The notes beneath the pieces were generated by a model. It was not told the DNA's origin. It was given only the letters and a program-made list of their open reading frames with translations, and ran no database searches. Source: Bryum argenteum (taxonomy: Eukaryota; Streptophyta; Bryopsida; Bryales; Bryaceae). Taken from it: a DNA stretch of 64,000 nt. A program made the position numbers and the translations under genes. This document shows, one piece after another, positions 1 through 64,000 of this stretch (its first letter is position 1; each line of letters begins with the position of its first letter). The DNA lies in the NCBI GenBank assembly GCA_037043015.1, contig CM073321.1:19713001-19777000 (forward strand), in the 5' to 3' direction.

Positions 1-244
1 AAACGGCGTCGTAGAGAACATCTATGCTTGTCTTGTGGAGAAAAATACCACGGTGGAGAGGAGCGCCTGTTAAACTCCAGAGATCGAAGCCGCACAAATT
101 TCGTGGTACTATAAGTGCTTGTGAAGCGAGAACCACGGGAGTTCATGTCGGGAAAGCGACAACGGCCAGCCAGCGGTAAGGACCGTGCGGTGACAAGTGT
201 TTCTCGTCATCGGGTCCTATCTTATCCTACGAACCCTCTCGATG

Positions 245-370
245 TTTTAATATCCCGCTTATAATAGATTTCCATCCGCATAGTATAAAGGTTAAAGCTT
301 TGTTAGATTCGGGAGCTTCCGCTTGTTTTATTGATAGAGACCTTGTCAAACGTCATAACAACTTGCCTAC
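245..370 (+). pseudogene. retroviral-type aspartic protease domain of the gypsy fossil
   Basis: A plus-strand reading shows a short hydrophobic strand followed by the active-site motif LLDSGASACFIDRDLV. In this family the D-S/T-G-A loop supplies half of the dimeric aspartic protease site that matures the Gag-Pol product. It stands directly upstream of the reverse transcriptase, as expected for Ty3/gypsy. Only the core strand and loop can be seen clearly. Confidence 0.75.
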
Positions 371-839
371 GGTTCTAAAAAATATCCCGTATCGGTAGAG
401 GTCATTGTGTAGGGGCGATTTCAGGAGATGTTACCCTACGAAACTAAGCCTTTGAGTATTATCTTAGAAGGACACAAAAATCTTGTAGTATTTAATATCA
501 TTAGCTCTCCTTCTAATCCTCTTGTCTTAGGTCTCTCTTGGTTAGAAATGGTCAATCCAAATATAGATTGGAAGATACGAAAACTTACATATCAAACTAT
601 AGCTCCCTATTTCCCTTCACAACATCCTAAGAATAACCTACAGTCTTGCCTTTCCCAAGCCCAAAGTCCTCAGGTCAAAACTCCGCTCATGGTCGGTGCC
701 CGAGCCTTTATGAGGGCTGCCAAGGACGGGAATATGTTTGCAATTTATGCAATTCCGTCATCACAACATATATCAAGGACCAGCTCAAACTACGGTGAGT
801 ATGAAGAATTTTCAGACGAATTCGAGAAGAAGAATGCTG

Positions 840-1490
840 ACACACTTCCTCAACACCGACCCTTTGATTGTGGCATCGAGCTTCAAGAAGATGCACAACC
901 ACCATTTGGCCCGATCTACAGTCTTTCGCAGAACGAGCTTGCTGCATTACTAGAATACCTTGATGAAAATCTTGCAAAGAATTTCATCCGACACTCAAGT
1001 CGCTGCGGAGCTCCTATTCTATTCGTCAAGAAGAAGGGCGGTTCCCTTCGGATGTGCGTCGACTACAGCGGCACGAACAAGGTTACAATCAAGAATCGGT
1101 ATCCATTGCCACTCATCTCGGGACTCCTTGACCAACTCGGTCAAGCAAAGATCTACACCAAGATCGATCTTCGTGGAGCGTACAACCTCGTACGTATCAA
1201 GGAAGGTGACGAGTGGAAGACTGCATTCCGAACGAGGTATGGACATTTCGAATACAATGTTATGCCTTTTGGTCTTACCAACGCGCTGCCATCTTCCAAC
1301 ACTTAATGAGCGGCGTGTTCGAGTTCTGAGCGACTTTGTTGTTTGCTACCTCGACGACATATTGGTGTTCTCCAAGAATGAAGAAGATCGCACCAACCAT
1401 GTCCGATTGGTATTGAAGAAGCTCTGTGACTGCCGGGTTATACGCCAAGTTGGAAAAGTCGTCTTCCATCAACCTCAAGTCGAATTCTAG
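840..1490 (+). pseudogene. reverse transcriptase domain of the gypsy fossil
   Basis: Hallmarks in order: the entry strand ([15 protein letters not shown]), the palm motif [20 protein letters not shown], the NRYPLPLI segment, the first catalytic aspartate in [18 protein letters not shown], and the YLDD box in the segment CYLDDILVFSKNE. This polymerase copies the element's RNA into DNA. All the main motifs are recognisable, so the family call is secure even though the gene is broken. Confidence 0.92.
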
Positions 1491-1859
1491 GCTACATCAT
1501 TTCGGAGAGGGTCTATCCATGGACCCAAAGAAGATTCAAGCTTGATCGTTGATTGGCGGAAACCAACTACCGTTCGAGGCGTACAATGTTTCCTTGGTTT
1601 TGCCAACTTCTACCGAATCTTTATTGAAATTACCCTAAGATTGCTGCTCCGTTGACCCGATTGACTTGCAAGGACAAGCTCGAGTGGTCTCTGAGCGACG
1701 AAGCTTTCGAGGTTTTGAAGAAGGCGTTCTGAGCGCCTATTCTCACACATCACGATTTCGAAGTCGTTCTTCCTAGAAGCGGATGCTTCTGATTTTGCCC
1801 TTGGGCGGTCCTTTCACAATCCGGCGGCGACGGACGCCTCCATCTGTCGCGTTCCGCTC

Positions 1860-2130
1860 GCGAAAATTTTTCTGCTGCTTGAGATCAATTACGAGATTCA
1901 CGACAAGAAGCTTTTAGCTATCGTCGACTCTTTCAAGAATGGCGTCACTTCCTTGAAGGTGCTCAGTATCCCGTCACAGTTCATACCGATCACAAGAACC
2001 TTAAGTATTTCATGTCTGCCAAGGTGCTGAATCGTCGACAAGCCCGTTGGAGTATATCGTTGTCGCGATTCAACTTTGTAATCACACGTACCGTCCCGGC
2101 TCTCAACAAATTCGTTCGATGCGCTTTCTA
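1860..2130 (+). pseudogene. RNase H domain region of the gypsy fossil
   Basis: Between the reverse transcriptase and integrase, plus-strand readings show the gypsy RNase H wording: an [10 protein letters not shown]-like helix, then [19 protein letters not shown], and a terminal TYRPGSQQ. RNase H removes the RNA template during reverse transcription. The region is decayed and the limits are approximate. Confidence 0.75.
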
Positions 2131-2533
2131 GGCGAACATACCTTGCGCCTAAAGAAAGCGTCGACATACGACCAACAGAGGACTACCCTCATCAAACTTG
2201 AGCAACTTCGGCTCAAGACCGTGCGCACCACAATTTCAGTGGATGCATTTTTTCTCGAAGATATCCGAGTAAGTTTACAATCTGACCCTTTGGCCTCGAA
2301 AGTCAAGAGCAATCCTAGCGTCTCCAATGTTGAAGAATCTCCATGTCGGGACTCTCAAGTCTCAGATTCAGAGGTTATAGATTCGGAATCCCCGAATCAA
2401 CCCGACTTCGGTTCGAGCTTCCACGTCGTGTGAAACTCCCCAAGATGATGCAGATCCAAGATTCCAGTTTCGAGATGGGCTACAATATTATCAGGGACTA
2501 CTCTATGTCCCTGAAGGCCCATGCCGACTCCGA

Positions 2534-3290
2534 GTGCTCCAGTCTCGACACGACTTTCCATCGGCAGGACACTTTGGTTACAACAAGACCATGGGTACAT
2601 TATCCAGAGACTTTTGGTGGCCTCAAATGTGGAAAACCGTGAAGGACTATGTCACAACGTGTGACATCTGTTCTAGATCCAAGATCCCTCGTCATCGGCC
2701 GTACGGGTTGCTTCGGCCGTTGCCGATTCCAGAAACCCCATGGACATCCATATCCATGGATTTTATTGTGGACCTTCCAATGTCCAACACTTTTGATTCC
2801 ATCTTCGTTGTTGTGGACCGGCTGACCAAGATGGCTCACTTCATTCCGTGCAACAAGACAGTTACCGGAGAAGAAACAGCAAGACTCTTTGTAGACAATG
2901 TCTACAGACTCCACGGCCTCCCCAACGACATCATTTCCGATCGTGGAACGCAATTCACATCGAAGTTCTGGCAGTCTTTGTTCAAGATTCTCGGCGTGGA
3001 GATCAAGCTATCTTCAGCATACCATCCTCAGACTGACGGACAAACCGAGCGCGTCAATCAAGTGTTGGAGCAGTACTTGCGGTGCACCATCAACTACCAT
3101 CAAGACAATTGGGTGGAGTTGTTGCCGCTCGCCGAGTTTGCCTACAACAACACGTTGCAGGGGTCTACTCAACAGACCCCTTTCTTTGCAAACTACGGTC
3201 ATCATCCCAGGATTGATCAATTCAATCTAAACATTTCCGAGAATCCGGTACCCATGAGATCTTGCTACTCGATTGTCTGATATCCAGAAG
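2534..3290 (+). pseudogene. integrase of the gypsy fossil (HHCC finger plus DDE core)
   Basis: The start carries the HHCC zinc finger: the histidine part reads HFGYNKTMGTLSRDFWWP and the cysteine part CDICSRSK. The catalytic core follows: SMDFIVDLP (first Asp), VVVDRLTKMAHFIP, IISDRGTQFTSKFW (second Asp), and HPQTDGQTERVNQ (catalytic Glu). About 250 residues are open. Integrase inserts the cDNA. The core is the best-preserved part of the element and the part that most resembles fungal/moss Tcn1-type elements. Confidence 0.93.
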
Positions 3291-3299
3291 CAGATGAAG

Positions 3300-3809
3300 C
3301 AGAGCCTCCTCGAAGCCCAAGAGCACCAGAAGATAAACGCTGACAGGTCTCGTAAGGAACATCCAGCCATTTCTATTGGTGACAAGGTATGGCTACTGCG
3401 TCGAAATTTGAGGACTCGCCGGCCATCTGACAAACTCGACTACCGTCGCCTTGGACCATTCAAAGTGGTCAAACAAATCAACAAGGTGGCTTACCGGTTG
3501 GAGTTACCGGCTTCTATGAAGATTCATCCAGTTTTCCATGTATCTCTCCTTGAACCGTACAAAGAATCTACGTTACCGGGCAGGATTCAAGAACCTCCTC
3601 CACCGATCGAGATGAAAGGCGATGAAGAATTTGAAGTCTCGGAGGTTCTAGACTCTCGCATCCACCGTCGACAACTCGAATATCTTGTGCATTGGCAGGG
3701 CTACGACGTCAGCGAAAGAACCTGGGAGCCTGCCTCAAACCTCAAGAACTCTCCTGAGTTAATTCAAGAGTTCCATCGCCGATACCCTCGAAAACCTAAA
3801 AGCGTTTAG
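3300..3809 (+). pseudogene. integrase C-terminal region and chromodomain of the gypsy fossil
   Basis: The first part has the GPF/Y-type integrase tail (GDKVWLLRRNL, then LGPFKVVKQI and HPVFHVSLLEPY). It is followed at about 3615-3790 by a chromodomain: EEFEVSEVLDSRIHR, then LEYLVHWQGYDVSERTWEPA. The aromatic residues of the methyl-lysine cage, including YLVHW, are present. In chromoviruses this domain is thought to steer insertion towards particular chromatin. The segment ends with the C-terminal PRKPK residues. Confidence 0.92.
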
Positions 3810-4207
3810 GTTCAATGCATCTGAATCGCCACCGGCACCAAGTCTGTAAGTTTCCTCTTGGTGCAGGTGCAGATGCAGAGACTTTGAACCAAAACGGTGG
3901 GGGTATCGACGAGGCGACGACGCACTTGTCTAGCTCAGTTTTACAGGGGCAGGCCTTCGAACTCACGTTGGCCGAAAATTTGGTAAGGCCGCGAGCGCCA
4001 CCTCGCCGATGTCTCAAGTCGCCAACCACATGGTTTTATACCGGTCCGTCGCTTTGCGTTCTACCACGTATCTGTAAACAACTCACGACTTTCCGCCGCC
4101 AGCACCGACATTCGATTCTCACGGTATTCGTATCCCGTATATTTACTCTTTTTGTCTAGTCCACGTGAAACCCACGTGAACATTCTCGTTTTATGTTTTA
4201 TTGGTTC

Positions 4208-4254
4208 GTGTGGGAACTCGTGGAACTCGTGGAACTCGTTCCTTGAAGGGGGGG
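4208..4254 (+). repeat. 11-bp mini-repeat and polypurine tract before the 3' LTR
   Basis: An 11-base unit (GGAACTCGTGG-like) is repeated about three times at 4210-4240. It is followed by GAAGGGGGGGG ending at 4254, the purine run used by gypsy elements to prime plus-strand DNA immediately upstream of the 3' LTR. Confidence 0.7.
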
Positions 4255-4700
4255 TGATGTCACGGACATGCCATACAGGGTATTATCCACACCCCATGAG
4301 TTTACCGTGATCAGCCCTACTTCTGAAAGATTTCCTAGTTTCCGTATATTTTGCAAGTTCAAGTTTTTTGGAAGGTTCTAGAACCTTCCACTAGTTTCCG
4401 AAAGCTTCCTCAAGCTTCCGTATAGCTCTAGTAGTTTCCGGAAGCTTCCACAAGCTTCCAGATAGTTCTAGTAGTATCCGGAAGCTTCTCTAAGCTTCCG
4501 GAAGGTTCCATAAACTTCCGGAAGGTTCCGCTTGATCTTCCTAGATTCCGGAAGCTCCCACGAGTCTCCGGAAGGTTCCATAGGAGCTTCTAGGACCTTA
4601 CTCCGGAAGTTTCTTCTAGCCTAGTATATATATATGCTTTTTTTAGATTGTATGGTTGTTGTTTTAAAAATGATGAAAATGCCACCATTGATCCATGGGG
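4255..4700 (+). repeat. 3' LTR of the gypsy fossil (right end uncertain)
   Basis: The LTR starts with TGATGTCACGG directly after the polypurine tract. From 4330 to 4610 it is built almost wholly of TTC/GAA words such as TTCCGGAAGCTTCC, then has a TATATATATAT box at 4625-4635. That is the expected order for U3, promoter and R. No second copy is present in the window, so the right boundary cannot be fixed. Confidence 0.7.
4370..4530 (+). promoter_or_regulatory. cluster of heat-shock-element-like sites in the LTR U3
   Basis: Heat-shock factor sites are inverted nGAAn units spaced by two bases. Position 4371-4388 gives four perfect alternating units (GAA-GG-TTC-TA-GAA-CC-TTC), itself the core of a 20-bp palindrome. 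Three-unit sites TTC-CG-GAA-GN-TTC occur at 4436-4448, 4496-4508 and 4516-4528, with further partial ones to 4575. A TATA box lies about 100 bp downstream. Seen: the motifs. Known: HSF binds such arrays, as in the LTR of Arabidopsis ONSEN. Inferred: heat-inducible transcription. Confidence 0.6.
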
Positions 4701-4950
4701 CCTTATTTTGAAGTAAAGGGTTACAATCTTTTTGATTTAATGTGCATTTCTTTTGTATGCTTGAGAGTGAAGACTATCGTACGACAAGTATGTAAAAATA
4801 TATGTAATATTTTTCAAAACATTCAATGTAGTCATGTAGACAATAGAATCTCCAAATGCATTTGGAGTATAACAATAAAGTACTACAGTAAACTATAACT
4901 ACAATTTCTATAATAAGTATAAGTTCTATGAACCTATGCTACATAAAGAT
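4701..4950. other. AT-rich interval, nothing recognised
   Basis: Between the gypsy LTR and the hAT remnant. No coding signal longer than chance and no repeat partner found in the window. Confidence 0.5.
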
Positions 4951-4961
4951 GCCAAATTCAA

Positions 4962-6448
4962 CTACTCATCAGGACCAGAGGATTGCTCATAATCGCTATC
5001 TCCCTTCACTTCAGCTCCACTAGATCCCGTAGGATCATATTCATAATCGCTTGGAACCTCCTCTTTGATCTTGGGTTTATTCTCTGGACATTGTATATTC
5101 CCATACTTATGCCAAGTATCAAATTCGGGGAGATTAATAGGGATCTTCGGTTTTTTAGGCGGAACAATTGGAACCGTTGCAGATTTCCGTTTATGCGACT
5201 TGGAAGTGCCAAGCATGTGCTGTAACCCCGTGGCAGTACGAAGAACATTGGCATTCTTTAAATACACGCCAACGGTACATCAGAGTCACTAGAGATGCTC
5301 CCATATTTGGCTCTTGAAAGGGATACTAAACCCTTAGACGATTTCTCCAAGGTTGTCGTAACCCTTGTAGTAGAGGGTTGAAATAAAGCGCGGGGAGTAG
5401 CATATTGATCAGATATTTGATCCTTACTACCGGATGCAATATTCTCCGCGACCGGATCAGAGCTCATAGTGCCCGCAGTTGTGTTGCACGCAGTGGTCTT
5501 CACATCTATCGCCTCCTTTTCCAACCGTAAACCAGTAGCGATAACAGGTACGACGTTATTTGATTTGTCCATGCCGCCTTGTGTCATTAACCGGGCTAGC
5601 AATTTGCTCATCATCTAGATCATCCGCTGAAAGACCATGAGCGATAAAATCACCATTAGCATCATGAACATTTGGAGCATCTTCATCATTTGAAGCGGGG
5701 AAGAAAGTCATATCATCATCTTCATCGCCAAATTCAAAAACATCATTGTCATCAGACTCTGATTCGTCCTCGACAGCTTCCTCATCATTCTCATGTACTT
5801 GGTCTTCCTCTAAATCCAAGTTCTCTCTGTAGCACCGCCCATCGTCACTCAACTTATCATTCGCGAGCAATTTCGAGTTGGAATATATGTAGACCAAGTC
5901 ATCAGCTCTGCCCGGTAGTAACCGATTCTGTTTCTTGTCGTGAACATAAGAGTAGCTACTCCGATTGCATTCATGGTCGACGAGGACACGGTGCATGCTA
6001 GTATTCGCTTTGCAATTGGAGAGAGGAGCTCAAAGACAAGCACCTTCAAACTCCCACCATGCATGTGGAGCTAGTTTTTGAGTATTATTCTCCAAAGATG
6101 TCATGGAATGGTGGACCCCTTTACTCAAACGCAAGAAATTCACTCACCACGTCAAAGATAATCCTCCGCGGGACATAATTTTTGTAAAACACGCTTGCAA
6201 GCTATTGTGAGATCGGGATCGTCAGCTAACTCTTGGTCGTGTAGTAAATAAGGATTTAAAAGTGCAGCCGCGCCATGTAAATCCGTTGTCATGAGCCGTT
6301 TCCGATGGTAAAACTCCTCTTTTGCGGTGGCCACCTCAAGTGGTTCCAATGAGATGGGCGGTGCATGCAAAGTATGGACATGTCTCTCAAGATCACGCAT
6401 GATATGCCATGCCTTGCCCGTACTAGGAGCCTTGCCGTCGAATTCTCT
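4962..6448 (-). pseudogene. hAT transposase, C-terminal half with long acidic/basic tail
   Basis: Read from high to low coordinates. It starts at the scaffold gap with EFDGKAPSTGKAWHIMRDLE, then TTDLHGAAALLNPYLL (end of the RNase H-like fold in DUF659-type hAT transposases). The dimerisation region follows at about 5850-5990: SSYSYVHDKKQNRLLPGRAD then LVYIYSNS. A tail of some 350 residues comes next: a strongly acidic stretch (EDQVHENDEEAVEDESESDD), a Ser/Thr-rich part, and a basic KSHKRKSATV...PPKKPK segment that looks like a nuclear localisation signal, ending in EQSSGPDE. At least two frame changes separate the pieces. The N-terminal half is missing, either inside the gap or lost. Confidence 0.85.
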
Positions 6449-6548
6449 NNNNNNNNNNNNNNNNNNNNNNNNNNNNNNNNNNNNNNNNNNNNNNNNNNNN
6501 NNNNNNNNNNNNNNNNNNNNNNNNNNNNNNNNNNNNNNNNNNNNNNNN
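6449..6548. other. 100-N scaffold gap
   Basis: Exactly 100 N, the usual placeholder for a gap of unknown size. It separates the hAT remnant (left) from the left arm of the mariner inverted repeat (right). Confidence 0.99.
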
Positions 6549-7700
6549 GCCATAACAGCACGCTCAAAGATTGATGTCGCCACAATAAAGGAATATTTGC
6601 CAAGTTGCCGAAAGGTAGCTTGAGATTCATATACACAATGAGTTCTGCATATGGCATAAGGGGCAGTCTCCATCACTTCCATGGTGCTCTTGTGCAAGGC
6701 CTAATGCTTGACAATCGATGCGTGCGTGCATGTGACCGCAAACGACACGCTGATTGACATCAGCTTCCATGAACGCCATCCCTTACTTAAAGTAACGGTA
6801 CCAAATTCTTCGAACAATGGTCGAAGTATCTCGTATCGCTCTCTCAACACTCCGGTCAAGCAAAGCGGCAAATGAGGGACTTGTCATTCACCATGGTAAC
6901 AAATGGTTTCAGCCGCCATCGACCGAGGAACAAGCTTCAATGAATGAAATTTGCACTCTCACTTGATCAACAATAATTAACAAAGAGGTCAACTTTGATT
7001 CCACGATGCATAAAGTCTATGCTGGACGACAAAATATTACATGACGAAGGCTGCTGCAACAAGATATCAACGCAGGGGAAGTACCACCATATCGCTTCCG
7101 CAAGAGTGAGAGATTCTTTGAGAAGCATAATGTTTATGGAAGTCAAGCCACAGATTCCAGGTTTGATCATCATCGCAGCTGATAGCGTTTGACGACAAGC
7201 GATCGTCGTCGCTGAGCCCGCCATTCGTAGCGAGTAATTTAGCCGAAGATAAATCCATTGCAAGAACCGCCGTTATGATAATCTTGGCAGCAAAGTCGGT
7301 TGAAAGTACCACTACTTAAGTGCAAATGGAAGATTGCTTCGACAATGTCCTTCCTTCGACCGACAAGCTTGAGGCCACGAGAGTACTATAGGAACCACTA
7401 TTCTACATTCAACATGACAACGCCAAGCCGCATCTAGATCCTTGTTCACTAGGCGATTCTTCGATGCTGCGCCGCGAAGAGCCCTAAAGGGCTTGACATC
7501 CGGGTCTACTGCTACCGCCAATACTCCCGGATTAATGTACTTGATCCGGGCTTTTTCAATGCAATTCAATTGCTCTAGTGACAAGTACATGTCTCACCAC
7601 ATCAACGGTCGATTTAGCTTAGTTGAAGGTCCGCCAGAAAGATTCAACAAGATCATGCATTTGAGGGTTAAACAATGTATTTCTTAACTTTGCAAAGACT
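6549..7700 (+). pseudogene. plant mariner-like transposase, left copy, decayed
   Basis: The coding strand is plus. Pieces in scattered frames match plant mariner (Osmar-type) transposase order: a helix-turn-helix-like part near 6620-6720, the region before and around the first catalytic Asp near 7010-7060 (HKVYAG, aspartate lost), FDHHRS near 7165, the second Asp in HDNAKPHLDP at about 7416-7440 (expected IQQDNAKPHI), and a degraded third block PGLMYLIRAF near 7530-7560 where the right copy has PDLNVLDLAF. Frames change repeatedly, so it is long dead. The right copy at 12.7-13.7 kb is its inverted partner and keeps all three Asp codons. Confidence 0.75.
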
Positions 7701-9496
7701 ATCTCAAATGCACACTAAAATTGGAAGGTGCAACTCGTGATATGCGTGCCAACAGATCGCAAGGCTAGGCATGCTCGAAGCTCGACAACTTCCTCAAGTC
7801 ATCGGCCAGAGATCGCTGAACTTCTCATCAAGCAGCTTATGGTTCTTGGTGAGAAGCTTTAATCGCACTCATTGTCACATTCACTATAAAAGTTCTTCAA
7901 ACTAAGATCGCCTAAGATTTGTAAGAGAGATCACTTCTTTAAGATGTCTCTGCTTGTCTGGCAAAAATACCGTGTAAGGTACGAAGATAAATTTGTCGTT
8001 TTCAAGATGTCTTCATGTAGGAGTGGCGTACATGACTCTGAAGACATTCAAAGATACATGGATGTTTTATGAGCCGTCTATTAAGATTATCGTGCTATAG
8101 ATTGCTGAAATCGCCACATTGGCAAGTAATTCCAAGCCACCAAGTGAAAAATTTAAAGTTACCTAAGCCGACGGCATTTCCGGTACAAAGCATCCCGCTT
8201 GTAAGTTAGAAAACATGATAATAGGGCAATGGTTTGGAGGAGGACAAAAAAGAAACTTCATCCCTTTAAATACTCTTTGAAGTATATGTGCATTATAATC
8301 TTATTTAGTATGCCAACTAAGTCATATCAAAATAATGAATTTCATAATATTTATTTCATAATATAATCTTGTAATTTCAGATTTTTCTATTGGTCCAATT
8401 TTTGTAATAATATTTATATATTATAATCTTACTTCTCTTAAATATATATGATATAAACATTTGAAAAATATTTTAATAATAAATATTAATAAAATATTAT
8501 AATAAAATCCAAAAATTACAAAATATTAAAACATTCAAGTATTATTATTCAATTATCATTTAATTAAAGTAAAATAATTTTGTTAGAAAATATAGTTATT
8601 TAAATATATACGTAATTTTTGCACAGCGCATTTAAGTAGAACGAAATTACCAGCAGATTATACATTAATTTTATATTTTATAAGCCGCTTACCTACATGG
8701 TAAACAAAGCTTCCATCGCTTCTGACGAGAGTACATGTCATACAATGATATAATAAGTCTACTGCAGTTATCTTCAGAGACATTCAAATAAAGATGTCTT
8801 ATAAAAACATTTTGTGAAGACACAGCGTTACTTCTGGATGATTTTCATCGACTTTGAAGTTGTATTTACATGTAACTCGCTTAGGGTTTCTTCTACCGCT
8901 ATCACGTTATAAGCCATAAGACTTAAGTTTGTAAGTACATAGTGAGAAGCCACACGAAGCTCATTTTTTGCCTTCTCTATTTTTTGAACGAGTTTGGCGT
9001 TGGTTGGCAATGCAGCTTGAGGCCAGGGTTTGCTTCTTCATGTAGTTTGGGTTTCATGTCGTCCAAGCAATAGTTAGGTCATGAGACCTTTAAGTGCAAG
9101 TAGAGTCAAAACTCATTTCCGCCTCTTTTAGTTTTTCTAAAGAATTAGTGTCGTGCTAAAGTGTAGAGCATTTCAAAATTGTTTCCATTCGTAATAAAAT
9201 TATTGTCATAAGTACAATAAAAGAATAGTAGTTGTAGAGAGAGCCATGAAACTTGAGAGCTACTACATTTCAAAAGAATCACGTACATGAAACCTTGTGG
9301 ACTTGTAGAATTTAATTTGTTGTGCGAGTTGAAACCCTAAAACTTGTTAAGCATGACAGAAACTCTCTACGACTTACAATATGGCACTCGCTTTGTTGCG
9401 GAAAAACTTTGAAGCTTGATTACTTCGTGAAGTTGATAACTCCGAAAATGTCATCGATTTCATTTATCGATAATGTCTCCGCACGGATGAAACTTC
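7701..9496. other. mariner 3' flank and AT-rich DNA within the IR1 left arm
   Basis: No coding signal. 8290-8650 is over 80 percent AT with repeated ATATT/AATAT words and may be a matrix-attachment-like or element-internal spacer. Words such as AAGACATCTT, AGATGTCTT and ACATGGATGTTTTAT recur through 7900-8820 and again in the right arm. Confidence 0.5.
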
Positions 9497-9528
9497 TTAG
9501 AGCATGCTTACATGTAAGCATGCTCTAA
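9497..9528. repeat. 32-bp perfect palindrome
   Basis: Two 16-base arms, the left beginning TTAGAGCATGCTTACA, are exact reverse complements with no central spacer. It lies in the left arm of IR1 at a point where the right arm has only one half (TTAGAGCATG then TTTATGAAG), so the left copy gained a mirror half. Confidence 0.9.
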
Positions 9529-9795
9529 AAGTCCGCTGCATCATAAGCCGCGTTTGATTGAATTCCCCGCTTGCAGGTGGATATGTAGGGGTCGAGGTCT
9601 CCTCGCACGCTGGTAAGGAAAGCTTAAAGAACACATGAACATCGTGCATGCACCTTACATGCACACAGCACGGACGCCGCATCGCACATCTTACGACATG
9701 TCACATACGTACTTGAGCCTCGTGAACGTTTCTAATAGAATCTAAGGCTAATCTTTACCCTCGGATTTACCCCGTCGCCACGCCGCATCCTGACG

Positions 9796-10714
9796 CCAAG
9801 TCGCCATCAGCTGCATGTAATACCAAAGAATACGGCCTTCACGCATCCGGGCCACACGTAGGATCGGGACTTGGCGCATATGCCATCGTTGGGGACCGCC
9901 GGCGGTCGCTTTGGCCGACCGGGTACGCTTTCTTCTCGACCGGGCATGCGCCTACTTATCGATTTGACGATTTATCGCCTGTGTCGACTCAACGATCGCT
10001 TCGATGAGCTGATCGACGCTTCGCCTAGGGCGCATCAAATGATACAGCTTTCACTTTTATCATCTTAGAAATATCATTGCAAAGCCAATACTAAAACTAT
10101 CCTGGATCAAAATACTTCCAACTACAAAGATTGTGGGATGCATCTAAAGATCACACTTGTCTAAAACACATCATGCAAACACCTTTTTGATGTCACGTAA
10201 TAGGCTTGCAATGGTAAAACATGCCAAATGTTTAAAACCCAAATAACAAATACTCCCTTCACTAAAATGCATGCCATTTTTTCATACTTAATCGTATGAG
10301 TCTGCAATTTTACTTACATAAACTAGACTTAATTTGGGACCCAACCCAAGTGATTTCGTCAAAAACGGAGTCCGAATGAAAAAGTTATGGCTCTTCAAAG
10401 TTCATGTCCTTCGCTCAAGAGGGTAGACCGCCGGTCGCCCTATGAGCTACATTCGCCCATCACTGGATCGGCGGTCGCCCTAGCGACCGACGCTCGCCCA
10501 TCGGCAGATCGGCGGTCGCCCAGGGGCTAACGTCGGTCGCCTCATGGGCGATCGCTGGTCGACTGGGCGATCGCTTGTCGCTAAGGTGACCGCCGGGTCT
10601 GAGAAGGCGCATCGCCGGTCCGCCAAGGCGACTGGCCGGGTCAGATGACGCAAGCGCCGGGGTCCGGCCCTACGCGGCGCGGTCGCGAACCGTAGACTGA
10701 GCCAGACATGCCAC
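9796..10714. repeat. GC-rich centre of IR1 with degenerate about 42-bp tandem repeat
   Basis: Non-coding. 10430-10620 carries loosely tandem units built on GATCGGCGGTCGCCC, spaced about 42 bp. It is preceded by AAAAACGGAGTCCGAATGAA and AAAGTTATGGCT near 10360-10400, wording often met in plant LTR-type repeats. It may be a scrap of an LTR, but no ends or coding parts are visible. The CpG-rich GGTCG words resemble the islands at 52-61 kb. Confidence 0.5.
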
Positions 10715-12689
10715 GCGGGCGCCCACGTAGGATGCAACGCGGACAGGGTAAATCCAGCAAAAAAAAAGATTCTCAGAGATTCTATTAGACATTCTCGAGG
10801 CTCAATGTCCGTGACATGTCGTGGTCTGCTCTGACGTCCGTCTCGTTCAGCAAGACAACCCCGATGTTCATGTGTTCTTAAGCTTTCCTTACCACCGCAC
10901 GGGACCTCGACCCTCATATCCACCTTACAAAACAGAATTCAATCAACACAATTACACGTACTTTTAGACATCTTCATAAACATGCTCTAAGACATCCGCA
11001 GACATCATCATGGAAATCACGACATTTTCGAAAAAGTTATCAACCACAAGTAATCAAGCTTCAAAGTTTTTTCCACAACAAAGCGATATTGTAAGTCATA
11101 GAGTTTCACATAACAAGTTTTAGGGTTTCTTCCACAACAAATTAAATTTTACAAGTCCTAGGGTTTCATGTACATGATGCTTTTGAAATGTAGTAGCTCT
11201 CAAGTTTCATGGCTCTTCTACAACTACTATTCTTTTATTGTACTTAACAATAATTTTATTCGAATGGAAACAATTTTGAAATGCTCTACACTTCCAACAC
11301 TAATTCTTTAGAAAACTAAGGCGTAAATGAGTTTTGACTTACTTGCACTTAAAGGTCTCATGACCTAACTATTGCGGCGGCAACAAACCCAAACTACATG
11401 AAGAAGCAAACCCTAGCCTCTACACCGCAAACACAAACTCGTTCAAAAATGAAGGCAAAATGAGTCAGTGGGCTTCTACTTGTACTTAAACTTAAGTCTT
11501 GGCGACCTAACTATGGCGGAGAGCAGAAACCCTAGCGAGTTCCTTCGTTCATACACTAAAGTCGATGAAAATCATCCCGATAACACAATGTCTTCTAAAA
11601 TGTTTTATAAGACATCTATTTGAATGTCTACGAAGACATCGTGATAGACATTATATCATTGTACGACATGTACTCGTCCGACGCTGGACTTTTGTTTACC
11701 ATGTAGGTAAACAAACTATAAAATATAAAATTAATGACATATCCACATATAATTTCGTTCATAAACATGCAAAATTGCCGTATATATTTAAATAACTATA
11801 TTTTCTAACAAAATTATTTTACTAATTAAATGATAATTGAATAATAATACTTGAATGTTTTAATATTTAATAATTTTTGATTTTATTATAATATTTTATT
11901 AATATTTATTATTAAATATTTTCAAATATTTATATCATATATATTTAAAAGTAAATTATAATATATAAATATTATTACAAAAATTGGACCAATGAAAAAT
12001 CTGAAATTACAAGATTATATTATGAAATCATATTATGAAATTCATATTTTGATATTTTAGTTGTACTAAATAAGATTATAATGCACATATAACAAAAGAG
12101 TATTTAAAGGATGAAGTTTCTTTTTTTGTCCTCCTACAAACCGCCTATTATCATGTTTTCTTTTACAACCGGTTATTTTTGTACCCCCGCACGGTGAATC
12201 CTCTTTTAATTTTTCACTTGGTGAAACCGGAATTACTTGCCAATGTGGCGCTTCATGTCTAACACGATGTCTTAATAGACGGCTCATAAAACATCCATGT
12301 ATCTTTGAATGTCTTCAAGTCATGCCACACTCCTACTTGAAGACATCTTCAAAACGACAAGTTATCTTCCCACCTTACAAGACATTTTGTAAGACAACAA
12401 GACATCTTAAAAGCGATCTACCCAAATCTTAAGACGCCTAAATTTGATGGTTTTTTTATGTTAATGTGATAATAGTACATTGCTTCTACCAACCACAAAC
12501 GCGATCAAAAAGTTCACGATCTACACCGATGACTTGAGGAAGTTGTCCACCGAGCATGCCTAGCCTTGCCCCATCTCGTGGCACCTTATACGAGTTGCAC
12601 CTTCCAATTTCCATTGTGCATTTGAGATAGCGCCGCAGTTAGAAATACATTGTTTAGCTTCTCATGCATGATCTTGTTGAATGCTTTCA

Positions 12690-13720
12690 ATGTACCTTCA
12701 ATAAGCTCATCAACCGTTGATGGAACATGCTCACGCTAGAGCAATTGAATTGCATTGAAAAAGCCAGATCCAAGACATTCAAGTCGGGATCACATGGCCG
12801 GGCACCGTAGACGGATGTCAAACCTTTGGCTCTTGCAAAGATCAAGGAATGCCTAGTCAAGAGGGATCTAGGTGCGGCTTGGCGTTGTCCCGTTGAATGT
12901 AGATAGTGGTTCCTATAGTACCGTGGCCTCAAACGCCGATCAAGGAAGGACATTGTCAAGAAGCATCTTCCATTTACACTTCCTTAGCGACTCAACCAGC
13001 TTTTGTAACCAAGTTATCCACAACCCGGTTCTTGTCGCTTATCTTCACTAATTCTTTCTTCACGAATGGCGACAGACCGATCTTGTCATCAAACATGCAC
13101 TTGCGATGATGATCAAAACCTCGGTCTAGCAAGAACCTTCCATAAACATTATCTTCTCAAAGAATCTCTTACTCTTGCAAGAGCGCAATGGTGGTACTTC
13201 CCCTCGCTCGTGCATCGCTGCAACACCTTCGCCATGTAGTACCACGCCTCGTCAACATGGACTTTATGCATCATGGAATCAAAGTTGAACCCTCTTTCAC
13301 CATTGTCATTGATCCGAGAGTGCAAATTTCATTCATTCAAGCTTGTTCTCTCAACCGCTGACGGCTTCACAACATTTGTATGGTGAATGATAAGTCCCTC
13401 ATTTACCCTTTGTGACATGTTGTTGAACGGGGATAATAGATATCGCAGCCCATTGTTCAAGATTTGACCGCTACTCTAAGTGGGATGGCGACACCATAGG
13501 ATCGATGTCATCACCAATACGCTTATGTCACATGCACCGCATCGATTGTCAACATTGGGCACAAGAGCACCATGGGTGATGGAGACTTGCCCCTATGCCA
13601 TATGCAATTTCATTGTCTTGCTATGAATACCAAATCGCCAAAGAACTTCGCAAATATTCCTTTTCTTAATCGACCATCATCTTTGAGCATTGTTAGCAAC
13701 GCTGATATAGTGCTTGACGT
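12690..13720 (-). pseudogene. plant mariner-like transposase, right copy, decayed
   Basis: Minus strand, better preserved than the left copy. First catalytic Asp in MHKVHVDEAWYYMAK near 13250. Then DRGFDHHRKCMFDDKIGLSP and FVKKELVKISDKNRVVDN near 13040-13110, matching the plant mariner FDGKIGIWPFV block. Second Asp in TIYIQRDNAKPHLDP near 12888. Third in PDLNVLDLAF near 12780, giving the DD39D-type order of Osmar/Soymar elements. The pieces sit in different frames, so no protein is made. The gene points towards the centre of the inverted repeat. Family call firm; limits approximate. Confidence 0.85.
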
Positions 13721-14149
13721 TGTTCATTGGTCGTTTACTCGCTTAAACAATCCTCGCCATTTATCGCATTCAGATAAAATGAGCTCGCTTTCAAAGCATT
13801 CCAAAATAAAAACACAAGATGCACAAGGAGTCAACCGACAACCTTCCAATGCCACAACATTCAATGTACAAACCACACCGTCAATGGCCATGAATCAAAT
13901 GCGTAAGAAGAGACAAGTCAAAATTAATTAAATACGCATACAAACCCAATGTTGCAACCTTCCTCCTAGCCATAAAAGTGCCAACCGCTCTTTTTCCAAA
14001 TGCTCGCTCGGGATTTCTCGAGCATTAGAAAATCCTCAAAATTTGAAAATCAAAAGTTCACAATGCAAAAACACGATAATGTATCATACCAAAACCAGTG
14101 ACAACAAATACCAAATTTGACGCTCAGACATCAATGCAACCGCCTCAAT

Positions 14150-14152
14150 GAG
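14150..14152. repeat. left target-site duplication (GAG) of the CACTA element
   Basis: GAG directly precedes the CACTAGTAG end and is repeated directly after the right end at 32049-32051. CACTA elements make 3-bp duplications. Confidence 0.85.
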
Positions 14153-14199
14153 CACTAGTAGAAAAACAGCCGCTTTATCACGGTTTTCACGCTGCTACC

Positions 14200-14450
14200 A
14201 ATGACGATACCCACACTATACCAAATTAGTGTAGTAATCACATCGAATTAAAAGTGATTTAGCGTTAAACCGCTTAACGCTCAGACGCCAAAATAACGCG
14301 AGTGTTGATTAAACGCCAACGCCCTTGACGGACGGTAACTTTTTGTACTCCTTTTTACCGTAAGGTAGAAAAGTTCGCTAAAAGTAGAAAGGCTCCACGC
14401 CAACGCCGCTTTTTTTAACGCGGTGGGCCTTCTTTCAACGTACCACATTT
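14200..14450. repeat. left subterminal repeats of the CACTA element
   Basis: Repeated ACGCYNAACGC and AACCGCTTAACG words. AACCGCTTAACG also occurs at 31878-31889 near the right end. Subterminal repeats are the binding sites for the second CACTA protein in well-studied elements. Confidence 0.6.
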
Positions 14451-14464
14451 AATTGTCTTAAAAG

Positions 14465-15050
14465 AAACGTGAGAACATTGATAACGAAAATATGTGCGCC
14501 GACGTGATTTCATCATGTCTTCCTTGTTGACGCGGAGCTTAGGATTGACCGTTAAACCAAATTTGAAAGACTAGGGGGTCACAACATTGACACACGCGTT
14601 TCTTATGACGCCGGAGTGCGCTTAAATGGGTTAAAAACGTGAGAATATTGATGACATGCAATATGTGCGATGACGGGAATGCCTTGTGGCTTGATTTGTT
14701 GAAGTGGAGCTTAGGATTTGACTGGTCAAACCAAATTTGAGAGACTAGGGAGGGTCACAACATTGACGCACGGGTTTCTTGTGACGAGAAAAGCGTTTAA
14801 ATGCGTTAAAAAACGTGAAAACATTGATGACTTAATATATGTGCGATGATGACGGAATGCCTTGTGGCTTGATTTGTCGATGTGGAGCTTAGGATTTAAC
14901 CGTCAAACAAATCAAAGACTAGGGGAGTCGTTAACGCTGACGCCGCTTTTCCGACGTGAAGTGCTCAAATGCGTTAATAGAAACGTGAGAACATTTTATG
15001 ACAATGAAGATGCCAACTTTCACGCAAGCGGATGCGCCAAATACTAAGCG
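14465..15050. repeat. tandem repeat of about 172 bp, three-plus copies
   Basis: AAACGTGAGAACATTGATGA-type unit starts fall at 14465, 14635, 14811 and 14981 (spacing 170, 176, 170). Shared interior words include GGAGCTTAGGATT, GACTAGGG and CACAACATTGAC. It lies between the subterminal repeats and the 3' end of the transposase gene. No coding capacity. Confidence 0.8.
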
Positions 15051-15369
15051 CTTTAATAGTAATAATCGGCGTTAACATGCGCTATAAGAAACATGTTAAC
15101 GCCCATGAACAAACGAGGGCTAGAATTCATGTCTATCCCGTGAAATGTCTAATCTCCTCGGGCCGATGTGTCGCTACCGTGAGGATTCGCCAGTACCCAA
15201 TCGCCATCATCATCACCTAACTCGCTGCATCGACTTTCCTTCCCGCTTCCGCGAATGATCCGCTCACAATGAAGCTTGAATGTGAGGGGCTCTTCGCGCG
15301 CGCCTCCGTGTTAGTGGTTGATGGTGAAGGCAGTGAGCGTTGATTGTACTTCGCATTATCATGTTTTTC

Positions 15370-15661
15370 AAAGAAAGGCACGACCCCACGCCCGCTTTGA
15401 ACATTCCGCCCGCAAAACCACTTTCCACGGCCCCGGGTTGTTCACAAAAAACACTTGCTGTGTGTGAATAGGGAACGCAAAAGAGTGAGGACCTAAAGGT
15501 AATATGCATTGATATGCGAAATTCATGGAGAGAAAACTATGCTGATCCCGCTTCATTGTTGGTGAAGTACCTTCCAGAATTCCTCTAACCCATGAACGGA
15601 GTAGAACAATAACACACGTGCGCCTATATTCTAATTCTAATATCTCTTCGATCCAGCCCAC
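15370..15661 (-). pseudogene. DUF4216-like segment of the CACTA transposase
   Basis: An open segment of 97 codons: GWIEEILELEYRRTCVIVLL, then SFLSMNFAYQ and QQVFFVNNPGPWKVVLR. The family pattern is a G-I-eIiEL strand, a V-L-F-x-C-x-W strand, and a final QVFYV.DP.. W.VV. It normally lies at the C-terminal end of TNP2-type proteins, as here. Confidence 0.75.
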
Positions 15662-16059
15662 GTACTCCCCCGTCTCTCCCCCGCATTAGAGAGGAAGGTT
15701 GCATGCACTCCACTATCCATAGTTGCGCTTGAAGCTTCAAATCGAGCGGCAACGGAAGTGCATACCATGAGCCTTAGTAGCAATCAACGATGGAGGTCTA
15801 GACAAATCATATGTGGTTTTATCGACACGCCGCGAGCGTGTCCTCCGATCGGCTTCAACGGCTGTTGTCAACCAACGTGGAAATGGTTGCAAAGCCCGCA
15901 ATCTCTCAGGAATGTCTGATGTATTTTGTCTCCTACGCCCACGCCGCGCATTGACGACTATGGCAGCTGCTCGCGTTTCTAGAATTCTCGCCCACGACGT
16001 ATAACCTGTGTGTGCAATTATCAATAGTAAAGTGTGCAAGTAGTATTGTAGTAGCGCAA

Positions 16060-16270
16060 ATCTCGTGACATATCTATTAATCGTGGTTTTATATGACGTT
16101 ATATTGCGATTCAATTGACATTCCATTGCATTTTTATGACGTTACGCCACGCTTTTCATGACGTTAAATAACATGATATTTTTCGCTTTTACGACATTAC
16201 ACCACGTTTTAGATGACGGTACTTTTCAATAGACACATTAATCCACGTTTAGGAAAGTTAGCCTATAATT
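16060..16270. repeat. TGACGTTA-type motif array in a CACTA intron
   Basis: ATGACGTTATATTGCG, ATGACGTTACGCCACG, ATGACGTTAAATAACATG, ACGACATTACACCACG and ATGACGGTAC follow one another at about 25-bp spacing. Similar arrays recur at 19360-19610, 21000-21110, 21340-21480, 21850-21980, 27040-27190, 28200-28380 and 29380-29530. Confidence 0.7.
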
Positions 16271-16926
16271 ACAAAGAGTCACAAAATGCATTGGTCATGG
16301 TCGTATTGAATATGCGCACCTTTCGTAGCGCTTCAAGTGCGGCAGCTGCTTTTCACCACGGTTGTAATTCCAATCTCTGAGAGTGCGGGACATAGGGCGC
16401 CTTATTCCCTTGCCCTCCACCATTTCATCGTGCATTGCCTAGGCTTTGTTTGCATCCCACACTCTTCGAGACGTAGCGCCATAGCTGTTCCATATACTCT
16501 AAACAAGGCTGCCGCTTCTTCCATAGAATATGCCCGCACATGCAACCTTCCTCGGCTTACCATATGAACGCACATAGTCTTTTAGGGTCTTCATATATCG
16601 CTTCATTGGATACATCTAGCGGCTTTGAACTAGGGCCGCATAGAAAGAGCTCCTCTATGAGATGCACAAGTAGGTGCGTCATGATCACCATGGATCCTAG
16701 AGGGAACTCTCGCCAAGCATGCAAAGTGTGAGTGAAGCATCTTCGACATACTCTTTTCTCTTTAGACGCATTCATCGCGCCATTGCACAAGCTGCCTAAA
16801 TACTCACGACCTCATAACCCACCAAATGGACATTTGCATTCATTTCAACATTCCGCAATGACAAGGGTAGCATCCGTATGTTGATGACAATTAAAAATTA
16901 ATATCCAAAGAAACCATATCGGAATT

Positions 16927-18463
16927 TCGAACCCTTGAGATGGTTCACCTCGGGCGGGAAAACCCTTCCCGCAAGGTTTTGATTATTTACGCGCTGTTAT
17001 ATAATGCTTGTTTTATGTTTTACCCTTTTAGTTTCAAACCTCTGATATAGTAGAAAGTCTTGGAGTCCTATCGTTAATCCGGACTTGTTAGAATCAAAAT
17101 CCTCAATGGTTTTAGTTCTAAAAAGTTAGAAAGTGGAAAAGGGGTTAGAAGACCGTGGATGAAATGTTGATGGATGTAGTGGAGTTGGTTTTCCCTACCA
17201 TAGCTAGGTTGAGAGAGTGTGTGTCTCTCTCTCTCTCCCATGTGTGGGGGAAGAGGGGTGTGTGTGTGTGAAAGTTTTCTTAGGTTGAACTATGCAAAAT
17301 TGAGTTGGGTGGTCTAATACAAAAAAAAAACTTGCAAGTAGGATGTGTGGATTCGTTGCATGGGTGTGAAGGGTAGGTTGGAGGAGAAGATAGAAGGGTT
17401 GGAGTTTTCAATTTGGGAGTGGCTGCTGACTTTGAAGGACAAGATCTCACGATTGACGAAGAATTGGGAGGCTTGCCTTAGAGATCTAGGAGCGTTGTCG
17501 AGTTTTCTTTCCAACAAGACCAAGCTTGCCCTCATTGGAGCAAGGACGAGGAAGAAATCGCGATTCTACCAAAGTACCCTTACTCGTGACGGCAGAGTTG
17601 GGGGGCCGACTTTGAAGGACGAGATCTTACAATTGACGAAGAATTAGGAGGCGTGCCTTAGAGATCTAGGAGCGTTGTCGAGTTTTCTTCCAACAAGACC
17701 AAGCTTGCCCTCATTGGAGCAAGGACAAGGGAGAAATCGCAATTCTACCAAAGTACCCTTACTGGTGACGGCAGAGTTGAAGGGTCGGCTTTGAAGGACG
17801 AGATCTCACGATTGGCAAGGAATTGAGGGGCGTGCCTTAGAGATCCAGGAGCATTGTCGAGTTTTCTTTCTAACGGGACCAAGCTCGCCCCCATTGGAGC
17901 AAGGACGAGGGAGAAATCGTCGTTCTACCGAAGGGACCTTACCGGTGGCGGCAGATTGAGGGAAGCCCCATTTCATCCTCCTTTGATGTGATTGTGACAC
18001 TCTTGAGTAGCTAGATTGTGTGTGCAAGGACCCTAGTGGGGTTAGATGCATGAATGCTTTGGAAAATGGCAATTTGTTGCCCAAAACATGTTTGGGTTGG
18101 TACTTGATTTGGTGATGTTGTGTTATAGTTTCATGTATGAATGTGTGTTTTCTTTGCATATGCTGGTTTGATTGTCTTGTGTCACGATTTGAATTCGTGA
18201 GGGAACCGCGCGGAAGACCGCCCAAAATTCTCCAATTAACCCTAAAATTGTGTGAGCGGTGAGAATTGCATGTTTAGTTGATTGTTAGCACTCATATGTT
18301 GATTGGGTGCTTAGGCTTGAGGTAGAAGGTGCTTTGATGTGATTTGCAACCCCTTTTCAGCCCTAAATTGTGTGCTGACCTCTTAGTCCATATGTGTTTT
18401 AGAGGCCTTTGCTGCTCCTTTTGGTCATTTTGTGCCCATAATTGAGCCCTAGGCCCCGGGTGG
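16927..18463 (+). repeat. repeat family A, copy 1, nested in the CACTA transposase
   Basis: Starts at GAACCCTTGAGATGG and ends near GAGCCCTAGGCCC. 50672-51862 is a second copy in the same orientation. It contains a CT/GT microsatellite (17220-17275) and a module of about 180 bp present three times here (starts 17429, 17609, 17788) but once in the other copy. No recognisable coding domain. The length, the GGCGGGAAAACCC start region and the absence of genes would fit a solo LTR or a non-autonomous element, but boundaries and target duplication are not proven. Confidence 0.75.
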
Positions 18464-18837
18464 TCAAATGAGGGTTATTTGAACCTCCTAGGAAGCTTGT
18501 TTGACTCAATTCATCACTGGAGCTACTTGTTTTGCATTAAATGGAGACTTGAGTTGAATGGTGGTGTCTCCTGAATCCAAACTAGAAATTGCATGTATGT
18601 ATGAAGAGAGTGTCCATTGCTTGAAGGTCGTTTTGCTTGCACCCACCCCCACGGCCAAACTTGTGGCTTAAAACCGGGTCACCGGATTTAGGCTCACGTG
18701 CACTGTATTTTTTCATGTAGAATACCGCCTATACAAGTCTTCAGAGAAAGTGAGGGGCACACGCTAAGTCGGCAATCGACACATTAGACGCTGTGATAAC
18801 GAATGAACCATAAGTTTAACGTGAAACGAAAAATTAC
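18464..18837. other. interval between repeat A and the TNP2 core
   Basis: No coding signal. It may be the tail of the inserted repeat, since copy 2 diverges at the equivalent point, or intron DNA of the transposase gene. Confidence 0.4.
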
Positions 18838-20950
18838 CTACTGCATGAGGACGTGGAAGTCATGGGATTTCAGAAATCTTAGTCTTCTTTCGTTAACTTG
18901 TTTGTAAATTGCGCCAGCATAAGTTTTTGGAACCTTTGGTGATCCTATTACGGCAAGCATTTTTGTCTTTGCATGAGGAAGTAGGACATAAGGCGCATGC
19001 GGCATGAAAACCGCCTGTCTGATGCTTGTGTCCGTCTCGCCATAGATCGACTGACTTCCATATCTTTGTAGTCCATCCATCCTCGTGAATAACTGCCTCT
19101 CCAAACAACTTTTTTATTATATTTTCACAAATATTTTTCTCGCAGTGCATGACGTCCAGTGTGTGTCTGATATATGTGTGCACCACATAGAAGACCACGG
19201 TTGGAACTCTTCATTTGGATATCTCTCACGAGTGTGTAAAGTAACGCTCCTAAACAAGAATTAACGCTCCAAAATGTTAAATTAAACAAGCATATATATG
19301 AATTAACGTATAAACGGTCATTCGACACGCTCATTGGGACGATGCTCGATAACACAATATGACATTATAATAGTGTTTTGTGTGATGCTACACCACGTTA
19401 TATCACGCTTGTCATGACGGTAGAGCATGTCATCTCAAGTTTTTCAAGACGGTACTTTACGCTTAACATGACGCGACATCTTTTTTTACATGACACTGCA
19501 TTACGTTTGAGATGACGCTACATCGCGTTACTTAAGACGTTATAACACATCTTACAGAGTTTTAGAAAATGCTATATCGCATTATAGCACGATACGTCAT
19601 GTTTCTCATACAAATATCACTTTTACTACTTGCAAGTACAATTTTGTTTAGCTGGGATGAAGAATAGAAGATTAAGACATGAAGCAAAGGTGGATTACAA
19701 TAATTAAGGGCACTCACCTTCCAATACGGAAGAGAGAAAAGTATTGAAAGCCTCTTCACTCCATGCGTCCTCACAGATCGATTGATCGTCCCCGCCTTCC
19801 TCCCGAGGCTAGGTATGATGACTTTCTTGCGCAAAACCTCCGAACATCTTCGCCACTCATCCTCCAACTGGAAACCCCTAACTCTGGAAGCCCGTTGATC
19901 CGCAGGGGTCTATGACATTGATATGTTTCCAAGCTGGACTGTCCATAACGGTCTCCATGATGGTTTCATCATTGTCATTCTTGCGAACCTCTTGCTCCGA
20001 ATGCCATTTGAAAGCTTTGCAATTGAAGGAGAGTTGTACATGCGCTTCAATCTTGGAATTAGACGAAAGTGTCTCACAACCTTCATCGGTGTTGTTTTTG
20101 TACCGTCTCGGTACCTTCTTTTTCCGCAGTTTTGACACGATTCTAGATCCGCATGATCTCCTCGAAACAAGACACACCCACGATGGACAAGCATGTATTA
20201 TATTATATGCAAGTCCAATTGCCTCGCAAAGCATCCGCTTTGCTTTGTAATGTGTTGTGGGCAACACGTTTCCTTTTGGTAGTAGCTCCATCGACAGATA
20301 TTGAAATAGCTCAATTATGAATACGTCGCTGACCGTATGCGTAGTGCACAATGTCATCAAAACAACCACTGCTGAAATTAGGCTCACAGAACTACTTGGA
20401 TAGACTGGGTGCGATGCCTCCGCATACAGTAACTTCAAGGCCGGAAGTGTAGAATCGTAATTCTCGACGGATGTACTTTGGCATTCGGCATATTCTCGTA
20501 ATCAAGTGTCTTCTCGTAACACTTCGCGGTTCGGGCGCGTCCTCAAACGCTTTTGGACGCCAGATGGGCCTTGTGCTTCATGTACTGCCTTCGGATAGAA
20601 ATTCCACAAAATCTTCGTCCAAAATGCCGCTTGTCTCCTATCCATTTCTCGACATCAGATACCATGCTCCATTCTCCGGTACTTCCGAGGATCCTCCAAT
20701 CATAGAGCGATTTAAGAATTGGTCACGCCCATAAGTTTTTTCGATGCCGTTATAGCGCACAGTAAACGTCGGCCTCCATGACAAGACTCGCATGGGCATG
20801 AGTGCATGACCACCTTGTTATAGGAACATCCCTAGTTGCCGCAAATTCATGTCGATGGATGATTTCTCCGTCGACTTCCATGTCGATGGATGATTTCTCC
20901 GCCGACTTCCATTTGCGCCCCGGGCCATTCTCGCACGCAAAGAAGACCAA

Positions 20951-22005
20951 GTTAGGAATTTTCTTCCATGGGCTTACCGATGTTCATATGCTTTTAATGA
21001 CGTAACAATGTTACATGTTGTTTTACATGACGCTACATTGCGTTAACTCGCTTTTAAATGACGTTATATTACGATAACTAGTGTTTTAACCGACGTTATA
21101 GTACGTTTCACATGACAAAGCTTCGTGATCAATTGAAGTACCTTCCTGTTGCGACACAAACTTGCCAAACTTGGTAGGTGAAAGGGGTGCTTCACAAGAT
21201 ACGTGACAAGGTTTTGTCGATGCAAGCTCGAAGCCTCTGCCCAAGAAGTTAGCTTTAATGTCAATACAAATAGCGTCCTGGGGCCATTCTTGCATGCAAA
21301 GAAGACTGAAGTTAGGAATTTGCTTCCATGGGCTTATTGATGTTCATATGCGTTTCTAATGACGTAACAATGTTACATAGTGTTTCACATGACGCTACAT
21401 GACGTTAACTCGCGTTTTTGTCTTTGCGCCACATTACGTTAAATGGTGTTTTAACTGACGTTATATCACGCTTCACATGACGAAGCTTCGTGATTTGCCT
21501 GACTACTTGCAGCAGCTTCAAAGAGTATCATGGAGCATGCACAATGACAAGTTGGCTGCCATTAAGTAGTTGTTCTTTGATGGTTGTGGATGACACGGAT
21601 TGCAACATGATATAAGGACTCGCCAAAGAAAAGCCTCGCTTTCCTAAAGACAAAAATGGGATAGTACCTTTGAGTTTGATTAAAAACAAAGGAAGTTGAT
21701 GAAAGGCACCTAAAAGGCTACAAAGGAATGGGGATTGCAAGGTAGCACAATACAAGATTTCATGTTGATCGGATGGCAAAGTAAAAACTAAATATCGAGA
21801 ACACCACTTGTGCTACTAATCTAATAACCTTCTTTCAAGTTAAGTTATGTGGCGATTGAATTAACGCTCCAAAGGCAAAACGCGATATAACGTCATATCA
21901 TGTTTCACAAAACATTAGACTTTGCCTCGACGCGATATAACGTTATATGACATTTCAAAAAAGAGTACATGACGCTCCATCACGGAAATAGGGTCAAATA
22001 CATAA
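20951..22005. other. CACTA internal DNA with duplicated blocks
   Basis: 20930-21110 and 21270-21480 are direct repeats of each other (CATTCTNGCANGCAAAGAAGAC, then GGAATTTNCTTCCATGGGCTTA and TGACGTTA motifs), with period about 345 bp. Within 20840-20910 a roughly 36-bp unit (GTCGATGGATGATTTCTCCG) is doubled. No separate gene seen. Confidence 0.6.
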
Positions 22006-22053
22006 TGACAAAGGGGAGGGTCACTACATGTGGTGAGGTACTTAAAGGCACTT

Positions 22054-22971
22054 ATGGCGGCTACCTTGGCCATTAATTTGGCATATATGGAGGCGGCTAG
22101 AGTCACATTTCAGTATGCGCAGCTACGTGATGAGAGAGTCGCCAGGATAAAGAGCGAGGTAGCGCAGCGATTGAAGGAGGCAGGGTTTCAGGAAGACTCT
22201 GCAAATTTGTTGATCCAAACTTCGCATGCGGCTTCGTCCATCAAGTCATCTGCTGCTCCAACACGCAAGAGAGGTCGCAACAAACAGCGATCGGAGTCAA
22301 AGGAGGCAGACTTCGTTCCGAGGCAAAGCACAAGGCATCGAAGAGATTGCTTGTTCTACACGCCGATAGAGCAAGAAAAAGAACCTAAAATATTGCACGG
22401 CAAAGTTAACGTAAGTCCCACTTCAAAATCTGCTTGTTTTTGAGCTTGTTTTGATGTCTAGGTGTTTCGGCACAGAGTGTAAGGCTTAATTTAAAACCCC
22501 GATCGCCGCCATTTTCTTTTAGTATTTAGTACACACAACTTTCTAGGAATTACAAGGATTGCAGAAATGTAGTTCATCGCCCAACCTTCGGCTTTTTTGA
22601 AATGCAACCTTGCGTATTAGGTTACCTTGGTGAGGAAGTAACCTCACCACTCGGAAAGCGGTCCGGCAACACAATTGCGGCTTTTGTGTAGAGCCTAAAC
22701 TTTGCGACCGCTGCATGTGACGGTGGAGCTCAAGTTAACCCTCACTGCGTCTCTAGAGTACCAGAACTTACCTAGATTTCTTGTAGCAGTGGCAGAGCGC
22801 TAGAAGTTGGAGCGGAAACCCTAATTTTTTTGTGACCAACCAGATGATGACGGCTTTGATGTTTTGTGTTCACAGATATTCAAGGAGAGCAAGGAAGTAT
22901 TTAACGAGTCGCTGCAACGAGCTCCGAAGTTGCATTTTAGAAGGATTTTGGCTTCTCTAGAAGCGGTCTGA
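22054..22971 (+). CDS. candidate two-exon gene carried inside the CACTA element
   Basis: Exon 1 runs 22054-22410 from the first in-frame ATG (MAATLAINLAYMEAARVTFQ), 119 codons, and ends at a canonical donor GTAAGT. The intron 22411-22875 ends with a pyrimidine-rich TTTTGTGTTCACAG. Exon 2 (22876-22971) continues in phase 0: IFKESKEVFNESLQRAPKLH then FRRILASLEAV and a stop. The predicted protein is about 150 residues. It has an N-terminal helix, a charged helix (RDERVARIKSEVAQRLKEAG), a basic stretch (TRKRGRNKQRSESKEADF) and RQSTRHRRD. I do not recognise the family. The open exons, good splice sites and preserved phase contrast with the wrecked transposase genes around it. It could be a captured host fragment or an accessory CACTA protein. 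Confidence 0.5.
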
Positions 22972-24060
22972 GCAGCTTTGCGTGGAAATTGTTTTACCAT
23001 AATTAAAATGGACGAATCGGCAGACAATAGGCAAGCTCGAAAGAAGAGCAAGACCGATCGCCGCGCTGGAGACAAATTGATGGACCAAGAGGTCGGATCG
23101 CCAGCCCTCATGCTCCCAAGTCCATCCACAAAGAAATGTCGAATGCCATCTATTCACTTTATCTTCCCTTACACGTTAATTGGTGTAAAACCCGTGTTCG
23201 TGTGACTCGTGTATCGCTCCGTAGATTCCTGGGCTGACCAAGACAAGTAGTGCTAAAACAACCAAGCCCCAAACGCTTCTAGTACCAACGTATGCTTTAG
23301 CCTTGCATGGCAAGGGTATCCCTTTGCAAGAGGGGATGCACAAAGACTCTTTTCCTTATGTTTATCGTGGCGGAAACTTCCACACTTAGACTCTTCACAC
23401 ACACACACACTAAGGCACACATTACGTCCTCACAACTAATCCGTCCTATCCGTCCGAACTAGCAGGTCACGCAGGCCGTCCTGGTTACCCTATCACACTT
23501 ACTACAATGACAGATTCCAAGAGCTCTGAATCCGGCTAGAAGACGTCTACACGTATTCTGGTCATGTATTGTGCTTGATCCGTCCTCTGAGACTAAAGAG
23601 GAACCCAAGTTCGTGGTACTGGAGGTCGGATTGAACCGCCTCACACACTCTACTCCTGCACCCTCCTGCATCGTAAAGTGTTTACCACATGCCAGCTCTC
23701 TCTCTCTCACACCTAGACCAGTTCAAGACACAAGGCACTCAAGAATACGCCCAACCCAACCTCAACTCCACAGAAATGATCTAACAAAAAATCCGGATTC
23801 CTAACTCCCAACTCATAACCCAACACAGTAGATCCGACTTTCCAAGCACTCGATTGAAAAGGAGACAGGGAAATGATCACACCAAATATGCGCATAAGAA
23901 GGTTCGATTAACACTCAAGCAAGGAATGTTTTAGGTGGCAAAAGTTCCACCTATTAGTACTTCTAAGTCAACGACTTAGAAACCTAATCGGATTATGTGC
24001 CGGCCTACAAGGCCTACTCCTCAAAAAGCGGCATGCATTCCCAAAAAGAAGATACTATAT
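22972..24060. other. CACTA internal DNA, no gene recognised
   Basis: Contains short CA (23397-23412) and CT (23698-23712) microsatellites. From about 23330 to 24060 the composition becomes C-rich with LTR-like wording on the minus strand, but no paired copy or end motif is visible. Confidence 0.4.
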
Positions 24061-24089
24061 TGGCCTAGGCCGGATCCCAATCCGACCTC

Positions 24090-26030
24090 CTAACCCCGAC
24101 CGTCCCCCTCCGATCGCCGACTTAATACGTATAACCTCCTCCTCCGCGAACTAACCACGTGCTTCGCCGCTTCAAAGGGCGTAGCTACGATACGCCCCGC
24201 TTCACTCTCTTGCTCAGATCGGTAATCACGCACTCGCCCTCGCCGGAGTTGGTCTCGCCCCCGCTCTTCGCCTCTTCTTCTTGGAGTGCTCAAGGCCGAT
24301 GTCGTGAAGCTTCGGGCTCTAGGAGACTTCTCGTATTCCTCGGCCGTAAGCTTCCTCTTCGCGGTACGAGTAATCTTGGCCGAGAACTCGCCGACGGGTG
24401 CGCCCCTCCGTCTTCTTCACCTTCGATTTACCTTTGTGTCGGGTCGGATCGAGGGTCCAAAGATCCGCCCTCTCCTTCTTAAGCGGATCCGCCTCGAGTC
24501 TTGGCCGGGTAGAAGTGAAGGCCGGCATGACTACCTCCTTCATCTCGCCTCCCGACGGGCGCCGAGCAACACCTTGACCTCGGCATTGCTCTTCTCGACC
24601 TTCGCGCGACGCTCGCCGCCAAGAGAAACTTCCCGAAAGTTTCCGCCTTGAACACCTTCGACCAGTGATTCCGCCCGCATGTGCCCGCCTTCCCGCAGAC
24701 GCCGGCCGGAGTCTCGTTGATCTTGAGAAGCTTCACGACCGCCTGCTCGCCGCGATTACGCCCCGCCGTCCGACCAAGAGTTCTTCCTCCTTCTTCTAAC
24801 CGCCTCGCAAGCCATCTATTCTCCAGTGATTAGCTTTGTCACTTGCTTCTCCATCGCCGGAATCGCTTCCTCGTCCGGCTTGAGTCCCACTTCGCTGCAC
24901 CTCCAGCAGTGTCCGTACTCCAAATTTCTTGAATAGCGTGCGCCAAGAGATTCTCGGGTAAAAGAAGTACCGCACCGCTTCCGTGAAGTGGTGCCACGCC
25001 GCTTTATGGGATCCGCATGGTTGGCGGACGGACCGAGAGGTGGGGAAGTTTGGGGTCGCTCGATTCATGGGATTCTCCAGCCGGCCGAATTTCCCTTCAT
25101 CCACCGCCTCAAGGTCGCCCTCGCCGCCACCGAGTTCCGCCTCGGGCCGGGTTCAGAGGGAGGGGACGGGACGGAAGGATGATTACCTCTCGACCCGCAC
25201 GCGTAGGGTTGCCTCTCGAGCCGCTCTTCCGGGCGCGCCTCGGTTGACGCCCCCGCCCTCCTCCGATCGCACTCGCCTTCCTCCTCGTCCGAGTACACGG
25301 CTGCCGTCCGCGCCTCCTCCGATTCAAACACTCCGTTGTTTTGCGATGATAGCGCAACTCGTAGTTCGACTACTCCTCCTCCAAAGACCTCCTCCTTTGT
25401 ACATGATGGTAAAGGAAAGGAGTAATAGGGCTAGGACGGGTTTTACCTACGTTTCTCGCGAGCCGGGCGATTAGGTCTCGTATAATCATTCCCTGGGCCG
25501 ACCTCCCGTCACAAGGCAGGACCGCAGACGGTGTTGGCGAGCCGGACGGTTATGCGATGCGGCTTCTCCCGTGGATAATCGGCGCCAAAATTTGATGATG
25601 GCGCGCTCCTTGATCCTTGTAATCTTCCACCGAGTAGCCGTTGTTCTTGTGCGACTCGCGAACGCCTTCTTCGCTTATTTGTGTTTCCGCCGCACAACCT
25701 TACTCCATTGCCATTTACTGTGCCGTAAACAGCCTTCCAGCTTGTCGGCCGTCCAGGAAGCCGGCTTTCCTCTGACCGTCCCTTCGAATTGATTTGGCGC
25801 GCCGACCTTGATCTCGCGCACCATCTCCGCGTCGCGCAAACCCCAAGGCGTGTCCAGCAGGCCCCCGCGTCCCATCTTGTCGAGATCCTCCGCCAAGGAC
25901 TTCTTGTCGTCCTCATCGATCGGAATGCAAGGGAGTACTAACTTGATGGAGATCTTCAGCTCCTCCTGCGCCTGAGCGGAAGCGGACGCCGATCTTGCCA
26001 TGGGAAAGAAGTGCGGCAAAAAGTACAAAG
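24090..26030 (-). pseudogene. GC-rich minus-strand coding remnant, family not identified
   Basis: GC jumps to about 60 percent. From 25998 downwards an ATG opens MARSASASAQAQEELKISIK, then DDKKSLAEDLDKMGRGGLLD, TPWGLRDAEMVREIKVGAPN and FEGTVRGKPASWTADKLEG. Further down come KPHRITVRLANTV, then a segment with RDLIARLARNVGKTRPSPIT followed by PFLYHHV (about 25370-25480). The end is lysine/arginine-rich. The order 'hydrophobic HRITV strand, then a helix and SPITPFLYHL' recalls plant retroelement-associated domains, but I cannot name a family. The gene is decayed. It lies between the candidate captured gene and the second CACTA gene and differs from both in base composition, so it is probably a passenger. 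Confidence 0.5.
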
Positions 26031-26700
26031 TGGCCGGGCTGAGATTGGCCAGTGGGCCGGATCGGAACTAAGGGACGGAAAGCGAAAGACGGCAGGAGCG
26101 CAAGAAGACAAAAAGCGCAGAACGCAAGGAGGTAGGTGACGACAAGGGCGGACGGGTCGCCTTCTATAGAGGGAGTCGGAGTTAAGTCTGACCATCATGA
26201 CTTGTTCCGCCGCCAGCATTACCATCTCCGTACGGAGTCGCCTTCTGGATTTTCTCGTCATCATTAAATTCTTCGCCACTCCGTCCTTCAGCCGCCGTAA
26301 TAACTCCCATTCCGGCCTTTGACAGCACGTCCTAGCCGTACGGTAGCAGAGTACGGATTGGCAAATCCGTCCTTATTATCACAAACTAGATTTTAACTAT
26401 AACACTTATTTGTAAAAACGTAAATGCCTTTTAGTATACGGCCTAGCACATATATAGGTCGGATTCTAGACTCTATACTTATTCTTAATGCGCTTTAGAA
26501 CTTAGTGGCCAAAAATCGAAAAAACAGTGGTCCGACAAAGAAAGTTAGTAAGGGTTCACTAATACCAACGTAAAACCCGCAGTCGGGCTTCCAAGTGATG
26601 ATACAAATGTTGATGTCCATGGGCATCATGTTTAAATATTGTGATGAGAAATTTTGGCAGTGTTGAAATATCAATAGCCAATAGTAGATTGAATCTTCGT
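26031..26700. other. interval upstream of the GC-rich remnant, nothing recognised
   Basis: Includes a TATA-like CATATATAGG at 26450-26459 and mostly unique sequence. No coding signal of note. Confidence 0.4.
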
Positions 26701-26708
26701 GTTAGAAT

Positions 26709-26957
26709 CCCAATTCCGTTAAAATGGCATTATTCCTAGAAATGGCATACCTCAACTTTCCGAATCGTAGCTCAAAACCGTGTGATATAACAGAATCTTA
26801 AGGTGATATTAGGGAAAATGAGTGACAATGTATATAAAGAAGTGATATTACAAAAAAAAATTGTGATATTACGTAATATACCATTTTATATGAGCACAAA
26901 TGTAAGATCTAGTGCGAAAAATGGCACATGGCATAGTGCCATTTTAACGGAATTGGG
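26709..26957. mobile_element. MITE of 249 bp with 21-bp perfect terminal inverted repeats
   Basis: The left end opens CCCAATTCCGTTAAAATGG. The right end 26937-26957 is its exact reverse complement over 21 bases. The interior is AT-rich and non-coding. TTAGA occurs just outside each end (26702-26706 and 26960-26964), a possible target duplication if the element extends a few bases further. The superfamily (PIF/Harbinger or Mutator type) is not settled. It is nested inside the CACTA element. Confidence 0.75.
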
Positions 26958-27039
26958 GTTTTAGATACAAGTAGCACGATTATGATAAGGGATTGATATG
27001 GTCTGAATAACTATGCGTACGTGGAAGGTCATGTGGAAC

Positions 27040-27500
27040 GCGATGTATTGTCATTGAAAACGCTTAGACACGCCACGTTAAAACACACTAGACCGTCATA
27101 TGAAACGATATGATACGCACTTGAAATGCGATGTTCTCATTACTTCGCATTTAACGTAACGTCATGTAATGTCATAAAAACGTCTTAATCATGTTTAATT
27201 AAACGTACCTAATATCAATATATGTATGTTAGCCTCCGCACTTAACTTCATAATTCTATTGGTAGCGCTTTTCTTAGACCACAAACTTTATTGATCATAT
27301 CTTAAGAGAACTCACTTACGCCGAGTATTGCTCCGTGGTTCATGAAGATGACACCGACCCATCCGCGCACTTTGCCGAGAACAGTCAAGACTCACTCCAC
27401 CATGGCGCGCCACGGATACGGATACTTCATCAAAGAGGCGCACCCAATCGAAGAAATACAAGGGACCAAAGACATACGGGACGGCGATGCGACTTCGGGT
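27040..27500. repeat. TGACGTTA-type motif array and intron-like DNA
   Basis: ACGCCACGTTAAAACAC, CGTCATATGAAACGATATG, AACGTAACGTCATGTAATG and similar words repeat at 27060-27190. They match the arrays elsewhere in the CACTA element. Confidence 0.55.
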
Positions 27501-27530
27501 CTCCGTGATCACGCATAAAAAAGTGCACTA

Positions 27531-30180
27531 GTGCCTGTATCTTCTGACGATGGAGAATATATTGATGCTGAGGATGAAGAGGCGGACGAGGATGAAGCCA
27601 TGACCACATATGAGGACGAAGAGGACAAAAAGCCCGAGGACCGGCAGCGCATAAGGCTGGACCGAGCCGGCCTGCCTGTAGACTCGCACGAGCCAATCCT
27701 AAGCAGGGAGCTCCAGGCGTTTGCAAGGCGTCTAGATCCATCTGCACACCCTTGCTGGACAGGACAAACGCGAGAAGCAAAGAAGGCGTTGATTCAAAGA
27801 GTACGTGATGAATTTAAGTTCTATGGAGACACAACTGAACTCAACGAGAACTGGTTCAGGAAACGGATGTCAAGGGCTGTCTCGGTTGTCTAGTTCCAGA
27901 TCAATAAGCTCATCAAGGAAGGAGGTGCTAAGCCACCCGACATAGCCATGGAGTATTGAAGAAGCTGGTAGAACTGCGCGAAGATCTAGCAGTCATCGAG
28001 AAATCGGCAATGATGTCAAGTATTTCGCTAGGGAGGCCTGCAAAGTGCGGAAACACATGGAAGCAGTGCTTGGACGCAGTCTACGCGCTAGTAAGTTTTT
28101 ATATGAATTTGGCCGGATTTGAAACAAGAATCATGAAAAGGTTGAACTAACATCAATATGCCTACTTCTCGTTATAATAAACATAGTTTCATATTAAAAA
28201 AAACATAATTCAACGTTCCTACGTCACTTATGACATTGATTTCGTATTTTGACGCGTGTACATAAACATGGTTTTCTGTCATAAGAAACGATGTGAACAG
28301 CTTAACGCTTAAGATGATGTGATTTTTGTTTCAACACGTTTAAGTAAACATGTTTGTATACGACAAGAAACGCAATTAAACGAGAGAGACGTGAAGCAAA
28401 GAAGCAAATAAACGCATGGACACATGTATGTGGTTTCTGGCCAAATGACAATGTGTGGCAACTGGATGGAATGTGGGATCCATTTACAAAGTATACAACT
28501 TGGACGAAAGCCAACAGAGGCGGAAATTGCGGCTAAGGTTAAAGCCATGAGGAGACAGGAGAGGGAAGAACGCCAGGCTGCAAAGCAGTGTGTGTCAGCA
28601 GAAGGTGCTGATCTTTATGGAAGTGAGAGAATGGACAAGCTTGAGGAGAGGATGAAGAGCACGGAGGCAAGGCATGACGAGAGGATGAAGAAAATGGAGG
28701 CAATGCTCACTGACCTTTACAAAGATGGTTGTGGCCTCCTCATCCGTAGCGCCGTGGCGCCTAAAGGGCAAGAACCAACTGGCAGTAGAGTCGAGCACGT
28801 GCGAGGACGTCCGAAAGGCCGACAAGACGTCATCATGGGGGATAATGACAAAGTTCAAGCCACTCAAGTAGGGAGTCCAATTCAGCAAGCCCTCCCCGCA
28901 GCCACCGAGACGAAAGAAGCTCCAGATGCATCATTCAATGGAGACGGAGTCTACTCGAGAAGAAGCTCGCGGATCCGACGGAGGAGGTCGAAGGAGCCAT
29001 GGCGTATAAGGAGGCCCCGGATGCAGCCTATCAAGACAGCAGGAGCCCGCCGCCGAGGATGTCGAGACGGATGAGGGCGCGGATCCGCACGTATCCATGG
29101 AGGAAGCCGCCCTAACTATTGGCGATCCGTAAGGCTCGCTAGATCGGACGCCGCAGCGATAAGGTCGTGCCCGCCACAACGGACGAGGTTGAGGTTGCCC
29201 AAACGACGGCACAGCTGGTCGCGGACAAATCAGCTTCTCATCAACAGTTAGATGGCCGCCCTATTCGTACATGGATGACAACTTCATTGAAGTTCATATA
29301 TTTTCTACCTTGCTTCACTGATGTTCAGATGTGTATGGTATTTCACAAGAATGCTTACTATTTTGCTGTCACAAGAAACGTTTCAGAGCGGTTGGACGTT
29401 TAGCATGACGCAATTTTGTGTTTCTACATGTTTAAATAAACATGTTTCTGCATCACAAGAAACATACATTAACATTTTTACGTTCACAATGACGCGATTT
29501 TGTGTTTTTGCACGTTAAAATATACATATGATAGATCTCATATGTCACCAGAAGCTTTCAGTAAGTTCGATTGAACTTGTTTTTATTCATTGATGTTGAA
29601 TGTGGTTTTCCTTTACTTGCTTGCATTTTTTGCATTTTTCTTACTAGGATTTATGACATCTTGATCGTGCTTGTATCATAGGGTGGATTTGCCAAAGGAG
29701 CTTTTGTCCATTTGCTCAACCTACCTAGTGACAACCCCTCCAACGAAATTGTTGGAACAAGATCGCTTCCATGGAATGTCCGTAACCTAAACCACCGCAA
29801 AGACCATAGAAGACGATGAGTTCTCCGCTCAGATTACCGCAAGCCTCAAAACGACTTTGACCGCTTCATTCCGTGAAGGATGAGAACGTGCTCTCAATGA
29901 ACCAGGCCCTTGGTTGATCATTTGGCGGCCAACGACATACTTAAGACTCATCGACTCTCCAATTGAAAAAGCAAAAGAGAGACCGTTGAAGCAACCACAA
30001 ACACTCCCGACTCCAATGCTCCCGCACACGATTGACGACAACACGAGCCGCTTGAAGGCAAAGGGCAAATCTCCTAAGCAAGCAAACCCAAATCCCCAAG
30101 GAAGTCAAAGAAGGTAAGGCGAAGGAGGATGCCAAAAAGAAAGTTGCATTTGTCGATGCACTAGAGGTAAGTTTCATTAT
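27531..30180 (+). pseudogene. CACTA second gene, Transposase_24-like (TNPA-type), decayed, several exons
   Basis: The first block, 27531-28095, starts with an acidic stretch (DDGEYIDAEDEEADEDEAMT), then REAKKALIQRVRDEFKFYGD, ENWFRKRMSRA, FQINKLIKEGGAKPPDIAME and KKLVELRED. The R..F..LIKEGG..P.DI..EYW..LV pattern is that of Ptta/En/Spm-type second proteins. It ends at a GTAAGT donor (28091-28096). A second block, 28385-29070, has REAKKQINAWTHVCGFWPND, GRKPTEAEIAAKVKAMRRQE and a coiled-coil-like KLEERMKSTEARHDERMKKM. A third block near 29900-30180 (IEKAKERPLKQPQTLPTPML, KKKVAFVDALE then GTAAGT) is lysine/proline-rich. Such proteins bind subterminal repeats. Stops interrupt the frame. It is divergent to the TNP2-like gene. 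Confidence 0.6.
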
Positions 30181-32035
30181 TCCATTTTGCACGCACGATT
30201 AAAGTGCCGAGACGCCTATATAGACGTGGTTTAACGCAGATGTCAACATTGACATGATTTAACGATATGTTAACAAAGGATTTGTTTTTAACAACTATGT
30301 CAAAATTGACATGGTTTAACTTGTATGTCACCCTAATCACTCTTTATGAACCCGTAAATGAACGTTAAAACCTCGATCCGCTTCACTTTAGACATCGTAT
30401 TTTCGCCGTAACTTTGGAATTTGATGCATGTTTAGGGGCGGTGTTTTCCAATACGAAGGAGTGGAACCGAGACAAACATGAACACGAAAAGAGCAGAGAG
30501 ATAGGAACCATATGAAGGGGATCACCTGCACCATTGCTATTCTCTAATCGCGATGATGACTATACCGCATACGTAAAGAAGTTGGGGGCTTGGAGACGTT
30601 GCCTAGACAAAAAGCGATGCTTCCAAAGCTGAAGCAATTTCGACGGATAAGCTTGACCGTTGATCACAAACTTGTAATTATTGGCGATGAGATAGTACAT
30701 CCCAACTGCTTGCCGATTTGTTGCTATTACCTCACCATTGGTTTTTTCGCGCATGCCGCAGATTAAGAAGAATCCAACCTAATTCGCATATGGATGTATG
30801 CACATTTTGCCTCCTCTACACAACAAGCTCATCGATCTTTAGCAGTGGACAAGCTCATTATTCTAGAAAGCTCAGACGACCGTCAGTGGACTTTATTTTG
30901 TATTCCATTTCTTGCAATGTAACATTGTATCGGCATTATTTCCTTTTGCAATCTTATACGTTACATGTTGTAGCTTACCTTTTATGCGCAAAGTGAAGGC
31001 CGAGTCCTATAGTCATGCAAATTTTATACTTTATGTACGGTTTTCTCATGCTCAATCATATTTACTACGCTTTAAATGTTAATCAAACACGCTGTTAATT
31101 GAAAAGCTACAACGCTGCTATACCAAAAGGTTAAATTGTATGTTAGAATGCGTTTGCTTGACCGCTTCAATTATGTTTCATTAGACGGTCCACCGCGCTT
31201 CGCATGACGCTTTATCACGTTAAGGTGTATCTTACAACGCGCTTAATTAAACGCTTCATAATGTTAAACCGAAGTTCAATCGTGTCTACATTAGCGCTTC
31301 ATTTTTGCGTTTCTATTATGTGCCTCCGCATTCAATCGTGTTTAAAGTGACGGCCGCGACGCTTCATTTGGCGCTTTCGACCGACGCAATAACACGCTTT
31401 CAGATAACACCCGCATTAAACTCGCTATGCCTGGATGTTGTTTTGAAAAACGCCGCAAATACGGTACATGTTCAAATAAACGCTCAAATATGTGAAAATA
31501 AACGTTCAACCACGCTTAAATAAACGCCCAAACACGTTGAAATAAACGCCAAAATACGCCACATAACGATTCCTTAAACGCTTGCTTCCACAATGCACAA
31601 TCAATCTATGAGGTTGCCACGTGTCACCATCTAAACCGCCCATACTCCCAATGCCACGCCGTAATCTCATGCCACGTAAGCAAATTTTTCATCCATCCAA
31701 AGAACGGAGACTTTTCCACGTATTATCCGATGTGGAATTGGAAATATCCACCTAAGCACTTACGTGGAATTAAAATAAGGTGAAATTCCCACGCGGCGTA
31801 AATGTTACTCCCCCAATTTACTCACCGTATGTAACTTCATTATGTGACTTTTGACGTTGTTAAATACACGCCACGAAACCGCTTAACGTAATTTAACGCG
31901 TCGCGTTAAATTGAAAAGTAGTTGGTGACAAAAGCATCATTTCTAAGTATCAAAAATTCGCATTAAACAATAACATAAAAACACAAGTTAAACCGCTGGC
32001 CAAAAACGCGTTAAATCGGGCCATATTAGACATTG
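30181..32035. repeat. right-hand CACTA interior and subterminal repeats
   Basis: No gene recognised. 31060-31560 holds many AAATAAACGCYNAAAYACG and TTAATTAAACGC units spaced about 20 bp. 31850-31920 has ACGCCACGAAACCGC and TTAACGTAATTTAACGCG. These mirror the left subterminal words (AACCGCTTAACG). Confidence 0.6.
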
Positions 32036-32051
32036 CTTTGTATTAGTGGAG
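32036..32051 (-). repeat. right terminal repeat of the CACTA element and GAG duplication
   Basis: Read on the minus strand from 32048: CACTAATACAAAG. It is followed on the plus strand by GAG at 32049-32051, the same triplet that precedes the left end. Confidence 0.85.
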
Positions 32052-32133
32052 AACCAAATAAACAACCTATTCCCCTGTGCATCGAAATTTTGAAAACCGC
32101 AATAATCCCAAGCATTTTCCTAAATCGGACATT

Positions 32134-32154
32134 TATTTTGGGACGGTGGGAGTA
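32134..32154 (-). repeat. Stowaway/mariner-type terminal inverted repeat
   Basis: TTTTGGGACGGTGGGAGTA at 32136-32154 is the classic right end of plant mariner and Stowaway elements (CTCCCTCCGTCCC on the other strand), ending in the TA target. Once the CACTA element is removed, it lies about 560 bp upstream of the right mariner transposase, as expected for that copy's 5' end. Confidence 0.75.
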
Positions 32155-35100
32155 TGTCTATACGCACCAATAAAATGGTAGCCTTTGTGCGTGAACCTAC
32201 TTGGCACAAGACATGTCCAACAAACAAAAGCCATTTTTGATAATTAAGCCATGCGTCAATAGGTAAGCAATTCACAAATTTACTTTTAAGATGTTGATAT
32301 GCAAAAATTACTTTCACCTTTATCAAAGATATTGTAACTCAAATTCCACATGAGACTTCTCAAAAATTCTCATTACACAAAATGTAAGCGCACATGATGC
32401 AACTACTCGTCAGATGCAAACGATAAGGCATGCCATATCATCACATACTTATCGCCACAATGGTACAATTAACAACATTTTGCATGTATTGAAAACTTTC
32501 CAATAAATAAATTGATCAACAACATCATGTTAGAACAATCCCGAATCAAGGCAACCAAAATGACAAAATTTGTTGATAGAATGACCTTAACTTTCTATTA
32601 ATTTGACTACAAATTTATCTACTAGGAAAGATGTGGAGCACTTCATTTTGATATTCAATGCTCAAACCACAAATCTTTGACCACTTGCTCAACTTGAATA
32701 TACATTTTTCTCTTCAAGATGTCTAAGTTTGCAAATTGCATGCACTGATCGAATGGCGTTACCCGCAAATTATTGTAGACTATATACGAATTTGGTACAT
32801 TGAATCTTTTGTATGATTCATTAACTCCTTTAACTTTGTTGTGTTAAGCTCGCTCTGATTAAATCCACTTAATTTTGTACCACCTCTCATTTTCTTGCGC
32901 TTTGGCTTTACAACAACACCAGTACAGAACTTCAACATGTCTTTTATGTGGCCAATACAATTTACGTTCTCACTTGATTTTCTTTAAGGGTACAAATGTT
33001 GCTTATTGCACAGGTTTTTAGAGTATTGCACAAGTTGCTTGCTCCAATAGTTCCTCTAATATTGTAGTGGTGGCTCACCACAATGGTTTATTAAAAAGAT
33101 TGGATTTTGTATCCTATTATGGCGACTAATTATTTTGACATGAGAGGTCAATTTGGAACTTTTGAATAAATTTCAAAGTGAATTTCAAAGTTGGCTCACG
33201 TTTGTTTTTTCATCCATTTGTATAATTCTCAAGTCCAGGACAATCCTTATACTTCATGATAAGCAATACATCCTAATATGCTTACTAATTGTTTCAAATA
33301 TTTATGCCTCTCTCTAACAAAGAAGGCAACCGCAACAATACACATCTCTACAACTTGTTTTTGATATAGATAGTATATATCAATTTTATTATATGAACAA
33401 TAACAATTAGAGTACAATTCATAATTGTACGCCAAGTTATTGGCTAATTTTTAGTACCACTTGCAAAATTTCTCCTTGATCATATTTCTACTACATATTG
33501 CTTGGATATTGGCTATAGTCGACCTCTCTAGGTCAACTTAGCCCTTCAGCTTTTCTACTACATTGTTCTTAGTTTTTATGTCTTGAGAACTTTGACCCTC
33601 TTGAGAAATTTGAATGCATCCTTTGATTCTTATCTCAAGTTTGACTAGTAATCTTTCAACCTTGTATTTGCATCTTTATGCGCCTTTATTTCATTTGAAA
33701 TCTTGTAGCTGAAGATATTGCACAGTGCCAACAAGCTCCTTAGTTCTCCTTCATTACGACCTTTGCATTGTTGCTTAACACCTCAATTTGCTCCACTCAA
33801 CCCCATTCATTTGCCCTCAACCATTTTTCCACATCATAATATCTTTCACCACATCAGGAAAATCGTTTGTCTCTTTATTAAGTTTAGAAATGACATGGAC
33901 TCAATTCCGGCATCAAAAGCAAGAATGGTTGACTTTCTCATATCTATGCTTGTATCTTTGGTCGTCAAAATTTGTCTAAATACTTTTGAAGTTAAAAATC
34001 ATTTCTTTCTTCTATAGCTTATTCATTGAGCTACTATTAAGTTTCTCAAGGCCTTCTTGCTCTTTTATTTAACAAATTTTCAACTTCCTCTATAGAGTTA
34101 GTAACGCATAGTGTTCAAACTTGCCTCTTGTATTCTACTTCTTCATTCTCTCCTCTATCTTCTTCGTCTTGTATTGCCACAATATATTCTTAGATTCCTC
34201 TGAACACTAGCATTTGATTCACACATTGACAAATAAGGGAGCATAGAGAAAGAAGCGGGGAAAAGAACATGAATTTAATACTTCAATCAACTAATAAAGA
34301 CCCTATGGAATCATAGATCTTCAAAAACTCATGAAAAATAGTATTGATGTGTTATGATTTCCTTACATCCTTCAAGAATAAGAAATTTGAGAAAGAGGTG
34401 GAATTAGAAATTTGACTAGAGAAGAAATGAGAAATTTGAATAAGATAGAGATAGTGGTCCTAACAAAAAGTTTTTGACCGTTAAATTAGAAGAAAACATT
34501 CTCGCTTGCAAGACAATCATCGTCACTACTCATTGCCTCCGTCGTGAGCAAATGATTGCTCCAACTAATATGGTCGCCCACGGAAGACCCGCTTAACATT
34601 TGTATTCCTAGTTGCATGGGCATAACCGCCACCGCTTTAGTGAGTCTTGAGCACCTATGTGAGACCTATAGTAGCAATCGTGCGATGGTCATCATTATGG
34701 CCACCGTTGGTCTCATGCACACTCTCCTCACTCGCAATGGCCAATTTTTCTTCTACGCGCCTCTATCATTATACATTATTGAGTATCAATTGAAAAGTTG
34801 CCACCTCCTTGCACGACGCTTCAAAAAATGTAGAAGATATCTATACGTAACATCAATAGCTAATGCCACGTAAAGGAGGTTTTTATAGATTGAACATGGT
34901 TTTTTAAGTTATTTCCCAAACAATCAATATAACTATAAATGTTACAAATGTAAAGACATATACAAGGCATATAGTGTAACACCATATTCATTATTTTGAG
35001 AGTATCCTCAATAATGAGAGTATTATTGAGTCCTAGAAGTAATGATAAAAATTCAAATAGTCCGTTAAAAATGGTATAAAGTAGATATAGATGGATGAAT

Positions 35101-35200
35101 AATTGTATACTGTAATGGAATATACATGAATGTATGTTTATTTATAGACATTGTATACACCAATTGACCACGCCAAAGGAAATATGCTCATCCAGATATA
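32155..35200. other. AT-rich interval, nothing recognised
   Basis: About 3 kb with 65-70 percent AT and only short open frames with no domain wording. Short readings such as CIVAVAFFVRERHKYLKQ on the minus strand near 33250-33340 hint at a transposase scrap but are not enough for a call. Confidence 0.45.
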
Positions 35201-36060
35201 AATGTGAGCTCTAGTTACATATGAATGATCCAATGTACAATGGTAAATACAATATTTCTATACCAATAGAACAATACAAAGACGTGTTGAATGGGCTATC
35301 CATGAAGAACCATGCCGATCAATGTCCTCTACATCATATCAAGATCATGTCGTATCACAAGTGCGAACGGCTTCAAATTTCACCAAGGCCTTCCACACTT
35401 CTCGTCCACAATCGTAGCTCGCAGATGGTGACAAACGCAAACTTGAATTTTGACGCCTTTGAAGCTTCATAATCCGTTGCTCCAATGCATCACGAATCGA
35501 GGACAACTAACTGAAATCCATCGCGTGATTGAGTCGGGCGGTGACCTCGCGTAATGGCGGGCGATAGTACGGAAGCGCAAACGCGAGGTATCATCGCACG
35601 GTTCTTCAGCCGGGAAGGAGAACATGTAGAGTGTGGTCGCCATCGCCTAAAGGAGGACTATCCACAACACCATCATCGATTGCCATTGTCGAGTAGTCCA
35701 TAGTTGATTGTGTAGGAGCTTCGAGTACATTGTATGGCCCATTCCACTCGCAAAATTGTGTAATTGACGTAGTCCAAATCGAATCAGCAGTAAGGAGCGC
35801 AACGGAAATCAAAATCATTGTCCGAAACCGGATGCACTGGACACCGGATACGAATTCATTTTAGGGGAATCATCAACAAGGATGATATGCACATGACATA
35901 CCCAAATCAACGACTCGAGTTAAATCAATGCCGAGAACTAGCACCATCAAATACTACGATAAAATAAAAGGTCGGACACAAGCACGCTCCGAAATGAAAT
36001 CACCGAGATGAAACATTATTATTGAAATCATGTATTATAATCTACACAATATACATGACA
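35201..36060. other. low-signal interval with short open frames
   Basis: A minus-strand frame at 35606-35818 (MILISVALLTADSIWTTSIT...) and a plus-strand frame at 35221-35472 are open, but neither has a recognised motif or convincing splice sites. Confidence 0.35.
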
Positions 36061-36102
36061 AATTTGACTCTTGTCTAGTGAGACCAATCTTGGTTAACTA
36101 GC

Positions 36103-36375
36103 TTAATCAAGCACTAGCTTCCTAGAAGCCTCTACGGCGTTAATAAGCTCTTCGTATTCTGAAGTATCGAGCTCTTCAAAGAGCATTCTACGCCCAATGT
36201 TGTCTTCCCTACGGAAAGACAACAAGCCCTGACCGCGGCTTTGATGTAGACGTTGAATCCATGGGAGGAGCTCGTCAACTAAGAATCTGTCAGATACATC
36301 ATGCTCTGACCACGAGACTGGCAGTACAACATTCTCTGGTTCATTCACGACGCTTCGCACGGATATCGCCGACAT
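36103..36375 (-). CDS. hypothetical 90-residue frame
   Basis: Starts with ATG (MSAISVRSVVNEPENVVLPV), then WSEHDVSDRFLVDELLPWIQ, FRREDNIGRRMLFEEL and SEYEELINAVEASRKLVLD. It looks like a soluble helical protein with many acidic/basic pairs. It lies about 290 bp downstream of the spliced gene at 36664-37305 on the same strand and could be a further exon, but no in-frame junction was found. Family unknown. Confidence 0.35.
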   Translation of the reverse strand: MSAISVRSVVNEPENVVLPVSWSEHDVSDRFLVDELLPWIQRLHQSRGQGLLSFRREDNIGRRMLFEELDTSEYEELINAVEASRKLVLD

Positions 36376-36663
36376 GTCATTATGTCATTATGATTGTGTC
36401 ATGCTCATTAAACTTTGAGTTTAGACCATTAAAAAGCATATCTAGTGGTTTGAGGTAGAGATCCTTATTAGTCCCCTTCAACTTGAAGTTGGACAACTTA
36501 TTCCATGTCCACGAACCTCGACAACCTCACATGAGTTCTCGCCCCTAAGTAAGGCACGGGATGGCACACCCGAACAAGTTGTCACATATGGACTTCGTGG
36601 TTGCATGAACCATCGAACTCCATACAGAGAGACGATGCAACTTCACTCAACCGACAAAGAAAA

Positions 36664-37305
36664 TCATGGCGTATGGGCCGAACGAAAACGGCCTTGGGAC
36701 CAATCGGAGAGGGTAGGACAGAGGAATGTGCACTCGACCATGTTGTAAGCTTGGTCCTTTGGCATAAATCTCTTCCCTGCGCATACGAGAATACCGCTCA
36801 AGTCCGTGATGACATTGAGCCACTTGCATGGCACCCTCGAAGGAATAGAACGAGGGATATCCTCCACGGCTGCAACTACCGGACTGTGCGAATGACTCAT
36901 CCCCTGTTAGAAGGAGGGCAGACAAATGTGTAGACAGTTAAGTACTGCACTACCACATTTTGAGACTAACCATTGCTATAACACTAAGAAATCCCAAATC
37001 CCAACAATGCAAGCACACTGAACTCATAAGGAAAGGATTTAATGAAAATGAGATTTTCGTACGGGAAGAGCTTACCGGCGTCTCTGATTGAGTTTCAGCT
37101 GTTTGTGAATCTCGTACAGCGGTCGAGGATGGAAGAGGAATGTGAACCTCGAGGAAGATTGAATCCGGAATGTGACCTTCATTTTGATCATCTTGCACCG
37201 TGTTACTTGGCTCACCATGAAACGGACTCATAGGACTAGTGTCTTCTATAGGGGGGACCTCATGAGACAAACAAACTTTCGGAACACTTCGCAAATCAAT
37301 AGAAC
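36664..37305 (-). CDS. spliced minus-strand gene of unknown function, last two exons
   Basis: An internal exon, 37305-37076, follows a pyrimidine-rich acceptor (TTTTCTCCCTCTGATTTCTACGCAG). It reads LRSVPKVCLSHEVPPIEDTS, then EPSNTVQDDQNEGHIPDSIF and AVRDSQTAETQSETP, and ends at GTAAGC. The 170-bp intron ends in GTCTGCCCTCCTTCTAACAG. The last exon, 36903-36664, continues in phase 0: GMSHSHSPVVAAVEDIPRSI, SGILVCAGKRFMPKDQAYNM, ECTFLCPTLSDWSQGRFRSA, HTP, stop. Both junctions keep the frame and both acceptors are strong, which is unlikely by chance. Upstream exons should lie above 37.33 kb. I do not recognise the protein. Confidence 0.45.
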
Positions 37306-37519
37306 CTGCGTAGAAATCAGAGGGAGAAAATATGTAAGAAAATATGATTGTATTCCAAACTCTGCGTTAAAAAATAAGCGTCATATACAAAAGGTATTTA
37401 CACGATGAACACTAAGTCCAATCTAACAAAACCGCCCTAGGGGAATATGTATACTAGACTATCAACAACTCTCGAAGGTTTTCTACATGCAATCTTCCAT
37501 TAATCGAAGGAGAAATTCA

Positions 37520-38550
37520 AATCGAGTCGAGTTAATGAAAGACTAGATCGTGGAGTTCAACCCGATTCGTAACGATCCGATCGAGAGTCTCATCATGTGT
37601 CCCTATCTCGCTTCTTCCTCATCCACGGTCTTCCATTCCAAATTGATCGGGTCCGAGGGTATGGAGCGACTTGATAGGTCTTGATCCCTACAAACTACTT
37701 GATCGATGTTGCCCGTAGGTGAGGGGAGTCGTAGTTGACTCAAAAGGCGTGCCTTGAGGGAACGTCGAGGAGATGCATGTCGATCCGCACCGCCGCCGGA
37801 AGACTAAGTAGCCCCGTGGGTCGGGCGAGGTTTACTATGACTTGATCAAGCGAGAGGAGCCGCTTTGCATTGAGGTGCGAAATTGCTTAGACTACTACCC
37901 TGTGTATTCTCGCAAAGGCCTGCACATCATTACGCTCCATCGTTGCTTATCCTCCCCGTTTTTGGAGTCCGCGCTCTCGCGCTTCTTGAGCAAGCATTGC
38001 TTCAACTCGGCCCTTTGTCACGCCCGCGCTCCTCCCGCATTCGACGAGCTCCTTCCATTAGAGCGCCAACGGATAGTGACTCCCTTCTCGTTCTTCTCCG
38101 AGGCGATGGCGTGGAAGCCGGAAGAGAGCTATCCGAGAAGCCCTGTTTTGGGGATGAGGAAGATGAGAAGATGAGCCTCGTCCAGTTAGGGGCGTTATCG
38201 GGAGTTGAGATCCGTAGGCCTCAACATCTTGGTTAGGATCGTCATCGCTGTCACTTGACCCGATTACTATCGGTCTTGGGTCATTCACGCCAAGCGGTAA
38301 CTCTATTGCCCCCGCTTTCTTTCCTCTTGCCTTCCCCTTCTCGGCCTTCATGGGGGTGGTGGTGCTTCTAGTCTCTCCCTAGATCCGGATGCCTCACCGA
38401 TCGAGTACCCACCTTCGAAATCTCGACGATCCAAGTTGAAGACCTACATCAAAAGTTTGACAACTTCTTCTTCGCCGCCGAGCCGATCGTAATTCATCAA
38501 CAACACTCCGCGAGTAGACATAGCAGAGATGATAACGTCAATCATTTGTA
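37520..38550 (-). pseudogene. gene-like minus-strand block 1, family unknown
   Basis: Higher GC than its surroundings. The clearest piece, 38351-38058, reads MKAEKGKARGKKAGAIELPL then GVNDPRPIVIGSSDSDDDPN, i.e. a basic start followed by an acidic serine patch typical of nuclear proteins. Lower down come ARAQRAELKQCLL-like and KKREPGLQKRG readings in other frames. No domain recognised. It is bounded on the right by the first palindrome cluster. Confidence 0.35.
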
Positions 38551-38552
38551 CG

Positions 38553-38890
38553 CTTAACTCAATCGAGTTGAGACGGAGTCGGGCGCGTGAAAGCACTACA
38601 ATACTATTTTCTTGTACGCATTCAACTCGAGTAAAGTTGAATACCAAATATAAACTTTAAGCGCCCCAAAGATCACATTCAACTCAAGTCGTTAAATGTA
38701 AGAGCGCATGTAAGAACAAGGTTTCGTAGCAGATTTAATAATCCATTCAACTCGAGTCGAGTTGAATAGAATCCAAGTTAGTGTAAATGATCCTCGGACA
38801 CTGGCGCGACCGAACTCGACTCCAGTTAAATACAACGAGCTTAGAAAGCAACAGAGTCAAGACGAACTATTCAACTCAAATCTAGTTGAA
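38553..38890. repeat. palindrome cluster 1 (six copies)
   Basis: Copies start at 38553, 38621, 38678, 38746, 38811 and 38870 (spacing 57-68 bp). The copy at 38746 is perfect: half-site TTCAACTCGA, one central base, then its reverse complement. The others carry one to several changes. Intervening sequence is not repeated. Confidence 0.9.
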
Positions 38891-38899
38891 ATATACAGA

Positions 38900-40285
38900 T
38901 GTCCTTACCCAGGCCGCATAGTAGAGCTTCCCGCCTCCAAAAACACTGAGGATCGCATCCCCATTCTTGCAGAAGAGATCAAGCGGCTTCAGGTAGAACT
39001 CCATCTTCAATTCCGTACTATAAATACGGTACTCGAGTCCCTTGTATCTCCCGCAGATGTTGAATCGTGGAGTGCCTGAGGCCTCGGAAGAACTTGGGGA
39101 GATTCAAAATCTTCAACTTGTGAGATTTTCGAAACAAGAAGAGGATCCGACATGATCCTTGGCCTTCTTGGTCGATGTGGTTTGGTCCTCAAGTCGCTCA
39201 TATGGAGCCGAACATATTCCGCATACTCTATCTTGTAGTTGTTTCCGAACTCGCAACTATCGAGGTGATCCTTGATCTTCACCCAAAGATCCCTACTTCC
39301 GCATCCAAACCCAAACGGGGATTTTAATTACCACCGGGTCCGCGATAGACTTTAGGACTTGAGGACGTTGTTAAAGTACGAGCCTCGATGACGAGCTCGA
39401 TGAAGCCGATACCTCCCGTGGCTCCGAGGAGATTACGGAAGTCCATTATTCCGACCTTGATTCTCTTAGAAGATAATTTGTTCCAAGAGTCATTGTGCCA
39501 TTCCCCAACACATCGCCCTCGAGGTCGTAGGCCCCCAAGTTTGTCTCGCCCCCTTGTAGTCGAAACTTCCCCTTGTTGGCGAGGACGACCAAAACTCACG
39601 ATACGGCGAGAGTTGCTCGACGGACTTGTTCTTGTTGCCGGAGAATTTTGCCAACAGAAAGAAGGACTCCCGAGATTCATGATCAAAACGTTCAGCCAGC
39701 TGGCGTTATCCCAAATCGGTCTTGAATCTCTTCCAGCCTCTCCTTCGTGAAGTCCCCACTCCTATCGAACAAAGATTAAGTCACGGCGCATGCTATGAAT
39801 CACGCGCTTCACGATGGTCTTTCTTCAGCGCTCCAGCCAGCCGTAAGAGTTGTAGCAATCTACAAACACACTCTTCATCCGCTTCAATGTGACTTTGGGG
39901 TATGCAGATGCGCGCTTTTGGTTCGGTCCTGCTCAACATATGCTCGGCTAATCGCTTGAGTTGGGGGTAGCTTGTGTTGCCGATCTATTTGAAAACTCCC
40001 CGGTGATGTTTCGATGCTCAGCTTCCACTTCCCCAACTCCTTCATCTTCCTTCATGTGTCGGGTCGATGAGCTCCCCTTGGGATGCGGGCCGCGATAAGC
40101 TCAAGCCGTACATGGTAGACATCATTTGAGCACATGATGATTTTAAGCTCATTCTAGATGTTGAGCTTTTCTCCGCCGCCTTGCTTCCTCAGAATCGCTT
40201 ATTGGGCGCCCTTAACGTCAATGAGAGCAAATCTAAGCCCCGATAGCCTTCCATGAACTTGTATCAACCGAGTACGATATTGAGT
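38900..40285 (-). pseudogene. gene-like minus-strand block 2, family unknown
   Basis: Coding-like readings in changing frames include KFMEGYRGL, NELKIIMCSNDVYHVRLELI, MKELGKWKLSIETSPGSFQI, GGETNLGAYDLEGDVLGNGT, MTLGTNYLLRE, KIKDHLDSCEFGNNYKIEYA and KGLEYRIYSTELKMEFYLKP. The amino-acid make-up looks like real protein on this strand, but no domain is recognised and the frame shifts often. It is bounded on both sides by the palindromes. Confidence 0.35.
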
Positions 40286-40291
40286 TAGATG

Positions 40292-40390
40292 TTTAACTTG
40301 AGTCGAGTTGAAATAGGTTACAAAGAAGAATGGAATCAAAATATCATCGTTAGTAGTGTAGGGATACTATTCAACTCGAATCGAGTTGAA
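40292..40390. repeat. palindrome pair 2
   Basis: Two copies, at 40292-40312 (left half TTTAACTTGA) and 40370-40390 (perfect, central A), spaced 78 bp. They sit between two gene-like blocks. Confidence 0.9.
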
Positions 40391-40394
40391 TGGA

Positions 40395-41865
40395 GTTGCA
40401 CGACGCTGAATGCGTCCTTTGTCGTTTTCTTGCCCTTGAGGCCTCTCGTGTGACACCTCCCAACCTCGCAGCCTCCCTTTGATTCTCCGGTCTACCGAGG
40501 CTTTCCCCGCGCCCGATGATGTTTGTCGCCTACTGGATTTGTATTCATGAAGTGGTTGACCCGTTGTAGAACGCAGAGATTCTCCGAATGATGGACTTAT
40601 CTTCTGTTCCATACTACAAAGCAGCCCCTGTGCCTTCAAAGCGCCCCCGATCTTTACATCCACATCTAGCCTGCTTTGCAGAATCGCTGGAGACCTTGAC
40701 GCAGTTGTTGTCCATTAACCATGTAGAACTCCCCGCCTTGTATCTCCTCCCAAGATTGGGGTTTTACGAGCTTATTCTTCGGGAAGACGCGTAGGGTGTT
40801 CTTCTTCTCCTTATCGCACATCTCAATAAGGAAATGCATATCGCGCCTTACTTTTTCCCCGCTCGAGGTTCCGGTTGTTCAGCCCGCAGGGGGGTAAAGA
40901 AACGCTCCATTGGAATCTCGTAAGTTGACATCTATGCCAAGATTTAAGAGTCTTGGCAAAGTGCCCTATAGTTCTTGAAGGCATTCATAAACTCCTTGTA
41001 ATCGACAACTTTCTACATTGTCAATGGGTACTTCCACAAGGCCGACACTAAGCTCGCCTGTTCAATCTCAGTGGGATCGGCCAGGGTCGACTTCTTCGTC
41101 GTGACCGATTTTATTTTCTTTCGTGCCGCCCCCACCGTGTTTGGGACGGATTCGCCTTGCGCCTCCTTGTTCCCGCTGCCTCGTGAGTCCGATATAGGAT
41201 GGACTTGTGGTCGCTGATGCGCATGCTTATTTCCCCGTGTCGACGAAGGGGCGTAATTTGATCTTTTGCTGCGCCTTTGCCTTGAAGTTCACCATGGCAG
41301 TTGATTTGAGTGATCGGAGACAAGGGGCGAGAATACTTGGGGGTCAGCCGTTACCCGAGTTCGCTGTGAATCGAAACTCGCAAATGTGTTGCTCGACATT
41401 CTTCGCCAAGGGTTCGAATCGAGTATTTCTTATACTCGACATGAGTCCAAATGTCTAATTCGATCTTCATCGTGTGGATCATGTAAGTGAACCCGTAGTC
41501 ATGGTCCAAAACCGTGTCTTGATTGGGGTCGCCCACGATGCACGCCATGCCAATCCAAAGGCGCTGATGGACGATTTACATCGATGATGTTCTCCTCCAA
41601 GTTGACAGAAGGTTGCACTCGCTTCCTCAGACTTGGTGACAACAGCCACTTGTTCTGTGGTGCGGTGTGAGGAGCATACCCACCATTCGACATCCGTAGG
41701 CTCACAGGCACCCACATGTCGCCAAATATATCCGGGTCGGCGACTTCGTTGTTCCTTCAGGAACATAGGGCTTGAGGAATGCTGAGAGCCTCTCCTTCGA
41801 ATTGGTTTCTTCTGATGAGACAGAGGGGATTAATGGGTATTTATCCATACGTATTGCAAGGATGC
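40395..41865 (-). pseudogene. gene-like minus-strand block 3, family unknown
   Basis: Readings include MWVPVSLRMSNGGYAPHTAP, then RKRVQPSVNLEENIIDVNRP, ACIVGDPNQDTVLDHDYGFT, MIHTMKIELDIWTHVEYKKY, then GTKENKIGHDEEVDPG, RDMHFLIEMCDKEKKNTLRV and FPKNKLVKPQSWEEIQGGEF with YMVNGQQLRQGLQRF. These look like one or two former proteins of about 400 residues. No family recognised. The block ends where the dense palindrome array begins. Confidence 0.4.
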
Positions 41866-41868
41866 TAA

Positions 41869-42962
41869 TTCAACTCGAGTCGAGCTGAAGAGCATTCTAC
41901 CCCGTCTCTGCTCGTCACGATTAACGTTAGCAAGGAAGTTGGATTCAACTCGATTCGAGTTGAATGTTTCCTTGATGGCGTTTTGTGGTCTCTACATACA
42001 GAGCTTAGATACTTTCAATTCGACTGTTGACATACGGAGGCTATATTAGAATCTTTGTCACGTTGTAGTTACTGGAATTTTATTCAACTCGAGTCGAGTT
42101 GAATGTTAAGTTTCTTTCTCGAATCGCTTCAACAATCGATTTAATGTCTATTCTTTTAACTCGATTCGAGTTAAAATGTTTTCATAGTTGCTCACGTAAG
42201 CTGGTATTTTGATTCAACTCGAATCGAGTTGAATATGTTTATCGTGAGTTAATTCACTCTAACTCGAGTCGAGCTTAAATGTTTTGGTCTTTCTAAACCG
42301 CCGAACCACTCTACCCAGCTTAGTCCGCTTCAACTCGACTCGAGTTGAATAATAATTATTGACCTCACGATGGAGGTAAATCGATTCAACTCGATTCGAG
42401 TTGAATCGGTCCACTAAGACTAATCAAGTTGATAAATATTATTACTACGCTTGTCCATTTTAACTCGAGTCGAGTTATATGTTATGTTTCTTTTTATGCT
42501 ACTTTTATGACTTTAATTTGTTAACCCGCTTCAACTCAACTCGAGTTGAATTATTGTTTTAGGTAGTCACTCATGCCGCTTAATCTGATTTAACTTGAGT
42601 CGAGTTGAATATGTATGTGAGACTTACTCGATCGTATTGACATTATTATAATGCAAGTTCACTTTAACTCGATTCGAGTTAAATTTTATTTTGCTTTTTT
42701 AATTACTCCTGACAACTTTACAGTAGTCGGGTCCGCTTCAACTCGACTCGAGTTGAATTAATATTAGAGTTGCTAATGTAGGGGCGCTATTTCAATTCAA
42801 CTCGAGTCGAGTTGAATTGTTCATATGTCCTAATTTTATCCTATTCGAAATATATGAGTTAAACGTCGCTACTTATGATGCTACTTTAAGTATTAAGAAA
42901 TTCAACTCGGGTCTAGTTGAATTCTCTCATCGTGTATGAGATTCAACTACGGTCTAGTTGAA
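41869..42962. repeat. dense palindrome array 3 (about 17 copies)
   Basis: Starts: 41869, 41944, 42016 (weak), 42083, 42155, 42213, 42258, 42329, 42385, 42459, 42530, 42589, 42663, 42737, 42796, 42901, 42942. The consensus half-site is TTCAACTCGA, then one free base, then the reverse complement. Nine copies in this array are perfect. Central bases include A, C, G and T. Spacing falls mostly at 56-59 or 71-75 bp. In three variants (42155, 42459, 42663) the half-site is TTTAACTCGA and the opposite arm carries the matching change. Spacers are AT-rich and diverged. Not a CRISPR, transposon end or known satellite that I recognise. Confidence 0.95.
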
Positions 42963-45225
42963 TTGCAAACAATTCTCGCTTAAAACAACCTCAAATTGAA
43001 CGAGTAAAAATAGTGTTTACTCATCCAATAATAGATCTCGCTTTCTTCTACTATGTGAATACCGCACGCAATTCAACAAGGCTCAACTTTGTCCCCGATC
43101 CTAAAGGAACGAAATTGCATTCAAATTTGATCGTGGTCGAATATGATCAATATTGCATTAAAACAAAATTCGCCGTAATCCAAAAAAGAGAACAACATCA
43201 ACAATCCATGCGTAAAAGTCCTCAATTCACTACATGTGAGACCATTTACAAATCGATCATGGTAAGAAAAACAAAATCCAGTTAACATCACCAAAATTGG
43301 CAAACAATATCAAAGATCTAGGCTCGTGTGCTTTGATCAAATGTGCCGTGATCACCGCCGTATTCGTAGAGCCTATTTATACAAGACCAAGTTGACCGAT
43401 ATACTTCGATAAAAGCAGTATAGGAGATCCAAATGTAACGCCACCGAAATCATATTGCTAAACTTTGAGACATTGACTAATTAGCTAAACACTCATGCAA
43501 GAGTGGCTCGCATAAGTATTTCATGTATGGATCAAACGTGATTGCGCATCAAAGACAAGAAACAACCGTAATATCTCTTGAAACGAAGAGAAATATGCCA
43601 CAAGATTTGTAAAACTTCTTAAGACAACACAAAAAGCAAGAGGCAAAGACTCAACATCATTGATGCAAAACGTCCAGAGAAATAATTGCACTGAAGGAAG
43701 ACCAACACAAAAAGCAACGGGCATCATCAACTCAACCACATTCTGAGCACGCCCTGACAGATGGCAATGGACTTCGTCTTCTTCTAATTGCAAGCTAGAG
43801 AATATAGGTGAGTAGCATACCGTGGCTGAATCGGAACTATCTGATCAAACCAAAATCACGATTACCTAGCATACCGTGGCTGAATGGAAACTGGACGCCC
43901 ATGGCCATCTACATACATACCAGTATTCATGAACTTCAATCTGATGTAATACTCAGAATTACTACATGGCTGATGAAAAAGCGAGTAGATAAAGGACGGA
44001 CTATATAAACAAGAACGAATACACGACCTTTGAGGCCAGGAGATAGCTACTCTCGAGGCCCCTAATCTTGCCCTAATCTTTGTCACCCCGGTTCGATCGA
44101 ATGAGCTCCGAGAGTAGTTGTGCAGAATTGAAGCTAGTCGTGATGAAAGATCATTTTTTGGGCTTCTCGCTAGACGAGACTCTAAACAGATCACGGTGAA
44201 AAACCCGCCCAAAAAAAAAAACCTCAAAATCCTAGCCTCGATTCGGATTGCAGTCGCAAATCGATCGCATGATCGTGAATTGCTCCATATTGAACAATTT
44301 AAAAAAAAAACCTAAAGCTTACCAAAGAATCTTGTAACTCGTCATCCGCCGCATTTGAAGCTCTCCGCCCGTACAACATTTGAAGCACTCCGCCGCAGCC
44401 GCCGCCGCGTGAACGACAACCTTCACCGCTTGACCGCGCTCCTCTTCGCAGTCGACTTCCGCCACGACCGCTCCTTCTTGCGCCTCCGTCCCAAATTCCT
44501 CCTCGGCGCAAAACCCCAAAAACTCTAAACCTATCTACAAAGAGTGCGCCGAATGAAATGGCGGCAAAGCAAACACGAGCTCAACACCACCACTAAACGA
44601 CAAAACCCTAGAACCTCAAAAGCCCCGCAAAACGACAACAGAGGCGACAGCGCAAAAAGACAAAAAAAAGAGAAGAGGATGCAAACTCCGCGGATGGCGA
44701 GGGAGCAAAAGCACATGGAGCAAATGCATGCGCGCAAAGAAGCAAAAGCACACACGCAGTAAGATAGGGGAGGAATGGCTAGTGGGTGGAGGAGATGGGC
44801 AAGCCTCGTAATGGCGGCGGTGGTGGGACGTTGATTCCTCTTCACTTAAAAAGTATTCCATGTCCATGATCATCTCCGCATGGGCATGGTCATGCACATG
44901 GTCACACACATACATGGCCATGTACGCATTCTCCAACAAGTGTTGCAACACACTGCTTTTTTCACTTAAAACATATCCCATGGCCTGTTTTTTAGAATGG
45001 TGGTGTTGGCATGATAATCATCACATCTCCATGACATTTTTTGCATCATGGAAGGTGTTCCAGCTTACCTTCATACACCAAGCATTTTCTAAATATAAAG
45101 AGGCATCCATTGCCATGTGTCTACCAAAATTGCCATCATGCTTAAAAATCTTGGAAAAGGGTACCTTCTTAATGCGATCACTTTTTCTCTTGATGGTACA
45201 CATTTCTTAGAAAAGTTGTGCAAAT
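42963..45225. other. interval with no secure gene; CATG-rich words at 44.85-44.98 kb
   Basis: Several open frames at 44.3-44.85 kb are low-complexity (Ala/Cys/Leu-rich or Lys/Gln-rich) and lack domains. 44856-44925 is rich in CCATG/CATGG words (CCATGTCCATGATCATC, CATGGTCATGCACATGG). TTCACTTAAAA is doubled at 44841 and 44960. Confidence 0.4.
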
Positions 45226-46965
45226 AAGTCTTGTTTGTCAAACATATCGTTTTTCGTTGTTGTTAGGACCTTTTTATCAAACTTTTGTGGATGTAAGTGT
45301 TGTTTGAGGATTGTGCACTATGACAAGGAGTTATGTATCAAATGATATATGACACATGATAGTTGGTATGCGTAAAGCGGGCATGTCGGTGAGTGAAATT
45401 GGAAACATTGTAGGAAGGCCAAAATCGACTATTTCAAGGATTCTCAAGCGATTTAGAATTAGTGGCTCAGATTGCCAACAAGTAGATCCGTAGGGTTTAA
45501 AAACATGAGCGATCGAGATAGAGAAGGCTCCATAGAGATCTTAGTAGTAATCGTCGCGCCTCCTCTTGCAGAATTGGCGCAAAGAATGTGACATCTTCCG
45601 AGGCATGTCAACTTTACGTAAAGAGCTTTATGAGCTTGGTATTGTCAGCTGCATTGGCAGTCAAGAAACCATTCTTTGAGTGACATACACAAGGCAAAGA
45701 GGTTGGCTTTTTTGCAAAGGGGCACTTGCATTGGACGATTGACGATTGGAGAATGTGATTTGGACCGATTAGTCATCCTTTGAAGTTGGAAAACCATCAC
45801 GCCAAATTCGTCCGCGAAAAAGCATATGAACGCTTACAACTACAATTGCTTAGCACCTACATTCAAATCCGGAAGGACTTCAATTATGGTATGGGTGCTA
45901 TCACCGCTCATCTTAGTCTTATTTGGTGTTAATTCCTCCTAATAGACGACCGCCAAAGACTTTGTAGAGATAGTATCTCAAAGAGCATTAGAGCATTATT
46001 ATTGGCACCATGACCACCATGAGCACCTTATTTTAATGGAGGATGGTGCTCCAAAGACATGGTAGTAATATACAAAAAGATTGGAGACAAGAACTTGATT
46101 GAAAAAGCTTGAATGGCCACCAAATTCTCCCGACCTTAATCCTATAGAGAATGTCCGGAAGCAAGTTAAAGATCAAGTGCAACAGAGAAATAGACCACGA
46201 AACAAAGACGAAATGTGACATCACTAATCTGCTTAGGAGGATATACCTCAAGAAAGCATCAAGAAGTTGATTTCAACAATGCTAACCCGGATGAAAGTCG
46301 TAATAGCACTCAAGGTGGTAGCACTCGATGGTAGTAGGTGTTCCATTTCATCGTAGAATATTTGTTAAGTGAGAAGACATATTGTAAACTTCATATCATA
46401 TTAGGCTTCTATACTACTATAGCTTTGTAATGATACCTTATTTGACTTTATTTGATCAAATTTTGATTTAATATATGAGTTTGATTTCCTTAGCCTAGAA
46501 TATGAATGAATGGAAACTATGAAAATACTTTAGAGCCACATAGAGGAGAATTTTACCTACATAGTATGCATCTTTGTAATACCAAGAATGCGAACAATGA
46601 TATATCCTATAGATTGGTGCAATCAAATTTTAAAAATCATCATATATATTTCTCAGCTTAACTTTTTTGAAATTAAGTGAAAAAGATAAAATAATTCATC
46701 AAAAATAGAGATTTTGTTTTTTAACATTGACATTTTATGAACACGTGAAGGGTCCATAACACAAAAGATTTAATAGAATAAATTTGATAAAATCCTCCCA
46801 TTTTGAAAATGAATTAGAGAATTTCAAGAGTTCACAAAATGGTTGCAAGACTTGTTGAGGGCATCATACATGACCATGCCCATGCCCATGCCCATGGATG
46901 GCAAACTTTTACTTTAGTGATTATTTGTTGTAAGTTTGTTACTTTTAAGTATATTTACTAATTTT
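45226..46965 (+). repeat. left arm of a second inverted repeat (IR2)
   Basis: Matched in reverse complement by 47690-49455 with only scattered substitutions and small indels, clearly closer than the IR1 arms. It starts with AAGTCTTGTTTGTCAAAC and ends near AAGTATATTTACTAATT. Contains a Tc1-like transposase gene and its AT-rich 3' flank. Confidence 0.92.
45330..46345 (+). pseudogene. Tc1-like transposase, left copy, decayed
   Basis: The N-terminal helix-turn-helix reads GMSVSEIGNIVGRPKSTISR then ILKRF. First catalytic region near 45756-45820: VIWTD...SSFEVGKPSRQIR. Second Asp near 46035: ILMEDGAP-like. Third, a glutamate, near 46112-46155: LEWPPNSPDLNPIENV, then QVKDQVQ. This is the DD34E layout of Tc1-like elements. 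The MEDGAP and PPNSPDLNPIENVWK wording is closest, from memory, to fungal Tc1 elements. Several frame changes and stops make it non-functional. It points towards the centre of IR2. Confidence 0.85.
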
Positions 46966-47689
46966 TCTACTAATTCTTGGCTAAGTTTTGACTACGATTA
47001 TGTCTAAGTTCGCTCAAATTTGACTAAGTAAATGTGTAGGTTTATAATGGAATTTTCTGACTAAATGGTAATTAAATTTAGTACTCTAAAGTACTTAAAT
47101 TGTTAGTTTTGAACACGTAATTTAGAGATTACATTGTTCACCGCTTTTTGTAATAAAAAGTCCTGTCATGTTTAGTTTCTATCCCCACAAGACATGCATG
47201 AAAACCATTTTAGATTAAAAATAATCTGAAATAAGGCTCTTCACTTTCTAATTGATGTAATTTTGTGATCATCGAGTAAAACAAATATACATAAATTTAT
47301 AAATAGAAGATATCTTTGAGAAACATTCAGATGCTACGGCCATGCATCACACATACCATGGCCATACCTCACACATACCAATAGAATGAGAGTCAATTTA
47401 GTTATTTTGAACCTATATAACGATGAAATATAAACTTAATTATCAACACTCAATTGATATGTAAATGTTGATCATGGACAATCGTTATAACTTCTATACT
47501 ATAATATAACAATAAAATGTCCGATAATATAGCTATTATAATATATTATTAATGTATTATTATAACGTAATGTGTTGTTAAAAACAAAACACATGACAAA
47601 AGGAACTAGAGTAAATTTAGAGTAAATTACCCTTGCTTTTTAATTAGTATTCAACTTTATCTTACCATTAATATAATCAAATTAAGATT
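46966..47689. other. AT-rich spacer of IR2
   Basis: 724 bp between the two arms, without coding signal. Contains CATGGCCATG words at 47338-47375. Similar words lie just inside both arms (46866-46900 and 47757-47790). Confidence 0.6.
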
Positions 47690-49455
47690 TAATTAGTAAA
47701 TATACTTAAAAGTAACAAACTTTACAACAAATAATCACTAAAGTAAAAAGTTTGCCATCCCATGGCACGTGGCATGGTGATGGTCATGTGCGCACTTCCT
47801 CCAATGTCTTTAACCATTTTGTGAACTCAAATTCTCTAATTCATTTTCAAAATGGGAGGATTTATCAAATTTATTCTATTAAATCTTTGGCGTTATGGAC
47901 CTCTTCAATGTGTTCATAAAATGTCAATGTTAAAAAACAAAATCTCTATTTTTGATGAATTATTTTATCTTTTTCACTTAATTTCAAAAAAGTTAACTGA
48001 GAAATATATATGATGATTTTTTAAAAATTTGATTGCACCAATCTATAGGATATATCATTGTTCACATTCTCGTATTACAAAGATGCATACTATGTAGGCA
48101 AATTCTCCTCTACGCGGCTCTAAAGTATTTTCATGGGGCCCATTCATTCATATTCTAGGCTAAGGAAATCAAACTCATATATTAAATCAAAATTTGATCA
48201 AATAAAAGTCAAATAAGGTATCATTACAAAGCTATAGTAGTATAGAAGCCTCAATATGATATGAAGTTTACAATAATATGTCTTACTCACTAACAAATAT
48301 TCTAATAAGTAGAAATGGAACACCTACTACCATCGTGAGTGCTACCACCTTGAGTCGCTATTACAAACCTTTCATCCCGGGTTGGCATTGTTGAAATCAA
48401 CTTCTCTGATGCTTTCTTGAGGTATATCCTCCTAAGCCAGATCGGGATCGATGTCCACATTTCTGTCTTTGCTTTCGTGGCTCTATTTCTCTCGCTTGCA
48501 CTTCGATCTTTAACTTGCTTCCGCAGACATTCTCTATAGGATTAAGGTCAGAGAATTTGGTGGCCATTCAAGCTTTTTCAATCCAAGTTGTCGTCTCCAA
48601 TCTTTTTGTATATTACTACCATGTACTCGGAGCACCATCCTCCATTAAAATAAGGTGCTCATAGCGGTCATGGTGCCTAATAATAACGCCTAATGCTCTT
48701 TGGAGATACTAGTCTCTACAAAGTTCGCAAAGGCGCCTATTAGGAGGAATTAACACCAAATAAGACTAAGATGAGCCAAATGATAGCACCCATACCATAA
48801 TTGTCCTTCCGATTTGAATGTAGGTGCTAAGAATTGTAGTTGTGAAGCGTTCATATGCTTTTCGCGTATTACCTAATTTGGCGTGATGGTTTCCAACTTC
48901 AAAGGATGACTAATTCGGCCCAAATCACATTACTCCAACCGTCAATCGTCCAATGCAAGTGCCCTTGCAAAAGCCAACCTCTTTCGCTTGTATGTCACTC
49001 AAGAATGGTTTTGCTTCACCGCAATGCTGTTTGGTAATGCAAGCTCATAAAGCTCTTTACGTAAAGTTGACATGCTCCGGAAGATGTCACATTCTCGCAT
49101 TCTCGCAAGAGAGGCACGACGATTACTACTAAGATCTCTATGGAGCCTTCTCCTATCTCGATCACTCATGTTTTTCAGCCTCTGGATCTACTTGTTGGCA
49201 ATACAGAGCCACTAATTTAAATCGCTTGAGAATCCTTTGAAATAGCCGATTTTGGCCTTCCTACAATGTTTCCAATTTCACTCACCGACATGCCGCCTTT
49301 CTGCATACCAACTATCATGTGTCATATATCATTTGATACATAACCCTTGCCATGGTGCAATAACTAAACAACACTTACATCCACAAAAGCTTGATAAAAA
49401 AAGGTCCTAACAACAACACAGTAAAAACGATATAGCTGTTTGACAAACAAGACTT
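47690..49455 (-). repeat. right arm of IR2, cut by the scaffold gap
   Basis: Reverse complement of 45226-46965. The last bases before the gap (AAACAAGACTT) still match the left arm, so the true outer boundary of the repeat is hidden in the gap. Confidence 0.92.
48310..49345 (-). pseudogene. Tc1-like transposase, right copy, decayed
   Basis: Mirror copy of the left gene, read from 49345 down: the GMSVSEIGNIVGRPKS-type start, CDLG...SFEV region, LMEDGAP near 48640, LGLKKLEWPPNS near 48575 and the NPIEN-type Glu block near 48540, with NMPTRDERFV-type residues at the end. It is broken at different places from the left copy, so the two have decayed separately for some time. Tail-to-tail with the left copy. 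Confidence 0.85.
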
Positions 49456-49555
49456 NNNNNNNNNNNNNNNNNNNNNNNNNNNNNNNNNNNNNNNNNNNNN
49501 NNNNNNNNNNNNNNNNNNNNNNNNNNNNNNNNNNNNNNNNNNNNNNNNNNNNNNN
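49456..49555. other. 100-N scaffold gap
   Basis: Exactly 100 N, at the outer end of the IR2 right arm and directly before a hAT remnant. Confidence 0.99.
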
Positions 49556-50465
49556 AACCACCTTCATATCATGCTATTAAGACTAGGATGCTTGATGCGA
49601 AGAAGGCAGCTGTGCAAAAGTCGGTTGATGATTGAACAAAACTTTCTATCGAGAAGTACGGATGAACAATATGCTCGAATGGGTGGTCTGATGTCACAAG
49701 TAGACCACTTATAAACATGATGCTCGTTTGCCCAGTCGGGGAGGTCTTTTTGGGATCGATGGATACTACAGGGAAGAAGGACATTGTTTATGTCGCAAAT
49801 GAAATAGCGATGTACATAGAGGAGGTTGAACCAAAAAACATTGTTCACATATGCTCGGACAGTGCAAGCTCCATGCTAGGGGTTGTCAAGAAGTTGCACA
49901 TAGACTATCCTGACTTATATAGACAAGGTTGTGCGGCACATATTTCAGACCTCGTTCTAGAAGATTAGGGGAAAGAGGCATGGGTTAAAGATTTTGTAGA
50001 ACAAGCCAAGAGAATGTGCACATTTATTAAAAGACCGCACGTCCCACTTGTTCTATTCAAGAAGTACTCCTCAAAGCGCAACTAATCTTCAAACTCGATT
50101 TGCAACAAACTACTTAATGATAGAGCGAATGTTAAAGCTACAAAAACCTCTAAACAACATGGTGATCGATGCAGAGTGACATGCGTTTGTCCAGACATTG
50201 TTTAACAGGAAAAACAGTCACCAGTTATAGACAAAGGCAAGGAATGTGAGGAACAACATTAGGAGCCATGAGTTATGGGAGAACTGTACGAAGTTTGTGA
50301 AAGTAGTTGAACCAGTATTGATAGCTCTTCGAGAGTTTGAAGGGGAAGTACCAGCCATGCCCAGGGCATATGTGATTATGTCGGACCTTAAAGAACACGT
50401 GTTCTCTTTGCGTGAACCTCCATTCGAACTATCCCTCGACATAGCTACGGAATACAAGGTGGTGT
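49556..50465 (+). pseudogene. hAT transposase, N-terminal/middle half (DUF659), decayed
   Basis: Begins at the gap with PSYHAIKTRMLDAKKAAVQK, then TICSNGWSDVTSRPLINMML, VEPKNIVHICSDSASSMLGV, YRQGCAAHISDLVLED and FVEQAKRMCTFIKR. This is the DUF659 part of the RNase H-like hAT core; CSNGWSD and the HICSD region hold catalytic acidic residues. A second block, 50246-50460, reads NNIRSHELWENCTKFVKVVE then ALREFEGEVPAMPRAYVIMS and DLKEHVFSLREPP. It stops before the AALLNP and dimerisation regions. Stops and shifts break it. It overlaps by only about 30 residues with the region where the other hAT remnant (4962-6448) begins. Confidence 0.85.
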
Positions 50466-50671
50466 CGGTGCGTGCAGTGAGCAGTTACTGGTGAGCGGTG
50501 CGTAGATATTCACAAGCAATGGGCAGATTTTCAAAAGCAATGATCAGATTTTTGAGTGTAAATTAAGCAGAGTACATTGAAATCATCCATAAAGAAGGCG
50601 ACGGCCATAGGGTCGGGGATTCATTGCATAAACCCATGACCGTGTAAAGAAGTTATCGTTTGTGGCCGTTG

Positions 50672-51862
50672 TGAACCCTTGAGATGGTTCACCTCGGCGG
50701 GAAAACCCTTCCCGCAAGGTTTTGATTATTTACGCGCGTTATATAATGCTTATTCTTATGTTTTACTCTTTTAGTTTCAAACCTCGGCATATAGTAGAAA
50801 GTCTTGGAGTCCTATCTCGCTAATCCGGACTTGTTAGAATCAAAATCCTCAATGGTTTTAGTTCTAAAAAGTTAGAAAGTGGAAAAGGGGTTAGAAGACC
50901 GGTGGATGAAATGTTGGATGGATGTAGTGGAGTTGGTTTTCTCCCTACCGTTGGGCTAGGGTTGGAGAGAGTGTGTGTCTCTCTCTCTCTCCCATGTGTG
51001 GGGGAAGAGGGTGTGTGTGCGTGTGAAAATTTTCTTAGGTTGTAGCTATGCAAAATAGAGTTAAGTGGTCTAACACAAATAAACTTGCAAGTAGGATGTG
51101 TGGATTCGTTGCATGTGGGTGTGAGTGTGGGTAGGTTGGAGGAGAAGATAGAAGGGTTGGAGTTTTCAATTTGGGAGTAGCTGCCAACTTTGAAGGACAA
51201 GATCTCACGATTGACGAAGAATTGGGAGGTTTGCCTTAGAGATCTAGGAGCGTTGTCGAGTTTTCTTTCCAACAAGACCAAGCTTGCCCTCATTGGAGCA
51301 AGGACGAGGGAGAAATCGTCGTTCTACCGAAGGGACCTTACTGGTGGCGGCAGATTGAGGGAAGCCCCATTTCATCCTCCTTTGATGTGATTGTGACACT
51401 CTTGAATAGCTAGATTGTGTGTGCAACGACCCTAGTGGGGTTAGATGCATGAATGCTTTGGAAAATGGCAATTTGTTGCCCAAAAACATGTTTGGGTTGC
51501 AGCTTGATTTGGTGATGTTGTGTTATAGTTTCATGTATGAATGTGTGTTTTCTTGCTTGTGTATCTTTGGTTTGATTGTCTTGTGTCACGATTTGAATTC
51601 GTGTGTGAGGGAACATGAGCCTTCCCCAAAATTCTCAATTAACCCTAAAATTGTGTAGTGGTGGAGAATTGCATGTTTAGTTGATTGTTAGCGCTCATAT
51701 GTTGATTGGGTGCTTAGGTTTGAGTAGAAGGTGCTTTAATGTGATTTGCAACCCCTTTTCAGCCCTAAATTGTGTGCTGGACCTCTTAGTCCATATGTGT
51801 TTTAGAGGCCTTAAGTGTTCATTTTGGTCATTTTGTGCCCCATAATGAGCCCTAGGCCCAGG
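50672..51862 (+). repeat. repeat family A, copy 2
   Basis: Same orientation as the copy at 16927-18463, from GAACCCTTGAGATGG to GAGCCCTAGGCCC. It has one copy of the 180-bp module (51188-51370) instead of three. The CT/GT microsatellite is at 50980-51025. A long minus-strand frame (50820-51293) is open but serine/proline-rich with no domain, and I do not treat it as a gene. Confidence 0.8.
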
Positions 51863-52029
51863 CGAGATGTCAATCCGGACGTCTTTTAGGTTTTGGTCGG
51901 ACGGACGTCCGTCCGGAGAATGCATCGGAATTACTATGCATGTAGTAAATTTTTTAGCCGTCGGATCGTATTGAAAATCGCATCGTAGCCGTTCAAATAG
52001 TGTTGTGAGTGTAGGTGATTACCGTTGGA
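51863..52029. other. short interval with a GGACGGACGTCCGTCC inverted motif
   Basis: TCGGACGGACGTCCGTCCGG at 51896-51915 contains the perfect palindrome GGACGGACGTCCGTCC (51898-51913). It introduces the GC island that follows. Nothing else seen. Confidence 0.5.
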
Positions 52030-52655
52030 TTCAATCAGGCGGCCCAGGACCGTCCGATTGGCCTACCCGACCGACCGGTCGGCCGCGTCGGATCGATCGC
52101 TTGATCGAACGCCCGGCCGTCCGATCGATGCGTCAATTCAGTCGGCCCGTCCGATCGATCAGTGATCTCCGTCGGCCCGTCCGATCCGGCGCGGCCGACC
52201 GGTCGGCGCCCGGCCGTCCGATCGGTCGGTCGGCCGCCGGTGATCGGCCGGGCCGATCGGTCGGGCGATCGGCGCCCGGCCCGTCCGTCGGTCGGTCGAC
52301 CATGGTGTCGATCGCGTCGGTCAGCGCCCGGCCGTCGGATCGGTCGGGCGATCGGCCATCGGCCCGGTCGGCGTCGGCCGTCCGATCGGTCGCGATCTCC
52401 GTCGACCGTCCGTCGATCGCGGTCTCCGTCGGCCCGTCCGATCGACGCGACCGACCCGATCGGCGCCGGCCGTCCGATCGGTCGGGTCGGCCGCCGATGA
52501 TCGGCAGACGTCGGTCGGACGAGTCGGCGCCCGGCCGTCCGATCGGTCGGTCGGCGCGGCTGATCGGTCGCGTCGGTCGCGCGCCCGGCCGTCGGTCGGT
52601 CGGGCGGTCGGCCATCGGCCGTCCGATTTAGTCGCCCGGTCGGCCATGCGGCCGC
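52030..52655. repeat. CpG-dense GC island 1 (CCGATCGG/GGTCGGC words)
   Basis: About 620 bp, roughly 70 percent GC, made of shuffled short words: CCGTCCGATCGG, GGTCGGTCGGCC, CGATCGGCGCCCGGCC. CpG is extremely frequent, unlike the rest of the window. Long open frames on both strands (RPSDRSGDRPSARS and similar) are by-products of the missing stop words, not genes. A TATA box follows immediately. Confidence 0.85.
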
Positions 52656-52659
52656 GGCC

Positions 52660-52668
52660 TATATAAAA
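52660..52668 (+). promoter_or_regulatory. TATA box next to GC island 1
   Basis: TATATAAAA directly after the GC island, followed by a pyrimidine-rich CTCCACTCTCCTCACTTCTT leader and, at 52769, an ATG (MRRKEVFFVV). A good match to a plant core promoter. Confidence 0.6.
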
Positions 52669-52768
52669 CCGACGGTCCTCCACTCTCCTCACTTCTTTCC
52701 TTCGTTATCGAGTGCGGAGTAGTTTGTAGGTTGGAATTTTTTAAATTTTCATCCCAGCTCCCTTATCA

Positions 52769-54216
52769 TGCGGAGGAAAGAAGTCTTTTTCGTTGTAAGG
52801 GGAGATTTTGCTTTTTTTTCACAAAGATGCCCAAACATAGGGGTTTGGGGTAGTGGGGGAATCGAGGCCGGAAACCAAGGGTTGTTAGACATTTGGAGAA
52901 GTGGGAGCACCCATCAATAAGTGCAAGAACTTTCTTGGAGAATGTAATCGTGCGATTTTATGAGGCTATGATCTTTCGCGTTTGTTTAGCAAATACGTGA
53001 AATACAAAGAAAAAGCGTGGCCAAATTCAAGAAACGACATGATGGACCTCATGATGGAAGCGCTCAAGATCCGGTGTGGAGAAGCGGAGACCGATAAGCG
53101 TGGTTTCTGGGGTGGATGGAGGATAGATTAATTGATGCTATCTGGAATGGTGTCGACATATTGAAGAGGTATGAGAGAACCACTCGGCGGGTAATGAGGA
53201 GTTCGGGGATGTGGTATTGAGGGCGGAGGCTTTTCAAGAAGCGATGAGGCCGTATTCAATAATAAAAACCGGGTTGGTTCCATAGGATGGTGGCGCGGGA
53301 ACAAGGAAGGTTAATGGAAATGGTTCGTCGAATAATTTGGTAGTAATTCCTATGACCCCCGTATCATCGAGCTTGAGAAGAGGACTCTAAGGGGAGATAC
53401 GGCACAATTTCAAAGTTCACATAAGAGGGTTGTGGGTATTGAAGAGTTTTGGGAATTTCTTTGCAAAGACTCCCATCCATCTTTGTGACACGACCGGACT
53501 TGGCCAGGTGGAGCATCGAGAATGAGGCGCTTCTTTGTGAGGATACAACATCCGGTGTTATTCGTTTTATAGCCATTCATGCAAATAAATTCCAAGGCTA
53601 TACGTATTGGTGGAATGGCGGCGATTCGATCGATGTTGGCCCTTGATGCAAGATATGGAGATGATGTTCATGGAGAGATCGGACTCTCACCTCATTCGAT
53701 GATGGCGTATTGAGCTTGGCGGTTGGTCGGTTCCGCAAAAAAGCGAGCGAGCTTGCTTGGGCTTTAGTGCATATCATGTGTGAAGTCCACGGTTGAACTA
53801 CCTCCGCAGCGATGTGTCTCGGGACAACATACTTCTTCACTTCCCTCAAGATGAATCACGGTGTATATTGGAGTATGTTATTGGGGGCTAAAAATACGAG
53901 CATGGATGATAAAATGAGGTCCTTGTATCGTTAAAAACCCCAAGAGCGAATTGATACTCTACAAGCACGATATTGGGTAGATCCTCGGGTGGCGTACTTG
54001 TACAAGCGGGTGATGACATTCACATTATTCCCCTTCTTGATTGCGCTTCGGAGGAGTTTGCTCACGGCGCGAATAGCGCAACGCATCCTCAAGAAGAGCA
54101 TGTCGAAGGCCTACGAGTTGCCAAAGTACAACGGGGCTGACCGGTGGTGCAATCAAGACTTGGCAAATGCTTTTGACCAATACTTGGAGATGGTGGGCGA
54201 TGCAAAGTATCGTTGA
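52769..54216 (+). pseudogene. decayed plus-strand gene downstream of GC island 1, family unknown
   Basis: Pieces in changing frames: KYKEKAWPNSRNDMMDLMME near 53000, AEAFQEAMRPYSIIKTGLVP near 53230, ELEKRTLRGDTAQFQSSHKR near 53380, then ARWSIENEALLCEDTTSGVI and RFIAIHANKFQGYTYWWNGG at 53505-53640, LALDARYGDDVHGEIGLSPH, and finally ILKKSMSKAYELPKYNGADR and WCNQDLANAFDQYLEMVGDA (54090-54210). It was clearly protein-coding once, at about 450 residues, but I recognise no domain. Its position after a TATA box suggests it was the gene driven by that promoter. Confidence 0.45.
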
Positions 54217-55011
54217 CCCGTTGTCAACAGCTTCATGGAATCATTCCATTGGCGGTGCCAAATGATCATTATCGCACCAAGTATGATTAGCAAATTAGTT
54301 ATGCGCATTTCTTTTAGTTCTTGCGGCTTTATTAGATTTTTAGATTCTTCATTGAAGTTCTGATGTAGATGTAGGCAAATTCTTTGTAGTAAAATGTATT
54401 ACATGCCTTCTATATGTATCGGCTTCAAGTACATTCTTGTTTATATATACCTTGCACTCATTCTATTGAATGACTTCTTCTCCATTGTTTGTTATTTTAT
54501 TTTATTACTTCTTACCTTCAATAGAAATATCTCCAAATCTTCATGAACAATATTTGAGAATGTATAATGAATTGTGGAACTTCTTCATTACATCAACCTT
54601 GCGTAGTTGCGATATTAATGGTTTGTCAGAAGTCATTTCAAGCATAATATGACTTTTCTTACATATGCTTTTTTTTTTTGAATGAATTGATGAACATATT
54701 ATATGTTAGGTGAGAGTGTGAGGCTGTGAAAAAAAGGCTTAAAGCCAAGCGAAAGAAATTATTACCACCAAGTGAACTTATAGTATAAAATACAAAGACA
54801 TCGCCATAAAATCCTTGAAATAACAAATTACATAGTATATTAATATACAACGATATAGTCCGATATTGGATAATCCATTCATAAACAAAATATGGATTTA
54901 CGTATCCTCAAAATTGGCCCCTAGCGAAGCGATAATGGTGTAGACATTATCCGTTGCCAAAAACTACATAACCTTCACTACAATGACACTATGTATGATG
55001 ATTTGTCATTC
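54217..55011. other. AT-rich interval between convergent remnants
   Basis: No coding signal. A run of T (54668-54679) and several AATAAA-like words would fit a 3' region shared by the two convergent remnants. Confidence 0.4.
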
Positions 55012-56235
55012 TTAATCCGATTCTTCATCATCGTGTTTTACGACTTGGCGCTTGTGTAAGTAAGAAGGTGGTCCTCGAGAAGATTCTCCAAACAAGTTTG
55101 TTTGCCTAAAGTTCCTTTTGGCTTGAAGTTGTTCAATGTATTCTATTTGACTTAGAAGTGTGGCTTGTTGCGGATCTTGTTGGTACCTCGCCCCTTCGTC
55201 ATCCGGAGATAGATAAGGTCTTTGAAGGCGCGTCGTTACTTCCGTATGCATTACGACCATATCCATAATTTGTGTAGCCAACAATGTCGATCTTCTATCA
55301 TATTGACCTCGATACTCGTATGTTTCCTTGGTGTGATGGCCTACGGTACTCGGGACTTCCGAATGTTGTGCCGTATTGGTTCCCACGATTGTATGGGTTT
55401 ATAGGATGAGTTGGGCTTGAGTTGCATTGAGCATTGGATCCGCTACCCTCTCACCTCCTAAACCATGTGTACCTCACTGTATACATTGGAGATGGGTAGT
55501 TCGAACTAGATCCACCTCTACCGTACTCGCGTTCGGCTCCGTCGTGTTTCTTTGATGAGGTGGCATATAACTCACCGAATCTTGAATTGGTGGTTTCTAT
55601 GGTAATACCCCTCACTTCCTATGCCAAAGGATCTTGGTGCTTGACGATCGTCATGGTTTGAGTCTTCTTTGAGTGCCCCCATATGCCCTTGGGTTCCATG
55701 TTGTTGAAGTTGGGCATCCATGCTCGGTGAGCGTTACGAATACGTAGTATAACAATCGCTTGGTCCATCAATTTGTGGGAATGAATCGGTTCTTTGCGAT
55801 CAATAAATGCATGTTCAAACCTATCGCGATGGTCAGTCAATGTCCTTGTGCGGGACTATTTCATTAGCACCATGGCCATGGTAGAATACAACATCAATTT
55901 TGGCCTTGTGTTCTTGATTCCAAGCGCAATTGTGACTTCGTGATATCATGCGCAAAATGGTCGCTCTTGCAACTCTTGGCTTGGGCCTTCACGACGAGGA
56001 CCATATTTCTACTTCGTGCGCGGCCATAACTTCATGATGTGGTACATCTTCACGTACTTCTTGCACATGGTGCAATTCCAAATGTCCGCCCTCTTCTCTC
56101 GCCAACCCGGCTCTGCCAGCACGATTTGGGTCACTCCATGCTTCCCAATCCATTTTGGAGGGTCGCCCTTTGGTCGTGGAGACTTGGCCTCGCCCCTCGA
56201 GCGTGAAAACTTGGCGCCATTTCGGCGGCGACAAG
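55012..56235 (-). pseudogene. decayed minus-strand gene headed by GC island 2
   Basis: Read downwards: PPKWIGKHGVTQIVLAEPGW, then IWNCTMCKKYVKMYHIMKLW at about 56035-56095, a Cys-x2-Cys and aromatic-rich motif that recurs as CKKYVKMYRIGKLWPRECHK at 62013-62075. Further down come MTDHRDRFEHAFIDRKEPIH then MDQAIVILRIRNAHRAWMPN (55840-55620), and a charged tail YLSPDDEGARYQQDPQQATL, QIEYIEQLQAKRNFRQTNLF, ESSRGPP, DDEESD (55386-55012). The Cys pattern may be a BED-type zinc finger as in hAT transposases, but the catalytic core is not visible. Frames are interrupted. Confidence 0.45.
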
Positions 56236-56354
56236 TATGCGCGGTGTGGGTGTGGGTGACCCGCGCGGACTCACGAAATGCTAGCGATCGATGCGACTTT
56301 AAAAAAAGCCGCCTTGCCGCTCGTTCGCGAGTGAGGACAAAGAGCCCCTCCCCT

Positions 56355-56640
56355 CCTATTTATGCCGGCCGAGATCGGACGCCATTGGCGGTGGCGTTGA
56401 TCGTCCGTCCGGCCAGGCGGCCGTCATCAGCGATCCGGCGGCGACGGCGCGTGCGATCGATCGGTCGCCGCGTCCGTCGGTCGATCGGGGGCGTCGATAA
56501 GCGCGGCCGTCGGTCGATCGGGGCCGCCCGATCCCGGCCCGGCCGGGCGGCGACCGCGGCCGGGCGGAGGCCGAACGGCCGTCTGCGGCGGCCGACCCGT
56601 CCCCGGCGACGGTCGGTCGCTCCTTCAGCGTCTCCCCTTC
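56355..56640. repeat. CpG-dense GC island 2
   Basis: GCGATCGATCGGTCGCCG, CGTCGGTCGATCGGGGGCG and similar words, 75 percent GC or more. At its left edge a TATA-like GCATAAATAGG is read on the minus strand (56357-56365), pointing into the minus-strand remnant at 55.0-56.2 kb. At its right edge starts the 2-3-kb repeating unit. Confidence 0.8.
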
Positions 56641-59344
56641 CCCCTCCTCCTCTTGCCTCCCCCAAAACTCCCGTTTGCACAACTTGAACACTTCCTCGCC
56701 ATGCATACGCATTTTCAAAGTTCTATATTTAGCCTCTTTGGTCACGTGGCGTCTAAATAAGGACAAGGAATGTTACGACAAGGGAATGTCGGGAATGTCT
56801 TTTAAATCATAAGCGGGAATGTTTTATGACAAAGATACTATCGGCTTTAAATAAACCTATAATAAGGGACTCTTTGCAAGAGGAGGGAAGGCCAACAAAT
56901 CTCCAAGCCAATTCACGCACTTTTTGAGTTATGTTGCCCAATTAGCTTTAATTGAACAATACATTTAACAACCAATTTAGTGGGGCCAATTTTCCAGTCG
57001 TGAAGTCCTTTGGAGTTGAAGCCCATGTCTAGAAGGAGAGCCAAGGCCATGGGGCCAATTCTTATTATTAACTAGAGTCCATGTTTTTTTTGTACACATT
57101 TATTTTTATTTTTATTTCTTGGAATTATTCTTCCCTAACACCTTAACAACCATGGCCACCATTTCGTCTTTTATCGTCACGGCCAAAAAATGTTTCATAT
57201 TCAATTTCAAATGTAATGATCTCGCATCTAGTGATGATCCAACGGTTGAAGATTTCACACTACTACATATGGTAGTTTACTCAAGATCCTATGGTTGAAA
57301 TTATAAAGTATATCTAAAAATATTGGACATAGCCCCTTTGTAGTGAAACCACCTATTCTCGTGCAGCAAGGAAAATTGAGGGAATCTATATACTTGGTGT
57401 GAGAAAGGAGTGGGTTACTATTTTTCACGGATAGGAAATAGAAAAGACAAGCTAACCCTATTTATGTGCTTTTTTAAAGCACACACATAAAAATACAAAT
57501 TTTATAAGGAGAAGCCTAAAGGTGGGCACCCTAAATATGTGCATAATGTAAATGCAAGGAGGTGAGATCTTTATAAAGTCAAGAATCTTTGCCTCGCGCC
57601 TTTAGGTGGTTTCATCATAGTTCATAGTGGTGAGTACTAGTATTGCAAGCTCTGTCCCCGATTCACATTCATTTCTTCTATCTCCCAACTTTTGTCAAAA
57701 TTTATCCATTCTCACTAGGAGATTTTGCCATGTCTTGGCCCCCATTCATGACTTGCCCGTCTTGTCTACCACGGGTGGCCTAAATCCCCTCTGATTACAT
57801 TCCATAAATTTTACCTAGTCCTTGGTGAGAGTATATTGATGTCTCACATTGGAGAGATCAAGTATATATGAAATGTAGGTGATCATGTGTGAGCATTTAC
57901 TTTTCATAACTTTGGTCTTCTTGAGTTTGTCAATATTTAGACTTTCTATTTGGGCCTTAACATTTCCACATTGTATGGTCTATATTAATTGATGGGTATT
58001 TGGAAATTACTCCGTCGTTGTGTATTCTAATTAGTAATACTTATTATAAAAAATATGGTGCATAAACAATTAATTCTATTATTCGCTATTTTTTGTTTGA
58101 CAACCTTCAACTAACCTAGGAGAATATATATAATCAAGTACATATGATTAATTGTAGCATTATTCTTATTGTATGGATTTGAATAGTTACTTATTTCCCT
58201 CTTACAAAGGTAATTGAAATAAGTTTTCATTGTTACTATTTTTGCAATCATAAAATAAGAGAAATAAATAGGGAGACAAATAAATTTTAAAAAATATCCC
58301 ACCCTATAAGTGTTTAACATATGGCAATAATGGCATCAACTTCTAAATTTTTAAGCATATTTGATACTGTACAAGTATAGTACATTAGTACTAGGATTAG
58401 ATGTTATATCAAATTGATTATTCGTATACTATGATTGATTGATTTGGGAATAGAATATTTTGAAGAGCCATCACTTCTTCATACACTGTATGTAATGGAT
58501 ACATTCTCTTGTGGATAAACTTTAAGTTCTTGGTTAAAGATGTATAAATTACTATGTAGGCCTCTAGGGTATAGGGTTTAGGGTATAGGGTTTAGAGTTT
58601 AGGGTTTAGGGTTTATGGTCTTGAGGATTTGGGGTGGATTTCATTTTACTCCTAGTTTTTGTGTTGCAAAGCTTTGCAAACACAATTGTGTGTGGATGTA
58701 AAATAATGGATTACTGTATGTATGGTGTAGTTCTCAATTATATTTTACATGGATACAAGTTGCACTTCTCTACATCGCATAGTTAATGTGTGCAAAATAA
58801 TCTATTTTGTATTTATCATTTTTGATTGAAGATGTTATTGACATGGAATAAATCACACATTTATTGCAAAGAATATATAGGTACAATATTAAACATCAAC
58901 ATACGAATTATGATTCCAGAGTCTTCAATATCATAGCCTATTTTAAACCAATATTGGAATAGAGTTACTATTGTAGGTCATGTGGCTCAGAGTTTAATTC
59001 ATAGAGCCTCATAGATCATAATGTATGAGTACTGAAGTAGTGTTTGTACGAAACATCTTTGAATTCGTGAAGATCTATACTTTTATGGAGTTCACTCGAA
59101 ATGGTTATGAACTTAAAATTTAAAGTTCAAATGTATCCGTGAAAAAAGAATACATAGCATTTCAGAAATCAACATAGGATTCCCTTTTCATTGTGTAGTA
59201 ATTACTGAAAATCGAGTAACAGAAATCTTTGAGAAATAAAAAAAGGATCCTATACAATTTTATCTTATTTTAAATTTTAGTTATATATTTAAGGAAAAAA
59301 AATTTTAAAAAAAAAATAAAATAAAAAAATAAAAATAAAAAGCA
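56620..59344 (+). repeat. repeating unit, copy 1
   Basis: Begins CCTTCCCCCTCCTCCTCTTG then ACTCCCGTTTGCACAACTTG. Matched in the same direction by 59540-61310. Shared landmarks: GGCGTCTAAATA (56748/59658), GGGAATGTCGGGAATGT-type words, GGGGCCAATTCTTATTAT (57050/59958), ATCCAACGGTTGAAGATT (57237/60927) and GGTCATGTGGC (58976/60646). It ends in an A-rich tract that leads into GC island 3. No coding domain. Confidence 0.85.
58563..58620 (+). repeat. interstitial telomere-like repeat
   Basis: About seven degenerate units: AGGGTATAGGGTTTAGGG, TATAGGGTTTAGAG, TTTAGGGTTTAGGG. This matches the plant telomere unit TTTAGGG and supports a plant host. Unit copy 2 has only traces here (GGTTTATGGTTTAGGA at 60518-60533). 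Confidence 0.75.
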
Positions 59345-59545
59345 TCTTTGCGGCCCCCATTTGGTTTGGCGCCCGTGAGCGAAGCGTCGGCGGCCCGGCG
59401 TCAGCGGCCGGCCGGCGGCCGGCGGCCGTCAGCGTCCGGCGACCGGCCTAGCGGCCGGCTTTGCGGCCGAAGCGGCGACCGCCAGCCGGCACGGGGCCGA
59501 CCGCGTCACGGCGGCCGCCGGTCGATCGCTCCTTCGCGTCCCCCT
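59345..59545. repeat. CpG-dense GC island 3
   Basis: GGCCGGCCGGCGGCCGGCGG, AGCGGCCGGCTTTGCGGCCG and similar words, entered abruptly from an A-rich tract and left through a pyrimidine-rich CCCCCTTCCCCCTCCTCC. The transition sites match those of islands 2 and 4. Confidence 0.8.
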
Positions 59546-61230
59546 TCCCCCTCCTCCTCTTGCCTCTCCCAAACTCCCCGTTTGCACAACTTTGATCACT
59601 TCCTGCGCCTTGCATACATTTTCAAAAGTACTATATTTAGTCTTTATGATCCGCGTGGCGTCTAAATATGGACGAGGGAATTTTACGACAAGAGAATGTC
59701 GGGAATATCTCTTTGTCCCAGCGAGAATGTTTTATGACAAAGATACTCTTGGCTTTAAATATATCCATAGTAATGGACTTTCTTCAAGGGGAGTTAAGGC
59801 GAGCAAATCTCACGCTAATACACTCACTTTTTGAGTTGTTGTGCCCAATTGGCTTGAATCGAAGTAAACATTTAACAATCAATATAGTGTGGTCAATTTT
59901 CTCATTTGTGAAGGCATTGAGTTCATGCCCTTGTTTATAAGGAAAGCAAAGGCAATGGGGCCAATTCTTATTATAAGTTAAAGACCATGCTTTTGATTGT
60001 ACACCTTAATTTATTCTTTGTTAAAATATTCCTTCTTAACCCCTAAAGATCCATGGACACCAAAGTGGAGGTTTCCTATTTCGGGCGACTTATATGAAGA
60101 GGTCAAAAGTAATAATTTTTTATTAAATTTTTCTAGGTGGTCCTTACACACTAAAGTGCATGTGGTAAAATTTGCATATCAAATTCCAAATTTACAACCT
60201 ACATTTATAATATTTAGGTCTGAAGTCCATTAAGGGCAGTTAAATTTAGTCTTTGTTTGAAATTCTTTTTTGGAAATATGTTCATGAACAATTTACTACT
60301 TCACTTCCAAAGTGACCCAAGTCAAAATGTTTGTCTATTTCACAAAGGGTACCGTTGAGAGATTACAAAAATAATCTTCGCAATTTCTAGTAATTTCCGA
60401 TATAAGTCATATAACTCTTTCTTCGAGTGATTGTTTTGAAAATATAAAATTTTAAATAGGCATCTCTTCTTCATTTAGAGTATCTAGTGGATAAAATCAC
60501 TCATGGATAGGATTTGTGGTTTATGGTTTAGGATGTATGAATAACTCTTTAGGATGAGTTCCAAAATAAGTGTCCTACATTAAGATGAGGATACTCCAAT
60601 TGACATTCTCAACCATGCAATATTGGAATAGGGGATTCTTGTTGTAGGTCATGTGGTTAAAGTTTGATTCATGAAGCCAATGGTCAATTAAATTACAAAG
60701 GAAAATAGAGAAGAAAGATATTGATTCAAAACCAAATGAATGCCTTATGTTTGAAACATCTATGAATTTGTGAAGATTTACACTTTAAAGTCCACTCAAA
60801 ATGGTTATGAACTTAAAATTTAGAGTTAACCCCTAAACGACCGGCCACCGATTAGGCGTTTACGATGAAGGAAAAAATAATTTACTGATCAACTTCAAGC
60901 GTTATGATCTCACATCTAGTAATGATCCAACGGTTAAAAATATTCACGATACTACCAATGGTAGTCTACTTCAAGATCCTACGGTTGAAATTATCAATAA
61001 TTTCCAAAAATATTGGACGTACCCCCATTAGTACATAGTAGTGCGTGTTTGGGATTTCAAGCTCCCGAAACATTGTGGATTTTAGGGGTTAAGATGTATC
61101 CGTGAGAAATAATATATTGCATTTGAAATCAACATAGGATTCCTTTTTTTCGATGTGTAATAATCAATTGAGAATCAAATAACAAAAAAACTTGCGAAAT
61201 AAAAAGGATCTATGCTATGTAAGATCTCTG

Positions 61231-61274
<44 letters not shown>

Positions 61275-61311
61275 TATTTAAAAAAAAAAATTGAAAAAAA
61301 TTGAAAAAAAA
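59540..61311 (+). repeat. repeating unit, copy 2
   Basis: Direct copy of 56620-59344 but shorter. Several blocks are missing and the block with ATGATCTCACATCTAGTAATG (60900-61030) sits in a different place relative to the rest. It ends with a (TA)n run and an A-rich tract before GC island 4. Confidence 0.8.
61236..61269. repeat. (TA)n microsatellite
   Basis: About 16 TA units, followed by A-rich sequence and then the GC island. Confidence 0.95.
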
Positions 61312-61560
61312 ACCGCGTGGCCGCCCGCGTCGGTCGGCGCGCGTTGGTCGGCCGGCATCGGTCGGCCGGCATCAGCGACGCGTCGGCCCGGCCGCGTGGT
61401 CGGCGGCGACCGGCCGGCCCGAGCGACCCGGCCCGCGTCGGCCCGGCCCGATCGGTCGGCCGGATCGGCCGACCCCACGTCTGTCGGCGGGCCGGCCGGC
61501 GGCATGACATCGGTCAGCGGCCGTGATTGGCCGGCGACCGTCCGTGCGGCCGGTCCTAGG
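61312..61560. repeat. CpG-dense GC island 4
   Basis: CGTCGGTCGGCGCGCGTTGG, CATCGGTCGGCCGGCATCAG, CCGGCCCGCGTCGGCCCGGC. It follows a TA/A-rich tract and precedes a purine-rich GGGAAGGAGGGGATAAAGG and a CTCACTTCTCCTTG leader, then an ATG at 61781. Confidence 0.8.
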
Positions 61561-61780
61561 GTTGGGAAGGAGGGGATAAAGGGCTTTGGGGCCTCATTTC
61601 CCCTCACTTCTCCTTGTACTCATCCATCTCAAGCGGTACATGGCTGTAAGCATTAGCTTCTCGTGTCTTTGCATTTGTGGTGGCGGGGAAATCGGCGTGA
61701 TACTTGCAGGCTGCTTTGCATCGAATTTTTGCATACTTGGGATATCTTGGGGTATTTTAAATACTCCCTACTCTTCATGG

Positions 61781-62215
61781 CGACGGATATTGATAACACG
61801 AACATGGAAGGCGATTACGAGCAGGACCTTGAGGTCACTGCGACGAAAAACACAAGCGAGGGATTGGTGGGGGCGAGTTGGTTTTACATGAGACACCGTC
61901 AAAGAGAGTGAAACCAAAGGAAGCGAGACATGAGTTGCACTACAAGATCTTGGATAATGAGGCCATCAAAGGCTGAGGCGGTTGGGCCAATGAACCGGAG
62001 GAATCTTGGAGAATGGCGGCGTGCAAGAAATATGTGAAGATGTATCGCATTGGGAAACTTTGGCCTCGAGAATGTCACAAAGTTAATACCAATAATTTTA
62101 CTTGCAACCCTCAAACATGCAAGGATGATCACTTTCCTTCCATCGTCTTTGAAGAAGTGTGGGTGGCATTGTTTGGAACTCGTCCCAAGAGCAAGGGTTA
62201 TTTTCCTATACGCTC
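61781..62215 (+). pseudogene. decayed gene start downstream of GC island 4
   Basis: ATG at 61781 opens MATDIDNTNMEGDYEQDLEV then TATKNTSEGLVGASWF. Other frames continue KPKEARHELHYKILDNEAIK, EESWRMAACKKYVKMYRIGK, LWPRECHKVNTNNFTCNPQT and CKDDHFPSIVFEEVWVALFG with TRPKSKGYFPIRS, stop. The CKKYVKMY.I.KLWPR motif also occurs in the minus-strand remnant at 56.0-56.1 kb, so these are relatives. Cys/His spacing hints at a zinc finger. Function unknown; at least two frame changes. Confidence 0.45.
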
Positions 62216-62363
62216 TTGAGCATGGTGTATCTTGAGCTCATATTGAAGCGCAAGGTGAAGCTGGAGCACATTCGCGGCGAGTAGTGCATATCCTCTTGAA
62301 TCGGGAGAAATCAAAGGATATCACGATAGGTTTGATCGAGAATCAAACTCTACAAAGGCCTTA

Positions 62364-62640
62364 TTGCGGTGCTTGAGGAGGAAAACTCATGAGGCGGCGG
62401 AGAAGGAATCTCCTCCAACAACCACGACACATCGGGAGGATGGAAGGAATATGGTTCCTACGGATGCCCCAATCGTAGAACCAACTATAAGCGATAGGCT
62501 CGAAGGTGCAAGCGTAGTTGAAGAACCTCGTGTAACCCCGGTACCAACATCGGAGGAGCGGGGCCAAGTGTAACCCCGGTACCAACATCGGAGGAGGCGA
62601 GCCAAGTGAACCACGAGCGGATCACCTCTGGATGCCGTAG
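62364..62640 (+). repeat. short tandem repeat in coding-like DNA
   Basis: A unit of about 37 bp (GTAACCCCGGTACCAACATC then GGAGGA) is doubled at 62530-62600. It could encode VTPVPTSEE-type repeats in a plus-strand frame. Confidence 0.5.
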
Positions 62641-62946
62641 ATGTCATTCAATACGGAAAGTAGTATGGTGGAAAATTTCGTGGACTATCTGCATCTGATG
62701 CCGAGCAATAAGAGATTGGTGGAGTGGTTGAAAAACGCGAGAAATGATGGTGATTGGTGCAATAAGGTAGATAAAGAGGAAGGTTTGCCAGGGGAGGTTA
62801 GGCATAAAGCCTCGGGCGGTTCAATAGTTCTTTGTGGCGTCGACTTCAAAGAGTGTCGGAAAGACTTGCTACTATATCTCGATTTAGTATCAATGAGTCG
62901 CTTTGGCAGCGATGTTGCACGGCATTATCTGTGCGGTGAATTATGA
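62641..62946 (+). CDS. hypothetical 101-residue frame
   Basis: Open frame reading MSFNTESSMVENFVDYLHLM, PSNKRLVEWLKNARNDGDWC, VDFKECRKDLLLYLDLVSMS and RFGSDVARHYLCGEL. It has balanced amino-acid usage with helices and could be a middle exon or domain of the gene that begins at 61.78 kb. No family recognised. The stop may be real or a decay product. Confidence 0.4.
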   Translation: MSFNTESSMVENFVDYLHLMPSNKRLVEWLKNARNDGDWCNKVDKEEGLPGEVRHKASGGSIVLCGVDFKECRKDLLLYLDLVSMSRFGSDVARHYLCGEL

Positions 62947-62975
62947 GGCAATCATAGATCGATTCCACCCTCTCT

Positions 62976-63490
62976 TTGAATGAAGCGGCGAAGAATGAGC
63001 TAATCATTGAGAATCTGCGAAAACAACATCAAATTACGCAGCGTCTCTTTGTGAGTTTTACAAGGAATGCGGTTGTTTGGCGAAGGTCTGCTAAGCGAGT
63101 ATGTGGCAAAGTACGAAGAAGCAATGCGCCAAAGGCGGCGGTAGAAGACTTAGAAGATAACCGATATAAGTATTTCAAATTATTTCCACCACGCGGGATG
63201 ACACTCGGGGGGCTTCATGTAGTTATGTTGTTCCATAATGTGATGTGGGTGGTAAAGGCGATGGTAAAGAGGATGGTGAAAAGGATGGTAATAAAGATAA
63301 GGGGAAGACCATTATCGGGACTTGATAGTCTTTTCTTTCACAAATTGATGGGGGTGGTAAAGAGGATGGTGAAGAAGAGAAGAAAAGGCGTATATCGGGG
63401 ATTTATCTCCTCTCGAGAGAGGTTGGTGAAGAGGATGGTAAAGAAGATAAGGAAAAAACCATTATCGAACTAGGCGATGATGGCGATGAT
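62976..63490 (+). pseudogene. charged repeat-rich coding remnant
   Basis: Starts ENLRKQHQITQRLFVSF. From 63245 to 63460 a GATGGTAAAGAGGATGG-type mini-repeat is read, in the frame that makes sense, as GDGKEDGEKDGNKDKGKTII and later EEDGKEDKEKTIIELGDD. The block ending KTIIG is doubled about 150 bp apart (63300 and 63455). This looks like an acidic/lysine-rich tail of the upstream gene. No fold is implied. Confidence 0.4.
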
Positions 63491-63559
63491 GAACTTAGGA
63501 GAAATTGAAGTTAAGATCGCAAAAGGAGGTAGATGATAGGCAGTTGAGCGACAACGGCA

Positions 63560-63800
63560 TGGGCGATGGAGTTCGCGGCGATGAAAGAAGGAGAGAGATG
63601 TTACGATTGCGAAATGGAGGAGGAAGCAAAAGCATGCTCAATGAAGTTGGAGGCTACAAGTAAAGAGAGAGATGAGGCAATCGGCCCTGAATTGGAGGCA
63701 TTACGGAAAACCTTCAAAACGGTAGATTCTCGGAGGCGACAATCCACCTTCACCTCGCATACTACCATTGTTGGGATGGGTTCATCGACTTCAAGATAAG
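63560..63800 (+). CDS. hypothetical charged frame near the window end
   Basis: MEFAAMKEGERCYDCEMEEE, then AKACSMKLEATSKERDEAIG and PELEALRKTFKTVDSRRRQS. Glu/Lys-rich and helical, possibly a coiled coil, and probably part of the same decayed gene as 61.78-63.49 kb. Unrecognised. Confidence 0.3.
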
Positions 63801-64000
63801 AGGAGCTTGGTTTCGAGAGCAAAGAAGATCTGAAATCGATTGCATCTACATAAAAGGAATCACGTGAAGTTGTAGATGCTTCATTGGAGAAGTTAAATTC
63901 TGAAACGGATCGAAAAAACGATATGACCCCATAGAGTCACTTTTTGGGGGATATTGAAGAGATGATGGAGCGTACAAACTACTCTAAGATGAGGCGAAAC

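Follow-up and report, generated by a model that had tools for sequence, protein, structure and literature searches.

Transposon proteins that counteract silencing through short motifs, with the motifs differing from family to family, are known to us from one case, the VANDAL elements and their VANC proteins. VANDAL and MULE transposons are characterized by a MURA-type transposase, a VANC-type protein that binds the motif and removes DNA methylation, and a 9-10-bp target-site duplication. In the En/Spm (CACTA) elements, the repeated TnpA sites are occupied by a protein of the element itself, which regulates the promoter as well, and CACTA elements end in CACTA or CACTG and are flanked by 2-3-bp duplications. 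Arrays of palindromes bound by a dimer are also found in viral genomes, where the hr regions of baculoviruses and the oriP of EBV act as origins and enhancers; the hr palindromes are about 30 bp long, are bound by an IE1 dimer, and lie near several promoters. Ginger transposons generate 4-bp duplications, and Maverick/Polinton elements carry capsid and polymerase genes, with a 6-bp duplication in the Polintons. VANC proteins bind short motifs that recur in the noncoding parts of their own family and strip silencing marks; the motifs of related VANCs are different (PMC5735166, PMC10398659).

The element described here was encountered in a 64-kb window of the Bryum argenteum genome (the window being the whole stretch of DNA that was analysed). 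Like En/Spm it has repeated sites and, by analogy, a candidate element-encoded binder, but it ends in AACACC, makes 4-bp duplications, and carries its sites before genes rather than in subterminal positions. With the baculovirus hr regions it shares palindrome arrays near several promoters, whereas here the arrays belong to an integrated transposon with terminal inverted repeats (TIRs) and target-site duplications, and no viral gene was found in the ORFs scanned. The 4-bp duplication sets it apart from VANDAL/MULE elements with their 9-10 bp, and the element ORFs scanned gave no Pfam match to a MURA-type transposase or a VANC-type protein. Polintons have 6 bp, and no capsid or polymerase gene, as would mark a Maverick/Polinton or giant-virus insertion, was found in the same ORFs. 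Ginger transposons, the subject of PMC2836005, share the duplication length, but no integrase core domain was found in the element ORFs scanned, which hold a DUF7869 gene instead. The Arabidopsis VANDALs (PMC5735166, PMC10398659) are likewise multigene DNA transposons with short motifs, partly in tandem units, in their noncoding parts, and with a motif that differs between related families. Their motifs are 8-9 bp long, in contrast to the odd palindromes of 19-27 bp found here, and the main text of the 2017 VANDAL paper does not contain the stem 'palindrom' (PMC5735166). At most by analogy does the element resemble VANDAL/VANC anti-silencing, and it stands outside the VANDAL family. No publication describing this element or its palindromes was found in the literature searched, which does not imply absence in print, and no use of the name DUF7869 was found there.

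A 17-kb transposon with terminal inverted repeats

The original prediction was of about 17 palindromes with unrelated spacers at 41869-42962, and of about 25 copies, 11 of them perfect, across the locus. Scanning the window for TTCAACTCGANTCGAGTTGAA at up to 4 mismatches yields 22 sites, 9 of them exact, with 16 sites (7 exact) in the array and none outside 37500-42962. This far exceeds the chance expectation of about zero and bears out the array: 20 first-order random versions of the window gave a mean of 0 sites at the same threshold, and 200 arm-shuffled palindromes gave a mean of 0.04 and a maximum of 2. The sites at 42155 and 42663 are perfect palindromes of the variant TTTAACTCGATTCGAGTTAAA, and together with the nine exact sites they would make up the 11 perfect copies. 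Among 213 sites the free centre base of the odd dyad is A, C, G or T at frequencies of.16,.36,.32 and.16, and the palindrome spacing shows no clear helical phase. The description of the spacers as unrelated does not hold in the middle of the array, where spacers 3 and 6 units apart reach 68-69% identity and reveal a period of about 204 bp, or three palindromes, that is absent at the ends. Averaged over the array, identity is 51% and 53% at 3 and 6 units and 43% between neighbours, with a shuffled-spacer control at a mean of 45% (97.5th percentile, 63%).

The palindrome occurs well beyond this locus, with 875 exact copies of TTCAACTCGANTCGAGTTGAA genome-wide (258.8 Mb, 25 contigs); the sequence reversed without complementing has none. 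Nine clusters on contig C1, taken from 50 of the 875 exact sites, all lie in copies of an element of about 17 kb. Each aligns over kilobases with several others, and eight align with the copy in the window; the ninth, L012, consists only of the arm with the DUF7869 gene, which is missing from the window. Copies at 8.16 and 8.48 Mb are 96-98% identical in long pieces. A satellite or microsatellite, once raised as an alternative, does not describe these sites, which are interspersed between the genes of a bounded element.

One sharp edge of the element was located by comparing three copies and the other by comparing two. Both edges carry the same 26-bp inverted repeat, AACACCATATTCATTATTTTGAGAGT, which is exact in copies A and B and diverged in the third, is found exactly at 95 places genome-wide, and is present 96 times on one strand and 97 times on the other when up to 3 mismatches are allowed. 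All 22 copies read at both ends are flanked by a perfect 4-bp target-site duplication; they comprise the two defining copies and 20 pairs of ends picked by distance (18 spanning 16.6-17.8 kb and two of 21.6 and 25.1 kb), and the duplications have no fixed sequence (20/20 pairs). Because inverted ends and duplications of fixed length accompany 22 of 22 copies, the element is a TIR DNA transposon, with recent insertions. The palindromes are internal, gene-proximal parts of it. Contig C1, on which the window lies and which makes up 17% of the genome, holds 68 of the 95 listed exact terminal repeats, together with most of the matches listed for gene 1, gene 2 and the phosphatase. C1 is possibly a sex chromosome, or it may be rich in repeats for another reason.

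The features of the window copy are collected in Table 1. TGTA at 34974-34977 occupies the place where a target-site duplication would lie. The DUF7869 arm was not found in this copy, nor was a second end within 8 mismatches in the window beyond 47693, and 44926-46866 is unmatched by the relative L015 in blastn comparisons. The window copy is older than the recently inserted copies, because its genes contain stops (eight in the best window match of the gene 4 remnant), one end is present at 34978, and the other arm was not found. The suggestion that the locus is the relic of a mobile palindromic element was therefore right as to a mobile-element relic, but the mobile unit is the multigene transposon, with the palindromes inside it.

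Table 1. Features of the element copy in the 64-kb window
Feature	Position	Strand	Basis or remark
26-bp terminal inverted repeat, exact, phosphatase-side end	34978..35003	+	95 exact places genome-wide
Decayed, truncated, reversed copy of the ~17-kb element	34978..47693	-	blastn to other copies
Gene 4 remnant (NLI-interacting-factor-like phosphatase)	36106..37384	-	alignment; PF03031 in copy A
Single palindrome between genes 3 and 4	37516..37536	.	motif scan
Gene 3 remnant (sub-threshold Saf4/Yju2-like match)	37546..38507	-	alignment
Palindrome cluster between genes 2 and 3	38621..38890	.	3 sites at <=4 mismatches, 1 more at 5
Gene 2 remnant (faint DNA-methyltransferase-like C-terminus), limits approximate	38874..40265	-	alignment
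Palindrome pair between genes 1 and 2	40292..40390	.	motif scan
Gene 1 remnant (candidate palindrome-binding protein), limits approximate	40374..41717	-	alignment
Main array upstream of gene 1	41869..42962	.	16 sites (7 exact) at <=4 mismatches; in part as ~204-bp units of three
Noncoding centre of the element (in pieces)	42981..47693	-	blastn to L015

Elsewhere in the window, domains of a reverse transcriptase and an integrase, of the kind found in LTR retrotransposons, are encoded at 413-3277, and no tRNA genes were found. An even 22-bp palindrome, TGGAAGGTTCTAGAACCTTCCA, which we take to resemble a heat-shock-element repeat, recurs exactly at 388 and 6260 of L029 and at 4369 of the window, where it is near a retrotransposon.

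Gene content of the element

Copy A begins with one end, followed by the DUF7869 gene on the minus strand, 9 palindromes, and a noncoding centre with repeats of about 220 bp; it continues with 13 palindromes, gene 1, 2 palindromes, gene 2, 5 palindromes, gene 3, 1 palindrome, gene 4, and the other end. Genes 1-4 point in the direction opposite to the DUF7869 gene, giving a divergent layout. Of its 30 palindromes, none is found 3' of the outer gene on either side or in the flanks read, and the first ~3.7 kb and the last ~2.9 kb of the copy are empty of them. Nine gene starts, chosen from the three families treated below and defined by the first ATG of the open frame, all have a palindrome close upstream, the nearest one ending at a distance of 16-152 bp. 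For the long DUF7869 frame of L007 the first ATG is upstream of a palindrome, and the true start there is uncertain.

Several copies have gene 2 frames of 495 aa without stops, and the phosphatase part of gene 4 has frames of 291 aa. Mean pairwise dN/dS among the copies compared is 0.36-0.61 for the DUF7869 gene, genes 1-3 and the initial portion of gene 4, with most pairs below 1 and single pairs ranging from 0.07 to 1.24; values are 0.38 to 0.81 for the phosphatase part, where defined, and 0.34 to 0.99 for the window copy. The C-terminal part of gene 4 in copy A is an NLI-interacting-factor-like phosphatase (PF03031, E 2.3e-15). Genes 1-3 gave no Pfam hit that passed the cut-off, and no known DNA-binding domain was found in their scanned frames. 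A gene 1 profile searched against the PDB returned four chains of caspase-9 (E 0.41-0.42), which we regard as chance hits. For gene 2 as an N4/N6 DNA methyltransferase, hhalign gave a probability of 9% with E. coli YhdJ and six phage methylases and 5% with four of these, the aligned stretch having been picked by eye as what we take to be motifs X-I. The C-terminal frames of gene 2 had no Pfam match at E 10 and no PDB match, and the quality of its structure model (pLDDT 37) is too low for the model to be informative.

The probable transposase is the DUF7869 protein. Its conserved acidic motifs (DxMD, Q.DN...(D/E)NKN and GHTH(D/E)DID) and the predicted order of strands and helices would suit an RNase H-like transposase. 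The predicted structure is weak (mean pLDDT 47); Foldseek found no match to it at E 0.001, the best hit, at E 0.041, being an unrelated protein, with Argonautes among the weak matches. Sequence and profile searches of the PDB gave no match, and no relatives were found in IMG/VR or phage records. The DUF7869 family is very large in this genome: a first look gave 1811 candidates, of which 150 were scored, with frames of up to 1125 aa. At L017-L020 no recurrent palindrome was seen in the 3.6 kb read.

A common layout with respelled palindromes in related families

A second odd palindrome, TATCGTCGNNNCGACGATA, was first met in flanking pieces and has 324 exact copies genome-wide. At L024 an array of it is followed by open frames related to gene 1 (26-39% identity in pieces) and gene 2 (25-31%), with one site before gene 2 and a cluster at the end of gene 2. 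A second array lies directly upstream of an N-terminal piece of a DUF7869 gene (L026 9892 to L007 509); the gene of this family is broken into eight pieces, four at 42-57% and four at 32-36% identity. Copy B (C1:8477874) is apparently inserted in a family 2 element, as family 2 arrays lie to its left and further to its right. We infer that L024 and the second array belong to one element, split by copy B.

A third group emerged from a protein search with gene 2 (34-37% identity). At the three loci compared, on C8, C3 and C7, a DUF7869 match lies 12-14 kb off and the divergent layout is kept. The location of the family 3 array was predicted to be upstream of gene 1 before the 1.9 kb at C8:15338400-15340300 were read, and this stretch holds 16 sites of CAGTTTAGCTCGANTCGAGCTAAACTG, 14 of them exact; the array stops 107 bp short of the ATG of gene 1. 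There are 1323 exact copies of CAGTTTAGCTCGANTCGAGCTAAACTG genome-wide, including single sites just before gene 2 at C1:1315614 and C1:2328927. Families 3 and 1 share 24% identity in gene 1 (E 1e-15) and 43% in the phosphatase; gene 1 of families 2 and 3 shows no significant likeness (E 0.42), so that family 2 is tied to the others through family 1. A further gene 1 group, at 38-45% identity to family 3 and with many long open frames, is found at C10:13431212, C6:509856, C5:9768193, C4:21334091 and elsewhere. All three palindromes have TCG-NNN-CGA in common, families 1 and 3 share the wider CTCGANTCGAG, and the outer arms differ. Related families preserve the arrangement of genes and arrays while the palindrome itself is respelled, which suggests that each element family has private lock-and-key control.

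Candidate roles of the palindromes

In 12 of 15 comparisons the palindromes have diverged less than their spacers. Measured against L006, divergence is 4-11% in palindromes but 19-32% in spacers for seven of eight copies, and the remaining one, L008, is nearly identical; with L013 as reference the contrast holds in five of seven, with little or none in L014 (0.095 vs 0.094) and L009 (0.124 vs 0.140). Reference palindromes were chosen at up to 4 mismatches, which somewhat favours low divergence. The palindromes are likely to be operators for an element-encoded dimeric DNA-binding protein, which would give a family-specific control like that of VANC, because long dyads with a free centre base are kept while spacers drift, and because the sites precede genes and are rewritten between sister families whose accessory genes diverge. 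A binding array for a dimeric protein is the best supported of the roles first guessed, as a candidate operator judged from sequence.

Alternatively, the palindromes might be transposase binding sites that serve transposition rather than gene control, similar to the subterminal TnpA sites of En/Spm. The arrays do flank a long central noncoding region, and a DUF7869 gene is seen with all three families. This explanation is nonetheless unlikely, given that none of the sites in copy A is near the ends, that single sites or small clusters precede genes 2, 3 and 4, and that the DUF7869 proteins of families 1 and 2 are on the whole more alike (32-57%) than genes 1-2 (25-39%), with overlapping ranges, yet the motif has changed outside its core. 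Recruitment of a host transcription factor dimer, through operator sites captured from the host, is slightly less likely again. An odd-centred palindrome in a promoter position would fit many dimeric factors, and a host protein could account for the core common to all three motifs and the wider one of families 1 and 3; against it, the outer arms differ between families residing in the same genome, sites of host factors are usually shorter than 19-27 bp, and the exact 21-bp motif lies inside the element in all nine clusters read.

Perfect dyads with arms of 10-15 bp could also form hairpins or cruciforms, acting as RNA or single-strand DNA structures such as terminators or recombination or replication features; the original prediction had proposed hairpins or cruciforms as a recombination or replication feature. 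This role is improbable, since compensating changes are scarce. The arms of 213 sites vary mostly independently: arm positions 1, 2 and 4-7 have no double changes, and positions 8 (3 vs 1.8 expected) and 9 (4 vs 3.3) are near expectation. Double changes are in excess at position 3 (25 vs 13.7 expected, 20 of them complementary) and position 10 (6 vs 1.4, 3 complementary), an excess due in part to a variant type of site, carrying both changes, that is found repeatedly in the arrays. At every position single-arm changes outnumber complementary double changes, the reverse of what a hairpin would need. General terminators are excluded because copy A has no palindromes 3' of its outer genes. A replicating or viral element with arrays as origins and enhancers would have the same design of dimer-bound palindrome arrays as hr and oriP, and the element here is multigenic. 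Such an origin is very improbable in view of the TIRs with fixed 4-bp duplications, the failure to find genes for virion proteins or a polymerase in the element ORFs scanned, and the absence of the exact palindrome from IMG/VR. The original impression that nothing viral is recognizable agrees with these searches; for capsids, one family was searched for genome-wide (Capsid_N, 0 matches, in a search without a positive control).

If the palindromes are operators, a dimeric protein encoded by the element would bind them, with gene 1 as the first candidate, because it adjoins a large array in all three families, and gene 2 as the second. The protein would occupy the arrays at the divergent promoters of the DUF7869 gene and gene 1, together with the smaller clusters before genes 2-4. 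Occupancy would maintain expression of the genes of the element, most likely through counteraction of host silencing of the kind that VANC exerts for VANDAL elements in Arabidopsis, and if protein and palindrome change together, each family would switch on only its own copies.

A broader proposal, made more tentatively than the operator role, is that these elements form a new superfamily of giant multigene plant transposons, with DUF7869 and 4-bp duplications, in which lock-and-key anti-silencing evolved independently. Such elements would rewrite a palindromic operator and a matching element-encoded reader within the same gene order, with several versions residing in one genome, and might possess a methyltransferase-derived partner in gene 2. 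DUF7869 also gains a probable function from the element. With three families in one genome, whose genes are homologous and whose palindromes can each be read, there is a ready series for the study of protein and site coevolution, and the same series allows one to ask how selfish DNA avoids activating its relatives.
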